64,000 bases of DNA from Actinokineospora bangkokensis (GTDB lineage Bacteria > Actinomycetota > Actinomycetes > Mycobacteriales > Pseudonocardiaceae), in the NCBI RefSeq assembly GCF_001940455.1, contig NZ_MKQR01000026.1, forward strand, positions 237,318-301,317, given 5' to 3'. Of this stretch, positions 1 to 64,000 are shown one piece after another. The translations under genes were made by a program, and so were the position numbers. Position 1 is the first letter of the stretch, and every line of letters begins with the position of its first letter. Below the pieces are notes generated by a model. It worked only from the letters and a program-made list of their open reading frames with translations. It did not search any database and had not been told where the DNA came from.

Positions 1-302
1 TAGCGGGTGAGGGGGCCGCCCTCGATGGTGATGGCCACGAACAGGACCATGACGGCGAAGCCGGTGTAGAGGAAGGTGTCCACGACCCGGCTGCGGACGG
101 CGATGAGGCCCGCTTGCTCGTCGCGGAGCAGGACGCGCAGGCCCGCGGCGAGCAGGAGGGCCAGGCCGATCCAGATGGAGCCCTCGCGCCAGTTGTACAT
201 GGCGATGCGGACCAGGCCCACGGCGACGACCGCCATGACGAGGGCGAACGGCAGGTGGACCAGGGCGGGGTGCTTGCCGCCGCGCTGAGGGGCTCCGCTC
301 AC
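1..302 (-). CDS. DUF3017-like small membrane protein (3' end at window edge)
   Basis: A GTG start at 302 opens a frame that reads to the window edge (100 codons plus two bases, TA, which may be the start of a stop codon). The product begins VSGAPQRGGKHPALVHLPFA and has three hydrophobic segments separated by a charged stretch (LRVLLRDEQAGLIAVRSR), the layout of the actinobacterial DUF3017 family of about 100 residues. The GTG overlaps the TGA of the upstream transporter gene by four bases (GTGA), so the two are probably translated from one mRNA. Function is unknown. The family assignment rests on remembered sequence character, not on a search. Confidence 0.75.
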   Translation of the reverse strand, partial: MSGAPQRGGKHPALVHLPFALVMAVVAVGLVRIAMYNWREGSIWIGLALLLAAGLRVLLRDEQAGLIAVRSRVVDTFLYTGFAVMVLFVAITIEGGPLTR

Positions 303-1267
303 GGTGGAGCATCCTCCCACCCGGGGTGGGCGGGGTGGCGGCGCGGGGGGAGGGCGGCGACGGCGGCGGCCACGAGGGTGAGGGCGACGCCGACGAGGGT
401 GGCGGTGGGCACGCCGCGGGTGGCGGCGTCGAGCAGGACGGCGCCGACGAGTTGGCCCGCCACCGCGCACAGGCCCAGGAGCAGCACGCCGATGAGGCGG
501 ACGGCGAAGACCGAGGTGGACAGCGCGACGATGCCGAGTAGGCCGCCCAGGTAGAGGTGCCAGTCGGTGGGGAAGGCGGCGGGCAGGCCGCGGGTGAGCA
601 GCTCGGCGGTGCTGACCGCGACGAGCACCACCGCGCCGACGCCGAAGTTCACCAGGGTCGCGAAGACGACGTCGCCGGAGTGCTGGCCGACGAGGCCGTT
701 GGCGGCCTGGGCCCAGCTCAGCGCGGCCCCGGTCAGCACCGGCAGCAGGGCGAGCCAGAGCTGGCCGGGCACGCCGAGGCGGTCGGAGACGGCGATGCCG
801 ACGGCCACCACGGCCAGGGCGGCGCCCACGGCGCGGGCGGGGGTGACCGGGCGCGGCTCGCCGGGGCCGAAGCCGGAGCGGTCCACCACGAGGCTGCTCA
901 CGACCTGGCCGCCCACGCCCGCGACGGTGAACAGCGCGATGCCGAGGGTGGAGGCGGTCAGGCCCTGGGCGGAGACGAACGACGCGCCCGCCGCGCCGCC
1001 CAGGCACTGCCAGGGCTTGAGCGCGCCGGTGCGCAGGGCCCCGGCCCAGCGGCGGGCAGCGGCCCGGCCCGCGGGGCGGGCGGCGACGACGGCGGCGAGC
1101 ACCACCAGGCCGCCGGTGAAGGAGATCAGCGCGGCCAGCACCCCGTCGGCCAGGCGGGTGCCCAGCTCGCCGTTGACCCGGCTCTGCACGGCCAGCGCCA
1201 CCCCGCCCACCGCGGCGGCGACGGCGCCCGCGGCCCGGCGGTCCGCGCGGCGCGCCGGTGCGGTCAC
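299..1267 (-). CDS. YdcZ/DUF606-type DMT-family membrane transporter
   Basis: A 322-residue, almost wholly hydrophobic protein with about ten predicted membrane segments and two internal halves, each opening with a small-residue helix followed by a conserved polar patch (AVQSRVNGELG in the first half, SWAQAANGLVGQHSG in the second). This two-repeat layout is typical of the YdcZ (DUF606) branch of the drug/metabolite transporter superfamily; substrate unknown. The GTG start lies one base after the stop of the upstream regulator and the 3' end overlaps the DUF3017 gene by GTGA, so regulator, transporter and DUF3017 form a likely three-gene operon. The regulator may control the transporter; that is inference from position. 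Confidence 0.8.
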   Translation of the reverse strand: MTAPARRADRRAAGAVAAAVGGVALAVQSRVNGELGTRLADGVLAALISFTGGLVVLAAVVAARPAGRAAARRWAGALRTGALKPWQCLGGAAGASFVSAQGLTASTLGIALFTVAGVGGQVVSSLVVDRSGFGPGEPRPVTPARAVGAALAVVAVGIAVSDRLGVPGQLWLALLPVLTGAALSWAQAANGLVGQHSGDVVFATLVNFGVGAVVLVAVSTAELLTRGLPAAFPTDWHLYLGGLLGIVALSTSVFAVRLIGVLLLGLCAVAGQLVGAVLLDAATRGVPTATLVGVALTLVAAAVAALPPRRHPAHPGWEDAPP

Positions 1268-1268
1268 C

Positions 1269-2273
1269 TCAGATCCACCGGTGCCGGACGGCGTGCACGG
1301 CGAGCTGGAAGCGGGAGGTGGCGCCCGCGTGGTCCATCAGCCGCTGCAGGTGGCGGAACACCGTGCGCCTGCTCACCCCGAGCTGGCGGGCGATGGAGTC
1401 GTCGTTGGCGCCCGCGGCGAGCAGTCCCAGCAGGCGCTGCTCGATCGGCTGCACCGGCGAGGTGGCGCGCGCCCCGGCGTGCAGCGGCACGGCCAGCCGC
1501 CAGGACGCCTCGAACAGCCCCACCAGGGCGTTGAGCAGGCTGCTGGGGCGCACCACGAGCAGCTGGCGGTTGACGTCGGCCTCGGCCACCGGCAGCGACA
1601 CGGTGGCGAACTGCTGGTCGACGATGGTGAGCTTCACCGGCACCTCGGGCAGCACCCTGGCCTGCTCCCCCGCCGCCACGCACGGCTGGACGTTCTGCTG
1701 GTAGCGGCCGGGGTCCTCGATGGAGGCGCGGGCGTAGACCACCCGGTAGGTGACCTCGCCGCGGGCCAGCTGCTCCAGCTCGGCGTTGTTGACGTGGCCC
1801 TCGGTGAAGTAGGGCGGGGAGTCCAGCCTGCGCACCTCGTGCCGGGCGGAGAGCTCCATCTGCTGGATGCGCTGGGCGATCGCGGTGCCGGTGACGACCT
1901 CGATGAGGTCGTCGGTGCGCTGCGGGGAGATGGCCCGGCGGAAGCTGTCGTAGGCGTTGAGGGTCGCCACCCTGGCCTGCTCCAGCTCCGACTCGCGCCT
2001 GCGGCTGAGGATCTGCAGGCCGGAGCCGGGCGGCACGGGGGTCACGACGCTGCCGTCGTCGCCGCCCTCGCCCACGAGCCCGGCGTCGACGAGGGCGCGC
2101 ACCGCCGCCCCGACCCCGGCGGGGTCGGCGGCCAGCCCGTCCGCGACCTGCTCGGCGGTCTGCGGTCCGGTGCGCAGCAGGTGGGTGTACACGCTGATCT
2201 CGGTCCCGGGCAGGCCGAGCCGGGTCAGGTGGGGCGCGAGATCACCATCCGACACGGGCGCCAACACTGGCAC
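1269..2273 (-). CDS. TrmB-like / LuxR-type helix-turn-helix transcriptional regulator
   Basis: About 334 residues. The N-terminal 70 residues resemble a TrmB winged helix (LPGTEISVYTHLLRTGPQTAEQ with the PAGVGAAVRALVDAGL recognition region). A long middle domain (TAIAQRIQQMEL..., RYQQNVQPCVAAGEQ) precedes a C-terminal LuxR/GerE helix-turn-helix (EQRLLGLLAAGANDDSIARQ then LGVSRRTVFRHLQRLMDHAG). The open frame runs far upstream, but codons before 2273 lack GC3 bias, so GTG at 2273 (VPVLAPVSDGDL) or 2267 is chosen. A TTTGTG-N7-CACAAA dyad lies at this start, suggesting autoregulation. No receiver domain is present. The gene heads the transporter/DUF3017 operon; target genes are unknown. Confidence 0.8.
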   Translation of the reverse strand: MPVLAPVSDGDLAPHLTRLGLPGTEISVYTHLLRTGPQTAEQVADGLAADPAGVGAAVRALVDAGLVGEGGDDGSVVTPVPPGSGLQILSRRRESELEQARVATLNAYDSFRRAISPQRTDDLIEVVTGTAIAQRIQQMELSARHEVRRLDSPPYFTEGHVNNAELEQLARGEVTYRVVYARASIEDPGRYQQNVQPCVAAGEQARVLPEVPVKLTIVDQQFATVSLPVAEADVNRQLLVVRPSSLLNALVGLFEASWRLAVPLHAGARATSPVQPIEQRLLGLLAAGANDDSIARQLGVSRRTVFRHLQRLMDHAGATSRFQLAVHAVRHRWI

Positions 2274-2274
2274 G

Positions 2275-2293
2275 TTTGTGCCGGTGACACAAA
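2275..2293. promoter_or_regulatory. Perfect TTTGTG-N7-CACAAA dyad at the regulator start
   Basis: A 6-7-6 inverted repeat (TTTGTG, CCGGTGA, CACAAA) lies immediately upstream of the GTG start of the TrmB/LuxR-type regulator, AT-rich in a region of high GC. Position and symmetry suit an autoregulatory operator or a leaderless promoter region. The binding protein is unknown. Confidence 0.45.
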
Positions 2294-2538
2294 TGTGGCC
2301 CTGAACCGTCGGATCCCACGGTCGGGTGATGCGCGTGCGGTGAGGGTCACAGCTGGGTGGTCGCTGTGGACGGGGGGAGCGCGCGGGGGCCGTTTCGGGA
2401 TACCGTCCTGGGGGCCGTAACCGACCCGTGACCCGCGCTGTCCCGGCCGCGCGCTGACCCTGCGTCATCACCGCAGGCAGCGGGCGAGCGCCGGGTCCAC
2501 CGTATGCCAGGCGCATACCGGCAGGAGAAGATGTCACC

Positions 2539-5500
2539 GTGGCACAACCGACGCAGCTGAACCCGACCGAACAGGACGCCCTGGTCAAGCAGATCGGGCT
2601 GGCGTTGCTGCGGGCAGCCCCCGAGGGCTGGCAGTCGATCACCGTGGAGTACCGGGCGCTGGGCCGGTACACCGAGGTGGTGGGCCGGGTGGCGTTCGCG
2701 GGCGGCGGCACCGAGCCGGTCCCGATCGCCCAGGAGACCGCTGCGCTGTTCGGGCGGCTGCGCGCCGGGATGTACCGGGAGGGCCGCGGCACCTGGTACA
2801 ACGCCCGCTACCAGCTCGACCAGCCCTCGGCCTACAACCTGGAGTACGACCGGGACGAGCCGCAGTGGACGAACCCGCCGCCGCCCCCGGCCTACGCCGA
2901 CGACCTGCGCACCTTCCCCCGCGACGAGGAGAACGTGCCGGAGTGGCTGACCCGGCGGATGGCCGCGCTCAAGCCGCCGTTCCGGGTCGCCCGCATCTTC
3001 GACGGCCCCGGCCCGGACGGCCGCCCGTCGGTGAACCGCCCGCCGGTGACCGACGCCGACCGCGAGGCCGTGCTGCGCTACCTCGACAGCGCCCCGCTGC
3101 CGCTGCCCCCGCGCGGCTACGACACCGACCTGCTCGACGAGGCGGGCGCGCAGTCGGTGCCGGTCGCCTTCCACACCGACGGGGTGTGGATCTGGCACGC
3201 GGCGGTGAACTACTACCTGCGCACGCACGGCGTGGCCCCCGAGCCGGACCTGGTCGAGCACGCCCGGCGCGCGGAGTTCACCGTGCCGGAGGTGCCCGAG
3301 CAGGCCCTGCACGGCGCGGCGTCGTTCCTGACCAGGGGCCGCCCGCCGCGCCCGCCGGTGCCGCCGGAGGCCCCCGCCGAGCAGCCGCCCGCCGCCGAGG
3401 CACCCGAGCCGCCCGCAGCCCCGGAGCCCGAGCAGCCGCCCGCGGCGCCCGAGCAGGCCGGGCAGGCTGAACAAGCCGGGCACTCTTCGGAGCGCTCGTT
3501 CGACGCCTTCGCCGACGCCCGGCCCGCCGAGCAGGCGCCCGCGCCGTGGGACCGGCCGCCCGCCGAGGACGCCCCGCGCCCGGCGCAGTGGGCCGGGGCC
3601 AGTGGCCTGCCGGGCGCCGCCGCTGCGCCGGAGCAGGCCGCGGCCGCGCCGCAGCCGGGCGGGCTGGCCGGTGGCCAGCCGGGCGGGCTGTTCGAGCAGC
3701 CCGCCGAGGGCAGGCGGGCGCTGCGCGCGGACGACTCGCCGTTCCAGGAGGCCGCCGCGTTCCAGGCCGAGGAGGACTCCCGCGAGCAGGCGCCCGCCGC
3801 GCCGGACCACGCGGGCGACCCGGCCTTCGCGGCGCGCGCCGAGCAGGCCCCGCCGCCGGACCCGGCGTTTGGCAGGCAGCCCGCCGACGATCAGGCCGAG
3901 TACACCGGGCAGGAGCCCGAGGTCGAGCAGGAGCAGCCCGACCCGCGCTTCGCCGCGGGCGAGCCGAGCGGGTTCGGCGGCCGCGACGCCGACCAGCCCG
4001 AGGACTACGCCGCCCAGGGCGCGGCCGAGCAGCGGGCGGACTTCGCCCCGGCGGCGTTCGGCGCCGAGGCGGGCGACGCGCCCGCGTTCGAGGGGCGCGA
4101 CCGGCAGGACAGCGGCTTCGGCGGCCGCGGCGCCGCGCCGGGCGGGTTCGCCCCGGCGGGCAACGGCCACGACTTCCGCGCCGGGGACGGCGGGCAGGCG
4201 GGCAACGGGCACGACTTCCGGGCCCGGGACGCCCACCAGGACGAGCGGGGCCGCGAGGAGTTCACCCCCGGCGGCTTCGGCGGCCGGGAGGACGAGGGCG
4301 GCCACGGTGGTCCCGGGTTCGCCGCGCAGGGCGACGACGCGGGCGAGCAGGCCGAGCACGGGCAGCACGCCGCCGAGCCCGCGGCCGAGGGCGGTCGCAG
4401 GCGCCGGAGCGAGGAGCCCGCGGCGGACGACAGCGGGTTCGGCCACCAGCAGCCCGCGCACGGCGGCGGCGACTTCCGCGAGCCGGGCGGCTTCGACGAC
4501 CCGCAGGGCCGCGCCGCCGGGTTCGGCGCGCAGGGCCCCGACTTCGGCCAGCACGAGGCCCCCGACCAGGACGACCGCTTCGCCCCGCGGGGCGAAGCGT
4601 TCGGCGGCCGGGGTGCCGCGTTCGCAGGCGGCGAGGACTTCCGCACGCACGACGCCCCCGGTCACGGCGACGCGCCGGTCCAGGGTGGACAGTTCGACGA
4701 GCGGGGTGGCGCCCCCGCGCACGGGGAGCGCCCCGAGGGTGACCACGGTGACGGGTTCGCGCCGCAGGGTGACTCCGGGCCCGCCTTCGGCCAGACGACC
4801 GAGGGCGGCTACGGCGAGGCCCCCGGTACGCCGTTCGCCCCGCAGGACAACGGTTTCGGCCAGCAGCACACGGCCGAGGGCGACTACGCGGAGGCGCAGG
4901 GCGGCCAGTTCGCCCAGCAGGGCGGCGGAAGCGGCTTCGACGACGACCGCAACGCGCAGTTCGCACGGGACAACGACTTCGGCAGGCAGCACACGGCCGA
5001 AGGCGACTACAGCGACCAGTTCGCCCCGCAGGGCCACCAGCCCGCCGAGGGCAGCTACGGCGACACCCCGGGCGCGCACGACCAGCAGCACACCGCAGAA
5101 GGCAACTACGGCGACCAGTTCGCCCCGCAGGGCCACCAGCCCGCCGAGAGCGGCTACAGCGACGCCCAGGGTGCGCAGTTCGGGCAGGACAACGCCTTCG
5201 GCCACCAGCACACGGCCGAGGGCAACCAGTTCGCCGCGCAGGGCCAGCAGCACCCCGAGGGCGGCTACGGCGAAACCCCAGGCGCGCACGGGCAGCAGCA
5301 CACCGCTGAGGGCGGCTACGGCGAAGCGCCGGCAGCCCAGCACACCGCCGAAGGCGACTACAGCGAGGCCCGCGGCGCGCAGGACGACTTCCGCCAGCAC
5401 CCCGAGGGCGACAGCGGGTTCGCCGGTCGGGACGCGGGCTTCCGGCAGGCGCCGGAGGGCGGCTTCGACGGCGGGGCGGAGTTCGGCGGGCGCGGGTTCG

Positions 5501-6543
5501 GCCAGGAGCGGCCGGACTTCGGCGGGGCGCCGTTCCAGCCCGCGGCCGGGGCGCCCGAGCGGCCGATCGCGGCCGAGGAGCCCGTCGAGCTGTTCACCCA
5601 CCCCGACCAGTCCAACCCCGGGGAGGGCGCGCCGCAGCAGAGCGCGCCGCCCGCCGCCGCGCTGCCCTCGTCCGGGGACCCGGCGCAGGCCGTGGCGGGG
5701 CTGCGCGCCCGGCTCGACGAGCTGGGGGTGCCCGCGCAGCGCTACCAGCTCGGCGCCGCCGGGCCGCGGGCCTGGACGCTGGAGCAGACCGGCGAGGGCT
5801 GGCGGGTCGGCTGGTACGACCAGGGCTTCGTGGCCCCCGCGGTGTTCGAGGACGTGGCCGACGCGTCGGCGTTCCTGCTCGGCAAGGTGCTGCTCGACAC
5901 CGGGCAGACCGCCGCCGAGGTCGGGCAGTCCACCATGCAGGCGTCGCTGGCCGACCTGATGGCCGATGACGACGAGGCCCAGGAGCAGGCCCCGCCGCAG
6001 CAGCGGTTCGGCCCGCCCCCCGGCGGGTTCGGCGGCCAGGAACCGGGGCTGCCCACCCGCCAGCCCGCGCCCGCGCCGGTGCCGGAGGAGGTGTTCGCCC
6101 AGCCCCGCCCGGCCCCCGCCCGCAGGCCCGACCCGGCCCAGCAGGTGCAGCAGGCCCAGCAGCAGGGTGCCTCGCGCAGGCCGCAGGACTGGCCCATCCA
6201 GCCCCGCCAGGGCGAGCCGCCGCTGACCCTGTTCCGCGGCAAGCAGCTGCTGGAGCTGCCCCCCGGCACCGAGATCGACCGCTACGGCGAGCCCAGCGGC
6301 AACCTCACCTACGCCGCGGGCACCCCGTTCGAGCGCCGCTCCCTGGTGCCGGACTGGGTCGGGCGGCCCTACCGGGCCTACCGGGTCATCAAGCCCACCG
6401 AGGTGCTGACCGGGGTGGCGATCCCCTGGTTCGACCAGCCGGGCGGCGGCACCGCCTACCTGCTGGCGGGCTCCATCGCCGAGCTGCTCGACACCGGGCA
6501 CCTCATCGAGGTCAACGACCGCGAGGCACCGACCCGACCGTGA
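2539..6543 (+). CDS. Giant repeat-rich protein with C-terminal TNT-like NAD+ glycohydrolase domain
   Basis: A 1334-residue protein; GTG start with AGGAGA at 2523-2528. Residues 1-105 form a compact domain resembling YezG/DUF600 folds (LFGRLRAGMYREGRGTWYN, EYDRDEPQW). Residues 110-265 are a second folded region (AFHTDGVWIWHAAVNYYL). Residues about 270-1030 are low-complexity Gly/Gln/Glu/Asp/Phe-rich with imperfect repeats. Residues 1045-1130 form another domain (GEGWRVGWYDQGFVAPAVFED). The last 100 residues match the TNT (tuberculosis necrotizing toxin) fold: IDRYGEPSGNLTYAAGTPF, ERRSLVPDWVGRPYRAYRVI, PWFDQPGGGTAY. TNT domains hydrolyse NAD+. No signal peptide, ESX motif or adjacent immunity gene is evident, so secretion route and role are open. 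GC3 bias supports this frame over the long antisense frame. Confidence 0.85.
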   Translation: MAQPTQLNPTEQDALVKQIGLALLRAAPEGWQSITVEYRALGRYTEVVGRVAFAGGGTEPVPIAQETAALFGRLRAGMYREGRGTWYNARYQLDQPSAYNLEYDRDEPQWTNPPPPPAYADDLRTFPRDEENVPEWLTRRMAALKPPFRVARIFDGPGPDGRPSVNRPPVTDADREAVLRYLDSAPLPLPPRGYDTDLLDEAGAQSVPVAFHTDGVWIWHAAVNYYLRTHGVAPEPDLVEHARRAEFTVPEVPEQALHGAASFLTRGRPPRPPVPPEAPAEQPPAAEAPEPPAAPEPEQPPAAPEQAGQAEQAGHSSERSFDAFADARPAEQAPAPWDRPPAEDAPRPAQWAGASGLPGAAAAPEQAAAAPQPGGLAGGQPGGLFEQPAEGRRALRADDSPFQEAAAFQAEEDSREQAPAAPDHAGDPAFAARAEQAPPPDPAFGRQPADDQAEYTGQEPEVEQEQPDPRFAAGEPSGFGGRDADQPEDYAAQGAAEQRADFAPAAFGAEAGDAPAFEGRDRQDSGFGGRGAAPGGFAPAGNGHDFRAGDGGQAGNGHDFRARDAHQDERGREEFTPGGFGGREDEGGHGGPGFAAQGDDAGEQAEHGQHAAEPAAEGGRRRRSEEPAADDSGFGHQQPAHGGGDFREPGGFDDPQGRAAGFGAQGPDFGQHEAPDQDDRFAPRGEAFGGRGAAFAGGEDFRTHDAPGHGDAPVQGGQFDERGGAPAHGERPEGDHGDGFAPQGDSGPAFGQTTEGGYGEAPGTPFAPQDNGFGQQHTAEGDYAEAQGGQFAQQGGGSGFDDDRNAQFARDNDFGRQHTAEGDYSDQFAPQGHQPAEGSYGDTPGAHDQQHTAEGNYGDQFAPQGHQPAESGYSDAQGAQFGQDNAFGHQHTAEGNQFAAQGQQHPEGGYGETPGAHGQQHTAEGGYGEAPAAQHTAEGDYSEARGAQDDFRQHPEGDSGFAGRDAGFRQAPEGGFDGGAEFGGRGFGQERPDFGGAPFQPAAGAPERPIAAEEPVELFTHPDQSNPGEGAPQQSAPPAAALPSSGDPAQAVAGLRARLDELGVPAQRYQLGAAGPRAWTLEQTGEGWRVGWYDQGFVAPAVFEDVADASAFLLGKVLLDTGQTAAEVGQSTMQASLADLMADDDEAQEQAPPQQRFGPPPGGFGGQEPGLPTRQPAPAPVPEEVFAQPRPAPARRPDPAQQVQQAQQQGASRRPQDWPIQPRQGEPPLTLFRGKQLLELPPGTEIDRYGEPSGNLTYAAGTPFERRSLVPDWVGRPYRAYRVIKPTEVLTGVAIPWFDQPGGGTAYLLAGSIAELLDTGHLIEVNDREAPTRP
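4861..5365 (+). repeat. Imperfect HTAEG repeats inside the TNT-domain protein
   Basis: The translated sequence has six copies of a QHTAEG core (Q/R/H/A-QHTAEG), each followed by a Gly/Tyr/Ala-rich spacer such as DYAEAQG, NYGDQF or GYGEAP, mixed with QFAPQGHQPAEG units. The copies are irregular in length, as in an expanding, low-constraint linker. They probably form a flexible spacer between the N-terminal domains and the catalytic end. Confidence 0.7.
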
Positions 6544-6551
6544 CGCGCCGT

Positions 6552-6575
6552 GCCCCCGGGGTCCGCCCCGGGGGC
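6552..6575. terminator. Bidirectional hairpin between TNT gene and pentapeptide gene
   Basis: A perfect 10-bp stem (GCCCCCGGGG / CCCCGGGGGC) with a TCCG loop lies between two convergent stop codons (6543 on +, 6586 on -). There is no U tract, as is usual in high-GC actinobacteria. Confidence 0.65.
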
Positions 6576-6585
6576 GCGGTCGGCC

Positions 6586-7170
6586 TCAGCTGATGACGAG
6601 GCCGTGCGCGGCGGCGAAGGCGATGGCGGTGTCCAGGTCGACCTTGGCGCCGCGCAGCTGCGCCTGCACCAGCCCGTCGGCGTCGAGGCGCGCGCCGCGC
6701 AGGTCGGCCCCGGTGAGCTTGGCGCCGGTCAGCCGGGCCCCGGTCAGGTCCGCGCCCCGCAGGTCGGCCTCGCGCAGGTCGGCGTCGACGAGGTTGGCCT
6801 CCCGGAACCGCAACCCCGCCAGCGTCGTCCGGCGCAGCGCCGCCCCGGACAGGCTCGCCAGGGTGAAGTCCGTGTCGGACAGCGACACCGGGATCCACCG
6901 GCAGTCCAGGAACGTCGACCCGAGGAACGTGCACCCCGAGAACCGGCTGTCGGTCAACGTCGCCCGGTCGAACGAGCACGACCGGAACGCCGAACTGGCG
7001 TGCACCGACTCCCCCAGGTCCACCCGGGTGAAGTCGCAGTCGGTGAACGTGCACCCGGTGGTCGACACGCCGCGCAGGTCCGCCTCGGTGAAGGCGCACG
7101 CGGTGAAGTGCCGCTGCTCCCACACCTGCTCGTGCAGGTCCGCGTCGGTGTAGTCCTCGCCCGTTTCCAC
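6586..7170 (-). CDS. Pentapeptide-repeat protein
   Basis: About 194 residues built almost entirely of A(D/N)LXX pentapeptides: ADLRGVSTTGCTFTDCDFTRVDLGE early, then REANLVDADLREADLRGADL and TGARLTGAKLTGADLRGARL towards the end, which predicts a right-handed quadrilateral beta-helix. Such proteins include DNA-gyrase-protecting DNA mimics (MfpA/Qnr) and proteins of unknown role. This one has a mixed first half with aromatic or Cys central residues and a non-repeat tail (VDLDTAIAFAAAHGLVIS). GTG at 7170 is the best start in frame; upstream codons lose bias and run into the dispersed repeat. It stands alone, convergent with the TNT gene. No evidence pairs them as toxin and immunity protein. Confidence 0.85.
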   Translation of the reverse strand: METGEDYTDADLHEQVWEQRHFTACAFTEADLRGVSTTGCTFTDCDFTRVDLGESVHASSAFRSCSFDRATLTDSRFSGCTFLGSTFLDCRWIPVSLSDTDFTLASLSGAALRRTTLAGLRFREANLVDADLREADLRGADLTGARLTGAKLTGADLRGARLDADGLVQAQLRGAKVDLDTAIAFAAAHGLVIS

Positions 7171-7268
7171 GGTGGTCAGCTTGGCATGGTGCCCAGTGGG
7201 GGTGTGCGGGGCTCGCGTTGTGGACCGGTGGGGTGGGTCCGCTTGGGGGGTGGGGCGCCTTGGTGCCT

Positions 7269-7390
7269 TCTCATGCGACCACGGCCCAGGCTGGCGCGGG
7301 GGTAGCCCGGGCAAGGGGACCCCTGTTTTCAACGTTACCGGCGGGGGGCGACGGAACTCGACCCACGCGGAAGGGCTGTGGACAACTCGG
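7269..7390. repeat. Dispersed 122-bp intergenic repeat, copy A (contains DnaA-box-like TTGTCCACA)
   Basis: This segment aligns without gaps to 18040-18161, with 16 mismatches in 122 positions by hand count (about 87% identity) and a 37-bp identical core at 7306-7342 that ends in AACGTTACCGGC. At 7377-7385 it carries TGTGGACAA, the reverse complement of TTGTCCACA, the actinobacterial DnaA-box consensus. It sits between the dnaE2 stop and the pentapeptide gene start. The segment shows no coding bias. Confidence 0.85.
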
Positions 7391-7415
7391 GTGGGTGGGC
7401 GCAGCTCGGCGGGGG

Positions 7416-10400
7416 TCAGCGGAAGTCGCGGGAGCTGGTGGGGATGTGGGGGTGGAGGGGTTCCAGGTGCTCGGCGACGAGGGTGGTGACGCCGTGGGTG
7501 TTCTGGAGGGTGCCCCGGACCAGGAGGGCGGAGCTGGTGCGGGCGACCTTGCGGTAGCGGAGCCAGAGGCCGGGGGAGCAGACGACGTTGGCCATGCCGG
7601 TCTCGTCCTCGATGTTGAGGAAGGTGACGCCGCCCGCGGTCTGGGGGCGTTGGCGGTGGGTGACGGCGCCGCCGATGTGGACGCGGGTGCCGTGCTCGGT
7701 GTGCGGGAGCTGGGCGATGGGGAGGGCGCCGCGGCGGGTGAGGTGGGGGCGGAGGAACTCGGTGGGGAAGGTGTCGGGGGACAGGCCGGTGGACCAGACG
7801 TCGGCGGCGGCGCGTTCCAGGGCGTCCATGCCGGGCAGGGTCGGGGGGGTGGTGCCGACGGTGGTGCCGGGGAGGTGGTCGGGGCGGTCGGTGGCGGCGG
7901 CGCCCGCGGCCCAGAGGGCTTCGCGGCGGGTGAGGCCCAGGGACTCGAAGGCGCCCGCGGTGGCCAGGGCCTCCAGCTGGGGGCGGGTGAGCGGGACGCG
8001 GCGGACGAGGTCGACCAGGTCGCGGTAGGGGGTGGTGCCGCGGGCGGTGACGATGCGGGTGGCCAGGTCCTCGCCGATGAGGCGGACGGTGGACAGGCCG
8101 GTGCGCAGGGCGCTGCCGCGGTCGCGGCGGGCGCCGAGGGGGTCGACGCCGGTCCACGCGGCGGGTTCGAGGCGGGCGTGCTCGGTGCTGGCGTTGATGT
8201 CCGGGCCGCGGACCTCGACGCCGTGCCTGCGGGCGTCGGCGACCAGGGACTGCGGGGAGTAGAAGCCCATCGGCTGCGCGCGCAGCAGGGCCGCGCAGAA
8301 CGCCGCCGGGTGGTAGAGCTTGAACCAGGCGCTCGCGAAGACCAGCAGGGCGAAGCTGAGCGCGTGGCTCTCCGGGAAGCCGAAGTTGGCGAACGCCAGC
8401 AGCTTCTCGTACACGCGCTCCGCCACCTCCGGGGGCAGGCCGTTGGCCAGGGCGCCGGTGTGGAAGCGCTCGCGCAGCCGCTCCATCCGGCGGGTGGAGC
8501 GCTTGGCGCCCATCGCCCGGCGCAGCTCGTCGGCCTCGGCGGGGGTGAAGTCCGCGACGTCGACGGCGATCTGCATCAGCTGCTCCTGGAACAGCGGCAC
8601 CCCCAGCGTCTTGTCCAGGGCCTTGGCCAGCAGCGGGTGGTCGACGTGCGGCTCCTCCTCGCCGTTCTTGCGGCGGATGTAGGGGTGCACCGACCCGCCC
8701 TGGATGGGGCCGGGGCGGATCAGGGCGACCTCGACGACCAGGTCGTAGAACTCGCGCGGGCGCAACCGGGGCAGGGTCGCCATCTGCGCGCGGCTCTCCA
8801 CCTGGAACACCCCGACCGAGTCCGCGGCGCAGAGCATGTCGTAGACGCGCGCGTCGGCCAGGTCCAGCCCGCCCAGGTCCACCTCGACGCCGTGGTGGTC
8901 GCGGACGAGGTCGACGGCGTAGTGCAGGGCCGAGAGCATCCCCAGGCCCAGCAGGTCGAACTTGACCAGGCCCACCGCGGCGCAGTCGTCCTTGTCCCAC
9001 TGGAGCACCGTGCGGTCGGCCATCCGCGCGGGCTCCACCGGGCACACCTCGCTCACCGGGCGGTCGCAGATGACCATGCCGCCGGAGTGGATGCCCAGGT
9101 GCCGGGGGAAGTCCTCCAGCTGCCCGGCCAGCTCCAGCACCGCGGGCGGCACGTCGAGGTGGTTGTCGCCCGCGGTCTCGGCCAGCGGGCCCCACCGGTC
9201 GATCTGCTTGCTCCACGCGTCCTGCTGGCCCGGGGAGTACCCCAGGGCCTTGGCCATGTCCCGCACCGTCGACTTCGCCCGGTAGGTGATGACGTTGGCG
9301 ACCTGGGCGGCGTGGCGGCGGCCGTGCTTGCGGTAGACGAACTGGATGGCCTCCTCGCGCCGGTCGGACTCGATGTCCAGGTCGATGTCCGGGGGCCCGT
9401 CGCGGGCCGGGGCCAGGAACCGCTCGAACAGCAGCTCCCAGCGCACCGCGTCGACCTTGGTGATGCCCAGCGCGAAGCACACCGCCGAGTTCGCCGCCGA
9501 CCCGCGGCCCTGGCAGTAGATGCCCGAGCGCCTGCAGAACTCCACGATGTCCCACACCACCAGGAAGTAGCCGGGGAACCCCAGCTCCTCGATCACCCGC
9601 AGCTCGTGGGCGATCTGGTCGTAGGCGCGCGGGGCCTCCGCGGCCGAGCCGTACTTGGCCGCGGCGCCCCGGTAGGTCAGCTCGCGCAGGTAGGTGGTCT
9701 CGGTGTGCCCCGGCGGCACGTCGAACGGGGGCAGCTCGGGGGCCACCAGGCGCAGGTCGAACGACAGCTGCACGCCGAGCACGGCCGAGCGCTGCACCGC
9801 GCCGGGGTAGCGGTGGAACCGGGCCAGCATCTCCGCCCCCGTGCGCAGGTGCGCGGTGGGGGCGGGCGGCAGCCACCCGGCGAGGTCGTCGAGGCTGCGC
9901 CGGGCGCGCACCGCGGCCACCGCGGCGGCCAGCCTGCCGCGCGCGGGCTGGGCGAAGTGCACGGCGTTGGTGGCCACGGTGGGCAGCCGCAGCTCGGCGG
10001 CCATCGCCGCCAGCAGGTCGTTGCGGGTGGAGTCCTCGGGCAGGCCGTGGTCGGTCAGCTCGACGAACACCCGCTCGTCGCCGTAGCAGGCCCTGAGCGC
10101 GGCCAGCTCGGCGAACGCGGCCGCGGGCCCCTCCCGGTCGAGGGCGCGGCGGACGGCGCCCTTGCGGCAGCCGGTGAGCACGACGCAGTGGTCGCGGGTC
10201 TGCTCGACGACCTCGCGCAGGTCGTAGGCGGGCTTGCCCTTCTCCCCGCCCGCCAGGTGCGCGGTGGTGAGCACCCCGCAGAGCCGGTGGTAGCCCTCGG
10301 TGCCGTCGGCCAGCAGCAGCAGGTGCTCGCCCTCCGGGTCGGCCACCCCGTTCTGCGGGGCGGTCAGCCCCAGGCTCAGCTCGGTGCCGAACACCGTGCG

Positions 10401-10757
10401 CACGCCCAGTTCCCTGGCCGCCTCGGCGAAGCGCACCACCCCGTACATGCCGTCGTGGTCGGTGATCGCCAGGGCGTCCAGGCCGAGCAGGGACGCGGCC
10501 TCCACCAGCTCCTCGGGGTGGCTGGCGCCGTCGAGGAAGCTGAAGTTGGAGTGGCAGTGCAGCTCGGCGTAGGGGACCCGGGAGTCGCCGTCGGGGTGGT
10601 CGGTGGGCGCGGGCGCGGCGGTGCCCACCGGCGGGGCGTAGCGCTCGCGCTTGCGCGTCCACGCCGGGCTGTCGCCGCCGTCGCCGGTCTCCGGGGCGCG
10701 GCCGGAGAGGATGCGCTCCAGCTCCGACCAGCGCACCGGGGGGTTGTTCCAGCCCAC
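7416..10757 (-). CDS. dnaE2: Error-prone DNA polymerase III alpha subunit DnaE2
   Basis: An 1113-residue C-family polymerase. Residues about 65-130 begin the PHP domain (AELHCHSNFSFLDGASHPEE, AITDHDGMYG); the polymerase core has PPDIDLDIESDRREEAIQF with the catalytic aspartates, followed by RAKSTVRDMAKALGYS, KFDLLGLGMLSALHYAVDL, and an OB-fold near the end (TRVHIGGAVTHRQRPQTAGG). Length and the N-terminal peptide before the PHP domain fit DnaE2 rather than replicative DnaE1. The GTG start is four bases after the stop of the 33-codon ORF, with no strong ribosome binding site, so translational coupling is likely. It is the last gene of an SOS operon with imuA' and imuB; in mycobacteria these three make the damage-induced mutasome. 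Confidence 0.95.
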   Translation of the reverse strand: MGWNNPPVRWSELERILSGRAPETGDGGDSPAWTRKRERYAPPVGTAAPAPTDHPDGDSRVPYAELHCHSNFSFLDGASHPEELVEAASLLGLDALAITDHDGMYGVVRFAEAARELGVRTVFGTELSLGLTAPQNGVADPEGEHLLLLADGTEGYHRLCGVLTTAHLAGGEKGKPAYDLREVVEQTRDHCVVLTGCRKGAVRRALDREGPAAAFAELAALRACYGDERVFVELTDHGLPEDSTRNDLLAAMAAELRLPTVATNAVHFAQPARGRLAAAVAAVRARRSLDDLAGWLPPAPTAHLRTGAEMLARFHRYPGAVQRSAVLGVQLSFDLRLVAPELPPFDVPPGHTETTYLRELTYRGAAAKYGSAAEAPRAYDQIAHELRVIEELGFPGYFLVVWDIVEFCRRSGIYCQGRGSAANSAVCFALGITKVDAVRWELLFERFLAPARDGPPDIDLDIESDRREEAIQFVYRKHGRRHAAQVANVITYRAKSTVRDMAKALGYSPGQQDAWSKQIDRWGPLAETAGDNHLDVPPAVLELAGQLEDFPRHLGIHSGGMVICDRPVSEVCPVEPARMADRTVLQWDKDDCAAVGLVKFDLLGLGMLSALHYAVDLVRDHHGVEVDLGGLDLADARVYDMLCAADSVGVFQVESRAQMATLPRLRPREFYDLVVEVALIRPGPIQGGSVHPYIRRKNGEEEPHVDHPLLAKALDKTLGVPLFQEQLMQIAVDVADFTPAEADELRRAMGAKRSTRRMERLRERFHTGALANGLPPEVAERVYEKLLAFANFGFPESHALSFALLVFASAWFKLYHPAAFCAALLRAQPMGFYSPQSLVADARRHGVEVRGPDINASTEHARLEPAAWTGVDPLGARRDRGSALRTGLSTVRLIGEDLATRIVTARGTTPYRDLVDLVRRVPLTRPQLEALATAGAFESLGLTRREALWAAGAAATDRPDHLPGTTVGTTPPTLPGMDALERAAADVWSTGLSPDTFPTEFLRPHLTRRGALPIAQLPHTEHGTRVHIGGAVTHRQRPQTAGGVTFLNIEDETGMANVVCSPGLWLRYRKVARTSSALLVRGTLQNTHGVTTLVAEHLEPLHPHIPTSSRDFR

Positions 10758-10761
10758 CGGC

Positions 10762-10863
10762 CTAGAGCTCGTCCTCCGGTGGGCGGCGCTGCTCGGGGAT
10801 GAGCGCGGCCAGGTCCACCAGGTCCCACCACTCGGCCACGGCCAGGTCGTCGTCGGGGTTCAC
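10762..10863 (-). CDS. Tiny ORF (33 codons) coupled between imuB and dnaE2
   Basis: The GTG at 10863 overlaps the imuB TGA by four bases (GTGA) and the frame ends in TAG at 10762, four bases before the dnaE2 GTG. The 33-residue product starts VNPDDDLAVAEWWDLVDLAA and ends EQRRPPEDEL: acidic, with a Trp-Trp pair in an amphipathic-looking centre. Almost every codon ends in G or C, as in real genes here. It fills the whole gap between two coupled genes, so it either encodes a small mutasome protein or serves only to carry ribosomes into dnaE2. I know of no named family. Confidence 0.55.
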   Translation of the reverse strand: MNPDDDLAVAEWWDLVDLAALIPEQRRPPEDEL

Positions 10864-12407
10864 TCGTACAGTCCCTCCACCGTCCACTTGAGGTTCTCGC
10901 GCACCAGCAGGTACGCGCTGTGCGCGCCCTCCTCGGAGCGCAGCAGGACCTGCACGCGGGCGCGCCGGTGCGCCGCCGCCGGGTCCCACCAGGTCTCGTC
11001 GGCGGGCCAGGGCCCGGCCCAGGCCAGCACCGGGCGGGCCGGTGCGCCGTCCACCGCCACGTCGGTGGGGGTGGCGGTGAGGGCGAAGCGGCCGTCCACG
11101 CCGACCGGGCCGCCGCCGGGGCCCAGGACGGTGGCGGGCAGCGGGCGGGTGGGCACCACCGCGGGCGAAGGCGCGGGGACGCGGCCGGGCCAGGGACGGT
11201 CCGGCGGGGTGGCCGGGGTGCGCTCGTCGCCCCACGGCACCAGGTGGACGCGGTCGGCCGGGCCCAGGCCGCCGCCGAGCACGGGGGTGCGCACCGCGTC
11301 CGGGCCGAGCAGGCCCTGCACGTGCGCCATGGCCCTGGCGGCGCGGGCGGTGGCCTCGTCGTCGCCCTCCTGCCACAGCGAGACCTGCAGGGCGGTGCCG
11401 GTGACCAGCTCCTCGGGCACCAGGCGCAGCTCCACCACCCCCGCCGACGGGCGGTCGGCGGCGCGCAGCCAGCCGTCGAGCTGCCAGCGCAGGCGGTCGG
11501 CCATGGCCGAGGGGGTCAGCGGGTCGGCGCAGCGCCAGACCCGGCGCAGGTGCTCGCCGCGCGCGGTGGTGGCCTCGATGGCCAGGCGGGTGCAGGCCAG
11601 GCCGTGCGCGGCGAGGGTGGCGTGCAGGCGCTCGGCCAGGCCGCGGGCGGCGAACGCGGCGGCCTCGACCCGCTCCAGCGGCTCGTCCGGGGTGTGCGCG
11701 GCGGTGAGGTCGGCCGGTGGGGTGCGGCGGCTCGGCGGGCGCTCCTGCAGGCCGCGGGCGAGCCGGTGGGCCAGCACCGCGTCGGCGCCGAAGCGGGAGG
11801 CGACGTCGTGCTCGGGCAGGGCGCCGAACGCGCCCAGGGTGCGCAGGCCGAGCCTGCGCAGCAGGTCGACCAGCTCGGCGCGCTCGGGCAGCAGCTCGGC
11901 GGTGGCCAGCGGGGCGAGGAAGGCGGGGGTGGCGCCCGCGGGCACCAGCAGGCCGCGGCGGGCGGCCAGGGTGGCGGCGAACAGCCCGTCGGCGGCGCCG
12001 ACCACGGCCTCGGCGTCGGCCGCGGCGGCCACCGCGTCGATCAGCCGCTCGGCCACCCGCTCCTCGGTGCCGTAGTAGGTGACCGGGCCGCGCGCGGGCA
12101 CCGCGACCACGCCGGGGCGCACGACCTCCACGCCCGGGGCCAGCTCCTCCACGGCGGCGGCGACCGGTTCGAACAGCCGGGCGTCGCGGTCGGCGTCGGC
12201 GGGCAGCACCGCCAGGTCCGGGCAGCGGCCCTGGGCCTCGCGGCGGCGCATGCCCCGGCGCACCCCCTCGCCGCGGGCGGCGGCGTTGGCGGCGAGCACC
12301 CGGTTGGCCGCGACCACCGCGGCGGGGACGTCCACGGGCAGCCCGGCGACCTGGCCCGCGGCGACCACGGGCCAGTCGGGGCACCAGAGGACGAACAGGC
12401 GACTCAC
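10860..12407 (-). CDS. imuB: ImuB, catalytically inactive Y-family polymerase-like mutasome protein
   Basis: 515 residues. The N-terminus (LFVLWCPDWPVVAAGQ) aligns with the Y-family motif that normally holds the metal-binding Asp of HVDMDAF, but the acidic residues are missing, as in mycobacterial ImuB. The little-finger region includes PPADLTAAHTPDEPLERVEA, and a possible beta-clamp-binding motif QVSLW lies near residue 325, similar in form to the QLPLWG of mycobacterial ImuB. The family acts as a hub bringing ImuA' and DnaE2 to the sliding clamp at lesions. The GTG start overlaps the imuA' stop by GTGA. A LexA box lies 49 bp upstream, inside the end of imuA', so imuB may have its own SOS promoter as well as the operon promoter. 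Confidence 0.92.
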   Translation of the reverse strand: MSRLFVLWCPDWPVVAAGQVAGLPVDVPAAVVAANRVLAANAAARGEGVRRGMRRREAQGRCPDLAVLPADADRDARLFEPVAAAVEELAPGVEVVRPGVVAVPARGPVTYYGTEERVAERLIDAVAAAADAEAVVGAADGLFAATLAARRGLLVPAGATPAFLAPLATAELLPERAELVDLLRRLGLRTLGAFGALPEHDVASRFGADAVLAHRLARGLQERPPSRRTPPADLTAAHTPDEPLERVEAAAFAARGLAERLHATLAAHGLACTRLAIEATTARGEHLRRVWRCADPLTPSAMADRLRWQLDGWLRAADRPSAGVVELRLVPEELVTGTALQVSLWQEGDDEATARAARAMAHVQGLLGPDAVRTPVLGGGLGPADRVHLVPWGDERTPATPPDRPWPGRVPAPSPAVVPTRPLPATVLGPGGGPVGVDGRFALTATPTDVAVDGAPARPVLAWAGPWPADETWWDPAAAHRRARVQVLLRSEEGAHSAYLLVRENLKWTVEGLYE

Positions 12408-13114
12408 CCGGCACCTCCCCCGCGGACCTCGGCCGGGCCCACCCCGGTCGATGGGTCGAACATATGTTCGAACACCGGGCGCGTCAAGCGGCTCGGCGGC
12501 GGTTCACCTTGCAGCGTGACGGTGCGGACGACGGGCCGCGCCGCGGCGCCGCGCCCGGTCGCGCTGACCCGCACCTCGCGCCCGCGCAGGTGCCCGTGCC
12601 CCTCCCCCAGGCCCCACCAGCGGTCGCCGTCGACGCGCAGCTCCACCTCCGCGGCGGGCCAGCCGCCCAGCGGCAGCAGCACCGCGCCGCGGCTGCGGGC
12701 GCGCGCGGAGAGCTTGCGCGCCAACGCCTCCGCGACCCGGGAGGCCGAGACTGCCACGAGGTCGAACCCGTCGAGCAGCGCGGCCACCACCGCGCCGACG
12801 TCCCCGCCGGGGCTGGGCACCAGCGCGACGCGGTCGGTGCGCACGCCCGCCTCCTCGGCGGCGACGAGGCCGAGGGCGGGCAGCCCCACGACGGCGGCCC
12901 AGGACCCGGCGCGGGTGGGCTCGGCCAGCAGCGCCAGCAGGAGCGCGGCGCCGTGCACGGCGACGGTCCCGCCGCGGCGCAGGCCGCCCCAGGGGAACAG
13001 GTCGGCCAGGTCGGCCCGGACGGGGATGGTGCGCACCTCGGGCGCGGACCCGGCGAGGGCGGCCGCCAGCCGGTCCACTGTGGACGGCAGCGGCACGGGG
13101 CCCGGCGAGGTCAC
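12404..13114 (-). CDS. imuA': ImuA' RecA/SulA-like mutasome accessory protein
   Basis: About 236 residues from GTG at 13114. The RecA-like core is recognisable (DLFPWGGLRRGGTVAVHGAA, AAEEAGVRTDRVALVPSPGG, SRGAVLLPLGGWP), but the P-loop is degenerate (GGLRRGGTV lacks GKT/S), as in ImuA'. It is the first gene of imuA'-imuB-ORF-dnaE2; its TGA overlaps the imuB GTG. The open frame extends to a GTG at 13192, but that extension uses GGT, CTT, ACA and CCT codons foreign to this genome and contains a 16-bp-stem hairpin, so I take it as untranslated leader. A LexA box lies at 13283-13298. The family interacts with ImuB and is needed for induced mutagenesis in mycobacteria. Confidence 0.85.
   Translation of the reverse strand: MTSPGPVPLPSTVDRLAAALAGSAPEVRTIPVRADLADLFPWGGLRRGGTVAVHGAALLLALLAEPTRAGSWAAVVGLPALGLVAAEEAGVRTDRVALVPSPGGDVGAVVAALLDGFDLVAVSASRVAEALARKLSARARSRGAVLLPLGGWPAAEVELRVDGDRWWGLGEGHGHLRGREVRVSATGRGAAARPVVRTVTLQGEPPPSRLTRPVFEHMFDPSTGVGPAEVRGGGAG
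12456..12471. promoter_or_regulatory. Perfect LexA (SOS) box inside imuA', 49 bp upstream of imuB
   Basis: TCGAACATATGTTCGA is a perfect 16-bp palindrome matching the actinobacterial LexA operator (TCGAAC-N4-GTTCGA). It lies in the final codons of imuA' and 49 bp before the imuB GTG. Confidence 0.85.
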
Positions 13115-13135
13115 GACGACCCCCGGGACGGGGAG

Positions 13136-13176
13136 CCGGGGGCCCTCAGGTGTCTCCCCGACCTGAAGGCCCCCGG
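13136..13176 (-). promoter_or_regulatory. Strong hairpin in the imu operon leader, with possible pseudoknot
   Basis: Arms CCGGGGGCCCTCAGGT (13136-13151) and ACCTGAAGGCCCCCGG (13161-13176) pair over 16 bp with one mismatch around a 9-base loop. In the minus-strand transcript the loop reads CGGGGAGAC and is followed just past the stem by CTCCCCG, which is complementary to loop bases CGGGGAG. It lies between the LexA box and the preferred imuA' start and is not between convergent genes, so it is a leader element rather than a normal 3' terminator. Confidence 0.6.
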
Positions 13177-13282
13177 ACGCCCCACCGCACACCTCCCACG
13201 TCGCCGCGCGTACCGCTCAATACGCGCGGAGCCGTGGGGAGACGGCGGATCGGGGTGGTCTCGACGACACCCCGGGCTCAGC

Positions 13283-13298
13283 TCGAACACTTGTTCGA
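13283..13298. promoter_or_regulatory. LexA (SOS) box upstream of imuA'
   Basis: TCGAACACTTGTTCGA has perfect TCGAAC/GTTCGA arms around four bases, the mycobacterial-type SOS box. It lies 169 bp before the preferred imuA' start and 122 bp before the divergent thioesterase gene, and most likely controls the imu operon. Confidence 0.88.
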
Positions 13299-13419
13299 CT
13301 GGCATCAGAATACCGAGATCAGCGCAGGTGTCAAGCGCGACCGGGAGCACGTCCCCGGCGCGCCGGGGACCGCTAGGCTGCGGGCAGTTGCTTTGCGCCA
13401 CTGACCCTGGGAGCAGGAC

Positions 13420-14163
13420 ATGCCGGACACCGACGCGATCCCCGCCAGCTGGCGCTCCTGGACCGGCGCCCACGGCGGCCTGCTCGGCGGCCTGCTGCTC
13501 GACCACGCGGGCCGCCGCGTCCCCGGCGCCGCGGCCAGGGCGCTGCACCTGACCTACCTCAGCTCCGTCCGGGCGCCCGAGGTGCTGGTGGAGACCACGC
13601 TGGTGAAGGCGGGCCGCAGCGCGTCGGTGGTGACCGCGCAGCTCATCGCCGAGGACCGCGTGTCCGTGCTGGCCACCGGCACCTTCGGCCCCTCGGTCAG
13701 CGGCCCGGGGCTGCCCGGACCGACCGCACCCCGCGTGCCCGCGCCGGACGACGTGTCGGGCGTGGAGTTCCCCGGCCACCTGGTGCCCTTCGCCGAGCAC
13801 CTGGAGATCCGCCCCGTGGGCAGGCTCCCGCTCAGCGGCGGCGACGACCCGGAACTGGTGGGCTGGGCGCGCATGCCCGCCCCTCCCCCGCGCCCGGAGT
13901 CGGCGGCGGTGATCATGCTCGACGCCCTGGCCCCGGGCCTCTACGCGATCCGCGAGGACCCGGTCCCCGTGCCCACGGTCGAACTCGCGGTGCACTTCGG
14001 CGACGCCGCCGCGGACTACGACGCCCGGGAGTGGGCCCTGCTGCGCATCCGCACCGAGCACGCGGGCGGCGGCTGGTGCGTCGACGCCAGCGAGGTCTGG
14101 GACGCCCGCGGCCACCTGATCGCCACCGGCCGCCAAGCCCGCCGGGTCATCGAGACGCCGTGA
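13420..14163 (+). CDS. Acyl-CoA thioesterase-like double-hotdog protein
   Basis: 247 residues with two hotdog-like halves. The first has GAHGGLLGGLLLDHAG and the strand pattern ALHLTYLSSVRAPEVLVETTLV; the second has SAAVIMLDALAPGLYA, VELAVHFGDAAADYDAREWA and the ending VWDARGHLIATGRQARRVI. This is the layout of TesB-like, medium-length thioesterase family proteins, which hydrolyse acyl-CoA in the cytoplasm. An ATG with GGGAGCAGGAC eight bases upstream is a good start. It is transcribed away from the imu operon and convergent with purH. The LexA box in the shared intergenic region could in principle also affect it; no other link is seen. Confidence 0.8.
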   Translation: MPDTDAIPASWRSWTGAHGGLLGGLLLDHAGRRVPGAAARALHLTYLSSVRAPEVLVETTLVKAGRSASVVTAQLIAEDRVSVLATGTFGPSVSGPGLPGPTAPRVPAPDDVSGVEFPGHLVPFAEHLEIRPVGRLPLSGGDDPELVGWARMPAPPPRPESAAVIMLDALAPGLYAIREDPVPVPTVELAVHFGDAAADYDAREWALLRIRTEHAGGGWCVDASEVWDARGHLIATGRQARRVIETP

Positions 14164-14193
14164 GGGGCGGCTGCCCGGAGCAGCCGCCCCTCA
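14161..14193. terminator. Bidirectional terminator between thioesterase and purH
   Basis: A perfect 13-bp stem (TGAGGGGCGGCTG / CAGCCGCCCCTCA) with a 7-base loop begins at the thioesterase TGA. It lies 70 bp from the purH stop on the other strand and can serve both genes. Confidence 0.8.
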
Positions 14194-14262
14194 CCACTCG
14201 CTGGAGAGCACCCCGCGTGAATTGGACGCGGTGGTGGGTTGTGGGTCCGCGGAATGCGGCCC

Positions 14263-15831
14263 CTAGTGGGCGAAGTGGCGGGTGCCGGTCAGGTAGACGG
14301 TGACGCCCGCGGCCTCGGCGGCGGCGAGGACCTTGGCGTCGCTGACGGAACCGCCGGGCTGGACGACGGCCTTGACGCCCGCCTGGGCGAGGACCTCCAG
14401 GCCGTCGGGGAACGGGAAGAAGGCGTCGGAGGCGGCGACGGCGCCCTTGGCGCGGTCGGCGCCCGCGCGGGCGACGGCGAGCTTGGCGGCGTCGACGCGG
14501 TTGACCTGGCCCATGCCGCAGCCGACGGTGGCGCCGCCGGTGGCGATGACGATGGCGTTGGACTTGACCGCGCGGCAGGTGCGCCAGGCGAAGGCCAGGT
14601 CGGCCAGGGTCGCCTCGTCGGCGGGGGCGCCGGTGGCCAGGGTCCAGCCGGAGGGGTCGTCGCCGGGGGCGTCGAGGGCGTCGGACTGCTGCAGGAGCAG
14701 GCCGCCGGAGATGGGGCGCAGCTCGGTGCCGCCGCGGCGCGGGGGCTCGGCGATGAGGACGCGGATGTTCTTCTTGCGGGTCAGCACCTCCACCGCGCCG
14801 TCGGCGTAGGCGGGGGCGACGATGACCTCGGTGAAGACCTCGGCCACCTGCTCGGCCATGTCCACCGACACCTCGCGGTTGGCCGCGATCACCCCGCCGA
14901 AGGCGCTGAGCGGGTCGCAGGCGTGCGCGCCGCGGTGCGCGGCGGCGATGTCCACCTCGGACACCGCGATGCCGCACGGGTTGGCGTGCTTGATGATCGC
15001 CACGCACGGGTCGGCGTGGTCGTGCGCGGCGCGCCAGGCGGCGTCGGCGTCGACGTAGTTGTTGTAGGACATCTCCTTGCCGTGCAGCTGGGTCGCCGTG
15101 GCGAGCCCGGTGCCGCCGTCGCCGCTGGTGTACAGGGCGGCGCGCTGGTGCGGGTTCTCGCCGTAGCGCAGCACCGAGCGGCGGTCCCAGGTGGCGCCGA
15201 CCCAGCCGGGGAAGCCGGAGCCCTCGTCGTCGGGGGCCAGCGCGGAGCCGATCCAGGACGCCACCGCCACGTCGTAGGCCGCGGTGTGCCGGTAGGCGGC
15301 GGCGGCCAGCGAGCGGCGGTCGGCCAGGGTGAACCCGCCCTCGGCCACCTGCGCCAGCACCCAGTCGTAGCGGGCCGGGTCGACCACCACGGCCACCGAG
15401 GCGTGGTTCTTCGCCGCCGCGCGCACCATGGCCGGGCCGCCGATGTCGATCTGCTCCACGCACTCGTCCGGGGTGGCGCCGGAGGCCACCGTCCTGACGA
15501 ACGGGTAGAGGTTGACCACCAGCAGGTCGAACGCCTCGATGCCCAGCTCGCCGAGCTGCGCGACGTGCTGCGGGTTGCCGGTGTCGGCCAGCAGGCCCGC
15601 GTGCACGCCGGGGTGCAGGGTCTTGACCCGCCCGTCGAGCGACTCGGGGAAGCCGGTGACCTGCTCGACCGGGGTGACCGGCACGCCCGCGTCGGCGATC
15701 GCCTTCGCGGTGCCGCCGGTGGAGACCACCTCGACGCCTGCGGCGTGCAGGCCCGAGGCCAGCTCCACCAGGCCCGCCTTGTCCGACACGCCGACCAGGG
15801 CGCGGCGAACCGGCCTGCGGGAATCCGTCAC
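14263..15831 (-). CDS. purH: Bifunctional AICAR transformylase / IMP cyclohydrolase PurH
   Basis: 522 residues, the normal length. The N-terminal cyclohydrolase domain has [45 protein letters not shown] and [17 protein letters not shown]. The C-terminal transformylase has [22 protein letters not shown]-type [31 protein letters not shown] and [12 protein letters not shown]. It makes the last two steps to IMP. The GTG start at 15831 overlaps the purN TGA (GTGA), and perM-purN-purH order matches mycobacteria. IMP made here feeds GuaB and GuaA, which are encoded 30-40 kb away in the same window. A terminator hairpin lies beyond the stop. Confidence 0.97.
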
Positions 15832-16460
15832 GGGATGCTCACCTTTCGTCCGTCCACGGTGTAGCCCTGCCGGGCCATGCCCACGACCACCTCGACCAGC
15901 AGCCGCCGCTCCACCGCCTTGATCCGCTCGTGCAGGCCCGCCTCGTCGTCGCCGGGGTGCACCGGCACCGGCTCCTGGGCGATGATCGGGCCGGTGTCCA
16001 CGCCGCCGTCGACCAGGTGCACCGTGGACCCGGTGCACCGCACGCCGTAGGCCAGCGCGTCGGCCACCGCGTGCGCGCCGGGGAAGCTGGGCAGCAGCGC
16101 GGGGTGGGTGTTGATGATGCGGCCGCCGAAGCGCGCCAGGAACGCCGGGCCGAGGATCTTCATGAAGCCCGCGGAGACGACCAGGTCGGGCTCGTGCGCG
16201 GCGACGGCCGCGGTGAGCGCGGCGTCCCAGGCGGCGCGGTCGGGGTGGTCGCCCACCCGGACGGTGAACGTGGGCAGCCCGGCCCGCTCGGCCCGCGCGG
16301 TGCCCTCGATGCCCGCCCGGTCGGCGCCGACGGCGACGAGGGTGGCGGGGAACCCGGGGGCCGCCGCTTCGTCGAGCAGGGCCTGCAGCAGGGTGCCGGT
16401 CCCGGAGACCAGGACCACGATCCTGGCCGGGGTGGCGGGCTGGTACGTCGCGCTCAGCAC
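15828..16460 (-). CDS. purN: Phosphoribosylglycinamide formyltransferase PurN
   Basis: 210 residues, usual length. It has the formyltransferase fold with [20 protein letters not shown] at the phosphate-binding start, [19 protein letters not shown], and the catalytic segment [21 protein letters not shown] containing the Asn-x-His pair; the family Asp lies in [16 protein letters not shown]. It adds the first formyl group in purine synthesis using 10-formyl-tetrahydrofolate. GTG at 16460 is the start. It lies 65 bp after perM and overlaps purH by four bases. No purine-specific leader structure was seen upstream of it. Confidence 0.96.
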
Positions 16461-16525
16461 GGGCTCCTGGGGCGGGCGGTGGACCGGGTTCCGCCCCAGG
16501 GTAAGCGGTGCTCAGTTGACCTTCG

Positions 16526-17860
16526 TCAGCGGCCCGAACCGGCTCCGGGGCCGTCCTCGGGCCCGTCGCCGGGCTCGTCACCCGGGTCGTCGTCGAGGTC
16601 GTCGGCACCGGGTTCGGCGTCGGTTTCCCCGTCGTCGCCGGGGTTCTCGGGCTCCTGCTCCTCGTCGGGGTCGTCGTCGAGGTCGTCGTCGAGGTCGGGC
16701 TCGGCGCGCGGGCGCGAGCGCTCCCCGGTGGTCCAGGCCACCACCGACCCGGGCACTGCGACCCACAGCACACCCGCCAGCGACACCCACGCCGCCCGCA
16801 GGTCGACGGGGTTGAACGCGCCCCCGCCGAACGCCCCGCCCGCGCTGCCCGCCAGCACCGCGAGCGCCATCGCCACCACGACCGCGGCCACCACGACGGC
16901 CCGCAACCGCCCCGCGGGCGCCACCGCCACGTCGCGCAGCGTCCACCCGACCACCGCCCCCACCGCCGCCGGGAGCAGCAGCAGCGCGAACCACCACGGC
17001 GCGGCGTGGTCGGGCAGCACGCCCAGCAGCGGGAACGCGGGCACCGGCCCACCGGTGAAGCCGAACGGCCCGATCCCCACCTCCCCCAGCGCGAACCCCG
17101 GCCCGGTCGCGAACCCGGTCGCCGCGATCACCGCGTTGGGCAGGTACCCCAGCGACAGCAGCAGCATCCCCAGCCCGCTGCCCGCCCCGTCGACCGCGAA
17201 CAGGTCCCGCACGGTCCCGAACGACCCGAGCAGCGCGGCCAGGAAGACCGTCGCCCCGATGGCGAGGAACGCGGCCAGGGCCAGCAACCCCGCCTTGAGC
17301 CCCCGCCACGCCAGCTCATCGATCCGCTCCCGCACCCCGAACCCCGCCCTGGGCAGCACCCCGGCCGACGCGGCCAACGCCGAGATCAGCGCCGGGTAGT
17401 ACAGGGCGGCCAGCGGGTCCGCGGTGGCCGAACCCCCGGAGGACGCGATGGCGAACAACAACCCGACGACGCCGTGCGCCCCCGCGATCGTCCCGACGAT
17501 CCACGCGGCCCGCTTCGGGGTGTGGGCGTCCAGCCGCTCGGCCGCCGTGGCAGCGGTGCGCCACACCATCAACGCCGCCGCGATCGTCGGCAGCAGCGGC
17601 AGCACACCCAGCTCCCGCCCCCCGAGGGACAACGGCACCTGGTGCGCGGCCAACCACCCGGGCACCGCGGCCGCCAACACCCCGGTGGTGGAGAAGACCG
17701 CCCGAGCAGCGGTGGCCATCCCGATGGCCAGCACAGCCGCGACGACGGCGTAGGTCGTGAGGACGGGGCTGAGCGCGGCCACCGCGAGAACCCTGGCGGT
17801 GGCCTGCGCGGGCGCCCCCCGGGTGCGGGTGGACCGGGGACCGGGGTGGAGCAGCGCCAT
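16526..17860 (-). CDS. perM: PerM-like polytopic membrane protein (DUF6350)
   Basis: 444 residues with about eight to ten hydrophobic segments ([20 protein letters not shown] onward, e.g. [20 protein letters not shown]) and a cytoplasmic-type acidic C-terminal tail of about 70 residues made mostly of Asp, Glu, Pro and Gly. Length, position directly upstream of purN and downstream of a DUF5336 gene match PerM (Rv0955) of M. tuberculosis, which helps stabilise division protein FtsB and is needed in persistent infection. ATG at 17860 is preferred ([13 protein letters not shown]). The identity of the orthologue is inferred largely from synteny; the acidic tail is longer than I recall for mycobacteria. 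Confidence 0.82.
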
Positions 17861-18039
17861 GCACCCCACTGTGACACCGAAGGGTGACACCACGGCAGAG
17901 GCGCGCCGCTGGGCGCGGGGGTGCTGGGGTGGGTGGCGGAGCCGGGTGCGTCCGCTGGCTTTGCGTACTGCTGTCGAGGCCGGGACTTGGCCCGGGGGCT
18001 TGGGTGGTAGCCCGGTTGGGCCTCGGAGGGCGGTCACCC
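17861..18039. other. Intergenic region before perM, no gene seen
   Basis: These 179 bases upstream of perM are G/T-rich on the plus strand. I see no supported ORF or RNA gene. The promoter of perM/purN/purH is expected here or in the adjoining repeat copy B. Confidence 0.5.
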
Positions 18040-18161
18040 TCTCGCACACCCACGACCCACGCTGGCGCCGAGGTACCCCGGGCAAGGGGACCCCTGTTTT
18101 CAACGTTACCGGCAGGGAGCGACGAAACTCGACCCCCGCGACAGGGCTGTGGACAACTCGG
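18040..18161. repeat. Dispersed 122-bp intergenic repeat, copy B (contains DnaA-box-like TTGTCCACA)
   Basis: Ungapped match to 7269-7390 with a 37-bp identical core at 18077-18113. TGTGGACAA is at 18148-18156. As for copy A, the element lies between the 3' end of one minus-strand gene (DUF5336) and the 5' end of the next (perM), in the same orientation. Confidence 0.85.
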
Positions 18162-18284
18162 CCGACCAGCTCATACCACCACACACCGCGCCCTTCCGAA
18201 CCTCCTTCTTTGCCCACGGCGCAACCACTTGCGCAGCGGGAAGCCCGGCTACGACAATGCTCGATGCCTTTCCGGCAAACGCAA

Positions 18285-18315
18285 AACGGGCACCCCCACC
18301 TGGGGAGTGCCCGTT
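18285..18315 (-). terminator. Intrinsic terminator of the DUF5336 gene
   Basis: Arms AACGGGCAC (18285-18293) and GTGCCCGTT (18307-18315) with inner CCCC/GGGG pairs form a stem; on the minus strand it is followed by TTTTGCGTTT. It lies 15 bp past the stop, an unusually classical terminator for this genome. Confidence 0.85.
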
Positions 18316-18329
18316 GCGCGGAGAGCGGA

Positions 18330-19040
18330 TCAGCCCTGCTGGGGGTGCCCCCCGGGCGGGGTCCCCGGAGGCGTCCCGAACTGGCCCTGCTGCGGCGCGA
18401 ACGTCGTCTGCTGCCCCGCGGGGGGCACGCCCGGGCCGGGCTGCTGGCCGGGGGCGGGCTGGGGCTGGCCGTAGGGGCTCTGGAACTGGCCGGACGGCGG
18501 GTTGAAGCCGCCGGGAGGGGGCGGGAACTGGCCGGTGTGGGGGTAGACCGGGACCTGCTGGGAGGGCTGCGGGGGCTTGAGGACGCCCAGCTCGAACAGG
18601 TAGGCGGCCACGATGGTGAGGGTCTGCAGGAGGCTGAAGATGAGGATGAGGATCGCGCCCGCACCCATGTCGTAGTCGGTGGTGAAGGTGCTGAAGAGGG
18701 AGGCCAGGGTGGTCACGACGACGACCACCGGGGGGAGCAGGCCGATCTTCTTGTCGCCGGGGAGCACGGCGGTGATGCAGAGCGCGCCGCCGATGCAGAG
18801 CAGGGCGGGGATCCAGCCGAGGCCGTTGCCGAAGTAGGAGGCGTTGCCCGCGCCGGAGACGTCGGCGACCGGGGCGAAGCCGAGGAAGAGGTTGAGCAGG
18901 CCGAGACCCGCGACGACCAGGCTGAGGATCTGCGCGGGGGTCAGCTTGGTGCCGGGGGCGGCGGGCTGGGCGTAGCCGGGGTGCGGCTGCGGCTGGGGCT
19001 GCCCGGGGTAGCCACCCGGTGCACCGCCTGGGTAGGTCAT
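18330..19040 (-). CDS. DUF5336 membrane protein with Pro/Gln-rich tail (Rv0954-like)
   Basis: 236 residues. A short Pro/Gly/Gln N-terminus (MTYPGGAPGGYPGQPQPQPH) is followed by four membrane segments (ILSLVVAGLGLLNLFLGFAP, GWIPALLCIGGALCITAVL, PPVVVVVTTLASLF, AILILIFSLLQTLTIVAAYL) and a roughly 80-residue Pro/Gln/Gly-rich cytoplasmic tail. Position between sucD and perM and topology match Rv0954, a DUF5336 protein linked to cell division complexes in mycobacteria. ATG at 19040 has AGGAGAG upstream; the longer GTG frame (19061) lacks that. A terminator follows, so it is probably monocistronic. Role here is inferred. Confidence 0.85.
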   Translation of the reverse strand: MTYPGGAPGGYPGQPQPQPHPGYAQPAAPGTKLTPAQILSLVVAGLGLLNLFLGFAPVADVSGAGNASYFGNGLGWIPALLCIGGALCITAVLPGDKKIGLLPPVVVVVTTLASLFSTFTTDYDMGAGAILILIFSLLQTLTIVAAYLFELGVLKPPQPSQQVPVYPHTGQFPPPPGGFNPPSGQFQSPYGQPQPAPGQQPGPGVPPAGQQTTFAPQQGQFGTPPGTPPGGHPQQG

Positions 19041-19228
19041 CGCGTGCTCTCCTCGACTCACTCGACGCGACTGGCACGACGCCAGAGACGTTGCGGGCGC
19101 TGGGGGTCCGCCCGGGGCCGGTTGGACGCGCCGGGGCGCGCCCCGGTTCCGCCGAACGCCGGACCCGCGGACGTGGGCGGACGCTACACCACCGGGGGCC
19201 GCCCGCGCGGTGCACCGGCGGGGAACCG

Positions 19229-19269
19229 CCGAGGGCCGGGCACCCCGCGCGGGGGTGCCCGGCCCTCGG
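19229..19269 (-). terminator. sucCD terminator
   Basis: A perfect 18-bp stem (CCGAGGGCCGGGCACCCC and its complement) with a 5-base loop starts 10 bp past the sucD stop. No U tract. Confidence 0.85.
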
Positions 19270-19279
19270 ACCGTGCTGC

Positions 19280-20167
19280 TTACTTGGCGGCGAACAGCTC
19301 GCGCGCCAGCGCGGCGGTCTCGGACGGGGTCTTGCCGACCTTCACGCCCGCGGCCTCCAGCGCCTCCTTCTTGGCCTGCGCGGTGCCCGCGGAGCCGGAG
19401 ACGATGGCGCCCGCGTGGCCCATCGTCTTGCCCTCGGGGGCGGTGAAGCCCGCGACGTAGCCGACGACCGGCTTGGTCACGTTCTCCTTGATGTAGGCCG
19501 CGGCCCGCTCCTCGGCGTCGCCGCCGATCTCGCCGATCATGACGATCAGCTCGGTCTCCGGGTCGGCCTCGAACGCGGCCAGGCAGTCGATGTGCGTGGT
19601 GCCGATGATCGGGTCGCCGCCGATGCCCACCGCGGACGAGAAGCCGATGTCGGACAGCTCGTACATCATCTGGTAGGTCAGCGTGCCGGACTTCGACACC
19701 AGGCCGATCTTGCCGGGGCCGGTGATGTTCGCCGGGATGATGCCCGCGTTGGACTTCCCGGGGGAGATCAGGCCGGGGCAGTTGGGGCCGATGATGCGGG
19801 TCTTGTTCCCCTTGGCCACCGCGTGCGCCCAGAAGTAGGCCGAGTCGTGCACCGGGATGCCCTCGGTGATGACCACGGCCAGCTCGATGCCCGCGTCGAC
19901 GGCCTCGATGACCGCGTCCTTGGCGAACTTCGGCGGCACGAAGATGACGGTGACGTCGGCGCCGGTCTCGGCGATGGCCTCGGCCACGGAGCCGAACACC
20001 GGGATCTGCTGGCCCTCGATCTCGGCCTTGGTGCCCGCCTTGCGCGGGTTCACCCCGCCGACGACGTTGGTGCCGGACTTGATCATCCGGGTGGTGTGCT
20101 TCGTGCCCTCGGACCCGGTCATGCCCTGGACGATGACCTTGGAGTTCTCAGTGAGGAAGATTGCCAT
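19280..20167 (-). CDS. sucD: Succinyl-CoA synthetase alpha subunit SucD
   Basis: 295 residues, normal length. CoA-binding Rossmann domain begins [20 protein letters not shown], followed by [33 protein letters not shown] and the phosphohistidine loop [20 protein letters not shown] with the active-site His. With SucC it interconverts succinyl-CoA and succinate while forming ATP or GTP in the TCA cycle. The ATG lies six bases after the sucC stop, so the two form an operon, followed at once by a strong terminator. Order sucC-sucD-DUF5336-perM is that of mycobacteria. Confidence 0.97.
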
Positions 20168-20173
20168 GTCAGG

Positions 20174-21340
20174 TCACGCCCCAGCCGCGAGCTCGGCGGC
20201 CTTGTCGGCCGCGTTGTCCATCGTGTCGACCACGGTCACCAGCGGGTGGTTGGCCTCGGCCAGGATGCGGCGGCCCTCCTCGACGTTGTTGCCGTCGAGG
20301 CGCACGACCAGCGGCTTGGTGGCGGTGTCGCCCAGGATGCCCAGGGCGGAGACGATGCCGTTGGCCACCGCGTCGCAGGCGGTGATGCCGCCGAAGACGT
20401 TGACGAACACCGACTTGACGTCCGCGTCGCCCAGGATGATGTTGAGGCCGTTGGCCATCACCTCGGCCGAGGCGCCGCCGCCGATGTCGAGGAAGTTGGC
20501 GGGCTTGACCCCGCCGTGCTTCTCCCCGGCGTAGGCCACCACGTCCAGGGTGGACATGACCAGGCCGGCGCCGTTGCCGATGATGCCGACCTCGCCGTCG
20601 AGCTTGACGTAGTTGAGGTCCTTGGCCTTGGCCGCGGCCTCCAGCGGGTCCTCGGCGTCCTGGTCGACCAGGTCGGCGTGCTGCGGGTGGCGGAAGCCCG
20701 CGTTCTCGTCGAGGGTCACCTTGCCGTCGAGGGCGATGACCTTGTCCTGCGGGTCGCGCACCAGCGGGTTGACCTCGACCAGGGTCGCGTCCTCGCTGAC
20801 GAAGGTCTCCCACAGCTTGACCACGACCTCGGCGGCCTGGTCGGCGATGACCTCGGGGAACTTGCCCGCGGCGACGATCTCCTTGGCCTTGGCCAGGTCC
20901 ACGCCCTCGATGGCCGACACCGGCACCTTGGCCAGGGCCTCGGGGCGCTCCACGGCCAGCTGCTCGATCTCCATGCCGCCCTCGGCCGACGCCATGGCCA
21001 GGAAGGTGCGGTTGGTGCGGTCGAGCAGGAAGGAGAAGTAGTACTCCTCGGCGATGTCGGACGCCACGGTCACGAGCACCTTGCGGGTGATGTGGCCCTT
21101 GATGTCCAGGCCGAGGATCGCCTCCGCCTTGGCCTGCGCCTCGTCGGCGGTCTCGGCGAGCTTGACGCCGCCCGCCTTGCCCCGGCCGCCGGTCTTGACC
21201 TGCGCCTTGATGACGGTGGTCTGGCCCAGCGACTCGGCGTGCGCGCGCGCTTCCTCGGGGGTGGCAGCCACGTGCCCCGGCAGGACCGGGACCCCGTGGG
21301 CGGCGAAGAGGTCCTTCGCCTGGTACTCGTACAGGTCCAC
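20174..21340 (-). CDS. sucC: Succinyl-CoA synthetase beta subunit SucC
   Basis: 388 residues, normal length. The ATP-grasp domain starts [20 protein letters not shown] and includes [19 protein letters not shown] and [20 protein letters not shown]; the C-terminal ligase domain has [38 protein letters not shown] and [19 protein letters not shown]. It binds nucleotide and succinate. The GTG start has AGGAGACTG upstream. It is first gene of sucCD, with a promoter candidate about 95 bp upstream. Confidence 0.97.
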
Positions 21341-21440
21341 TCGACAGTCTCCTGACTCCGGTGTCGACGTGCTGCTGTCGGACGCGCAACCGAGCCGTCG
21401 TGGGGTCGCGGCGCGGCGGTGCTGCGGTCGGACGAGAAGG

Positions 21441-21469
21441 ACCCTAGCGAGGTCGGTTTACCGTTGACA
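21441..21469 (-). promoter_or_regulatory. Candidate sucC promoter
   Basis: On the minus strand TGTCAA and TAGGGT are separated by 17 bases, a plausible SigA-type pair, about 100 bp upstream of the sucC GTG. Judged by eye only. Confidence 0.35.
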
Positions 21470-21531
21470 CTTCGCACCCGGTGAGGTAGGTCACGAGCGG
21501 TGGTGAATTGGCTCACCACGCGTAGCGATGG

Positions 21532-21819
21532 TCACCCGTGAGCGGTGTCGGCCCAGGTCAGGGCGTCGTCGTAGGCGATGGCGCGGACGTCGTCGGCGTC
21601 CTCGGCGGCCAGCAGCGCGGCCACCTCCGCGACCCGCCCGCCGACCACCACGGCGTCGGCGTCCTCCTGCAGTGCCACGGCCACGACGTGCTCGGCGGCG
21701 GTGAGCCCGCCCGCGTGCACGACCTCGACGCCCGCGTCGCGCAGCTGCCGGGCGACGACGTGCGCGCCGTCGGCGTCGCGCGCGCCGAACTCCGCCACCA
21801 CCACCCGCAGCCTGCTCAC
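21532..21819 (-). CDS. Small B12-binding-domain-like protein lacking the cobalt-ligand His
   Basis: 95 residues. The sequence VSRLRVVVAEFGARDADGAH, then VVARQLRDAGVEVVHAGGL and VALQEDADAVVVGGRVAEVA, follows the flavodoxin-like beta-alpha pattern of the methylmalonyl-CoA mutase small domain (compare RxxVAKxGQDGHDRGAKVIA). Where that family has DxHxxG, this protein has RDADGA, so the histidine that ligates cobalt is absent and cobalamin binding is doubtful. GTG at 21819 overlaps the stop of the upstream membrane protein by GTGA. It lies next to sucC, a gene related to succinyl-CoA metabolism, but a functional link is only suggested by position. Confidence 0.7.
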   Translation of the reverse strand: MSRLRVVVAEFGARDADGAHVVARQLRDAGVEVVHAGGLTAAEHVVAVALQEDADAVVVGGRVAEVAALLAAEDADDVRAIAYDDALTWADTAHG

Positions 21820-23648
21820 CGGCGCGCCCCCTTGGCCGTGCCCGCGACGAGCGCGGCGATGAGCAGCGCGACGACGGTGGCCAGCGCCAACCAGGTGCCG
21901 GGCCCCGGGGTGCTGCCCGCGGCGCGGGCGGCGGTCAGCGGGTACTCCAGCGACCGCACCGCGGCCAGCAGCGCACCGCCGACGAGCAGCGCGGCGGCGC
22001 GGGCCGGGCGGGCGACGGCCGCCGTGGCCGCGGCGGCCAGCAGCGACAGCACCGCCGCCCACAGGCCCGCGGAGGCGAAGTCCACGGTGGACCAGAGGCC
22101 GGGCGCGGCGAAGCCGGGGGCGCGCACCGCGGGCAGGCCGAACGCGCCGAGGGCGAACAGCACCCCGGCGGCCAGCGGCGCGGCCACGCCCAGGCGCAGT
22201 TCGCGCGGCGGCGGGTCCTCGTCGAGGGCGTACCGCTCGGCGCTGCCCGCCAGGCCCGCGAGCACCGCGGCCCCCGCGGCGGCGGCCACGGCGAACCCGG
22301 CCGCCCACACCCCGTTGCCCGGGGCGTAGACCGGCGTCCGGTCGACCTCGGCCAGCACGGCGCCGATGGTGGCCGCGCCCGCGAACGGCACCGCGGCCAG
22401 GGCGACGGTGAAGGCGGGGCGGACGGCACCGGCGAACCGGGGGGCGGCCAGCAGCAGCGACAGCACGAACACCAGGCCCGCCACCGGGTAGAAGAGGTCG
22501 TCGACGAACACCTCCGGCCCGCGCAGCCCGTCCGGCGGGGCGGTCCCCGCCACCAGGCCCGCGGCCACCGCGTCCACCACGACCTGCTCGGAGGCCGCGG
22601 CGACCAGGCTGAGCACGGCGGCGACCAGGCCCAGCAGGGCGGCGACGCCGTGCATCGCTGCGCCCGCGCTGGTGCGCCAGTACCCGACCACCGACTGCCA
22701 GACCCGGGCCGCGACGGCGACGAGCGGGGCGGTGGCGAGCAGCAGCAGGACGGCGGCCAGGGCCACGACCGGGCCCCAGGTCGCGTGCAGGCCGTCGGAG
22801 CGCAGCCCGGCCGCGGTGTTGGGCAGCTCGACGGCGGCGAGCCCGAGCAGCAGCCCCAGCGGCACGCCGGTGGCGATGGAGCGGTGCGCCGACGGCGTGG
22901 AGCACAGCAGCACCAGCGGGACGGTCACCATCAGCAGGGTGAGCCCGAGGCCCGGCAGGGTGGGCGCCGACCCGGCGTCGTCGGCGAGCTGGAACAGGTT
23001 GTCCGAGCGGTAGGGGGCGCTGAACAGGCCCGCGCCCGCGAACGGCGCCAGCACGAGCACCGCCGCGAGCGAGCCGCCCCGGCGGGCGGCCGGGCGGTCG
23101 CCGGTGGGGTCGTCGAACTCGGCGGTGTACGGGGTGGCCTCGTCGGTGCGGGGACGGCCGAAGGCGAGCACCGCGGCGGCGGTGCCGAGCAGGTGCCCGG
23201 CGAGCAGCAGCCAGGTGCCCGCGCCGGTGCCGACCGGGTCGAGGCTGTGGAACAGCGCGACCTCGGGCCGGGAGGTGTAGAGCGGCTCGACGGCGAACTG
23301 GAGGTCGAGCAGGAACCGGGCGGGCAGCAGCGCGCCCGCGCCGACCAGCACGGCGGCGCCGAGCACCGGCCTGCCGCGGGCGAAGGCGGCGGCCGCGGCG
23401 GCGGGCGGGAGCAGGGACAGCACCACCAGCAGCGGCAGCGCGGTGAACCCGGGCGGCGGGCCGCCGGAGATCGGGCCGACGGCGTACCCGAGCGCCTGGA
23501 GCACCCCGGCACCGGCGGCCAGGCCCACGGCGGTGCGGACGCGCCGGGGCACGTCGGCCCAGCCCACCCGGTCGGCGGCGCCGGTGAGCGGGGCGCGGTC
23601 GGGCTCGGCGGGCGCGGCGGGGCCGGGCGCAGGGGTCCGCTGGTTCAT
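21816..23648 (-). CDS. Large polytopic membrane protein of unknown function
   Basis: 610 residues from ATG at 23648 (MNQRTPAPGPAAPAEPDRAP). A short cytoplasmic N-terminus is followed by some twelve or more hydrophobic segments rich in Ala, Val, Leu and Gly, with an extracytoplasmic-looking loop around FAVEPLYTSRPEVALFHSLD and a short Pro-rich cytosolic loop (SAERYALDEDPPPRELRLG). I recognise no transport motif. It is translationally coupled to the B12-like protein downstream. Upstream, it faces an M23 peptidase gene across a 499-bp divergent region. Confidence 0.75.
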   Translation of the reverse strand: MNQRTPAPGPAAPAEPDRAPLTGAADRVGWADVPRRVRTAVGLAAGAGVLQALGYAVGPISGGPPPGFTALPLLVVLSLLPPAAAAAAFARGRPVLGAAVLVGAGALLPARFLLDLQFAVEPLYTSRPEVALFHSLDPVGTGAGTWLLLAGHLLGTAAAVLAFGRPRTDEATPYTAEFDDPTGDRPAARRGGSLAAVLVLAPFAGAGLFSAPYRSDNLFQLADDAGSAPTLPGLGLTLLMVTVPLVLLCSTPSAHRSIATGVPLGLLLGLAAVELPNTAAGLRSDGLHATWGPVVALAAVLLLLATAPLVAVAARVWQSVVGYWRTSAGAAMHGVAALLGLVAAVLSLVAAASEQVVVDAVAAGLVAGTAPPDGLRGPEVFVDDLFYPVAGLVFVLSLLLAAPRFAGAVRPAFTVALAAVPFAGAATIGAVLAEVDRTPVYAPGNGVWAAGFAVAAAAGAAVLAGLAGSAERYALDEDPPPRELRLGVAAPLAAGVLFALGAFGLPAVRAPGFAAPGLWSTVDFASAGLWAAVLSLLAAAATAAVARPARAAALLVGGALLAAVRSLEYPLTAARAAGSTPGPGTWLALATVVALLIAALVAGTAKGARR

Positions 23649-24147
23649 CACGGCCAAGTTAGCAACCGGCGCCACCCGAGCCCGTCGGCAGCGCGCGGGA
23701 CGCGGGGGTGCGGGGGCGCCCACTGGCGGGACGGCGACACGTGACTAGTACAGCGTTGAACCAACGCCGTGACCCCGGCAAGATCGCAGGGGTGATCGTG
23801 GGTGCGCCGTGACGCGCATCCGTGGGCTTGGTTGCCACCCGGGGGCGTTCATCAAACGAGACCCCGGTCACACCGACCGGGTGATTTCCCGGTGACGGTG
23901 CGGCGTTTCCGCTGCTCAACCAGCCGGCGCCGAACCGCGCCCGCCACCGCCCCGCAGCCTGCTGTTGCCCAGCGCGGGACCGCACCGTTACTGTCCCCGG
24001 GTCCGTTGTCACAGTCAGGTCACGAATGGGGCAGGGAAGGCATCCAGCCGACCCGACCGGGATCCCCGCCCGGCGCCCCGCACCGAGCAGGCCCGTCCCC
24101 CGCGGGTCGGTGTCGGACCCGGCTCCCCGAACGCGGAAGGCTTGGTC
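23649..24147. other. Divergent intergenic region (membrane protein / M23 peptidase)
   Basis: 499 bases without a supported gene. Features seen: a GCGTTG-AAC-CAACGC dyad at 23753-23767; a CCCGGTC/GACCGGG hairpin near 23864-23882; and a SigA-like pair TTGCCC (23965) and TACTGT (23989) with an 18-base spacer for the M23 gene, leaving a leader of about 145 bases. I looked for a ydaO-type (c-di-AMP) riboswitch, common before actinobacterial wall hydrolases, and did not find its conserved segments. Confidence 0.5.
23965..23994 (+). promoter_or_regulatory. Candidate promoter of the M23 peptidase gene
   Basis: TTGCCC at 23965-23970 and TACTGT at 23989-23994 are separated by 18 bases, giving an expected start near 24001. 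Judged by eye only. Confidence 0.35.
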
Positions 24148-24972
24148 TTGTCTCGACATCGCTCCACCGGCGGTGAACAGGAGTTCACCGCGCCCGACGA
24201 GGCGCTCGAACGCATCTCGACCCGGGCACGCGGCGCGCACCGCATCGCCGCACCCAGCTCCGCCGTCCGCGGCCGGGTCGTCGTCGCCGCCGTGGCGATG
24301 GGCGCCTTCGCCGCCGCCGCGGCCGGGCAGACCCTCCAGACGGCCGCCGCGGGCACCCCCGACGAGCCCGCCGTCCCCCTCGCGGGCATCCGCAACGCCA
24401 GCGCCACCATGGCCCTGGGCGGTGACGCCACCACCTCCTCCTCGACCACCCCCGAGCTGCTGGAGGCCGCGGGCGGCACCGACGCGGCCGTCGAGGCGCA
24501 GAAGATGGCCTCCACCGAGCGCGTCGTGCAGGCCCGCGACCAGCGGATCGCCCAGCAGAAGGCGGCCGAGGAGGAGGCCAAGCGACCCAAGGTCGTGCGG
24601 CCCGCCGAGGGCACCTTCACCTCCGGCTTCGGCGCCCGCTGGGGCGTCACGCACTACGGCGTGGACATCGCCAACCGGATCGGCACCCCGATCGTCGCCG
24701 TCGCCGACGGCGTGGTGATCGAGGTCGGCCCCGCCTCCGGCTTCGGCCTGTGGGTCCGCGTGCAGCACGACGACGGCACCATCTCGGTCTACGGGCACGT
24801 CAACGACTACGTCGTGCGCGAGGGCCAGAAGGTCAAGGCGGGCCAGCTGATCGCCCACATCGGCAACCGCGGCCAGTCCACCGGCCCGCACCTGCACCTG
24901 GAGATCTGGGACGGCAGCGGCCGCAAGGTCAACCCGGCGCCCTGGCTCGCCGCGCGCGGCGTCCAGCTCTGA
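24148..24972 (+). CDS. M23-family (LytM) metallopeptidase, secreted or membrane-anchored
   Basis: 274 residues. TTG at 24148 with GCGGAAGG upstream is the best start (LSRHRSTGGEQEF). A hydrophobic segment (VVVAAVAMGAFAAAAAGQTL, residues about 45-65) should export or anchor it. A short coiled-coil-like stretch (STERVVQARDQRIAQQKAAE) precedes the LytM domain: zinc ligands in GVTHYGVDIANRIG (HxxxD) and HLHLE (HxH), plus GWITVYGH-like ISVYGHVNDYVV. All catalytic residues are present, so it probably cleaves peptidoglycan cross-bridges outside the cell. Its place near sucC and pcrA matches Rv0950c. Confidence 0.88.
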   Translation: MSRHRSTGGEQEFTAPDEALERISTRARGAHRIAAPSSAVRGRVVVAAVAMGAFAAAAAGQTLQTAAAGTPDEPAVPLAGIRNASATMALGGDATTSSSTTPELLEAAGGTDAAVEAQKMASTERVVQARDQRIAQQKAAEEEAKRPKVVRPAEGTFTSGFGARWGVTHYGVDIANRIGTPIVAVADGVVIEVGPASGFGLWVRVQHDDGTISVYGHVNDYVVREGQKVKAGQLIAHIGNRGQSTGPHLHLEIWDGSGRKVNPAPWLAARGVQL

Positions 24973-25061
24973 GCCTCCCCCAAGCCCAGACCCCGACACC
25001 GCGCACGCCCCCCGGCCACCCCCCGGTGCCGGGGCACCCCAGGACGCCGGGCGACCCCGCC

Positions 25062-25140
25062 CGGCTCCCCCGCACTGCACCCGCTCGCGCAGCGCCCACT
25101 CGTGCACCCGCTCGCACTGCACCCGCTGGTGCCGCGTCCC
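25062..25140. repeat. Short imperfect GCACCCGCTCGC repeats
   Basis: In the gap between the M23 and serine hydrolase genes, CTGCACCCGCTCGC-like units occur three times (about 25075, 25102 and 25119), the last degenerate, with CGCGCAGCGCCCACTCGT between. No coding bias is seen. Confidence 0.5.
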
Positions 25141-25214
25141 CCCATCCACACCGCACAGTGAACCGCAGGGGTACGACAATCCCCGAGCGGTTTTCCGCGC
25201 GGTAGGTTCTGCGG

Positions 25215-26339
25215 GTGAGCGGCTTCTCCCCCCGGCGCCTGGAGCGCTGGCGCACCGGCCTGACCGGGTACGTCGAGCGCGGCTCCGTCCCGGACCTGGT
25301 CGCCCTGGTCGACCGCGACGGCGAGGCGCACGCCGTCGTCGCCGGGTCGGTGGGCCGCGACACCCCGTTCCGCATCTCGTCGATGACCAAGCCGGTGGTC
25401 GCGGCCGCCGCGATGGTCCTGGTCGAGGAGTGCGCGCTGCGCCTGGACGACCCGGTGGACCCGTGGCTGCCGGAACTGGCCGACGTGCCGGTGCTGCGCT
25501 CGCTCACCGGCCCGGTCACCGACACCGTCGCGCTGGCCCGCCCCATCACCGCCCGCGACCTGCTCACCTCCACCCTGGGCACCGGGCAGCTGCTCGCCCC
25601 GCCCGGCACCTACCCCGTGCAGGAGGCGCTGGCCGAGGCGGGCCTGGCCCCCGGGCCGCCGCGGCCCGCGCGGATGCCCGCCCCCGAGGAGTACCTGCGG
25701 CGGGTGGGCGGCGTGCCGCTGCTGGCCCAGCCCGGGCAGTCCTGGTTCTACGACACCTCCTACGACGTGCTGGGCGTGCTCGTCGCCAGGGTCGCGGGGA
25801 CGTCGCTGGGGGAGTTCCTGGCCGACCGGCTGTTCGGGCCGCTGGGGATGACCGCCACCGGCTTCTGGGCGGCCTCCGGGTTGCCGGTGGCGCGGGTGGG
25901 CACCGAGGTCTTCGACGCCCCGGACGGCCAGTGGGCCGCGCCCCCGCCGTTCGAGTCCGGCGCGGGCGGGCTGGTGTCCACCGCGGACGACTACCTGCGG
26001 TTCGGCCGCGCCCTGCTCACCGGGGGCGGCGGCGTGCTGTCCCCGGCGTCGGTGGCGCTCATGTCGGTGCCGCACGTGCGGCCCGAGCAGCAGACCCCCG
26101 GCTTCCTGGACTGGACGAGCACCGGCTGGGGCTTCGGCGTCGCGGTCACCACCGCGCGCACCGACCTCGCCGCCACGCCCGGCCGGTTCGGCTGGGACGG
26201 CGGGCTGGGCACGTCCGCGCGGGTGGACCCCGAGCTGGGCGTGACCACCGTCGTGCTCACCCAGCAGCTGTGGACCTCGCCCGAGGGGCCCGCCCTCGTG
26301 CGGGACGCGGACACCCTCGCCTACCAGGCCCTGGTGTAG
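25215..26339 (+). CDS. Serine hydrolase of the beta-lactamase / class C penicillin-binding family
   Basis: 374 residues, no signal peptide. The nucleophile motif SxxK is in FRISSMTKPVVAAAAMVLVE; the second motif is a YxS variant in WFYDTSYDVLGVLVARVAG instead of YxN; and a (H/W)xGG-type third motif is in GRFGWDGGLGTSARVD. LGDPVDPWLPEL-like LDDPVDPWLPELADVPVL is typical of EstB/LACTB-type hydrolases. It is likely a cytoplasmic esterase or amidase; its substrate cannot be told. GTG at 25215 follows a GC-rich stretch with short repeats. It ends in a small hairpin shared with the convergent pcrA stop. Confidence 0.85.
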   Translation: MSGFSPRRLERWRTGLTGYVERGSVPDLVALVDRDGEAHAVVAGSVGRDTPFRISSMTKPVVAAAAMVLVEECALRLDDPVDPWLPELADVPVLRSLTGPVTDTVALARPITARDLLTSTLGTGQLLAPPGTYPVQEALAEAGLAPGPPRPARMPAPEEYLRRVGGVPLLAQPGQSWFYDTSYDVLGVLVARVAGTSLGEFLADRLFGPLGMTATGFWAASGLPVARVGTEVFDAPDGQWAAPPPFESGAGGLVSTADDYLRFGRALLTGGGGVLSPASVALMSVPHVRPEQQTPGFLDWTSTGWGFGVAVTTARTDLAATPGRFGWDGGLGTSARVDPELGVTTVVLTQQLWTSPEGPALVRDADTLAYQALV

Positions 26340-26352
26340 CCGGGGGCGGCTA
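26335..26352. terminator. Minimal hairpin spanning both stop codons (serine hydrolase / pcrA)
   Basis: GTAGCC-GGGGGC-GGCTAC contains the TAG stops of both convergent genes, which are only 10 bases apart. The stem is just 6 bp, so termination strength is uncertain. Confidence 0.4.
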
Positions 26353-28704
26353 CAGCTTCACCAGCGGCACCGAGCCGATCAGCATCAGGCGGATGGTGCC
26401 CGCCGTGCCGAAGTCGATCGTGGCGGTGGCCCGCGGGCCCTGCCCGTCGGTGGCCACGACCGTGCCGAGGCCGTACTTGTCGTGGTTGACCCGGTCGCCC
26501 ACGTCGAGCGACAGCGCCGGGGTGCTCTGCCAGCCCGCCGTCGCCTGCGAGCGGGTGCCGCGGCTGCCGAAGGCGCTGCGCCCGCCGGAGCCGAACGTCG
26601 TCGCCCGCACCGGGCTCGACCGCTCCGGGCCCAGCCGCCGCCAGTCGAGCAGGTCGGCGGGGATCTCGTCGAAGAACCGCGACGCCGGGTTGGTCATCGG
26701 CTGGCCCCAGGCCGAGCGGACGATGGCCCTGGTCAGGTACAGCCGCTGGCGGGCGCGGGTGATGCCCACGTAGGCCAACCTGCGCTCCTCGGCCAGCTCC
26801 ACCGGGTCGCTCAGCGCGCGCATGTGCGGGAAGACCCCGTCCTCCCAGCCGGTGCTGAACACCACCGGGTACTCCAGGCCCTTCGCGGTGTGCAGGGTCA
26901 TCAGCGTGACCACCCCGCCGTCGTCGGCGTCGGGCACCTGGTCGGCGTCGGCCACCAGCGACACCCGCTCCAGGAACGCCGCCAGCGACCCCGCCTCCGG
27001 CCCGCCGACGTCCACCGCGTCGCCCACGACCTCCTCGACGCCCTCGGGCACCTCGGCGAACTCGCGGGCGACGGTGACCAGCTCGTCGAGGTTCTCCAGC
27101 CGGGTGGCGTCCTGCGGGTCGTCGGAGGCCTCCAGCTCGCCGCGGTAGCCGGTCTGCTCCAGCACCGCGGTGAGCACCTCCGCGACGTCCTGGCCGTCGT
27201 CGGCGAACCGGCGCAGGCCGTCGACCAGCTCGACGAACCCGCCGATGGCCCGCTGCGAGCGCGGGTTGAGCAGCGCGACCCGGCCGTCGGCGGCGTCGCG
27301 CAGGGCCGCGGCGAAGGAGATCCGCTCGCGCTCGGCGTGGGTGGCCACGCAGGCCTCGGCCCGGTCCCCGATGCCGCGCTTGGGCACGTTGAGGATGCGG
27401 CGCAGGCTGACGGTGTCCTCGGGGTTGGCCAGCACCCGCAGGTAGGCCACCGCGTCGCGGATCTCCCGGCGCTCGTAGAACCGCACGCCGCCGACGACCT
27501 TGTAGGGCAGGCCGAGCCGGATGAAGATCTCCTCGAACACCCGCGACTGGTTGTTGGTGCGGTAGAACACCGCCACGTCGGAGTTGTTCACCTCGCCCGC
27601 GTCGACCAGCCGGTCGATCTCGGTGGCGACGAAGTTCGCCTCGTCGTGCTCGTTGTCCCCGACGTAGGCCACGATCTTCTCGCCGTCGCCCAGCGCGGTC
27701 CACAGCCGCTTGTCGCGGCGGTCGGGGTTGCGCGAGATGACGGCGTTGGCCGCGGTGAGGATGTTCTGGGTGGAGCGGTAGTTCTGCTCCAGCAGCACGG
27801 TGGTGGCGTCGGGGTAGTCCCGCTCGAACTCCACGATGTTGCGGATGGTGGCGCCGCGGAAGGCGTAGATGGACTGGTCGGCGTCGCCCACCACGCACAG
27901 CTCGGCCGGGGGCACCCCGGCCTCCCCGGTGCCGACCAGCTCGCGCACCAGGGTGTACTGGGCGTGGTTGGTGTCCTGGTACTCGTCGACGAGCACGTGC
28001 CGGAACCGGCGGCGGTAGTGCTCGGCCACGTCCGGGAAGCCCTGCAGCAGCTCCACCGTGCGCATGATGAGGTCGTCGAAGTCCATCGCGTTGGCCTCGC
28101 GCAGCCTGCGCTGGTACTCGGTGTAGACCTCCGCGACCCGCCGCTCCAGGTCGTTGGTGGCCGCCGCGGCGGCCGACTCCGGGTCGACGAGCTCGTTCTT
28201 GAGGTTGGAGATGTGCACCGCCAGCGACCGCGCCGCGTACCGCTTGGGGTCGAGGTCGAGGTCGCGGCCGACGAGGGTGATCAACCGCTTGGAGTCGTCG
28301 GCGTCGTAGATGGAGAAGCTCGACGTCATGCCCAGCGACTTGGCCTCGCGGCGCAGCACCCGCACGCACATGGAGTGGAAGGTCGACACCCACATGGCGT
28401 TGGCGCGGCGGCCCACCAGCTCGCCGACGCGCTCCTTCATCTCGGCGGCGGCCTTGTTGGTGAAGGTGATGGCCAGCACCTGCCCGGGGTGCACGTGCCG
28501 GGCGCCGAGCAGGTAGGCGATGCGGCGGGTGAGCACCCTGGTCTTGCCCGAGCCCGCGCCCGCGACGACCAGCAGCGGGCTGCCGGTGTGCTCCACGGCC
28601 CGGCGCTGCTGGTCGTTGAGGCCGTCGAGCAGCGCGGCGGGCCCCGTGGCCGGGCGCGCGGGGGTGCCGGTGGGGTCGGCGGGGAGGTCGAAGAGAGCTT
28701 CCAT
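26350..28704 (-). CDS. pcrA: ATP-dependent 3'-5' DNA helicase PcrA/UvrD1
   Basis: 784 residues, a full-length SF1A helicase. Motifs in order: Q motif LNDQQRRAVEH; Walker A VVAGAGSGKTRVLTRRIAYL; TFTNKAAAEMKERV (Ia); HVLVDEYQDTNHAQY (II, DEYQD); VVGDADQSIYAFRGA (III); LEQNYRSTQNIL (IV); VTLMTLHTAKGLEYPVVF (V); AYVGITRARQRLYL (VI). A C-terminal Tudor-like segment (VGDRVNHDKYGLGTVVATDG) binds RNA polymerase in UvrD/PcrA proteins. It acts in nucleotide excision repair and replication-transcription conflict. ATG at 28704 is preferred. It is divergent from chorismate mutase, as in mycobacteria. Confidence 0.96.
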   Translation of the reverse strand: MEALFDLPADPTGTPARPATGPAALLDGLNDQQRRAVEHTGSPLLVVAGAGSGKTRVLTRRIAYLLGARHVHPGQVLAITFTNKAAAEMKERVGELVGRRANAMWVSTFHSMCVRVLRREAKSLGMTSSFSIYDADDSKRLITLVGRDLDLDPKRYAARSLAVHISNLKNELVDPESAAAAATNDLERRVAEVYTEYQRRLREANAMDFDDLIMRTVELLQGFPDVAEHYRRRFRHVLVDEYQDTNHAQYTLVRELVGTGEAGVPPAELCVVGDADQSIYAFRGATIRNIVEFERDYPDATTVLLEQNYRSTQNILTAANAVISRNPDRRDKRLWTALGDGEKIVAYVGDNEHDEANFVATEIDRLVDAGEVNNSDVAVFYRTNNQSRVFEEIFIRLGLPYKVVGGVRFYERREIRDAVAYLRVLANPEDTVSLRRILNVPKRGIGDRAEACVATHAERERISFAAALRDAADGRVALLNPRSQRAIGGFVELVDGLRRFADDGQDVAEVLTAVLEQTGYRGELEASDDPQDATRLENLDELVTVAREFAEVPEGVEEVVGDAVDVGGPEAGSLAAFLERVSLVADADQVPDADDGGVVTLMTLHTAKGLEYPVVFSTGWEDGVFPHMRALSDPVELAEERRLAYVGITRARQRLYLTRAIVRSAWGQPMTNPASRFFDEIPADLLDWRRLGPERSSPVRATTFGSGGRSAFGSRGTRSQATAGWQSTPALSLDVGDRVNHDKYGLGTVVATDGQGPRATATIDFGTAGTIRLMLIGSVPLVKL

Positions 28705-28812
28705 CGTGCCGATCACGGTACCCGCCGGGGACGACAGCGGCGGCGCCCCGGGTGTTCCACGGCGTGGGAACGGCGGTCGACCGGACGGGTGCACCTGTGC
28801 CACCATGGCGGT

Positions 28813-28872
28813 GTGCTGACCACCCACGCGTTTTTCTACGGGAACCGGACTCCGGCTCCCGCGGTGGCCTAG
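28813..28872 (+). CDS. Aromatic leader peptide (19 residues) of the chorismate mutase attenuator
   Basis: GTG at 28813 opens a 19-codon frame, MLTTHAFFYGNRTPAPAVA, ending in TAG at 28870. Codons 7-9 are TTT TTC TAC (Phe-Phe-Tyr), in a genome where TTT is rare, and the frame sits directly upstream of mutually exclusive hairpins and a chorismate mutase gene. This is the design of ribosome-mediated attenuation (pheL-like): stalling at aromatic codons when charged tRNA is short. There is no clear ribosome binding site, so it may be leaderless. Confidence 0.75.
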   Translation: MLTTHAFFYGNRTPAPAVA

Positions 28873-28922
28873 GCGCACCAGACCGCAGCGAAGCCCCGGA
28901 GTCCGATCGGACCCGGGGCTTC
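28846..28922 (+). promoter_or_regulatory. Transcription attenuator of chorismate mutase (alternative hairpins)
   Basis: Terminator: GAAGCCCCGG (28890-28899) pairs with CCGGGGCTTC (28913-28922), with a nested GTCCG/CGGAC stem and one bulged A. Anti-terminator: CGGACTCCGG (28846-28855), inside the leader peptide frame, is perfectly complementary to CCGGAGTCCG (28896-28905), which includes the 5' arm of the terminator. A ribosome stalled at the FFY codons (28831-28839) would leave 28846-28855 free to pair; a moving ribosome would cover it and allow termination. No U tract follows, as is common in high-GC genomes. Confidence 0.75.
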
Positions 28923-28969
28923 GGCACTCCCGGGGCCGGGACGCCGCAGACCAGACGAGGAACGGACCG

Positions 28970-29314
28970 ATGAGCCCCATGACCGACAGCACCCCCGCGA
29001 CCGGCGCCGCGAACCAGGACGGGCGGCCCGCGGCGCTGCCCGACTCCGCCAGCCGGGTCGAACTGCCGCAGCCGGAGGAGATCGCCGCCCTGCGGGTGGA
29101 GATCGACGAGCTGGACCGGGAGATCCTGCGCCTGGTGAAGCGGCGCGCGGAGGTGTCCAGGACGATCGGCGCCGCGCGGATGGCCGCGGGCGGGCCGCGG
29201 ATCGTGGTCAACCGCGAGATGGACGTGCTGGCCCGCTACCGCGAGCTGGGCCCGGCCGGGCGCACCCTGGCCATGGCGCTGCTGGACCTGGGCCGGGGCA
29301 AGCTCGGCCGCTGA
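28970..29314 (+). CDS. Chorismate mutase (AroQ type)
   Basis: 114 residues. The helical AroQ core is clear: EEIAALRVEIDELDREILRL, VKRRAEVSRTIGAARMAAGG and the shorter C-terminal helix. It converts chorismate to prephenate, the first step to Phe and Tyr. Residues R (first helix LRVEID), K/R (LVKRRAE) and R (GAARMAAG) fit the active-site Arg/Lys positions. The C-terminal end (ALLDLGRGKLGR) resembles the activation tail of mycobacterial Rv0948c, which is stimulated by DAHP synthase; that interaction is inference. ATG at 28970 (ACGAGGAA upstream) or 28979. It is controlled by the attenuator described upstream and is divergent from pcrA. Confidence 0.93.
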   Translation: MSPMTDSTPATGAANQDGRPAALPDSASRVELPQPEEIAALRVEIDELDREILRLVKRRAEVSRTIGAARMAAGGPRIVVNREMDVLARYRELGPAGRTLAMALLDLGRGKLGR

Positions 29315-29442
29315 GGCCGGACCGGCGCGGGTGGGCGGTGGCGCGAGCGCGACCACCCCCGGTGCGGGGCACCGGCGCGCCGGGGTCGGGACCGGGGTAT
29401 TTCCCCCATGGCAGGGATCGGCCGTTCGGGCAGACTGGGGCC

Positions 29443-29748
29443 ATGGGTCTCATCGCGCTGATCGTGGTCATCGTCGCCGTCGTGGCAGTCCTGGGCAACC
29501 TCGGCTACCTCTCGCTGCTCAAGTCCGCCGCCGCCAAGCGGGGCATGAGCGGCTCCGCCGTCGCCCAGTACGTCAACGGCAAGATGCCGCAGGCGTGGCT
29601 CACCACCGCGGGCGCGGCGGTGGCGGCGCTGCTGTCGCTCGGCGGCACCTTCCCGGACGTGCTGGCCGTGATCCTCGGCGGCGCGTCCGCGGCGGTCGCC
29701 GGGTCGTCGCTGAACAAGACCATGGAGCGGTACCGCAGCCAGTCCTGA
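29443..29748 (+). CDS. Small membrane protein, unknown function
   Basis: 101 residues from ATG at 29443 (MGLIALIVVIVAVVAVLGNL). One long N-terminal hydrophobic helix, a polar connector (KSAAAKRGMSGSAVAQYVNG) and two further hydrophobic segments (TTAGAAVAALLSLGGTFP, VLAVILGGASAAVAGSSL) before a basic end. I do not recognise a family. The frame is open further upstream to 29338, but that part encodes Arg/Pro-rich residues without codon bias and lacks a ribosome binding site. It is followed by an inverted repeat. Confidence 0.7.
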   Translation: MGLIALIVVIVAVVAVLGNLGYLSLLKSAAAKRGMSGSAVAQYVNGKMPQAWLTTAGAAVAALLSLGGTFPDVLAVILGGASAAVAGSSLNKTMERYRSQS

Positions 29749-29802
29749 GCCACTCGTGCGGGGAGTTCTCCACCACGCCGCGTGAGGTTCTGACCTGGCG
29801 AT

Positions 29803-29838
29803 TCACACCATCGAGCGGTGTGCGGGACGATGGTGTGA
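29803..29838. repeat. Perfect 11-bp inverted repeat before the acidic membrane protein gene
   Basis: TCACACCATCG (29803-29813) and CGATGGTGTGA (29828-29838) are perfect complements with a 14-base spacer that contains another GGTGTG. It lies 55 bp after one stop codon and 65 bp before the next start. It may be a terminator stem or an operator. Confidence 0.5.
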
Positions 29839-29902
29839 GAAGTGCTGCGCCCGCCGCACCGCCGCATACGCTGTCCGGACACCGAACGAGGAGTCCCAGC
29901 GG

Positions 29903-31183
29903 ATGGCGAGACCGGGTGAGAGCGGGCGGCACCGGCTGACCGGCCCCGAGCCGGACGACAGCCCCAGGTGGCCCGAGCACGACGAGGCCGACGAGGTCCC
30001 CGCGCCCCGCTGGGCGCCGGGGGTCGGCGCGGAACGGACGGTCCCCCGGCTGCGCCCCGCGCCCGCCCCGCGCCCCGCCGAGTCGACCGCGGTGCTGGAG
30101 CCGGTGGTCCTCGGCCCCCCGGGCCCCACGTGGTCCGGAGGCACCCGGTACGCGCGGGCGGTCGACGTGCGGGACCCCCGCGGCGACGGTGACGACTACG
30201 ACGACCCCGACGGCTACGACGACGGCTTCGGTGCCGTCGGTGCCGTCGCTGGGGCCAGCGGGTTCGACGAGTTCGAGGGCGAGTTCCAGGACGAGCCCGA
30301 GGAGTGGTTCGACGACGACAGCGACGCGGACGACGCGGACGACACGGACGGCGCGGAGGACGAGGACGACGAGGACACCGTCATCCTGCCGCTGCCCCTG
30401 CTGCTCGTCCCCCAGGTCCCGGCGCTGGTCGAGAGCCCGGCGACCGGCCTGGCGAAGTTCGACCTCGGCACCATCCCCGCCTCGGTGACCCCGCCGCGCA
30501 GCTGGCGCCGGGCGGCCTGGTTCGCCGTGGGCGCCGCCGTGCTGGTGGTGGTCGGGCTGTCGGTGGCGGCGGTGGCGCTCATGGGCACCCCCCGCGACCC
30601 GCTGCGCGTCGACGCCCTCCCCGCGCTGCCGAGCGGGGAGCCGCAGCTGCCGACCACCTGGCAGGACCACCCGGCGGTGAGCACGTCGAGCACCAGCAGC
30701 GCGCCCAGCTCCGCGCCGAGCGCGACCAGCACCACGGCCGCGCCCCCCGCGCAGGCGTCCGAGGTCCCCTCCGCCCCCGCCCAGGCCCCCACCGCGGGCG
30801 GCCCCAGCAGCGCGCCGACCCCGTCCTCCGCCCCGCCGCGCACCACCGTGAGCACCCCGGTGCTGCTCGCCGCCCCGGCCGACCCGCAGGCCCTCGGCGA
30901 CCGCACCGAGCAGTACTTCCACAGCGTCGTCGCCGACCCCGCCGCGGCCTACGAGCTGACCACCGGGTCGATGCGCCAGGCCGGGCAGGGCGCCATCGAG
31001 CAGCGCTACGCCGACGTGCGCCGCGTGGAGGTGACGGCCATCACGATCGACCCGTCGAGGGCAACCACCCGGGCCGCCCTGCGGGTCGTGGGCACCGACG
31101 GCAGCGTCCAGGACCTCGACCGCGAGCTGGTGTTCACCTCCGGGGACGACCCGATGATCACCTCCGAACGGCCGGTGTCCTGA
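29903..31183 (+). CDS. Single-pass membrane protein with acidic cytoplasmic region and extracytoplasmic NTF2-like module
   Basis: 426 residues; ATG with GAGGAG about 12 bases upstream. Residues 1-195 are cytoplasmic, with a highly acidic segment (EDEDDEDTVILPLPLLLVPQ and Asp-rich repeats). One membrane helix (AAWFAVGAAVLVVVGLSVAA, about 207-230) is followed by a Ser/Thr/Pro-rich linker and a C-terminal domain (DRTEQYFHSVVADPAAAYEL ... RYADVRRVEVTAITIDPSRA) of the DUF4878/NTF2-like kind. The same C-terminal pattern recurs in the genes at 31481 and 33959. It may be a partner or substrate of the kinases downstream; that is inference. A classical terminator follows. Confidence 0.75.
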   Translation: MARPGESGRHRLTGPEPDDSPRWPEHDEADEVPAPRWAPGVGAERTVPRLRPAPAPRPAESTAVLEPVVLGPPGPTWSGGTRYARAVDVRDPRGDGDDYDDPDGYDDGFGAVGAVAGASGFDEFEGEFQDEPEEWFDDDSDADDADDTDGAEDEDDEDTVILPLPLLLVPQVPALVESPATGLAKFDLGTIPASVTPPRSWRRAAWFAVGAAVLVVVGLSVAAVALMGTPRDPLRVDALPALPSGEPQLPTTWQDHPAVSTSSTSSAPSSAPSATSTTAAPPAQASEVPSAPAQAPTAGGPSSAPTPSSAPPRTTVSTPVLLAAPADPQALGDRTEQYFHSVVADPAAAYELTTGSMRQAGQGAIEQRYADVRRVEVTAITIDPSRATTRAALRVVGTDGSVQDLDRELVFTSGDDPMITSERPVS

Positions 31184-31240
31184 CGGCCATCAGGCGTACC
31201 CGGTGCGCCGAAGGGCGGGGCGGCGCGGCAATCGGCCACT

Positions 31241-31264
31241 ACCAACCGTCACGGTTGGTCTTTT
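31241..31264 (+). terminator. Intrinsic terminator with U tract
   Basis: ACCAACCG-TCA-CGGTTGGT followed by CTTTT, 58 bp after the stop of the acidic membrane protein. It is one of few classical terminators here and separates this gene from the next. Confidence 0.85.
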
Positions 31265-31480
31265 GGAGTGAATCTGGTCGCCACCTCTGTCCTCACCCGG
31301 GCGAGTAGCCGAGAAAGACTGGTGCGGGGCCCGGCCCTGCGCGGACGGGGTTCACCCGATCGCGCAGCTTGCAGTCGGCACCGTGCAGCCCGGGAGCCGT
31401 GCGCGCCCGGGCACCGCGGGCGCCGCACCGCCCGCCGAGCACCACCCTGACCAGCACGCCGCAGCGGAGGAAGGCGCCCC

Positions 31481-32356
31481 GTGGACCGTCCGAACACCGG
31501 CACGCCCGGCAAGCGCCGCCCGCGCACGGGCGCGGTCCGGGTCGGTGAGCTGATCGGCGGCCGCTGGCCCGCGCCCCGGCGGCCCGCGGACCCCGCCCTC
31601 CCCGCGCTGCCCCGGCCGCGGGTGGACGACCGCGCGACGGTGCAGTTCGAGCGCATCACGGACGAGCCCATGGCACGCGAGACGACGACCGACGACCCGG
31701 CCGCCACCGCCCCGCGGGCGGACGAGCGGCCCACCCCCGCCTCGCGCACCTCGGCGCTGGCGCAGCTGGCCGGGCTCGGCCTGGCCGCCGCCGCGCTGTG
31801 CGGGGCCGTGGCGACCTCCGCGGTGGTCAGCAGCCAGCGCGCGGCCGCGCCCACCGAGGCGCCGCCCAGCCTGCAGATCACCGGTGAGCGGGCGCTGCTG
31901 CCCGACCTGCTCGTCGCCGCCTACGGCGACAGCGGCCGCCGCGGCGACCTGCTGCCCGCCGCGACCACGACCCCCGCCGCGCAGGCCCGCACCCCGCGCG
32001 TGAGCAGCGCCGACCCGGTCCGCGCCGGCGCCACCGCGCGGCCGGTGCTGGCGCCGCGGGAGCTGGTGCGGGAGTACTACCGGCTGGTGCGCACCGACCC
32101 GGTCGGCGCCTACGACCTGCTCGCCCCCGACCTGCGCGGCGCCGACCGGGCGGCGTTCGCCGACGCCTGCGCCGAGCGCGACCTGCGGCTGGAGTCGGTG
32201 CAGGAGCACGGCGCGGGCGGCGACCAGGTGGTCGCGGTGGTGCGGCTGACCCTGGACGACGGCTCGCCGCTGCTGGTCCGCCAGCTGCTCACCGTCGGCG
32301 GCGAGGTCCCCCAGCTGATCACCCGGGCCGAGGTGCTCGGCGCGCAGGCGCAGTAG
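31481..32356 (+). CDS. Single-pass membrane protein with extracytoplasmic NTF2-like module
   Basis: 291 residues; GTG at 31481. A basic/Pro-rich cytoplasmic part of about 90 residues (MDRPNTGTPGKRRPRTGAVR) leads to one membrane helix (LAQLAGLGLAAAALCGAVAT), a linker, and a C-terminal domain (PRELVREYYRLVRTDPVGAY, DLLAPDLRGADRAAFADAC, VVRLTLDDGSPLLVRQLLTV). The sequence VREYYRLVRTDPVGAYDLL parallels VRAYYGNLPGNPQAAWQLL at the end of the second kinase. It is preceded by a terminator and so has its own promoter. Possible role as a co-sensor with the kinases; not proven. Confidence 0.75.
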   Translation: MDRPNTGTPGKRRPRTGAVRVGELIGGRWPAPRRPADPALPALPRPRVDDRATVQFERITDEPMARETTTDDPAATAPRADERPTPASRTSALAQLAGLGLAAAALCGAVATSAVVSSQRAAAPTEAPPSLQITGERALLPDLLVAAYGDSGRRGDLLPAATTTPAAQARTPRVSSADPVRAGATARPVLAPRELVREYYRLVRTDPVGAYDLLAPDLRGADRAAFADACAERDLRLESVQEHGAGGDQVVAVVRLTLDDGSPLLVRQLLTVGGEVPQLITRAEVLGAQAQ

Positions 32357-32607
32357 GGTCGACGCCCCGCGCCGTGGCCGGGGGTGCCGCGGGACTGTGA
32401 CACCATGTTGCCGCGGCTCCACGCCGGCCGCGGCGCAGGCGGGCCGCAAGCCGGTGCTGCGGCCGTGCGCGGTGCGTGAGGGCCTAGCCTGGAGCGGTCG
32501 GACCCCGGCCCTCGTGCGCGCCGGGCTGACCCGGGGCAGGCAGGCACCGGGTGCCAGCAGACACAGCGCCCGCGAGACCACCGCGGGCAAGGGAGGTTCC
32601 GGTCGGC

Positions 32608-33933
32608 ATGAGCGACGAGGGCCGGTTGGTCGCCGGGCGCTACCGGCTGGAGCGGCGCATCGGCAGCGGCGCCATGGGCGTGGTCTGGCAGGCCCTCGAC
32701 GAGCGGCTCAACCGCACCGTCGCGGTCAAGAAGCTGCTGCTGCCCCCCGGCCTGCCGCCGGACGAGGCAGACGAGGCCGTCGCGCGCTGCCTGCGCGAGG
32801 GGCGCATCGCCGCCCGGCTGCACCACCCCAACGCCATCGCCGTGTTCGACGTCGTCGACGAGGACGGCGTGCCCTGCCTGATCATGGAGTACCTGCCCTC
32901 GGACAGCCTGGCGCAGGTGCTCAACGAGCAGGGCGCGCTGGCGCCGACCGAGGTGGCCCGCATCGGCGCGCAGGTGGCCGCCGCGCTGGCCGCCGCGCAC
33001 GCCGCGGGGATCGTGCACCGCGACATCAAGCCCGGCAACATCCTGCTCGGCGACGACGGCTCGGTGAAGATCACCGACTTCGGCATCTCCCGGGCCACCG
33101 ACGACGTCACCGTCACCAAGACCGGCCTCATCGCGGGCACCCCGGCGTACCTGTCGCCGGAGGTGGCGGTGGGCCGCGAGCCCTCGGCCGCCTCGGACGT
33201 GTTCTCCCTCGGCTCGACCCTCTACGCCGCGGTCGAGGGCGAGCCGCCGTTCGGGCTCAGCGAGAACACCCTGGGCCTGCTGCACGCGGTGGCCTCGGGC
33301 AAGATCAACGTGCCGGAGCAGGCCGGCCCGCTCACCGACGTGCTGGTCGCCCTGCTGGCCACCGCCACCGCCGACCGGCCGTCCGCGGCCAAGGCGCGCG
33401 ACCTGCTGGCCGCGGTCGCCCGCGGCGAGGACCCGGCGGTGCCGCTGCCCGCGCCCGCCCCGGTGCCCGCCGCCCAGGACGAGGCGACCCGGCTGGTCGG
33501 CGCGGCCGACGCGACCTCGGTGGTGCGCAGGCCCGCCACGGTCGCCACCGCGCCGCCGCCCGCCAAGTCGCACCGGCCGCTGGTGTTCGCCAGCGCGGGC
33601 GTGGCGGCCATCCTGGGCGTGGGCGCGTGGCTGCTGTTCACGACCACCGGCGGTTCGGGGGGCAACCAGGGCACCACCCCGAACGTCAAAGACGTGCCCG
33701 CCGTGTCGTCCACCACCACGGCGCCCCCCACGACGACGCTGACGACGACGCGGGCGCCCGCGCCCCCGCCGACCACCACGGTGGCGCCGACGACCACGAC
33801 CACCACCGAGCGGCCCACCACCACGACCACGACCACCACCACCGAGCCGCCGACCACCACGACCACGACCACCACCACCGAGCAACCCACGACCACGACG
33901 ACCACCACGTCCCCCGCCGCCGCCGTCAACTAG
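32608..33933 (+). CDS. PknB-like Ser/Thr protein kinase with Thr-rich extracytoplasmic tail
   Basis: 441 residues; ATG at 32608 with GGGAGG upstream (the frame is open further upstream but without support). Kinase domain residues 10-270: glycine loop IGSGAMGVVW, VAVKKLLLPPG lysine, catalytic loop HRDIKPGNILL, DFGISRATDD, activation loop VTVTKTGLIAGTPAYLSPE. It is an RD kinase with all catalytic residues. A membrane helix (PLVFASAGVAAILGVGAWLL) is followed by about 90 residues dominated by TTTT and Pro, with no PASTA repeats and no folded sensor module. It lies 25 bp before a second kinase, which shares most of the kinase domain. TAGCCT near 32483 may be its -10 element. Confidence 0.92.
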   Translation: MSDEGRLVAGRYRLERRIGSGAMGVVWQALDERLNRTVAVKKLLLPPGLPPDEADEAVARCLREGRIAARLHHPNAIAVFDVVDEDGVPCLIMEYLPSDSLAQVLNEQGALAPTEVARIGAQVAAALAAAHAAGIVHRDIKPGNILLGDDGSVKITDFGISRATDDVTVTKTGLIAGTPAYLSPEVAVGREPSAASDVFSLGSTLYAAVEGEPPFGLSENTLGLLHAVASGKINVPEQAGPLTDVLVALLATATADRPSAAKARDLLAAVARGEDPAVPLPAPAPVPAAQDEATRLVGAADATSVVRRPATVATAPPPAKSHRPLVFASAGVAAILGVGAWLLFTTTGGSGGNQGTTPNVKDVPAVSSTTTAPPTTTLTTTRAPAPPPTTTVAPTTTTTTERPTTTTTTTTTEPPTTTTTTTTTEQPTTTTTTTSPAAAVN

Positions 33934-33958
33934 CAGCCAGCCAGGAGCACCAGCACTC

Positions 33959-35677
33959 ATGACCAGCGAGCAGACCACGGTCGCCGGGCGCTACCAGCTC
34001 GGCGCGCGGATCGGTGCCGGGGCCATGGGCGTGGTGTGGCAGGCGCACGACTCCCGGCTGCACCGCACGGTGGCGATCAAGCAGCTGCTGGCCCAGCCCG
34101 GGGTGAGCGAGGAGCTCAACGAGGAGGCCCGGCTGCGCGCGATGCGCGAGGGCCGGATCGCCGCGCGGCTGGCGCACCCCAACGCCATCACCGTCTACGA
34201 CGTGGTGGAGCAGGACGGCGACCCGTGGCTGGTGATGGAGTACCTGCCGTCGAAGAGCCTGGCGGCGGTGCTCGGCGAGCGCGACGTGCTGCCGCCCGCC
34301 GAGGTGGCCCGCATCGGGGCGCAGGTGGCCGCGGCGCTGGTGGCCGCGCACGCGGCGGGGATCGTCCACCGCGACGTCAAGCCGGCGAACGTGCTGCTGG
34401 GCGAGGACGGCAACACCGTCAAGATCACCGACTTCGGCATCTCCCGGGCCACCGGCGACGTCACCGTGACCGCCACCGGCATGCTCGCGGGCACCCCGGC
34501 CTACCTGGCCCCCGAGGTCGCCAAGGGCGAGCAGCCCACCTCCGCCGCGGACGTGTTCTCCCTCGGCTCGACCCTCTACACCGCGGTCGAGGGGCACTCC
34601 CCGTTCGGCCTGAGCGAGAACACCCTGGCGCTGCTGTACGCGGTGGCCGCGGGCAAGGTCACCCCGCCGCGGCAGGCGGGCCCGCTGACCGCGCTGCTGA
34701 TGCAGCTGCTGCGCGCCGACCCGACCGAGCGGCCCACCATGACCGAGGCCCGCGACGCGCTGGCCGCCGTGGCCGAGGGCAGGCCGCTGCCGTCGGCGGC
34801 GCTGGCCCACCAGCGCACCGAGCCGCACCCCAAGCCGCGCCCGCTGGCGGCCACCACGGCGCTGCCGCCGGGCCCGCGGGTGGTGCCGCCGGGCACGCCG
34901 CCGCACGGCCACCCCGCCGCCCCGCACGGCACCCGCCTGGACGTGCACCCGTTCGCCGAGCCCAAGCCGTCCGGCCCGGTGCCGGTGCGCCCGCCGGACA
35001 CCCCGCGCGGGGCCGTGCCCCCGCCGCAGCGGCGCGCGCAGGCGCAGCAGCCCACGGGCGGGCAGCGGCCCCGGCAGCGCCCGGCGGCCACCAGGCCGCC
35101 CGCCAAGCGCGACACCCGCAACGTGGTGCTGACCGTGCTGGCGATCATCGCCGCGATCCTCGTGGGCATCCTCGGCGCGAGCCTGGTCAACGGCGGCAGG
35201 AAGGCCTCGTCGCAGCAGGACGGCGCCGGGCTGACCGCGCCGACCACCACGTCGCGGGCGCAGGCCCAGCAGGCGACCACCACGTCCGCCAAGGCCAAGG
35301 CGACCACGACGACCACCGAGGCGACGACCACCACCACGACCACGACGACCAAGGCGGGCCCCAGCTCGGGCGACTCGGAGTCGGCGGTGCGCGCCTACTA
35401 CGGCAACCTGCCCGGCAACCCGCAGGCGGCCTGGCAGCTGCTGTCGGAGCGGGCCCAGAAGAAGACCGGCGACTTCGAGAAGTTCAAGCGCTTCTACGAC
35501 CGCATGGACCAGGTCGACCTGCGCGCGGTGCAGGGCGACGGCAACCGCGTCGCCGCCCAGGTGCACTTCAAGACCCGCGACGGCAAGGACACCGTCGAGC
35601 CCTACCTGTACACGGTGGTCGACGACGGCGGCACCTTCAAGATCGACACCTACCAGCAGGGCAAGTCCGAGGATTAG
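33959..35677 (+). CDS. PknB-like Ser/Thr protein kinase with extracytoplasmic NTF2-like sensor
   Basis: 572 residues; ATG with CCAGGAG upstream. Kinase domain as in its neighbour (IGAGAMGVVWQAHDSRLHRT, HRDVKPANVLLG, DFGISRATGD, VTVTATGMLAGTPAYLAPE); close similarity and tandem order indicate duplication. Residues 280-385 are a Pro-rich juxtamembrane segment, then a membrane helix (NVVLTVLAIIAAILVGILGA), a Thr-rich stalk and a C-terminal domain (ESAVRAYYGNLPGNPQAAWQ ... QVHFKTRDGKDTVEPYLYTV) of the DUF4878/NTF2-like type. It probably senses an extracellular signal and phosphorylates cytoplasmic targets. The T-x-T autophosphorylation pair of kinase 1 (TKT) is TAT here. Confidence 0.93.
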   Translation: MTSEQTTVAGRYQLGARIGAGAMGVVWQAHDSRLHRTVAIKQLLAQPGVSEELNEEARLRAMREGRIAARLAHPNAITVYDVVEQDGDPWLVMEYLPSKSLAAVLGERDVLPPAEVARIGAQVAAALVAAHAAGIVHRDVKPANVLLGEDGNTVKITDFGISRATGDVTVTATGMLAGTPAYLAPEVAKGEQPTSAADVFSLGSTLYTAVEGHSPFGLSENTLALLYAVAAGKVTPPRQAGPLTALLMQLLRADPTERPTMTEARDALAAVAEGRPLPSAALAHQRTEPHPKPRPLAATTALPPGPRVVPPGTPPHGHPAAPHGTRLDVHPFAEPKPSGPVPVRPPDTPRGAVPPPQRRAQAQQPTGGQRPRQRPAATRPPAKRDTRNVVLTVLAIIAAILVGILGASLVNGGRKASSQQDGAGLTAPTTTSRAQAQQATTTSAKAKATTTTTEATTTTTTTTTKAGPSSGDSESAVRAYYGNLPGNPQAAWQLLSERAQKKTGDFEKFKRFYDRMDQVDLRAVQGDGNRVAAQVHFKTRDGKDTVEPYLYTVVDDGGTFKIDTYQQGKSED

Positions 35678-35734
35678 GCCCGCCACCCGCCCCGCCCGGC
35701 ATCGTCCCCACCTGGCGCGTTGGTGCGGGTGGGA

Positions 35735-36628
35735 TCAGGTGGTGGCGGCTTCGCGGAGGGCCTCGATGAGGTCGGCCAGGGCGGCGGGGGGCTGCTCGAC
35801 GGCGCGGACGGCGGCGTAGATGGAGCGGACCGGTTCCGGGCCGCGCACCCGGCGCACGACCACCCCCGGGTGGCGGGTGCCCAGGCCCAGGCCCGGCACC
35901 AGGCTGATGCCGACGCCCGCGGCGACGAAGCCCAGGCAGGTGGGGTAGTCGTCGCTCTCCACCACGCGGTCGGGGGTGAAGCCCGCCGCGGCGCAGGCGT
36001 CGCGGACGATGCGGGCGCAGATGCCCGACAGCGGCTCGTTGCCCACCCACGGCTCCTCGGCCAGGTCCACCAGGTCCACCACCCGCCTGGCGGCGAGCCG
36101 GTGCCCGCGCGGGAGCACCAGGCGGTAGGGGTCGTCGAGCAGGTGGGTCAGCGCCAGCCCCTCGGGGACGCCGTCGGGCAGGTCGAGGACGACGGCGAGG
36201 TCGGCGCGGCCCGCGAGCACGTCGGGCACCGAGATGTCCGGGTCCTCCAGCTTGAGGTCGACCCGCACCCCCGGGTGCCGCTCGCGCATCCTGGCCAGCG
36301 CCGGGGGCACCAGGGTGGCGCCCGCGGTGGCGAAGCAGCGCACGCCCAGCCGCCCGGTGCGGCCCGCGCGCAGGTCGGCCAGCGCGGTCTCGGCGGCGGC
36401 CACGTGCTTGCCGATGATCGCCGCGTGCTCGGTGAGCAGCCTGCCCGCCTCGGTGGGCCGCACGCCGCGGCCGTGCCGCTCCAGCAGCCGGATGCCCGCC
36501 TGCCGCTCCAGGGCGGCGATCTGCTGGCTGACCGCCGAGGGCGTGTAGCCCAGGTTCGCGGCGGCGGCGGTGACCGAACCGCAGGTCACCACCGCCCGGA
36601 GCACCTGCATCCTGCGCACGTCGAGCAT
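35735..36628 (-). CDS. LysR-family transcriptional regulator
   Basis: 297 residues, typical length. The N-terminal winged helix (MQVLRAVVTCGSVTAAAANL, GYTPSAVSQQIAALERQAGI, RLLERHGRGVRPTEAGRLLT) is intact, followed by two periplasmic-binding-like subdomains (RLGVRCFATAGATLVPPALA, FVAAGVGISLVPGLGLG) for an effector. It is divergent from an EamA transporter gene with 110 bases between, the classic arrangement for LysR control of an exporter. A likely function is effector-dependent activation of that transporter; the ligand is unknown. Confidence 0.93.
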   Translation of the reverse strand: MLDVRRMQVLRAVVTCGSVTAAAANLGYTPSAVSQQIAALERQAGIRLLERHGRGVRPTEAGRLLTEHAAIIGKHVAAAETALADLRAGRTGRLGVRCFATAGATLVPPALARMRERHPGVRVDLKLEDPDISVPDVLAGRADLAVVLDLPDGVPEGLALTHLLDDPYRLVLPRGHRLAARRVVDLVDLAEEPWVGNEPLSGICARIVRDACAAAGFTPDRVVESDDYPTCLGFVAAGVGISLVPGLGLGTRHPGVVVRRVRGPEPVRSIYAAVRAVEQPPAALADLIEALREAATT

Positions 36629-36738
36629 GAAGCACAGCTTAACGGTGGCTGCACGGGTATTCGCTTGTCCTGTCGGGTCGGCGGGCGCAGGGTGGACCTC
36701 GGATCGGGGTCGGACCGAGTGGACGAGGAGGGTGCCCG

Positions 36739-37656
36739 GTGGTCGGCGGTCGCGGGACGGTGGCGCGGATGGGTGTGCTGGCGCTGCTGTGGGGGTCGAG
36801 CTTCCTGTGGATCAAGCTCGCGCTGGGCGGGCTGCCGCCCGCGTGGATCGCGGCGGTGCGCTGCGCGCTGGGGGCGGCGGTGGTGCTGGGGCTGTGCGCG
36901 TGGGGCCGCCGCAGGCTGCCCTCGACGTGGCGGGCGTGGGGGCACGTGGCGGTGGCGGCGCTCTTCGGCTGCGCCCTGCCGTTCCTGCTGTTCGCGGTGG
37001 GCGAGCAGACCGTCGACTCCGGCGTCGCGGGCGTGCTGAACGCGACCACCCCGCTGTTCGCCCTGGTCATCGGGGTCGCGCTGGGCACCGACCGGCGGCT
37101 GTCGCCGGTGCGCCTCGGCGGCCTGCTGCTCGGCTTCGCCGGGGTGGTGCTGATCTTCGCCCCGTGGCACGCCGCGGGCCTGGCCAGCTGGGGCGCGCTG
37201 GCGATCCTCACCGCCGCGGCCAGCTACGCCGTCGGCTACGCCTACATCGGCCGCACGCTGGCCAACCGGGGCACCGACCCGATCGCCCTGTCCGCCGCCC
37301 AGCTCACCACCGCCACCGCCATGGGCGCGCTGACCCTGCCGTTCAGCGACACCGGCGCCATCGCCCTCGACCCGGTGGTGCTGCTGGCCATCGGCGTCCT
37401 CGGCGTGCTCGGCACGGGCGTGGCCTTCGCCATCAACCTGCGCCTCATCACCGACGAGGGCGCCACCCAGGCCACCACCGTCGGCTACCTGCTGCCCGTC
37501 GTCTCCGTCCTGCTGGGCGCCCTGTTCCTGCACGAACCCCTCACCACCAGGGTCGTCGCGGGCATGCTCGTGGTCCTCCTCGGCGTCGGCATGACCCGGG
37601 TCGTCCCCCGCCGCCCCGCGCCCGCCGCGCCCGCACCGGAGCTGGCGAAGGCGTGA
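36739..37656 (+). CDS. EamA/DMT-family transporter
   Basis: 305 residues with ten hydrophobic segments in two EamA repeats: first MGVLALLWGSSFLWIKLALG ... PFLLFAVGEQTVDSGVAGVL with NATTPLFALVIGVALG; second LASWGALAILTAAASYAVGY ... VAFAINLRLITDEGATQATT with VSVLLGALFLHEPLTTRVVA. Such proteins export amino acids or other metabolites. It is divergent from a LysR gene. Its TGA is immediately followed by the response-regulator stop on the other strand (TGATCA), so the two convergent genes abut with no terminator between them. Confidence 0.9.
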   Translation: MVGGRGTVARMGVLALLWGSSFLWIKLALGGLPPAWIAAVRCALGAAVVLGLCAWGRRRLPSTWRAWGHVAVAALFGCALPFLLFAVGEQTVDSGVAGVLNATTPLFALVIGVALGTDRRLSPVRLGGLLLGFAGVVLIFAPWHAAGLASWGALAILTAAASYAVGYAYIGRTLANRGTDPIALSAAQLTTATAMGALTLPFSDTGAIALDPVVLLAIGVLGVLGTGVAFAINLRLITDEGATQATTVGYLLPVVSVLLGALFLHEPLTTRVVAGMLVVLLGVGMTRVVPRRPAPAAPAPELAKA

Positions 37657-38319
37657 TCAGACCAGGCGGCGGTCGGAGGCCCAGCGGGAGAGCTCGTAGC
37701 GGTTGGACAGCTGGGTCTTGCGCAGGACGCTGGAGACGTGGGTCTCGACGGTCTTGACGGAGATGAACAGCTCGGCGGCGATCTCCTTGTAGGCGTAGCC
37801 GCGGGCGAGCAGGCGCAGGACGTCGCGCTCGCGGGGGGTGAGCAGGTCGAGCTCGGGGTCGCTGATGGGGGCGGCGCCGGGGCGGTCGGCGAAGGCGTCG
37901 AGGACGAAGCCCGCGAGGCGGGGGGAGAAGACGGCGTCGCCGTCGGCGACGCGCTGCACGGCGGTGGCCAGCTCGGTGCTGGAGATGGTCTTGGTGACGT
38001 AGCCGCGGGCACCGGCGCGGATGACGGCGATGACGTCCTCGGCGGCGTCGGAGACCGACAGGGCGAGGAAGACGACGTCCTGGCCGGACTTGCGCACCCG
38101 GCGCAGCACCTCGGCGCCGCCGCCGTCGGGCATGTGCACGTCGAGCAGGACGACGTCGGGGTGGTGGTGGGCGATGCCCGCGACCGCCTCGGCGACCCCG
38201 CCCGCCTCCCCGACCACCTCGACGGCGTCGGTGACCGCCTCCAGCTCGGCGCGCACCCCGGCGCGGAACATGCTGTGGTCGTCGACGAGGAACACCCGGA
38301 CGGGCTTCTGCTCGGTCAT
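37657..38319 (-). CDS. NarL/LuxR-family response regulator (partner of PspC-domain kinase)
   Basis: 220 residues. The receiver has VFLVDDHSMFRAGVRAELEA, the phosphoacceptor Asp in VVLLDVHMPDGGG, and the lysine in GYVTKTISSTE. A LuxR helix-turn-helix (LTPRERDVLRLLARGYAYKE, FISVKTVETHVSSVLRKTQL) is at the C-terminus. ATG overlaps the histidine kinase stop (ATGA), so the pair is co-translated. Resembles LiaR/MacR-type regulators of envelope stress. It probably binds the dyad at 39646-39671 in the divergent promoter. Its stop codon abuts that of the EamA gene. Confidence 0.94.
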   Translation of the reverse strand: MTEQKPVRVFLVDDHSMFRAGVRAELEAVTDAVEVVGEAGGVAEAVAGIAHHHPDVVLLDVHMPDGGGAEVLRRVRKSGQDVVFLALSVSDAAEDVIAVIRAGARGYVTKTISSTELATAVQRVADGDAVFSPRLAGFVLDAFADRPGAAPISDPELDLLTPRERDVLRLLARGYAYKEIAAELFISVKTVETHVSSVLRKTQLSNRYELSRWASDRRLV

Positions 38320-39602
38320 GGGCTCACCTTCGCGCGCGGCATGTGCAGCTGGACCTCGGTGCCGTCCCCGGGCGCGGTGCGCAGCCGGATCTCACCACCG
38401 TTGCGCTCCATCCTGCCCCGGATGGAGTCCGCGAGGCCATGCCGGTCCGCGGGCACCACCGCCGGGTCGAAGCCGCGGCCCCGGTCGCGGACGAACACCG
38501 CCACCGAGTCCTGCTCGACCTCGGCGTAGACCGACACCTCGGCCACCCCCGCGTGCTTGGCGGCGTTGACCACGGCCTCCCTGGCGGCGAGCAGCACCGA
38601 GGTCAGCCGGTCGTCGAGGTCGCAGTCGCCCACCACCACGTGCTGGACCTTGATCGCGAAGGTGTCCTCCACCTCGCCCGCGATCCGCTCCACCGCCTCG
38701 CCCAGGGTGCCCAGGCCCTCGGGGTGCCCGCCCGCCGCGACCGCCGACCCGGCGCCGTAGCCCGCGGGCCCGTACAGCCAGCTGCGCAGCTGCCGCTCCT
38801 GGCCGCGGGCCAGCCGCAGCACCTCGCGCGGGGCCTCGGCCTGCTTCTGGATCAGCGCCAGGGTCTGGAGCACCGAGTCGTGCAGGTGGGCGGCGATCTC
38901 GGCGCGCTCCTCGGTGCGGATGCGGGCCCGCCGCTCCTCGCCGAGGTCGCGCACCATGCGCAGCCAGAACGGCACGGTCAGCAGGGCCACGCCCACCAGC
39001 GCGGCGACCACCGCGAGCAGGGCGAACTGGAACTGGTCGAGCCCGGCGCTGCGCAGCAGGAAGATGCCGATGCCGACCACGACGAGCAGCGCCCCCGCGG
39101 CCACCCGCACGCCCCCGCCGCGGCCGGTGCCGAGCACGGCGCCCTTGACCTTGCGGCGCTGCGCCTGGTCGGCCTCCCGCCACACCAGCGCCGCGCCCAC
39201 GAGCGCGACCCCGATGCCCCCGGCCACCCAGCCGCTGACCACCCCGGAGAGCATCCCGGAGACCGCGGCCAGCCCGGCGCCCACCGCGACCAGCCCGTAG
39301 GCCTGCTGCCGCTCGCGCCCGCTGACCTGCCGGGCCTGGGCGTCGGCGGGCTGCTGCGGGGCGAACACCCAGAGCATCCCGTAGGCGGCGATCCCGGCCC
39401 CGCCCAGCGCGGCGAGCGCGGCGAAGGCGATCCGGACCCAGAGGACGTCGACGCCGAGGTGGTCGGCCAACCCGCCCGCGACCCCCGCGAGGGCGCGCCC
39501 GTCCCGGCGCCGGTGGTACCGGACCTCGTCCGCCACCGCCACCGCGTCCGGGGAGCGCTGCTCGATCTCGGCCTCCGGCTGCTCCTGGAGTTGCACTGCC
39601 AC
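38316..39602 (-). CDS. PspC-domain sensor histidine kinase (HisKA_3 type)
   Basis: About 428 residues from GTG at 39602; the frame is open to ATG 39638, but codons there (TGT, GCA, CAA) are atypical. Residues 25-90 are a PspC domain (RDGRALAGVAGGLADHLGVD, GIAAYGMLWVFAP), followed by about four membrane helices, then a HisKA_3 dimerisation domain with the phospho-His in IAAHLHDSVLQTLALIQKQA and an ATPase domain (AAREAVVNAAKHAGV, VRDRGRGFDP, HGLADSIRGRM). It is an envelope sensor co-translated with the response regulator. Divergent gene encodes another PspC protein, so both probably monitor membrane stress. Confidence 0.92.
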   Translation of the reverse strand: MAVQLQEQPEAEIEQRSPDAVAVADEVRYHRRRDGRALAGVAGGLADHLGVDVLWVRIAFAALAALGGAGIAAYGMLWVFAPQQPADAQARQVSGRERQQAYGLVAVGAGLAAVSGMLSGVVSGWVAGGIGVALVGAALVWREADQAQRRKVKGAVLGTGRGGGVRVAAGALLVVVGIGIFLLRSAGLDQFQFALLAVVAALVGVALLTVPFWLRMVRDLGEERRARIRTEERAEIAAHLHDSVLQTLALIQKQAEAPREVLRLARGQERQLRSWLYGPAGYGAGSAVAAGGHPEGLGTLGEAVERIAGEVEDTFAIKVQHVVVGDCDLDDRLTSVLLAAREAVVNAAKHAGVAEVSVYAEVEQDSVAVFVRDRGRGFDPAVVPADRHGLADSIRGRMERNGGEIRLRTAPGDGTEVQLHMPRAKVSP

Positions 39603-39645
39603 GCCCAGGATGCTCACACAGCGCCGCCCGCGCCACATCGGGGTT

Positions 39646-39671
39646 CGACCCTGAGACCAGGATCAGGGTCG
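39646..39671. promoter_or_regulatory. Perfect 9-bp dyad CGACCCTGA-N8-TCAGGGTCG in divergent promoter
   Basis: It lies between the PspC kinase/regulator operon and the divergent PspC gene, 36 bp upstream of the PspC ATG. Position suits an operator for the NarL-type response regulator controlling both directions. Confidence 0.6.
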
Positions 39672-39706
39672 GCACCGGATGTGCGCGGGGGTGCCCGCCG
39701 ACCACC

Positions 39707-41002
39707 ATGGTCACCGTGAGTGGGACGCAGACGCAGAAGGGCGTGGAGGACACGCTCAAGGACTTCTGGGCGACCCGACCGCGCAGGCCCCGCCAGGGCC
39801 GCAAGGTCGCGGGCGTCGCGGCGGGCATCGGCGCGCGGTACGCGGTCGACCCCGTCATCATCCGGGTGGCCTTCGCGGTGGCGACGGTGTTCGGCGGGTC
39901 GGGCGTGCTGCTCTACCTGCTGGGCTGGCTGTTCTTCGCCGAGGAGGGCGACGAGGTCTCCGCGGCCGAGTCGCTGCTGCACAAGGGGCGCAGCTCCACC
40001 TCCCAGCACCTGGCGATCGGCCTGTGCATCGCGCTGATCCCGGCGTTCAGCTGGTTCATCGACGACGACGCCAGCAGCTACGTGGGCATGGCGGTGGTGC
40101 TGGGGCTGCTGTTCCTGCTGCACCGCGGCCGCGCCGACCTCGGGCAGGTGCCGGTGCCGGTGCAGCGGTCGGAGGTCTCCGCCGCCGAGGCGTGGCCGCC
40201 GCAGCCCGGCGAGCCGGGGCAGCCGGGGCACGAGGGGCAGCACGGGCAGCAGGGGCAGGCGGTGGACGTGTTCGGGCAGCCGACCACGCCCCCGGCCTGG
40301 GACCCGCTGGGCGCCGCGCCGTTCGCCTGGGACCTGCCGGAGCCGGGGTCGGCGCTGGAGCCCGAGCCGGACTTCCGGCCCGAGCCCGCGCGCCGGGCGC
40401 GGTCGGCGGCCGGGCCGGTGGTGCTGGCCGCGGCGGTCCTCACCGGGGTCGCGGCCGCGCTGGCCATGCCCTACACCGGCTGGCTGACCATCCCGCACGT
40501 CGCGGGCCTGGTCATGGCGGTCCTGGGCGCGGGCATGGTGCTCGCCTCGCTGCGCGGGCACGGCCGGGGCCTGGTGGGCCTGGCCATCCCGATGGGCGTG
40601 GCGGCGGTGGCGGTGACCCTGTTCTTCCCGCAGGGCTTCCGCGCCGACGGCTTCGGCGAGATCGACGTCAAGCCGACGAGCCTGCAGGACGTGCAGCCGG
40701 AGTACCGGCGCAACGCCGGGGGCATCACCGTCGACCTCACCGCCCTGCCGAACAGCGGGTCGACGCGCACCGAGGTCCACCTGGACGCGGGCAACGTGGC
40801 GGTCGTGGTCCCGCGCGACGCCGACGTGGTGGTCGAGTGCGGCGCCGGGCTGGGCACGGTGAGCTGCCTGGGCGCCAACAGCGACGGGCTCAACCCCGAG
40901 CAGGTCAAGCACGACAACGGCCCGGACGGCGAAGGCGGCCTCAAGGTGGAGCTGACCGCCCGCGTGAGCGGGCCAGGAGAGGTGGTGGTCCGCCGTGGCT
41001 GA
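39707..41002 (+). CDS. PspC-domain membrane protein with C-terminal adhesin-like domain
   Basis: 431 residues; ATG at 39707. The N-terminus has a PspC domain (RQGRKVAGVAAGIGARYAVD, VIIRVAFAVATVFGGSGVLL, YLLGWLFFAEEGDEVSAAES). A Pro/Gln/Gly-rich loop (residues 160-230) precedes several more membrane helices (AGPVVLAAAVLTGVAAALAM) and a C-terminal soluble beta-rich domain (GGITVDLTALPNSGSTRTEV, HLDAGNVAVVVPRDADVVVE) like LiaF/DUF2154-type domains that regulate LiaS-type kinases. It is divergent from a LiaRS/MacRS-like pair, so it may be the regulatory partner. Its end overlaps the next small gene by eight bases. Confidence 0.88.
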   Translation: MVTVSGTQTQKGVEDTLKDFWATRPRRPRQGRKVAGVAAGIGARYAVDPVIIRVAFAVATVFGGSGVLLYLLGWLFFAEEGDEVSAAESLLHKGRSSTSQHLAIGLCIALIPAFSWFIDDDASSYVGMAVVLGLLFLLHRGRADLGQVPVPVQRSEVSAAEAWPPQPGEPGQPGHEGQHGQQGQAVDVFGQPTTPPAWDPLGAAPFAWDLPEPGSALEPEPDFRPEPARRARSAAGPVVLAAAVLTGVAAALAMPYTGWLTIPHVAGLVMAVLGAGMVLASLRGHGRGLVGLAIPMGVAAVAVTLFFPQGFRADGFGEIDVKPTSLQDVQPEYRRNAGGITVDLTALPNSGSTRTEVHLDAGNVAVVVPRDADVVVECGAGLGTVSCLGANSDGLNPEQVKHDNGPDGEGGLKVELTARVSGPGEVVVRRG

Positions 41003-41204
41003 CCGCGACGTGCGCCGCCGGGTGGACCCGGTGACGCTGGTGGTGGGCCTGCTGGCCCTGGGGGTGGCCGGGTTCGCCCTGTCCGACGGCGCGGGCTGGG
41101 GGTGGGTGTCCCACGCGCCCTGGGGACTGGGGGGCGTGGCGGTGCTGGTGGGGCTGGTCCTGCTCGCCGCCTCCCGCAGGCGGCGCGGCGGGGGCAGGGG
41201 CTGA
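40995..41204 (+). CDS. Small two-helix membrane protein coupled to PspC gene
   Basis: 69 residues; GTG at 40995 lies eight bases inside the end of the PspC gene. It has two hydrophobic helices (VTLVVGLLALGVAGFALSDG, GLGGVAVLVGLVLLAASRRR) and a basic Arg/Gly tail (RRRGGGRG). Such small proteins commonly follow PspC/LiaF genes in actinobacteria. Function unknown; a role in the envelope-stress system is inferred from the operon. Confidence 0.75.
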   Translation: MADRDVRRRVDPVTLVVGLLALGVAGFALSDGAGWGWVSHAPWGLGGVAVLVGLVLLAASRRRRGGGRG

Positions 41205-41222
41205 ACCCGCCCGCGGCACGGC

Positions 41223-41258
41223 GCAGGGCCCCGACCGGGGAACCGGTCGGGGCCCTGC
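41223..41258. terminator. Bidirectional terminator (PspC operon / aldehyde dehydrogenase)
   Basis: Perfect 16-bp stem (GCAGGGCCCCGACCGG / CCGGTCGGGGCCCTGC) with GGAA loop, between stops at 41204 (+) and 41271 (-). Confidence 0.85.
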
Positions 41259-41270
41259 CGCGTGCCGGGG

Positions 41271-42728
41271 TCAGAGCTGCAAGCCCGCCAGCACCATCGT
41301 CTGCTCCTCGGTGAAGTCGTCCATCGCGGACTTGACGCCCTCGCGGCCGGTGCCGGAGCCCTTGACCCCGCCGTAGGGCATCTGGTCGGCGCGGTAGGAG
41401 GGCACGTCGCCGATCACGACCCCGCCCACCTCCAGCTCCGCCGCCGCTTGGAACGCCACCTGCACGTCCTTGGTGAACACCCCGGCCTGCAACCCGTAGT
41501 CGGTGCTGTTGGCCAGCTCGAAGGCCTCCTCGGCGGAGTCGACGGTGGAGACCACCAGCACCGGGCCGAAGACCTCCTCGCAGCTGACCTTGGCGTCGCG
41601 GGGGACGCCGGTGAGCACGGTGGGGGCCACCGTGGCGCCGTCGCGGGTGCCGCCGGTGAGCACCTTCGCCCCGGCCACCTCCGCCTCGGCGATCCAGTCG
41701 GCCACCCGCTCGGCGTTGTCCTCGTCGATCAGCGGGCCGACGTCGACCGACGGGTCGTGCGGGTTGCCCGTCGTCAGCCCCTCCACGGCGCTGACCAGCT
41801 TGGGGAGGAACGCCTCCGCCACCGCCCGGTGCACGATCACCCGCTGCACGGCGATGCAGGACTGGCCCGCCTGGTAGTTGCCGAAGGTGGCGATGCGGCT
41901 CGCGGCGGTGTCCAGGTCGTCCCAGTCCGGCAGCACGATGGCGGCGCTGTTGCTGCCCAGCTCCATCACCACGTGCTTGCGCGGGGCGGACTCCATGATC
42001 CCCCAGCCGACCCCGGTGGAGCCGGTGAACGAGATCACCGGCAGCCGCGGGTCCTCGATGAGGCTCGACATCTGCCCGCCGCGCACCGGCAGCACGGAGA
42101 ACGCGCCCTCCGGCAGGTCGGTCTCGGCCAGCACCTCGCCCAGCAGCAGCGCCGACATCGGCGTCGCGGAGGCGGGCTTGACGACCACCGGGGCACCGAC
42201 CGCCAGCGCGGGGGCGACCTTGTGCGCCACCAGGTTGAGCGGGAAGTTGAACGGCGCCACGGCCAGCACCGGCCCGCGCGGGCGGCGGCGGATCACCGCC
42301 ATCCTGCCCTCGCCGCCCGCGTCGGTGTCCAGGCGCTGGAGCTCCCCGACGTGGCGGCGGGCCTCCTCGGCGGCGAACCGGAAGGTCGACACCGCCCGGC
42401 GCACCTCCACCTCGGCCCACTTCAGCGGCTTGCCGTTCTCGGCGGTGATGGTCTCGGCCACCTCGTCGAGCCGCTCGGCCAGCGCCTGCGAGACGTGCTC
42501 CAGCGCGGCCGCGCGCACGTGCGCGGGCGTCGAACGGAACCGCTTGGCCACCCCGTGCGCGGCGGCGACCGCCCGCTCCACCTGCTCGGGGGTGGGCACC
42601 GACACGGTGGCGACCTCGGTCCCGTCGTACGGGTGCCGGACTTCGATGGTGTCCTCGCCGCGCTCGGCCCGCCCCGCGACCCAGAACGGTCGCGGCTGCG
42701 GGGCCACGGCGGTGTCTTCGACGGTCAT
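41271..42728 (-). CDS. NAD(P)-dependent aldehyde dehydrogenase family protein
   Basis: 485 residues. Motifs: VLAVAPFNFPLNLVAHKVAP (cofactor and substrate entry), VVVKPASATPMSALLL (K of PxS), SFTGSTGVGWGIM, catalytic Glu in HVVMELGSNSAAIV, catalytic Cys in GNYQAGQSCIAVQRVIVH, and CEEVFGPVLVV. All catalytic residues are present. The VMELGSNS and NYQAGQSC variants resemble the succinate-semialdehyde/glyceraldehyde-3-phosphate (non-phosphorylating) and sulfolactaldehyde side of the family; the substrate cannot be fixed. ATG at 42728. It is divergent from guaA and its riboswitch. Confidence 0.92.
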   Translation of the reverse strand: MTVEDTAVAPQPRPFWVAGRAERGEDTIEVRHPYDGTEVATVSVPTPEQVERAVAAAHGVAKRFRSTPAHVRAAALEHVSQALAERLDEVAETITAENGKPLKWAEVEVRRAVSTFRFAAEEARRHVGELQRLDTDAGGEGRMAVIRRRPRGPVLAVAPFNFPLNLVAHKVAPALAVGAPVVVKPASATPMSALLLGEVLAETDLPEGAFSVLPVRGGQMSSLIEDPRLPVISFTGSTGVGWGIMESAPRKHVVMELGSNSAAIVLPDWDDLDTAASRIATFGNYQAGQSCIAVQRVIVHRAVAEAFLPKLVSAVEGLTTGNPHDPSVDVGPLIDEDNAERVADWIAEAEVAGAKVLTGGTRDGATVAPTVLTGVPRDAKVSCEEVFGPVLVVSTVDSAEEAFELANSTDYGLQAGVFTKDVQVAFQAAAELEVGGVVIGDVPSYRADQMPYGGVKGSGTGREGVKSAMDDFTEEQTMVLAGLQL

Positions 42729-42796
42729 GCCACCACGGTAGGCCGCCGCGGGGGCGCGGGCTCGGCAACTCCCACCGGGTTACGATGGCCGCGGCT

Positions 42797-42929
42797 GACC
42801 GACGGTGGTGACTAGGGTTCCGCCGCCCCCTGGTGCGGGGCGGGTCTGGTTCGAGCGTCACGGAAAACCGGTGCGACGTGGGCACCGGCAGGCATCTCCG
42901 GGAGAGAAACCCAGGGAGGGACCGGTCGG
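42797..42929 (+). ncRNA. ykkC-class riboswitch upstream of guaA
   Basis: The conserved segments of the ykkC aptamer appear in order: CTAGGGTTCCG (42812-42822); a 7-bp stem CCGCCCC/GGGGCGG (42823-42843); GTCTGGTTCGAGCG (42844-42857, compare CUGGUCCGAGAG); ACGGAAAA; a variable stem CCGGTGC/GCACCGG (42868-42888); and GGGAGAGAAACCCAGGGAGG (42900-42919, compare GGGAUAAAAGCCCGGGAGA). P1 closes it: CCGAC+GGT (42799-42806) with ACC and GTCGG (42921-42929). The class includes receptors for guanidine, ppGpp, PRPP and nucleoside diphosphates; ligand here is not assignable by eye, but the gene (GMP synthase) favours a purine-related ligand. Confidence 0.82.
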
Positions 42930-42972
42930 CGCACAGTGCTGGGCTGGGCTGTGCGCCGGACGTGTCCGGCGC
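42927..42972 (+). terminator. Expression platform of the guaA riboswitch (mutually exclusive hairpins)
   Basis: H1: CGGCGCACAG (42927-42936) pairs perfectly with CTGTGCGCCG (42949-42958); its 5' arm shares 42927-42929 with the 3' strand of P1, so P1 and H1 compete. H2: GCGCCGGACGTGTCCGGCGC (42953-42972) is a 20-base palindrome that competes with H1. Ligand binding that holds P1 would block H1 and permit guaA transcription, a genetic ON switch as in other ykkC receptors. Confidence 0.65.
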
Positions 42973-43002
42973 CCGCGCGCCCGTCGAGAACCAGGGAGAC
43001 AC

Positions 43003-44559
<1,557 letters not shown>

Positions 44560-44568
44560 CCCGCTGAC

Positions 44569-44600
44569 GCGCGTGGCCCCCGGTGCCGGGGGCTACGCGC
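44569..44600. terminator. Bidirectional hairpin (guaA / FAD oxidoreductase)
   Basis: GCGCGTGGCCCCCGG (44569-44583) pairs with CCGGGGGCTACGCGC (44586-44600) with one mismatch. It begins 9 bp after the guaA stop and includes the stop of the convergent gene. Confidence 0.7.
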
Positions 44601-46080
44601 GGACGGCTTGGGCGAACCCGAACACCGCGTCCGGGTCGTACCGCGCGGCGGTCTCGGCCAACCGAGCCTGGTTCGCCCCGTAGTAGGCGCCTGCCCAGTC
44701 GGGCATGTCCGGGTCGATGTAGTTGACGTACCCGCCGCCCACGCCCAGCCCCGCCATACCGTCCCGCACCCTCGCCACGGCCTGCGGGTTGTTGCCCTTC
44801 TGGTAGATCTGCACCGTCGCCAGCGCCTGCCGGTGCGGGAAGGCGCTGGCGGCGGGGGCGACCGCGGCGACGGCCCCGCCCAGCGAGTCGATCAGCACGT
44901 CCATCTCGGACGTCCCGTCCAGCAGCGCGGCGAAGGCCCCGGTGTCGCGCACCGGCGCGCCCAGCACGCGCGAGGACGCCGTGAAGCTCTGCCGCGCAAC
45001 GGAATCCGGGTCGCACCCGCTGCACCCCGCGTAGTACTTCATCGCGCCCAGGTAGTCCCGCGTCTGGACGACCCGCCGCGTCGGGTTCGCCCCGATGGCC
45101 CGCAGGAGGGGGGCGAGCTGCTGGGTGAGCCCGTTCTCCGTCCCGACGAAGCACCCGGACAGCACCGAGGTCTGCCGGGCGCTGAGGGTCACCGCCGACC
45201 ACAGCTCCGCGGGCGCGCCTGCCACCCACTCCTGCCAGGCACCGAGCACCTGGGGTGCTGTCCCCGCTCCGAACGGGAGGTTGAAGGTGGTCAGCTGCGG
45301 CGCGGGCTCGGTGCTGAAGGTGAACTCGGTGACGATGCCGAAGTTGCCGCCGCCGCCACCCCGCAGCGCCCAGTAGAGGTCCGGCTCGCTCTGCGCGTTG
45401 ACCGTGCGGAGGGTGCCGTCCGCCGTCACGAGCTTCGCGCTGACCAGCCGGTCGCACGTCAGCCCGAACTTGCGCGTCAGCACCCCGATCCCACCGCCGA
45501 GGGTCAACCCGGCGATGCCCACGCTCGGGCACGTCCCCCCGGGCAACGCCCGCCCCTGCGCGGCCAGTGCGGTGTAGACCTCGATCAGCCGCGCTCCCGC
45601 TTGGACAGTCGCGGTGCCGTCCGCGTTGACCTGCACGGCGTTCATCGCCCGCAGGTCGACGACGAGACCGTCCTGGGGTGCGGAGTACCCGGCGTAGCTG
45701 TGCCCCCCGCTGCGCGCGGCGATGGGGATGCGCGCCGCGCTCGCGGTCTCGACGCACGCCTGGACGTGCTCGGCCGTGGTGGGCCGCGCGACGGCGGCAG
45801 GGGTGTTGGCGTCGAACGCGGGGTTGTAGAGGCGGTGGGCGGCGGCGAAGCCTCGGTCGTTGGGCAGGGACACGGCCCCGTTCAGCTTGTCCCGCAGCGC
45901 GTTCCAATCAGGAGGTCGCGGCGCGGTGCTGGTGGACGGAGGCGGCGCGCTGGTCGGGGCGGGACTGCTGGGCGGTGTGGTGAGGAGGGGTCGCGGGCTG
46001 CCGGTGCAGGCAGCCGCCGCCCACGCGGTCGCGGCCAACCCCGCGACCTTGAACGCGCCGCGCCTGTTCATGCCGGGCAT
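44593..46080 (-). CDS. Exported lipoprotein-type FAD-linked oxidase (berberine-bridge family)
   Basis: 495 residues; ATG with AGGAGG upstream. The N-terminus has a Tat motif (NRRGAFKVAGLAATA) and a lipobox-like Ala-Ala-Ala-Cys at about residue 26, so it should be exported folded and possibly lipid-anchored, then a Ser/Thr/Pro linker. FAD_binding_4 domain: RSGGHSYAGYSAPQDGLVVD (His for 8-alpha linkage) and GGTCPSVGIAGLTLGGGIGV (Cys for 6-S linkage), which suggests bicovalent FAD. The C-terminal BBE motif YVNYIDPDMPDWAGAYYGAN is present. Such enzymes oxidise alcohols, sugars or secondary-metabolite intermediates; the substrate is unknown. Confidence 0.9.
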   Translation of the reverse strand: MPGMNRRGAFKVAGLAATAWAAAACTGSPRPLLTTPPSSPAPTSAPPPSTSTAPRPPDWNALRDKLNGAVSLPNDRGFAAAHRLYNPAFDANTPAAVARPTTAEHVQACVETASAARIPIAARSGGHSYAGYSAPQDGLVVDLRAMNAVQVNADGTATVQAGARLIEVYTALAAQGRALPGGTCPSVGIAGLTLGGGIGVLTRKFGLTCDRLVSAKLVTADGTLRTVNAQSEPDLYWALRGGGGGNFGIVTEFTFSTEPAPQLTTFNLPFGAGTAPQVLGAWQEWVAGAPAELWSAVTLSARQTSVLSGCFVGTENGLTQQLAPLLRAIGANPTRRVVQTRDYLGAMKYYAGCSGCDPDSVARQSFTASSRVLGAPVRDTGAFAALLDGTSEMDVLIDSLGGAVAAVAPAASAFPHRQALATVQIYQKGNNPQAVARVRDGMAGLGVGGGYVNYIDPDMPDWAGAYYGANQARLAETAARYDPDAVFGFAQAVRA

Positions 46081-46226
46081 GTGACCTCCTGAGTCCTCGC
46101 GCAGATCCCACCACTGATGGGGTCGACGCGCAGACCCGACCGCAGGTTGTTCGGCGCCCAGCTGCTGTGGCTCCACGCTCCTGCGTGCGGGGTCCGCCTT
46201 CGCGCAGTCCTGCGGATGGCCCGATT

Positions 46227-46253
46227 GCCGTGGTCGGCCCGTCGCGCCGACCA
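46227..46253 (-). terminator. Terminator of the FAD monooxygenase gene
   Basis: Perfect 10-bp stem CGTGGTCGGC / GCCGACCACG with a 7-base loop, 18 bp after the stop. The rest of 46081-46270 holds the promoter region of the downstream oxidase gene; no gene seen. Confidence 0.75.
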
Positions 46254-46270
46254 CGCGGAGTCCGTCCGGC

Positions 46271-47782
46271 CTAGAAGCCTGCGGCGCGTGCCACGGCGGG
46301 CCCCACCTCCTCGGCGCCCACCACGGCGGCCAGGTAGCCGTCGGGGCGGACCACGGCGACCTGGTCGTGGGCGAGGTCCAGGGCGGTGGCGACCTCGTCC
46401 GGCACCCGCACGACGGTCGCCTCGACAGGCGGGACCGCCACGCCTGCGGCGGCCAGCACGGAGAAGCGGAGGCCGAAGAGGTCCCGCAGCCGTGCGGCGC
46501 CCGGGAGGGGGACGTCCGGGCACAGCACGCCCGGCAGCGGTGGGCGGGGTTCGTTGGCGCCGCGGGGGAACGCGGCCAGGGCGTCGGCGGGGGCGGGGGT
46601 GGTCAGGGGGGAGTCCAGGTACCAGAACGGTTCGGAGAACTTGCCGGAGTCGATGGCCGCCTTGGCGCTGTCGTCGGTGCGGGCGGCGGTGAGGGTGGCG
46701 AGGCGGTGGGCGCGCTGGGCGTCGTCGGCGGGGACGAGGAAGCGCATGGTGGTGGCGGTGACGCGGAGGTTCTCCTCGGCGGCGGCCCCGCGCTCGGCGT
46801 CGTAGGTGGGCAGCAGGGCGGGGCCCGCCCAGCCCTGGCGGGTGGCGGCGAGCTTCCAGGCGGCGTTCTCCACGTCGGCCAGGCCGGAGTTCATGCCGCG
46901 GGCGCCGAAGGGGCTCATCAGGTGGGCGGCGTCGCCCGCGAGCAGGACGCGGTCGACGTGCATGGTGGGGACGCGGCGCTGGTGGAAGGTGTAGGAGGAG
47001 GCCCACAGCAGGTCGTAGTCGGCGTCGCCGACGACGGCGCGGATGCGGGCGTCGAGGCGGCCGTCGGCGGTCTCGGCGGCGAGGTCGAAGTCGCGGGGGA
47101 CCTGCCAGTCGATGCGCCACACGGAGTCCGGCTGGGGGTGCAGGAGCACCTGGCGGCCCGGGTTGAACGGCGGGTCGAACCAGAAGCGGCGCTCGGGCTC
47201 GGGCTGGTCGAGCTTGGTGCGCAGGTCGGTGATGAGGAACCGGTCGTCGAAGGACATGCCCTCGAACGGCAGGCCCAGCAGCGCGCGGACGGTGGAGCGG
47301 CTGCCGTCGGCGGCGATGCAGTGCGTGCCCGCGACCGAGCCGCCGCCCGCCAGGCCCAGCACCACGCCGTCGTCGTCCTGGGCCAGGGACACCACCTGGC
47401 TGCCGTAGCGCAGGTCGATGAGCGGCTCGGCGTCGACCACGGCCTCCAGCAGCCGCTCCACCACGTTCTGCGGGGTGTTGACGAACGGGGGGAACAGGCC
47501 GGGCTGCGGCTCGGGCAGGGTCTGGGCGACGACCTCCCGCTCCCCGTGGAAGATCCGGCCCGAGTACCAGGTGACGCCCGCGTCCGCGACCGCCCGGCCG
47601 ACCCCGGCCCGCTCCAGGACGTCGAGGACGTCGCGCTGCACGCAGATGGCCCGGCTGCCCGCCTGCACGCGCTCCGGGCGCGCCTCCAGGACCACGCTCG
47701 GGACGCCGTGGCGGGCCAGCAGCACGGCGCCGGTGAGCCCCACGGGGCCGGCGCCGACGATCAGGACGGGTGCGTCGCTCAT
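46271..47782 (-). CDS. FAD-dependent aromatic monooxygenase (MhpA/PheA-like)
   Basis: 503 residues. Rossmann GxGxxG in APVLIVGAGPVGLTGAVLLA, the DG motif in GTHCIAADGSRSTVRALLGL, and the GD motif in RVLLAGDAAHLMSPFGARGM: a class A flavin hydroxylase. NAD(P)H donates electrons and an aromatic or polyketide substrate is hydroxylated. A thioredoxin-like C-terminal domain (RLRDLFGLRFSVLAAAGVAV ... VAVVRPDGYLAAVV) is present, as in MhpA and antibiotic-modifying oxygenases. ATG at 47782. An inverted pair of DnaA-box-like sequences lies 51-93 bp upstream. No pathway genes are nearby. Confidence 0.92.
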   Translation of the reverse strand: MSDAPVLIVGAGPVGLTGAVLLARHGVPSVVLEARPERVQAGSRAICVQRDVLDVLERAGVGRAVADAGVTWYSGRIFHGEREVVAQTLPEPQPGLFPPFVNTPQNVVERLLEAVVDAEPLIDLRYGSQVVSLAQDDDGVVLGLAGGGSVAGTHCIAADGSRSTVRALLGLPFEGMSFDDRFLITDLRTKLDQPEPERRFWFDPPFNPGRQVLLHPQPDSVWRIDWQVPRDFDLAAETADGRLDARIRAVVGDADYDLLWASSYTFHQRRVPTMHVDRVLLAGDAAHLMSPFGARGMNSGLADVENAAWKLAATRQGWAGPALLPTYDAERGAAAEENLRVTATTMRFLVPADDAQRAHRLATLTAARTDDSAKAAIDSGKFSEPFWYLDSPLTTPAPADALAAFPRGANEPRPPLPGVLCPDVPLPGAARLRDLFGLRFSVLAAAGVAVPPVEATVVRVPDEVATALDLAHDQVAVVRPDGYLAAVVGAEEVGPAVARAAGF

Positions 47783-47832
47783 GCACTCGACAGTGCCATC
47801 CGTGCTCGGACGCGTACAGACTGCGAACGGAG

Positions 47833-47875
47833 CTGTGGACAACTCGGGCCTTGACGTCCGCCACGTTGTCCACAG
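47833..47875. promoter_or_regulatory. Inverted pair of DnaA-box-like sequences (CTGTGGACAAC / GTTGTCCACAG)
   Basis: Two perfect copies of TTGTCCACA in opposite orientation (47834-47842 and 47866-47874), extended to an 11-bp inverted repeat with a 21-base spacer, lie upstream of the monooxygenase gene. The left copy shares 16 bp (GCTGTGGACAACTCGG) with the 122-bp dispersed repeat. It could bind DnaA or be an operator. Confidence 0.6.
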
Positions 47876-47907
47876 GCCGCCGAGCCCACAGGCCGCCGAC
47901 CGGCCGG

Positions 47908-48426
47908 TCAGCGCAGGGCGTCGTCCACCGCCGCCAGGTCGAACGCGGCCGGGTCGAACCCGTCGTCGACGAACTCGGTGAGCTGGGCGTGGTCGGGGTG
48001 CCCGGGGTGGTCCAGCACGGCGAGCAGCGCGGCGTAGCCGTGCACGCCGCCCACGTGCTCGGGCGGCCCAGCGCGCTCCCCGCCGACGCAGCGGGGGTAC
48101 TCGGCGCCGGGTTCGACCGGCAGCCGCTTCTCCGCGCGCACCAGCACGTCCCAGGCGTCGCCGAGGTCGTAGCGGTACTGGAAGGTGCCGCGGGCCAGCG
48201 CCTCGGCCAGGGTCACCGTGCGCTCGTCGGCGGCGGGCAGGTTGGCCTCGACGTCGGCGGCCAGGCCGTAGGGGGTGGTGAACAGGTGCTGCTGCTCGCC
48301 CGAGAAGCCGAACGCGGTGAGCAGGGCGTCGCTGACCTCGGCCAGCGACATCGCCGCGGGCAGGTCGAGGCGGCGCCACACCGGTGGCACCGCCTCGATC
48401 AGGCTCGCGTGGACCCGGACGATCAG
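47908..48426 (-). CDS. Plasmid pRiA4b ORF-3-like protein, start uncertain
   Basis: About 172 residues if read from the CTG that overlaps the GMC oxidoreductase stop (CTGA). The sequence IVRVHASLIEAVPPVWRRLD, LPAAMSLAEVSDALLTAFGF, YRYDLGDAWDVLVRAEKRLP and YPRCVGGERAGPPEHVGGVH is that of the pRiA4b ORF-3 family, whose members often sit on mobile DNA but are also chromosomal; function unknown. No ATG, GTG or TTG precedes the conserved N-terminus in frame; the first GTG (in EAVPPVW) would remove the first strand. It may start at CTG, be made by coupling, or be a broken start. Confidence 0.7.
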   Translation of the reverse strand: MIVRVHASLIEAVPPVWRRLDLPAAMSLAEVSDALLTAFGFSGEQQHLFTTPYGLAADVEANLPAADERTVTLAEALARGTFQYRYDLGDAWDVLVRAEKRLPVEPGAEYPRCVGGERAGPPEHVGGVHGYAALLAVLDHPGHPDHAQLTEFVDDGFDPAAFDLAAVDDALR

Positions 48427-50177
48427 CTCTCCCGCGCCGCCTTCGCGATCGAGCGGCCGTTGCGGCTGATGTCGACGATCGGCAGCCGCAGCGCGCCGGG
48501 GGCGTCGGCGGGCACGGCCGGGCGGGCGGGCTCGACCGGGGCGACCCTGGCGTAGCCGAGGCCCTGCGCCGGGCGCGGGTCGGCCTCGCCCTTGTTGGGC
48601 CAGAAGGAGAACGCCCGCTCGGCCTGCGCGGTGATCGTCAGCGACGGGTTCACGCCCAGGTTCGCGGTCACCGCGGCGCCGTCGACCACGGAGATGCCGG
48701 GGTGGCCGTGCACCCGGTGGTACGGGTCGATGACGCCGCTGTCCGGGCCCTCGGAGATCGCCGCGCCGCCGAGGAAGTGCGCGGTGAGCGGGATGTTGGC
48801 CATCTCGTTCCACGTGCCGCCCGCGACGCCGCCGATGTGCCGGGCGACGTGCTGGTTGGCGTCGTAGCCCGCGCGGATGAAGGTCGGGTTGGGCTCGCCG
48901 TGGCCCTGCTTGGAGGTGTACTTGCGGCGGCCGAACAGGCCCTTCTTGGTGTAGGTCGTGATGGAGTTGTCCAGCGACTGCATCACCAGCAGGATCATCG
49001 TCCGCTCCGACCAGCGCTTGCCGATCAGCAGCCGGATGGAGCTGGGGTTCTTCAGCAGGGCCTTGAACACCTGCACGAACCGCGGCGTGGCGGAGTCGCC
49101 ATCGGAGGCCAGCGTCTGGAGCAGCCCCATGGCGTTGCTGCCCGCGCCGTAGCGGCAGGGCTCGATGTGGGTGCTCTCGTTCGGGTGGATCGAGGAGGTG
49201 ATCGCCACGCCCTCGCTGTAGTTGGCCTTCGGGTCGACGCTGGTGCGCCCGGAGCCGATGATCGCCTCGGAGTTGGTGCGGGTCAGCTCGCCCACCTTGG
49301 CCGACAGGTTCGGCAGCTGGCCGGTGTCGCGCATCTTGTGCAGCAGGTTCTGGGTGCCCCAGGTGCCCGCCGCGAGCACGACCTTGCCCGCGGTGACGGT
49401 GGTGCGGAAGCGCTGGGAGCGGGTGCCCGTCTTGCGCAGGTCGACCTCGAAGGTGCCGTCCTCGCGCTCGCGCACGGCGGTGACCGTGGTCAGCGGGATG
49501 ACCTTCGCGCCGCCCTGCTCGGCGAGGTAGAGGTAGTTCTTCACCAGGGTGTTCTTGGCGCCGACGCGGCAGCCGGTCATGCAGGAGCCGCACTCGGTGC
49601 AGCCGGTGCGCTCGGGGCCCGCGCCGCCGAAGTACGGGTCGGCGGTGCGCTCGCCGGGCTTGTCGAAGAACACGCCCACCGGGGTCGGGTGGTAGGTGTC
49701 CGACACGCCCATGTCGGCCGCGACCTTCTGCATGACCTCGTCGGCGGGGGTCGTGGTCGGGTTGGTGACCACGCCCAGCATCCGCGACGCCTGGTCGTAG
49801 TGCGGCGCGAGCTCGGACTCCCAGTCGGTGATGTGCGCCCACTGCTTGTCGGTGTAGAACGGCTTGAGCGGCCGGTACAGCGTGTTCGCGTACACCAGCG
49901 ACCCGCCGCCGACGCCGGACCCGGCGAGGATCATGACGTCCTTGAGCATGTGGATGCGCTGGATGCCGTAGCAGCCGAGCTGCGGCGCCCACAGGTACCG
50001 GCGCAGGTCCCAGGAGGTCTTGGCGAACTCGTCGTCGGCGAACCGGCGGCCCGCCTCGACCACGGCGACGCGGTAGCCCTTCTCGGTCAGCCGCAGCGCG
50101 GCGACGCTGCCGCCGAACCCGGAGCCCACCACCACGACGTCGTAGTCCGGCCCGTTACCGGTGAGTTGCGCAGCCAT
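48423..50177 (-). CDS. GMC-family oxidoreductase, ChoD-like (cholesterol oxidase type)
   Basis: 584 residues; ATG at 50177. FAD-binding GxGxxG in YDVVVVGSGFGGSVAALRLT and E-A-G of VAVVEAGRRF. A Cys-rich segment, GCTECGSCMTGCRVGAKNT (five Cys near residues 190-205), is like that of ChoD-type proteins, in a CxxCGxCMxGC pattern. GMC C-terminal motifs: GISVVDGAAVTANLGVNPSL. In M. tuberculosis ChoD (Rv3409c) is likewise next to guaB3; despite the name its substrate is not settled. Probably not exported (no signal). A dyad at 50232-50250 overlaps its likely promoter. Confidence 0.92.
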   Translation of the reverse strand: MAAQLTGNGPDYDVVVVGSGFGGSVAALRLTEKGYRVAVVEAGRRFADDEFAKTSWDLRRYLWAPQLGCYGIQRIHMLKDVMILAGSGVGGGSLVYANTLYRPLKPFYTDKQWAHITDWESELAPHYDQASRMLGVVTNPTTTPADEVMQKVAADMGVSDTYHPTPVGVFFDKPGERTADPYFGGAGPERTGCTECGSCMTGCRVGAKNTLVKNYLYLAEQGGAKVIPLTTVTAVREREDGTFEVDLRKTGTRSQRFRTTVTAGKVVLAAGTWGTQNLLHKMRDTGQLPNLSAKVGELTRTNSEAIIGSGRTSVDPKANYSEGVAITSSIHPNESTHIEPCRYGAGSNAMGLLQTLASDGDSATPRFVQVFKALLKNPSSIRLLIGKRWSERTMILLVMQSLDNSITTYTKKGLFGRRKYTSKQGHGEPNPTFIRAGYDANQHVARHIGGVAGGTWNEMANIPLTAHFLGGAAISEGPDSGVIDPYHRVHGHPGISVVDGAAVTANLGVNPSLTITAQAERAFSFWPNKGEADPRPAQGLGYARVAPVEPARPAVPADAPGALRLPIVDISRNGRSIAKAARES

Positions 50178-50207
50178 GGACCGAGGTTAAGCGCTGGGTC
50201 ACACGGC

Positions 50208-50250
50208 AGGCTAGGGGCGGAGGACATTTTTGTGTGACTTCGAGTCACAC
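50208..50250 (-). promoter_or_regulatory. Candidate promoter/operator of the GMC oxidoreductase gene
   Basis: A perfect dyad GTGTGACT-TCG-AGTCACAC (50232-50250) lies 55 bp before the ATG; on the minus strand TAGCCT (50213-50208) could be the -10, placing the -35 against the dyad. A further GTGTGAC half-site lies near 50199-50205. The arrangement suits repression. The 7-base spacer between TGTGA and TCACA rules out a standard CRP site (six). Confidence 0.5.
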
Positions 50251-50257
50251 CTGCCGC

Positions 50258-50761
50258 TCAGTCGTCGTCGCGCAACAAACCGTAGAGCGCCATGTCCCGG
50301 CGCACCCCGCCGCGCAGCTGCGCGCCGCGCGCGGTGCCCTCGAAGCGGAACCCCGCCCGCTCCAGGGCGCCGCGCGCGGCCCGGTTGTCCACGTCGGTGG
50401 CCGCCTCCACCCGGTCGAGGTCGGTGGTGGCGAACAGGTGCTCGGCCACCAGCCGCAGCGCCAGCGCCCCCGCCCCGCGCCCGCGCGCGGCGGGCAGCAG
50501 GGCGATGCCGACGTTCCACGCCGCGCACGCCCTGGTGCGCCCCCACCCCACCTGGTGCCAGCTCACCTGGCCCAGCGGCGCGCCGGTGCGCTCGTCGAGC
50601 ACGGTGGCCCTGGTCAGGCTGGCCGGGGGCGGGTTGGGGCGGTCATCGGGGTCGACGTCGAACGGGTCGTCGTCGTGCCTGCCCGCGGTGGCCGCCTCGT
50701 CGGCCGGGCCCGGCACGACCAGGGCCAGGCCGTCGCGGGCGCGCAGCGGCTCGCGGCGCAC
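50258..50761 (-). CDS. GNAT-family N-acetyltransferase
   Basis: 167 residues. RimJ/RimL-like fold: VDPDDRPNPPPASLTRATVL, GQVSWHQVGWGRTRACAAWN, the acetyl-CoA loop IALLPAARGRGAGALALRLV (R/Q-x-x-G-x-G/A), and VDNRAARGALERAGFRFEGT. The GTG at 50761 is four bases after the guaB3 stop, so it is probably the last gene of guaB-guaB3-GNAT. The acetylated substrate is unknown (protein N-terminus, amine or antibiotic). Confidence 0.88.
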   Translation of the reverse strand: MRREPLRARDGLALVVPGPADEAATAGRHDDDPFDVDPDDRPNPPPASLTRATVLDERTGAPLGQVSWHQVGWGRTRACAAWNVGIALLPAARGRGAGALALRLVAEHLFATTDLDRVEAATDVDNRAARGALERAGFRFEGTARGAQLRGGVRRDMALYGLLRDDD

Positions 50762-50765
50762 GGCC

Positions 50766-51905
50766 TCAGCCGCGCACGGTCAGGCCGACCCGCTGGAACT
50801 CCTTGAGGTCGGAGTAGCCGGTCTTGGCCATCGCCCTGCGCAGCGCGCCGAACAGGTTGACCTGGCCGTCGGCCTCGCCGGACGGGCCGAACAGCAGCTG
50901 CTGGAGCGGGATGCCGGTCTCCTCGGCCACCGGCAGCACCCGGCTGCGCGGCAGCGACGGGTGCGCGGCCGCGGCGGTCCAGTACAGGCCGCCGCCGGGG
51001 GCCTCGGCGGCCGCGGCCAACGGCGCGCCCAGCATCACCGCGTCGGCGCCGCAGGCGATCGACTTGGCGATGTCGCCGCTGGTGTGCACCTCGCCGTCGG
51101 CGATGACGTGCACGTACCGGCCGCCGGTCTCGTCGAGGTAGTCGCGGCGGGCGGCCGCGGCGTCGACGATCGCGGTGGCCATCGGCACCCCGATGCCCAG
51201 CGCGGCGTCGGTGGAGGTCACGCCGTCGACGTGGCCGTAGCCGACGACCACGCCCGCCGCGCCGGTGCGCATCAGGTGCATGGCGGTGCGGTAGTCGTGC
51301 GCGCCACCGGCGATGACCGGGATGTCCAGGCCGCCGATGAAGCTCTTGAGGTTCAGCGGCTCGCCGTCGCCCTTGGCCACGTGCTCGGCGGAGACGATCG
51401 TGCCCTGCACCACCAGGATCTCCACGCCCGCTGCGATGAGCAGCGGGGCCAGCGCGGCGGCGTTCTGCGGGCTGACCCGCGCCGCGGCCGTCACCCCGGA
51501 CTCGCGCACCTGCCGGACGGCCTCGGTGACCAGGTCCTCCTGGATGGGGGCGGCGTGCAGCTCCTGGAGCACGCGCACCAGCACCGCCGGGTCCTCGCCC
51601 TTGTCCGCGGCCTCGACCAGCCGGGCCAGGGCGGCCTCGGGGTCGGTGTGCCGGGCCCACACGCCCTCGGCGTTGAGCACGCCGAGCCCGCCGAGCTTGC
51701 CCACCGCCACCGCCGCCGCCGGGGAGACCACCGCGTCGGTCGGGTGCGTGACCAGCGGGATGTCGAACCGGTAGGCGTCGATCTGCCACGTGGTCGCCAC
51801 GTCGGAGGACGAGCGGGTGCGCCGCGAGGGCACGATCTCCACGTCGTCGAGGCCGAACGCCCGCCGGGCCGTGCGGCCCATGCCGATGTCGACGAGATCC
51901 CGCAT
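50766..51905 (-). CDS. guaB3: GuaB3-type IMP dehydrogenase-related protein
   Basis: 379 residues, shorter than GuaB because it lacks the CBS pair. TIM-barrel features match: VEIVPSRRTRSSSDVATTW, IPVIAGGAHDYRTAMHLMRT, GRYVHVIADGEVHTSGDIAK, SIACGADAVMLGAPLA, ending AKTGYSDLKEFQRVGLTVRG. The IMPDH catalytic loop (SICTTR in GuaB) reads GVTSTDAALGIG here, with no Cys, as I recall for actinobacterial GuaB3, so IMP oxidation is doubtful. ATG has AGGAAGG upstream. It is 55 bp downstream of guaB, as in mycobacteria and Streptomyces. Confidence 0.93.
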   Translation of the reverse strand: MRDLVDIGMGRTARRAFGLDDVEIVPSRRTRSSSDVATTWQIDAYRFDIPLVTHPTDAVVSPAAAVAVGKLGGLGVLNAEGVWARHTDPEAALARLVEAADKGEDPAVLVRVLQELHAAPIQEDLVTEAVRQVRESGVTAAARVSPQNAAALAPLLIAAGVEILVVQGTIVSAEHVAKGDGEPLNLKSFIGGLDIPVIAGGAHDYRTAMHLMRTGAAGVVVGYGHVDGVTSTDAALGIGVPMATAIVDAAAARRDYLDETGGRYVHVIADGEVHTSGDIAKSIACGADAVMLGAPLAAAAEAPGGGLYWTAAAAHPSLPRSRVLPVAEETGIPLQQLLFGPSGEADGQVNLFGALRRAMAKTGYSDLKEFQRVGLTVRG

Positions 51906-51960
51906 GGGGCGTAGTCCTTCCTGCGACCCGCCGGGGCGGGTACCGATCAGACCGCTGGGC

Positions 51961-54042
<2,082 letters not shown>

Positions 54043-54067
54043 CGCGCCAGGGGACCCCAGGACGGCG

Positions 54068-54101
54068 GAGGGGCGGAACCGCGACCGCGGTTCCGCCCCT
54101 C
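54068..54101 (+). terminator. Terminator of the DUF5319 gene
   Basis: GAGGGGCGGAACCGCG / CGCGGTTCCGCCCCTC form a perfect 16-bp inverted repeat around two bases, 25 bp after the stop. Confidence 0.8.
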
Positions 54102-54141
54102 TCGTCCGTTCTCGGGCAGGTGGCTGTGCGCCGGAAAGCGA

Positions 54142-54178
54142 ACGGGCCGGCACCCCCGTGGGGGGGGCACCGGCCCGT
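54142..54178 (-). terminator. Terminator of rsdA
   Basis: ACGGGCCGG / CCGGCCCGT outer arms with an inner C5/G5 stem, 14 bp beyond the rsdA stop on the minus strand. Confidence 0.75.
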
Positions 54179-54191
54179 CAGCGCGGGGGTG

Positions 54192-55196
54192 TCAGCCGGG
54201 CAGGCCCAGCGGCACCTCGTTCACCACGGCACCCTCCGTGCCCGACCCGCCGGTCTCGCCCTTGGGCGACTCCTCGGTGGGCGTGCTCGGCTCGGTGGTG
54301 GTCGGCGGCGCCTCGGTGGTCGTCGACGGCGGCGGCGGGGTGGTGGTCGTCGACGGCGTGCTCGGCTGCGTGGTCGACGGCTTGGTCGTCGGGTCGCTGG
54401 CCACCGGCGGCGTCGTGGTCACCGGGGCGACCGTGGACGGCGCGGGCAGCGGCGGCGGGGTGGCCGGGCCCGCGGCGGGCGGGCTCAGCAGCGACACCAG
54501 GTCGGCGTGCTTGAGGGCCAGCTCGCCGTGGCCGTCCTCGTTGCTGATCGACGGCAGGCCCTTCTCGGCCTCGTCCAGCTTGTCCTTGGCCTCGGCCAGC
54601 CTGCCCTGGTTGATCGCGGCCTGGGCGATCTCCAGGTCGTTGCGCACCGAGGCGGCGGCCTCGACGGACTTGGCGTGGTCGGAGTAGAGGACCTTGGTCA
54701 GGCTCCACAGCGTGTCGCCGGGCTGGGCGTCGCGGGCGGCCAGGCCCGCGCCGGTGAAGGCGATGGCCAGCACGGCGGCCGCGGCGGCGAAGGGCACCAG
54801 CAGCCGGGGCTTGCGGTGCCCGCGCCGGGTGCGCGCCTGCAGCACGGTGGCCTGGGCGAGCTGGGTGTCGACCAGCTCGCCGATGGGCTCGGCGTCGACC
54901 TCGTCGCGCCAGGAGGTCAGCAGCGCGGCCAGCTCGTCGTCGCCGAAGTCGTGCTCGGCGCGGTCGGGCTCGCGCAGCGCGGCGCCGAGCGCGTCGAGGA
55001 AGGCGTCGTCGGCGTGCACCAGCGAGATGTCCACGGCGCCGTCGTCGTCGACGAAGTCGTCCGGGTCGGCGGCCTCGAAGGCCGTGCGGCGGTCGCCACC
55101 GCCGAACACCACCGGGGTCACGTTCGACCTCGGTCCGGCGCCGGACGCGGTCCCGTCCACCGCCGCGCGCTCGTCGCGCTCGCCCTCGTCGGGCAT
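54192..55196 (-). CDS. rsdA: Anti-sigma-D factor RsdA
   Basis: 334 residues. The SigD-binding region is in the N-terminal half: GAVDISLVHADDAFLDALGA, FGDDELAALLTSWRDEVDAE. A single membrane helix (KPRLLVPFAAAAAVLAIAFT, about residues 128-150) is followed by an extracytoplasmic helical segment (DTLWSLTKVLYSDHAKSVEA) and a long Thr/Pro-rich tail. In M. tuberculosis, RsdA holds SigD at the membrane and is degraded to release it. The ATG is two bases after the sigD stop, so the two are co-translated. The tail ending EGAVVNEVPLGLPG has no recognised domain. Confidence 0.93.
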   Translation of the reverse strand: MPDEGERDERAAVDGTASGAGPRSNVTPVVFGGGDRRTAFEAADPDDFVDDDGAVDISLVHADDAFLDALGAALREPDRAEHDFGDDELAALLTSWRDEVDAEPIGELVDTQLAQATVLQARTRRGHRKPRLLVPFAAAAAVLAIAFTGAGLAARDAQPGDTLWSLTKVLYSDHAKSVEAAASVRNDLEIAQAAINQGRLAEAKDKLDEAEKGLPSISNEDGHGELALKHADLVSLLSPPAAGPATPPPLPAPSTVAPVTTTPPVASDPTTKPSTTQPSTPSTTTTPPPPSTTTEAPPTTTEPSTPTEESPKGETGGSGTEGAVVNEVPLGLPG

Positions 55197-55197
55197 T

Positions 55198-55770
55198 TCA
55201 GACCACCTCCTCCGCTGACAGAGTCTTGCGCAACCTGGCAAGTGCCCGGTGCTGGGCCACCCGAACCGCGCCGGGCGTGGACCCGACCGCTTCGGCCGTC
55301 TCCTCCGCCGAGAGCCCCACCACGACCCGCAGCACGACGATCTCGCGCTGCTTGTCCGGCAGGACCGCCAGCAGCTCGCCCATCCGCCTGGACAGCTCGC
55401 CCTGCATGGCCCGCTGCTCGGGACCGGCGTCGCTCTCCGGCCCATCCGGGACATCGGCCACCGGCTCCGATCGGTTACGCGAGGAGGCCCGGTGCGCGTC
55501 GGCGACCTTGTGCGCGGCGATGCCGTACACGAACGCCAGGAAGGGACGGCCTTGGTCGCGGTAGCCGGGCAGCGCCGTCAACACCGCGAGACACACCTCC
55601 TGGGCCACGTCGTCCGCCGAGGCGTACGAGCGCTCCTGCCTTCCGACACGGGCGCGGCAGTACCGCACCACCAGGGGGCGGACCGACGCGAGCACGCGCT
55701 CGATCGCCCGAGGGTCTCCCTCGACCGCGGCGCTCACGGACGCGTCCAGTCCGTCCCCCAATGTGGTCAT
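55198..55770 (-). CDS. sigD: ECF sigma factor SigD
   Basis: 190 residues. Region 2: AIERVLASVRPLVVRYCRAR, SYASADDVAQEVCLAVLTAL, PGYRDQGRPFLAFVYGIAAH, KVADAHRASSRNRSEP. Region 4: LLAVLPDKQREIVVLRVVVG, LSAEETAEAVGSTPGAVRVA. This is the SigD/ECF group found next to RsdA. It should direct a stress or post-exponential regulon. ATG at 55770; the frame upstream is open but Pro/Arg-rich and unbiased. GTAAC at about -35 on the minus strand hints at autoregulation but the spacing is poor. Downstream is rsdA. Confidence 0.93.
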   Translation of the reverse strand: MTTLGDGLDASVSAAVEGDPRAIERVLASVRPLVVRYCRARVGRQERSYASADDVAQEVCLAVLTALPGYRDQGRPFLAFVYGIAAHKVADAHRASSRNRSEPVADVPDGPESDAGPEQRAMQGELSRRMGELLAVLPDKQREIVVLRVVVGLSAEETAEAVGSTPGAVRVAQHRALARLRKTLSAEEVV

Positions 55771-56215
55771 CGCAGAATGCAGCCCTGGTGTTACTCGTCG
55801 GGTCAACGTGGCAGCTCCGGGGGTGGTCGGACCACACCCGGTGTCCACCGTACCGCCCGGCTGCGCGCCGATCGGGGCGCCGAGGTGCCGCGCGGGTGGC
55901 GCGGGGGCGGGTGGTCGAGCGGCCCGCGGCGGTGGCGCGGGCAACGGCGTGACGGACAACACGGTAGCTGCCTTCCCCAAACCGGTGGGACGGGGGTCGC
56001 CGCGCGCCGGGCACCGGGGGTGCCGGGTCCGCGCAGGTCGTGGTGGTGGCGACCGCCGCAGGGGGACCGAGGTCGTCGGCGCCCCGGCCGGTCCGCGGGA
56101 CCGGTCCGGGGTGGGTCTGGCGGGGTCTGGCTCGGTGGAGCTGTGTCTGGCGGGTGGGGCTGGGTCTTGTGGTGCGGGGTCTGGCGGGTGGAGCGGTGGG
56201 GACGGGGACGCACGA
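55771..56215. other. Long intergenic region between sigD and bldM, G-rich
   Basis: 445 bases without a supported gene. The part nearest sigD should hold its promoter. About 56107-56210 is strongly G-rich on the plus strand, with TCTGGCGGG-like units repeated three or four times and several runs of GGG, which could form G-quadruplexes. Open frames here lack codon bias. Confidence 0.5.
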
Positions 56216-56257
56216 CGAGCCGTGCGGGCCTGACTCCCCTCAGGCACGCACGGCTCG
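56216..56257 (-). terminator. Terminator of the bldM-like gene
   Basis: 18-bp stem with one mismatch (CGAGCCGTGCGGGCCTGA, 56216-56233, with 56240-56257) around CTCCCC, 62 bp beyond the stop. Confidence 0.75.
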
Positions 56258-56319
56258 CCGCCGACGCGGGTGACCGCGCTGGTCGTCGACCAGCGGCCGG
56301 TCGCTGACCAGCCGGGCGG

Positions 56320-56916
56320 CTAGGACACCAGGCCGCGGCGGAAGCCGTGCGCCACGGCCTGCGCGCGGTCGCGCACGCCGAGCTTGCGGAACAGCCTGCG
56401 GGCGTGGGTCTTCACGGTGTCCTCGGACAGGTAGAGCTCGCGGCCGATCTGGCCGTTGCTCTTGCCCTGGCTCATGCCGCGCAGCACCTGCAGCTCGCGG
56501 TCGGTGAGCTGGACCCCGGGGTCCGAGGGCTGGCGGGGTGCGGGCACCGAGGTGCTGGCCAGCGTGTGCGCCAGCGCCGCGACCAGCTCGGGGCGCGAGG
56601 CGTCCCAGCGCAGGTAGCCGCGGGCACCACCGGCGATCGCGGCGGCGATGCTGCCCGCGTCGTCCGGTGCGCCGAAGACGATGACGTTGGCCTGGGGGTT
56701 GGCGGAGACGAGCCTGCGCGTCGCCTCGACGCCCGTCGGCACGGCGCGCTGCGTGCCGACCAGCACGACGTCCACCGGCTGGCGGGAGAAGCGGGCGAGC
56801 AGCTCGTCACCGTGCGCTACGCAGTCGATGCGACTGACCCCGGGGACAGCGGACATGACACGGGTCAATCCCTCGCGCACGCTGCGCCGGTCGTCGCAGA
56901 TCAAGACCGTCGTCAC
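56320..56916 (-). CDS. bldM: BldM-like atypical response regulator
   Basis: 198 residues. A receiver-like domain (MTTVLICDDRRSVREGLTRV) is joined to a LuxR helix-turn-helix (LTDRELQVLRGMSQGKSNGQ, LYLSEDTVKTHARRLFRKLG, VRDRAQAVAHGFRRGLV), very close to Streptomyces BldM. The residue at position 54, where BldM has its Asp, is Gly (VVLVGTQRAV), so phosphorylation there is impossible. BldM controls development with WhiI in Streptomyces, under BldD. The gene lies between sigD and whiB/WhiD as in Streptomyces, and is absent at this place in mycobacteria. Confidence 0.9.
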   Translation of the reverse strand: MTTVLICDDRRSVREGLTRVMSAVPGVSRIDCVAHGDELLARFSRQPVDVVLVGTQRAVPTGVEATRRLVSANPQANVIVFGAPDDAGSIAAAIAGGARGYLRWDASRPELVAALAHTLASTSVPAPRQPSDPGVQLTDRELQVLRGMSQGKSNGQIGRELYLSEDTVKTHARRLFRKLGVRDRAQAVAHGFRRGLVS

Positions 56917-57004
56917 GGGGACTCCTTCCTGCAGCCGAGTGACGTTCCATATCCCCTATCGGACGCCGGCCCCCGAACCTTGACACGATGAGGTGGTAAA
57001 TCTG

Positions 57005-57889
57005 TCAACGAATCCGCCAACCCACCGGTTCGCCCTCGTCACCCGTCCGGAGCAACGGTTGAATCACGAGGTCAGGTACCCACGGTGAGTCCGCGGCGAG
57101 CTGCCTGCCGCGCGCGTCGGAGTGTCGCAACACACAGTGAAGCAGCGCCGCGGCGGCCCGCCGGTGCTCGTCGGCGGCCGGCGGCTCGACATCGGCCATG
57201 ACCAGGTGGCACGGCCAGCCGAGGGGCGCGAACCCGCCGCGGCGGGCCTCGTCCAGGGCTGCGCTGAGCAACGGCCGGGCCCCCGCAGCGTCACCGGAAG
57301 CGGCCAGCACCGCTCCGAGCACCATCGCCGACTTCGCCCGGTGCCGCGCCGAGCCGCTGCCCGCCGCCAGCTCGTGCGCGACCGCCGCCGGGGCCCGCGC
57401 CTCCCGCGGCCTGCCCGCCCCCAGCGCGGCCTCCGCGGCCAGCCAGCCGCGCCGGATCCGCCCGCGCCACCCCGGGTCCGGGCCGCGGGCCTCCTCGGCC
57501 AGGAGCCTGCGCACCTGGTCGGCGCGCCCCAGGCCGACCGCGTCGGCGGCGAGCCCGAGCAGGACGTCGGAACGCGCCTCGGGCAGCCGCGGGTGGTCCG
57601 CGGGGACGCGGGCCAGGGCGGCCAGGCCCCGCCCGTCCAGGACGCGGGCGGCGGCGTGGGCGCCGAGCTGGCGGCGGTGCGAGGCGGCGGTGGCGGCGGC
57701 CAGCGCGGCCAGCAGCGGGTCGCGGCCGGTGAGCAGCGGGCCCAGCCGGGCCAGGGCGGCGGCGTAGTGCCCCCGACCGCCCAGGGCGACCCCGGACGCC
57801 CAGGCTTCCTCGGGGGTGCGGGGCGGTCGGAACGGGTCTGCGCTGGGTGCGTCGCCGAAGGCCGCTTCCCACAGTCCGGGGTCACTCAC
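57005..57889 (-). CDS. TPR-like helical protein (Rv3415c-like), unknown function
   Basis: 294 residues from GTG at 57889 (VSDPGLWEAAFGDAPSADPF). All-helical with TPR-like repeats of Ala/Leu/Arg: EEAWASGVALGGRGHYAAAL, HRRQLGAHAAARVLDGRGLA, RSDVLLGLAADAVGLGRADQ, AKSAMVLGAVLAASGDAAGA. No enzymatic motif. Its start overlaps the end of the MerR-like gene by eight bases. Position between sigD/bldM and whiB3 matches Rv3415c of M. tuberculosis, also of unknown function. Probably a scaffold; that is inference from the fold. Confidence 0.8.
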   Translation of the reverse strand: MSDPGLWEAAFGDAPSADPFRPPRTPEEAWASGVALGGRGHYAAALARLGPLLTGRDPLLAALAAATAASHRRQLGAHAAARVLDGRGLAALARVPADHPRLPEARSDVLLGLAADAVGLGRADQVRRLLAEEARGPDPGWRGRIRRGWLAAEAALGAGRPREARAPAAVAHELAAGSGSARHRAKSAMVLGAVLAASGDAAGARPLLSAALDEARRGGFAPLGWPCHLVMADVEPPAADEHRRAAAALLHCVLRHSDARGRQLAADSPWVPDLVIQPLLRTGDEGEPVGWRIR

Positions 57890-58919
57890 GGGGGGAGTGT
57901 GCGACACCCGGTGACACCGTGACCACGCGGGCGACGACGTCACCCACACCGGCGAGGTGTTCCACCCTGGGCGACAGGCCCTCCCCCGCCCAGCCCGGGC
58001 CGCCCGCGACCACCAGCGGCCGGGGCCGGGCGGCGGGCAGCGCGCGCAGCACCGACGGGTCGGCGTGCGCGGTCGCGTGCGCCCAGACCACGACCGCGGC
58101 GGGCGCGGTGCGCCGGACGGCGGCGACCAGCGCGGGGACCGGGACGGCCGCGCCGAGGGTGCGCACCGCGACCCCGCGCTCGGCCAGCGCGGCCCGCAGC
58201 ACGTGCAGCGGCAGCCCGTAGCGCTCGCCCGGCGCGCAGCACAGCAGCACCTCGGCGGGCCCGGCGACCCGGGGCGTGGCCCGCACGAACTCGGTGAGCA
58301 CGCACTCCGCGAGCAGGTGTGCCACCTCGGTGCCGCGGTCGGCCGGGTGCGCCCAGCCCACCCCCACCGCGGCCAGCACCGGGCCCACCAGCTCGTCCCA
58401 CACCCACAGCGCCCCGCGCCCGGCCAGCGCGGCGGCGAGCGCCCCGCCCACCGCGGCGTCGTCCATCGCCAGCACGGCCCTGGCGAGCGCGGCCACCTCC
58501 GGCCCGCCCCCGGGCGGCGGAGCCGCGCGGGACTGGGCGGGCACGGGCGGGGCCGGGTCGGCCAGGGCGGCCGGGTCGTCGGCCACCCGCAGCGCGTAGC
58601 CCGCCGCCTCGGCGGGGGTGGCGCCCTTGAGCAGCGCGCGCCGCATCAGCTCCAACCTGGCCAGGTCGGCGGCGGTGTAGCGGCGGTGCCTGCCGGTGGT
58701 GTGCCCGCGCGGGCCCAGCCCGTAGCGGCGGTCCCAGGTGCGCAGCGTCGCGGGCGCCACGCCCAGCCTGCGGGCGACGGCGGCGACGGGCAGGGTCGGC
58801 TCCGGCACCGGGGGCGGTGGCGCGGGCACCGACTCTCCGAGGTCCCGGGACGGGGGTTCCGGCGGCACCCACCCATCGTCGGGTGACGCCTGCCGGTCGG
58901 CAACCGGACGGACGAACAC
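57882..58919 (-). CDS. MerR-type regulator with degenerate B12-binding-like domain
   Basis: 345 residues. A Pro-rich N-terminus leads to a MerR winged helix (LPVAAVARRLGVAPATLRTW, DRRYGLGPRGHTTGRHRRYT, DLARLELMRRALLKGATPAE). The C-terminal half resembles CarH/LitR light-sensing regulators: four-helix part (VLAAVGVGWAHPADRGTEVA) and a Rossmann-like part (LLCCAPGERYGLPLHVLRAA, LGAAVPVPALVAAVRRTAPA). The CarH signature W-x9-E-H is not intact and the ligand His of GExHxLGL is Tyr (GERYGLPL), so adenosylcobalamin binding is unlikely. It is coupled to the TPR-like gene and upstream of it; start uncertain. Confidence 0.82.
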   Translation of the reverse strand: MFVRPVADRQASPDDGWVPPEPPSRDLGESVPAPPPPVPEPTLPVAAVARRLGVAPATLRTWDRRYGLGPRGHTTGRHRRYTAADLARLELMRRALLKGATPAEAAGYALRVADDPAALADPAPPVPAQSRAAPPPGGGPEVAALARAVLAMDDAAVGGALAAALAGRGALWVWDELVGPVLAAVGVGWAHPADRGTEVAHLLAECVLTEFVRATPRVAGPAEVLLCCAPGERYGLPLHVLRAALAERGVAVRTLGAAVPVPALVAAVRRTAPAAVVVWAHATAHADPSVLRALPAARPRPLVVAGGPGWAGEGLSPRVEHLAGVGDVVARVVTVSPGVAHSPRE

Positions 58920-59125
58920 GCTGCGTCAACCGGGTGATGCCGATCGGCTGAACCCGCAGACCGATGAGTCGATCACCCTTGAACAAGCCGTGGCGCGCTT
59001 CTAGCGTGTAACCCGCTGAACCGAATGGAGTAGTCGACCGCTGCCGGACGGTGCACAGCGCAAGACCCGCGCCCGCGAGCCCCCGCGGCCGCGGACCCGT
59101 GTGAACGAGTTCTTTGGAGGCGGCG

Positions 59126-59428
59126 ATGGCGGACACCCGCAGGCTCCCCGGTCCGAACGCCGACGTGTGGGACTGGCAGCTGGACGGCTCCTGCCGGGGC
59201 ATGGACAGCGCCTTCTTCTTCCACCCCGACGGCGAGCGCGGACCCGCGCGGGCCCGGCGGGAGGCCAAGGCGAAGGCGATCTGCCACTCGTGCCCGGTGC
59301 TGGCGCTGTGCCGCAGCCACGCGCTCGCGGTGCACGAGCCCTACGGCATCTGGGGCGGGCTCTCGGAGTCCGAGCGCGAGGCGATCATCAAGACGGACAA
59401 GCGCTCACTGGCCTCGGCCACGCGCTGA
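59126..59428 (+). CDS. WhiB-family Fe-S regulator (WhiB3/WhiD type)
   Basis: 100 residues; ATG with TTGGAGG upstream. The four cluster-binding Cys are at 23, 53, 56 and 62 (GSCRGMD, AICHSCPVLALC), the same numbering as WhiB3 of M. tuberculosis. The turn motif GIWGG is in YGIWGGLSESEREA, followed by a basic DNA-binding tail. The protein binds a 4Fe-4S cluster and works with the housekeeping sigma factor; WhiB3 responds to redox state and WhiD is needed for spore maturation. It is convergent with groEL and ends in a very strong shared hairpin. Confidence 0.95.
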   Translation: MADTRRLPGPNADVWDWQLDGSCRGMDSAFFFHPDGERGPARARREAKAKAICHSCPVLALCRSHALAVHEPYGIWGGLSESEREAIIKTDKRSLASATR

Positions 59429-59484
59429 GCGGGCGCCCCGGTCCGGTCGGAGGGGACCGGGGGCGCGCGAGCACCCGCGGACGC

Positions 59485-59525
59485 GGCGAAGGCCCCGACC
59501 AGGAGTCCTGGTCGGGGCCTTCGCC
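59485..59525. terminator. Very strong bidirectional terminator (whiB / groEL)
   Basis: Perfect 20-bp inverted repeat, GGCGAAGGCCCCGACCAGGA and its complement around a single G. It lies between convergent stops at 59428 (+) and 59547 (-). Confidence 0.9.
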
Positions 59526-59546
59526 GTGCTCTGGCCGGGGGTCCGG

Positions 59547-61223
<1,677 letters not shown>

Positions 61224-61241
61224 TCAGCGTGCTGGGTGGTC

Positions 61242-61535
61242 TTAGTTGATGACGGCCAGCACGTCGCGGGCGGAGAGGATCAGGTACTCCTCGCCGTTGT
61301 ACTTGACCTCGGTGCCGCCGTACTTGGAGTAGATGACGACGTCGCCGACGGCCACGTCCACCGGGACGCGGTTGCCCTTGTCGTCGATGCGGCCCGGGCC
61401 CACGGCCAGGACCTTGCCCTCCTGGGGCTTCTCCTTGGCGGTGTCCGGGATGACCAGGCCGGAGGCGGTCGTGGCCTCGGCCTCGCTCGCCTGGACGACG
61501 ATCTTGTCCTCGAGCGGCTTGATGTTGACGCTCAC
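61242..61535 (-). CDS. groES: 10 kDa co-chaperonin GroES
   Basis: 97 residues; GTG with GGAGG upstream ([20 protein letters not shown]). Family motifs: [20 protein letters not shown] mobile loop, [20 protein letters not shown] roof, [20 protein letters not shown]. It caps GroEL to close the folding chamber. First gene of groES-groEL; the CIRCE operator is 102 bp upstream. Confidence 0.97.
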
Positions 61536-61636
61536 CGCTGTGACCTCCACGGGTCGTCGAAAGCGTTGGCAGGATTGACTTACGGCTCCTGCCACCCCGC
61601 CGTCGCGGGTGCCGGGGCGACACCGGTGCCGTGCGA

Positions 61637-61663
61637 CTAGCACTCTACCCACGCGACTGCTAA
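61637..61663. promoter_or_regulatory. CIRCE element (HrcA operator) upstream of groES
   Basis: CTAGCACTC-N9-GACTGCTAA matches CIRCE (TTAGCACTC-N9-GAGTGCTAA) in 16 of 18 positions. Located upstream of groES, so the operon should be repressed by HrcA and induced by heat. Confidence 0.88.
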
Positions 61664-61724
61664 CGCTGCAACGTGCCCCGCCGCACCGTGTCGCGCACCC
61701 GCCCGCCGGGGGCGGGATGCTGGG

Positions 61725-62294
61725 GTGGTGACCCACGTGATCAGGCAGGCCGTGCCCGCCGACTTCCCCAGGCTACGGGAGGTCGAGGTGCTGGCGGGGG
61801 CGGCGTTCCGGGACGTGGGGATGGCGTGGGTGGCCGAGGACGAGCCGCCGTCGGCGGAGGTGCTGGGGCGGTTCGCGGCGGCGGGGCGGGCTTGGGTGTG
61901 CGAGGTGGCGCGGGCGGGTGGGCACGACACAGCGGGGGTGGGCGGGCAGGGCACAGCGGTGGTGGGCGGGCGGGGCACAGCGGCGGCGGGCGGGCAGGGG
62001 ACGGTGGGGGCGTACCTGCTGGCCGAGCGGGTGGACGGGCGGGTGCACGTGGCGCAGGTCAGCGTGGACCCGGCCTACCGGGGGATGCGGTTGGGGGCCG
62101 CGTTGATCGACCACGTGGACGACGGGGGCGGGATCACCCTGACGACCTTCGCGGACGTGCCGTGGAACGCCCCGCACTACCGGCGGCTGGGGTTCCGGGT
62201 GGTCGAGGCCACCGGGGGGCTGGCGCTGGTGGTGCGCCGGGAGGCGGCGCTGGGGCTCGACCCGGCGACCCGGGTGTGCATGATCAGGCCTTGA
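61725..62294 (+). CDS. GNAT-family N-acetyltransferase with tandem-repeat insertion
   Basis: 189 residues from GTG at 61725 or 61728. Fold features: [60 protein letters not shown] (acetyl-CoA loop R-x-x-R-x-G), [20 protein letters not shown]. Between the strands WVCEVARAG and [12 protein letters not shown] lies an insertion of about 30 residues made of octapeptide repeats ([16 protein letters not shown]). Substrate unknown. Its stop overlaps the convergent patatin gene by 11 bases. Confidence 0.88.
61920..62009 (+). repeat. In-frame 24-bp tandem repeat in the GNAT gene
   Basis: Three full 24-base units (61920-61943, 61944-61967, 61968-61991) and a partial fourth, each near GGGCAGGGCACAGCGGTG and encoding G-x-G-T-A-x-x-G. 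Length change by whole units keeps the frame. Confidence 0.8.
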
Positions 62295-63183
62295 GGGCGG
62301 TGCGGACCGCCTCGCGGCCCGCGTGGACGGCGGCGGCGAGCAGGTCGGTCTTCCTGGTGAGCCTGCCGACGAGGGGGGCGTCGGCGGCCGGGCGGATCTC
62401 CAGCACGGCGGGGTGGTCGGCCAGGGCGGCGTCGTCCTCGGCCTGGCGGCGCTCCCTGGCCTGCCAGGAGGACAGGGCGCCGGGGGCGGCCCGGTTGAGG
62501 TAGGCGGTGACGACCTTGTCCTCCAGGGCGGAGGGCGGGCCCGCGGTCCAGCCGGTCTGGCGGGTGCGCAGGACCAGGACGTCGGTGCAGCCCGCGGCCA
62601 GCGGGGTGCGGTACGGGATGGCCTCGGCCAGGCCCGCGTCGACGTAGCGGGCGCCGCCCAGCTCCACCGGGGGTCCCGACAGCAGGGGCAGGCCGGTGCT
62701 GGCGCGCATGGCGAGCTGGAGGGTGCGCTGGTCGGTGATGTGCGGGTGCAGGTCGACCGAGCGGCCGGTGGCGGTGTCGGTGGCGAGCGGGTGGTAGGTC
62801 GTGGGGTTGGCCAGCACCGCGGCGAAGTCCATCGGGATGGCCTCGTAGACGTCCTGGATGAGGGTCCTGGTGTCGACCACGGGCCCGAGCCGCAGGGCGC
62901 GCCAGGGGTTGGTGACGCGGCGGATCACCGCCGGGTCGTCCCAGCCCATGAACTCCGGGGTGGCCTGGCCCGCGAGGAACCAGGCGGCGTTGAGCGCGCC
63001 CGCCGACGAGCCGTAGACGGCGTCGAAGCAGGCCGAGTAGCCCAGCTCCTGCAGGGCGAGCACCATGCCGCCGCCGAAGGCGCCCCGGCTGCCGCCGCCC
63101 TCCACCGCCAGGGCGAGGGTGCGGCCGTCCGCGCGGGTGCCCGCGGCGCGGCGGGCCCGCAGGAGTTCGAGGACCTGGTGCAC
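62284..63183 (-). CDS. Patatin-like phospholipase
   Basis: 299 residues from GTG at 63183 (VHQVLELLRARRAAGTRADG); the frame is open to 63234. Oxyanion motif VEGGGSRGAFGGGMVLALQE, nucleophile elbow FDAVYGSSAGALNAAWFLAG (GxSxG), and the catalytic Asp in GGARYVDAGLAEAIPYRTPL (DAG). It should be a lipid acyl hydrolase in the cytoplasm. A minus-strand TAGGTT ends 8 bases before the GTG, suggesting a leaderless transcript. It is divergent from phoD; its 3' end overlaps the GNAT gene. Confidence 0.92.
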   Translation of the reverse strand: MHQVLELLRARRAAGTRADGRTLALAVEGGGSRGAFGGGMVLALQELGYSACFDAVYGSSAGALNAAWFLAGQATPEFMGWDDPAVIRRVTNPWRALRLGPVVDTRTLIQDVYEAIPMDFAAVLANPTTYHPLATDTATGRSVDLHPHITDQRTLQLAMRASTGLPLLSGPPVELGGARYVDAGLAEAIPYRTPLAAGCTDVLVLRTRQTGWTAGPPSALEDKVVTAYLNRAAPGALSSWQARERRQAEDDAALADHPAVLEIRPAADAPLVGRLTRKTDLLAAAVHAGREAVRTALKA

Positions 63184-63235
63184 GGCGCCGAACCTACGGG
63201 ACGGGTGACCCGCGACCACCCGCAGGACGCACAAG

Positions 63236-63279
63236 GCTCACCAAACCCTCACCCGGAAGTGGGTCGCAGGTCACCCGAG
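63236..63279 (+). promoter_or_regulatory. PHO-box-like direct repeats upstream of phoD
   Basis: GCTCACC (63236), CCTCACC (63247), a degenerate unit AGTGGGT (63258) and GGTCACC (63269) are phased every 11 bases, the spacing of PhoP direct-repeat units (GTTCACC-like) in Streptomyces. They lie 51-94 bp before the phoD ATG. A GTTCACC is also present on the minus strand at 63292-63298. Confidence 0.65.
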
Positions 63280-63329
63280 TAGGGCGAACATGGTGAACCG
63301 GTAACCGTGCGCGTACCGGAGGTCCCTCG

Positions 63330-64000
63330 ATGTTCCCCACCCGCCGCTCCGTCCTGTTCGGTGGCGCCGCCGCCGTCGGGCTCACCGCCGTCGGCCTGCC
63401 CGCGCTGGCCGCGACCGCCCCCCGGCGGCTCGCCGACCCGTTCACCCTCGGCGTGGCCTCCGGCGACCCGACCGAGGACGGGGTGGTGCTCTGGACCCGG
63501 CTGGCCCCGGACCCGCTGGCCCCCGACGGCCACGGCGGCATGCCCAACCGGGTGATCCCGGTGCAGTGGCAGCTCGCCGCGGACGAGCGGTTCACCCGGG
63601 TCGTGCGCGCGGGGGTGGGGTTCGCCCGCCCGGAGGCGGCGCACAGCGTGCACGTCGAGCCCGCGGGGCTGCGGCCGGGCACCGAGTACTTCTTCCGCTT
63701 CCGCGCCGAGGGGCACCTGTCCCCCACCGGGCGCACCCGCACCGCCCCCGCCGCGGGCACCCTGGGCGCGCTGACGATGTGCTTCGCGTCCTGCTCGCAC
63801 TACGGCGAGGGTTTCTTCACCGCCTACCGCAGGCTCGCCGAGGACCAGCCCGACCTGGTGCTGCACCTGGGCGACTACCAGTACGAGTACGCCGCCAAGG
63901 CCGCCGACGTGCGCCCGGTCGCGGGCCCGGAGACGCGCACGCTGGCCGACTACCGGCTGCGGCACGCGCAGTACAAGACCGACCCGGACCTGCAACTGGC
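63330..64000 (+). CDS. phoD: Alkaline phosphatase/phosphodiesterase PhoD (5' part)
   Basis: The first 223 codons are present; the gene runs past the window. ATG at 63330 with CCGGAGGT upstream. Tat signal peptide (TRRSVLFGGAAAVGLTAVGL). N-terminal fibronectin-like domain (PFTLGVASGDPTEDGVVLWT, GLRPGTEYFFRFRAEG) and the start of the phosphatase domain: MCFASCSHYGEGFFTAYRRL, with metal residues in LVLHLGDYQYEYAA (GDY). PhoD is secreted and frees phosphate from diesters and monoesters, typically under PhoP control in low phosphate, as the upstream repeats suggest. Confidence 0.95.
   Translation, partial: MFPTRRSVLFGGAAAVGLTAVGLPALAATAPRRLADPFTLGVASGDPTEDGVVLWTRLAPDPLAPDGHGGMPNRVIPVQWQLAADERFTRVVRAGVGFARPEAAHSVHVEPAGLRPGTEYFFRFRAEGHLSPTGRTRTAPAAGTLGALTMCFASCSHYGEGFFTAYRRLAEDQPDLVLHLGDYQYEYAAKAADVRPVAGPETRTLADYRLRHAQYKTDPDLQL

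Follow-up and report, generated by a model that had tools for sequence, protein, structure and literature searches.

RNAs built on the ykkC scaffold are known to bind guanidine, ppGpp, PRPP, or NDPs, with one class remaining an orphan (PMC7266159). Three of these types, sensing guanidine, PRPP, and ppGpp, have been described as switching their genes ON (PMC6031431); for PRPP and ppGpp, a terminator is in competition with the closing helix, and ligand binding activates expression (PMC5912903, PMC10687018). The 257 published examples of the PRPP subtype (2b) are found in Firmicutes, on genes of the IMP/AMP pathway or on codA (PMC5912903, PMC7266159). The structures place A5, G6, and G105 against the pyrophosphate of PRPP and G104 against its 2-hydroxyl, and place all four of these nucleotides against the 5'-pyrophosphate of ppGpp (PMC6031431). 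Guanidine-I RNAs are marked by an A at position 46, which corresponds to position 49 of the PRPP numbering, and a G at position 96 is the reported mark that excludes ppGpp aptamers (PMC6031431).

We analyzed a 64,000-nucleotide stretch of the genome of Actinokineospora bangkokensis (the window), in which an earlier note had placed a ykkC-class riboswitch in front of guaA, the gene for GMP synthase. No mention of a guaA-linked ykkC RNA was found in open-licence papers, and the name guaA is missing from the main texts of PMC5912903, PMC6031431, and PMC7266159; one may exist in the defining papers of subtypes 2a and 2c, in the original guanidine paper, or in subscription journals. The RNA ahead of guaA is a genuine and conserved member of the ykkC family and, to judge from comparison of homologous leaders, probably a riboswitch. 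The ykkC fold itself is already known; what is new is probably a further ykkC variant with a differently built pocket.

Identification and Fold of the guaA Leader RNA

In gathering mode, Rfam listed no match in the window. In E-value mode, a search of positions 42700-43050 gave a single match, to RF00442 (Guanidine-I) at 42801-42920, with 34.2 bits (E 1.2e-4) against a gathering cut-off of 63 bits, and this locus was the only RF00442 match at E ≤ 10 (E 5.8e-4) across the 7.45-Mb genome. The ykkC-family core CUAGGGUUCCG ... GGUYCRAG ... GGGANARAARCCC, together with helices P1, P1a, P1b, P2, and P3, is present in the RNA (Table 1), and all of the ykkC blocks that the earlier note had named lie where it put them. 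Its assignment to the ykkC class is borne out by these core blocks, the sub-cut-off match, and covariation, and its placement of the RNA in the control region of guaA by 26 distinct homologues, all found directly before that gene. It had called for a covariance-model search and for an alignment of guaA leaders; the first returned the RF00442 match, though a sub-threshold one, and the second contains compensatory changes. The element does not begin at 42797, as had been supposed, but a few bases earlier, at 42793.

The TANNNT box that precedes every one of the homologous aptamers at nearly constant distance (Table 1) indicates that the transcript probably begins with P0; its predicted start, near 42793, coincides with the aptamer's first base, and a full sigma-70 consensus was not found at the window's leader. 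The upstream neighbor of guaA lies on the opposite strand, so a separate transcription unit probably begins with the leader. An open frame of 1304 amino acids (40471-44385, minus strand), antisense to guaA and its neighbor, is most likely a by-product of high G+C content.

Table 1. Features of the guaA leader and its neighbors, in coordinates of the window
Feature	Position	Strand	Basis or remark
Aldehyde-dehydrogenase-type gene, upstream neighbor of guaA leader	41271-42728	-	
-10-like box TACGAT	42781..42786	+	TANNNT 11-13 nt upstream of aptamer start in 26/26 homologues
ykkC-type aptamer, guaA variant (P0-P3)	42793..42929	+	RF00442, 34.2 bits; 157.7 bits with R1, a model built partly from this aptamer; covariation
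P0 5' strand CUGACCG	42795..42801	+	Pairs with 42923-42929
Junction J0/1, consensus ANGNYG	42802..42807	+	A, G, and final G the same in all 26 leaders
P1 5' strand	42808..42812	+	Pairs with 42857-42861; one pair A-U in 13/26, G-C in 13/26
Conserved core block CTAGGGTTCCG (P1a 5' side)	42812..42822	+	Motif reading
P1b stem-loop	42823..42843	+	7-bp stem, 42823-42829/42837-42843
Conserved core GTCTGGTTCGAGCG	42844..42857	+	42855-42856 are G48 and C49 (PRPP-aptamer numbering), invariant in 26
P2 variable stem	42868..42888	+	Arms 42868-42874/42882-42888; double changes in 6/6 pairs
P3 with pocket strand CAYC (C75-C78)	42893..42919	+	AG bulge 42913-42914; C75, A76, C78, G96 invariant in 26
Conserved block GGGAGAGAAACCC	42900..42912	+	Motif reading
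Junction J3/0 GGGACCGGU	42918..42926	+	Identical in 26/26 leaders; purine-operon and gltB references have UAGG or GAGG at this place
P0 3' strand CGGUCGG	42923..42929	+	Partly common to HP2
HP2, predicted anti-aptamer hairpin	42926..42959	+	42926-42936 with 42949-42959; 10 bp plus closing U-G
HP3, inverted repeat GCGCCGGAC-GT-GTCCGGCGC	42953..42972	+	Uses 3' arm of HP2
Putative Shine-Dalgarno AGGGAGA	42993..42999	+	Sequence reading
guaA, glutamine-hydrolysing GMP synthase, 518 aa	43003..44559	+	NF000848, E 6.8e-230

When 20 leaders were aligned with MAFFT, without fitting to a model, 99.4% of the cells were paired and double changes occurred in 7 of 35 pairs, giving a covariation score of 0.138 as against 0.068 for shuffled and 0.025-0.041 for slid controls. 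Over 26 leaders, in an alignment that was fitted to model R1 and is hence biased towards the proposed structure, 98.5% of the cells are paired, double changes occur in 14 of 36 pairs, and the score is 0.259 (shuffled, 0.089; slid, 0.030-0.052). The double changes in this larger set fall in P1, P1b, P2, and P3; the P1a/P1b helix accounts for six such pairs, and in P3 one pair changes from UA to GU and another on one side. P0 is paired in 98.4% of cells and shows one-sided changes only, and its 3' strand is in part also held by HP2; we count both points against the explanation preferred below. The free energy of the leader is not outstanding against shuffles (z -1.35; 19 of 200 shuffles as low), and the minimum free energy (MFE) fold of the window's leader differs from the aptamer fold. 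Chance resemblance is ruled out by the covariation and by the score of a Solihabitans leader absent from R1 (see below), and a coding explanation by the loop lengths of P1b and P2, which vary by steps other than three.

Homologues, Range, and History

RF00442 was searched over 150 genomes of the family, of which 56 matched at E ≤ 1. By eye, the matched loci are of the guanidine-I type, a transporter-associated type, or the window's type before guaA, a grouping that omits five of the 63 loci (L059-L063), matches without the core motif. Model R1, built from nine guaA leaders including the window's, gave 19 matches at 127-158 bits over 297 family genomes, every one of them preceding guaA, followed by a drop to 51 bits. 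Public genomes were also scanned with a sequence pattern, which yielded 39 stretches, 16 of them window-type RNAs before guaA: 12 from Actinokineospora and one each from Labedaea, Herbihabitans, Solihabitans, and Pseudonocardiaceae bacterium YIM PH 21723. The Solihabitans leader (L142), which lies outside the training set of R1, scores 138 bits with that model (E 1e-27).

At the level of the order (298 genomes), R1 added six genomes, scoring 71-107 bits, from a single genus in a second family; their leaders all precede a GuaA 74-76% identical to that of the window. A second model, R2, found no further guaA member in samples of the class and phylum (394 and 316 genomes); the 13 new loci there, L192-L204, are without guaA (row G1148:C21 lies outside that reading), and as the samples were drawn from larger groups, further members may exist. 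The weakest members, L184 (72.6 bits) and L185 (71 bits), are level under R1 with the best RNA outside the class, L121 (72.3 bits), an overlap that weighs against the explanation preferred below. R2, which was built with L184 and L185, separates them (89.7 bits each) from L121 (72.3 bits), so that their membership is based not on the R1 score but on guaA, GGGACCGGU, and ANGNYG.

The variant is thus found, among soil actinobacteria, in 16 of 16 Actinokineospora genomes, in four other Pseudonocardiaceae, and in 6 of 17 genomes of the second family. This range is narrow and patchy, and we count it against the preferred explanation. A GuaA match was present in 60 genomes of the family; of the 30 loci read among these, 25 have no core motif in the 330 nt preceding guaA. 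On a tree of 35 GuaA proteins the RNA label needs four changes, at least three of them forced by well-supported branches, indicating that the leader has either disappeared repeatedly or been transferred, together with the gene or independently of it. The guaA genes bearing the RNA form no single clade in this tree.

A Predicted Switch between P0 and HP2

The earlier note had described an outer helix overlapping a perfect 10-bp hairpin, which in turn overlaps a 20-base palindrome, and had taken the three to be mutually exclusive. The first overlap is real, but the outer helix is P0 and not, as stated, ykkC P1 (Table 1). The 10-bp hairpin, HP2, is upheld by compensatory changes (double changes in 4 of 11 pairs over 20 leaders, with 96.3% of cells paired). 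It shares 42926-42929 with P0, and the two are hence mutually exclusive; HP2 is the predicted expression platform, alternating with the aptamer. In the second family, the same P0 3' strand has a downstream partner at p ≤ 0.05 in three of six leaders; the MFE folds contain HP2 in L180, L183, and L185 but lack it in L181, L182, and L184, which counts against the switch. The GGGACC of J3/0 can extend HP2 through a downstream GGUYCC-like stretch (p ≤ 0.05 in 8 of 20 leaders; p 0.38 in the window).

The supposed palindrome is indeed an inverted repeat, HP3, but one with 9-base arms around a 2-base center. Analogues of HP3, in which the 3' arm of HP2 has a downstream partner, reach p ≤ 0.05 in 8 of 20 leaders (mean z -1.44), with p 0.24 in the window. 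HP3 is less well supported than HP2, and the proposed three-way exclusivity therefore holds for P0 against the 10-bp hairpin and in part for the third structure. A search of the window's leader for a U-tract found none, and an intrinsic U-tract terminator was rejected. Consistent masking of the Shine-Dalgarno sequence was likewise not found across 20 leaders: its accessibility is higher in the P0 state than in the HP2 state in three and lower in seven, and a consistent Shine-Dalgarno switch was rejected on these figures. The missing terminator and the inconsistent accessibility both weigh against the explanation preferred below, in which HP2 would lower expression.

Taking all of the evidence together, we consider it fairly likely that the leader is a ykkC riboswitch of an undescribed subtype (provisionally "2e", the guaA variant), switched ON through P0 and HP2. 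Transcription would start with the aptamer, and a ligand bound between P0 and P3 would stabilize P0, which in turn would block HP2 and allow guaA to be expressed; when ligand is absent HP2 would form and expression would be lowered. The ON direction is favored by analogy with the PRPP and ppGpp riboswitches. An OFF switch, in which P0 frees the 3' arm of HP2 so that HP3 forms and attenuates, with GMP, GTP, or guanine as a feedback ligand, is unlikely, but it would account for the HP3 analogues, whose partners differ among leaders and yet match. It sits poorly with the weaker support for HP3 in the window, with the missing U-tract, and with the ON behavior described for the guanidine, PRPP, and ppGpp members of the family (PMC6031431).

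The Binding Pocket Compared with Known Subtypes

Pocket letters were counted over the 26 leaders against the contacts reported for the PRPP aptamer and a ppGpp-binding mutant (PMC6031431), positions 95-105 being mapped on the assumption of an ungapped strand after P3. G48, C49, C75, A76, C78, G96, and A103 are kept in all 26, and position 77 varies between U (16 leaders) and C (10 leaders). Of the PRPP-type contacts, A5 is retained in 16 of 26, whereas G6, G104, and G105 are retained in none: G6 is replaced by a pyrimidine and G104 and G105 each by C throughout. The A5 kept in 16 leaders, and the ungapped mapping that the count assumes, weigh against the preferred explanation. The lower part of P3 is a CCUCC/GGAGG stem with an AG bulge in place of the GGA/AGG internal loop. 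On the ungapped reading after P3, these replacements, the altered P3, and the invariance of GGGACCGGU in 26 leaders indicate that the P0-proximal portion of the pocket has been remodeled and fixed.

A guanidine-I riboswitch was rejected, since all 26 leaders carry C in place of A at the A46 position, in agreement with the non-guanidine pocket that the earlier note had suspected. With RF00442 the variant shares the overall P1-P3 fold and the conserved core; it differs in this C, in the extra P0, and in gene context. That note had taken two departures from the guanidine consensus to separate subclasses. The A-to-C change does so under the rule given in PMC6031431, but the C-to-U change does not: it recurs in the purine-operon RNAs L116, L130, L136, and L137 (fetched by a sequence pattern requiring that same U), and the six second-family leaders have C there.

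The gene directly downstream is guaA in 26 of 26 cases; the amino-acid biosynthesis genes of the ppGpp subtype (2a), the NUDIX or HAD hydrolase genes of the NDP subtype (2c), and the EamA or TauE transporter genes of subtype 2d are absent from this position. The variant has the core and a nucleotide theme in common with 2c. L201 (G1148:C20), from the same phylum, is a ykkC RNA before a HAD-hydrolase-like ORF and a possible 2c member; it differs from the variant in its junctions by eye and scores 45.9 bits with R2. Judged by these sequence features, the guaA variant fits no known subtype among those that could be tested and is probably a new orphan variant.

Relationship to Other ykkC RNAs

Among 32 loci scored with R1, the highest values outside the class went to P0-bearing RNAs before EamA genes (L121, 72.3; L149, 69.6; L112, 68; L138, 67.9 bits), followed by MFS-transporter RNAs of Nesterenkonia and Garicola (65-52), a gltB RNA (55), four purine-operon RNAs (52, 47, 47, and 30), and two of guanidine type (48 and 43); transporter-associated RNAs as a whole score 33-72 bits. 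The genes of the reference RNAs were checked by Pfam, gltB being assigned from GATase_2 and a reading of the protein.

The guaA variant might share the ligand of the P0-bearing EamA-exporter RNAs, possibly within the orphan 2d, or of 2d itself; guaA would then either respond to a toxic metabolite or be its target. We regard this as improbable. The top EamA scores do match those of the two weakest members, and L121, L138, and L149 (EamA by Pfam) resemble the variant in P1 and in their P0 ends, with CUGAC or UCGAC and GUCGGCAC. Their J0/1 is GAAGG and their J3/0 GGGGAGAC, however, as against ANGNYG and GGGACCG in the guaA variant; the P3 internal loop differs as well, and the directly adjacent gene is guaA, never an exporter, in all 26.

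By eye, a P0-like closing helix is present before EamA exporters at L121, L138, L149, L112, L126, L127, L095, L099, L100, L102, L103, and L107 (EamA assigned by Pfam for the first three and by reading for the others). These RNAs come from actinobacteria and Chloroflexi, and may form a subtype apart from exporter RNAs without P0. The MFS-transporter RNAs of Nesterenkonia and Garicola (L111, L119, L123, L129, L134, L146, and L094/L148; Pfam for L119) have a possible P0, CCGAC/GUCGG, and L123 has an overlapping HP2-like hairpin, CGGCAUG..CAUGCCG. At L125 (Nesterenkonia alkaliphila) the 5' half of a ykkC RNA, recognized by eye, is followed by other sequence and a different ORF, apparently a truncated copy.

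We also give little credence to a diverged PRPP riboswitch (2b), for which high PRPP would signal a need for purines and turn guaA on. The resemblance takes in the core blocks, the pyrimidine at 49, P0, C75, A95-G96-G97 after P3, a P0 3' strand that overlaps a competing hairpin, and a purine gene downstream. What separates the two is the replacement of G6, G104, and G105 throughout, the rebuilt stem of P3, and the setting, guaA in actinobacteria as against the Firmicutes and the IMP/AMP genes or codA of the published examples. In the purine-operon RNAs themselves, P1 is preceded by AAGU and the closing helix by UAGG or GAGG, and these RNAs fall well below the 26 guaA leaders with R1 (52, 47, 47, and 30 against 71-158 bits). 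At L137, the PRPP-type RNA that precedes purE has a guaA homologue (53% identity) immediately upstream, a gene that is not under this RNA.

A ppGpp riboswitch (2a) is very improbable: the core, P0, the pyrimidine at 49, and C75 are shared and the one gltB-associated reference (L120, with AAGU before P1 and GAGG after P3) reaches 55 bits, but G at 96 in every leader, the replacement of G6, G104, and G105, and the gene context are against it, and ppGpp switching on GMP synthesis seems physiologically implausible.

Possible Ligands and Implications

Returning to the undescribed ON-switching subtype, we infer from the pocket letters that it would retain the one-phosphate site of the PRPP pocket (G48, C49, and C78) together with the C75/G96 site, and that the part next to P0, which contacts pyrophosphate in the PRPP aptamer, would have been rebuilt. 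A kept one-phosphate site beside a rebuilt pyrophosphate part would accommodate PRPP or ppGpp less well than a purine monophosphate (XMP, IMP, GMP, or AMP), which hints that the ligand may be a purine nucleotide with one phosphate. The narrower proposal, that the ligand is a purine monophosphate from the GMP branch (XMP, IMP, or GMP), recognized through the PRPP phosphate site together with a P0/P3 junction rebuilt for the base, is possible but doubtful.

The ykkC RNAs are among the leading natural examples of a single RNA scaffold that has evolved towards very different ligands (PMC7266159). Sensing of a GMP-branch monophosphate, if true, would add a fifth identified kind of ligand to this scaffold and would mean direct control of GMP synthase. 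In every case found, the guaA variant is linked to a single essential enzyme whose substrate and product are known, which narrows the question of its ligand to a short list; and because the variant lies near the exporter-associated orphan RNAs by score, solving it may help with those orphans as well.
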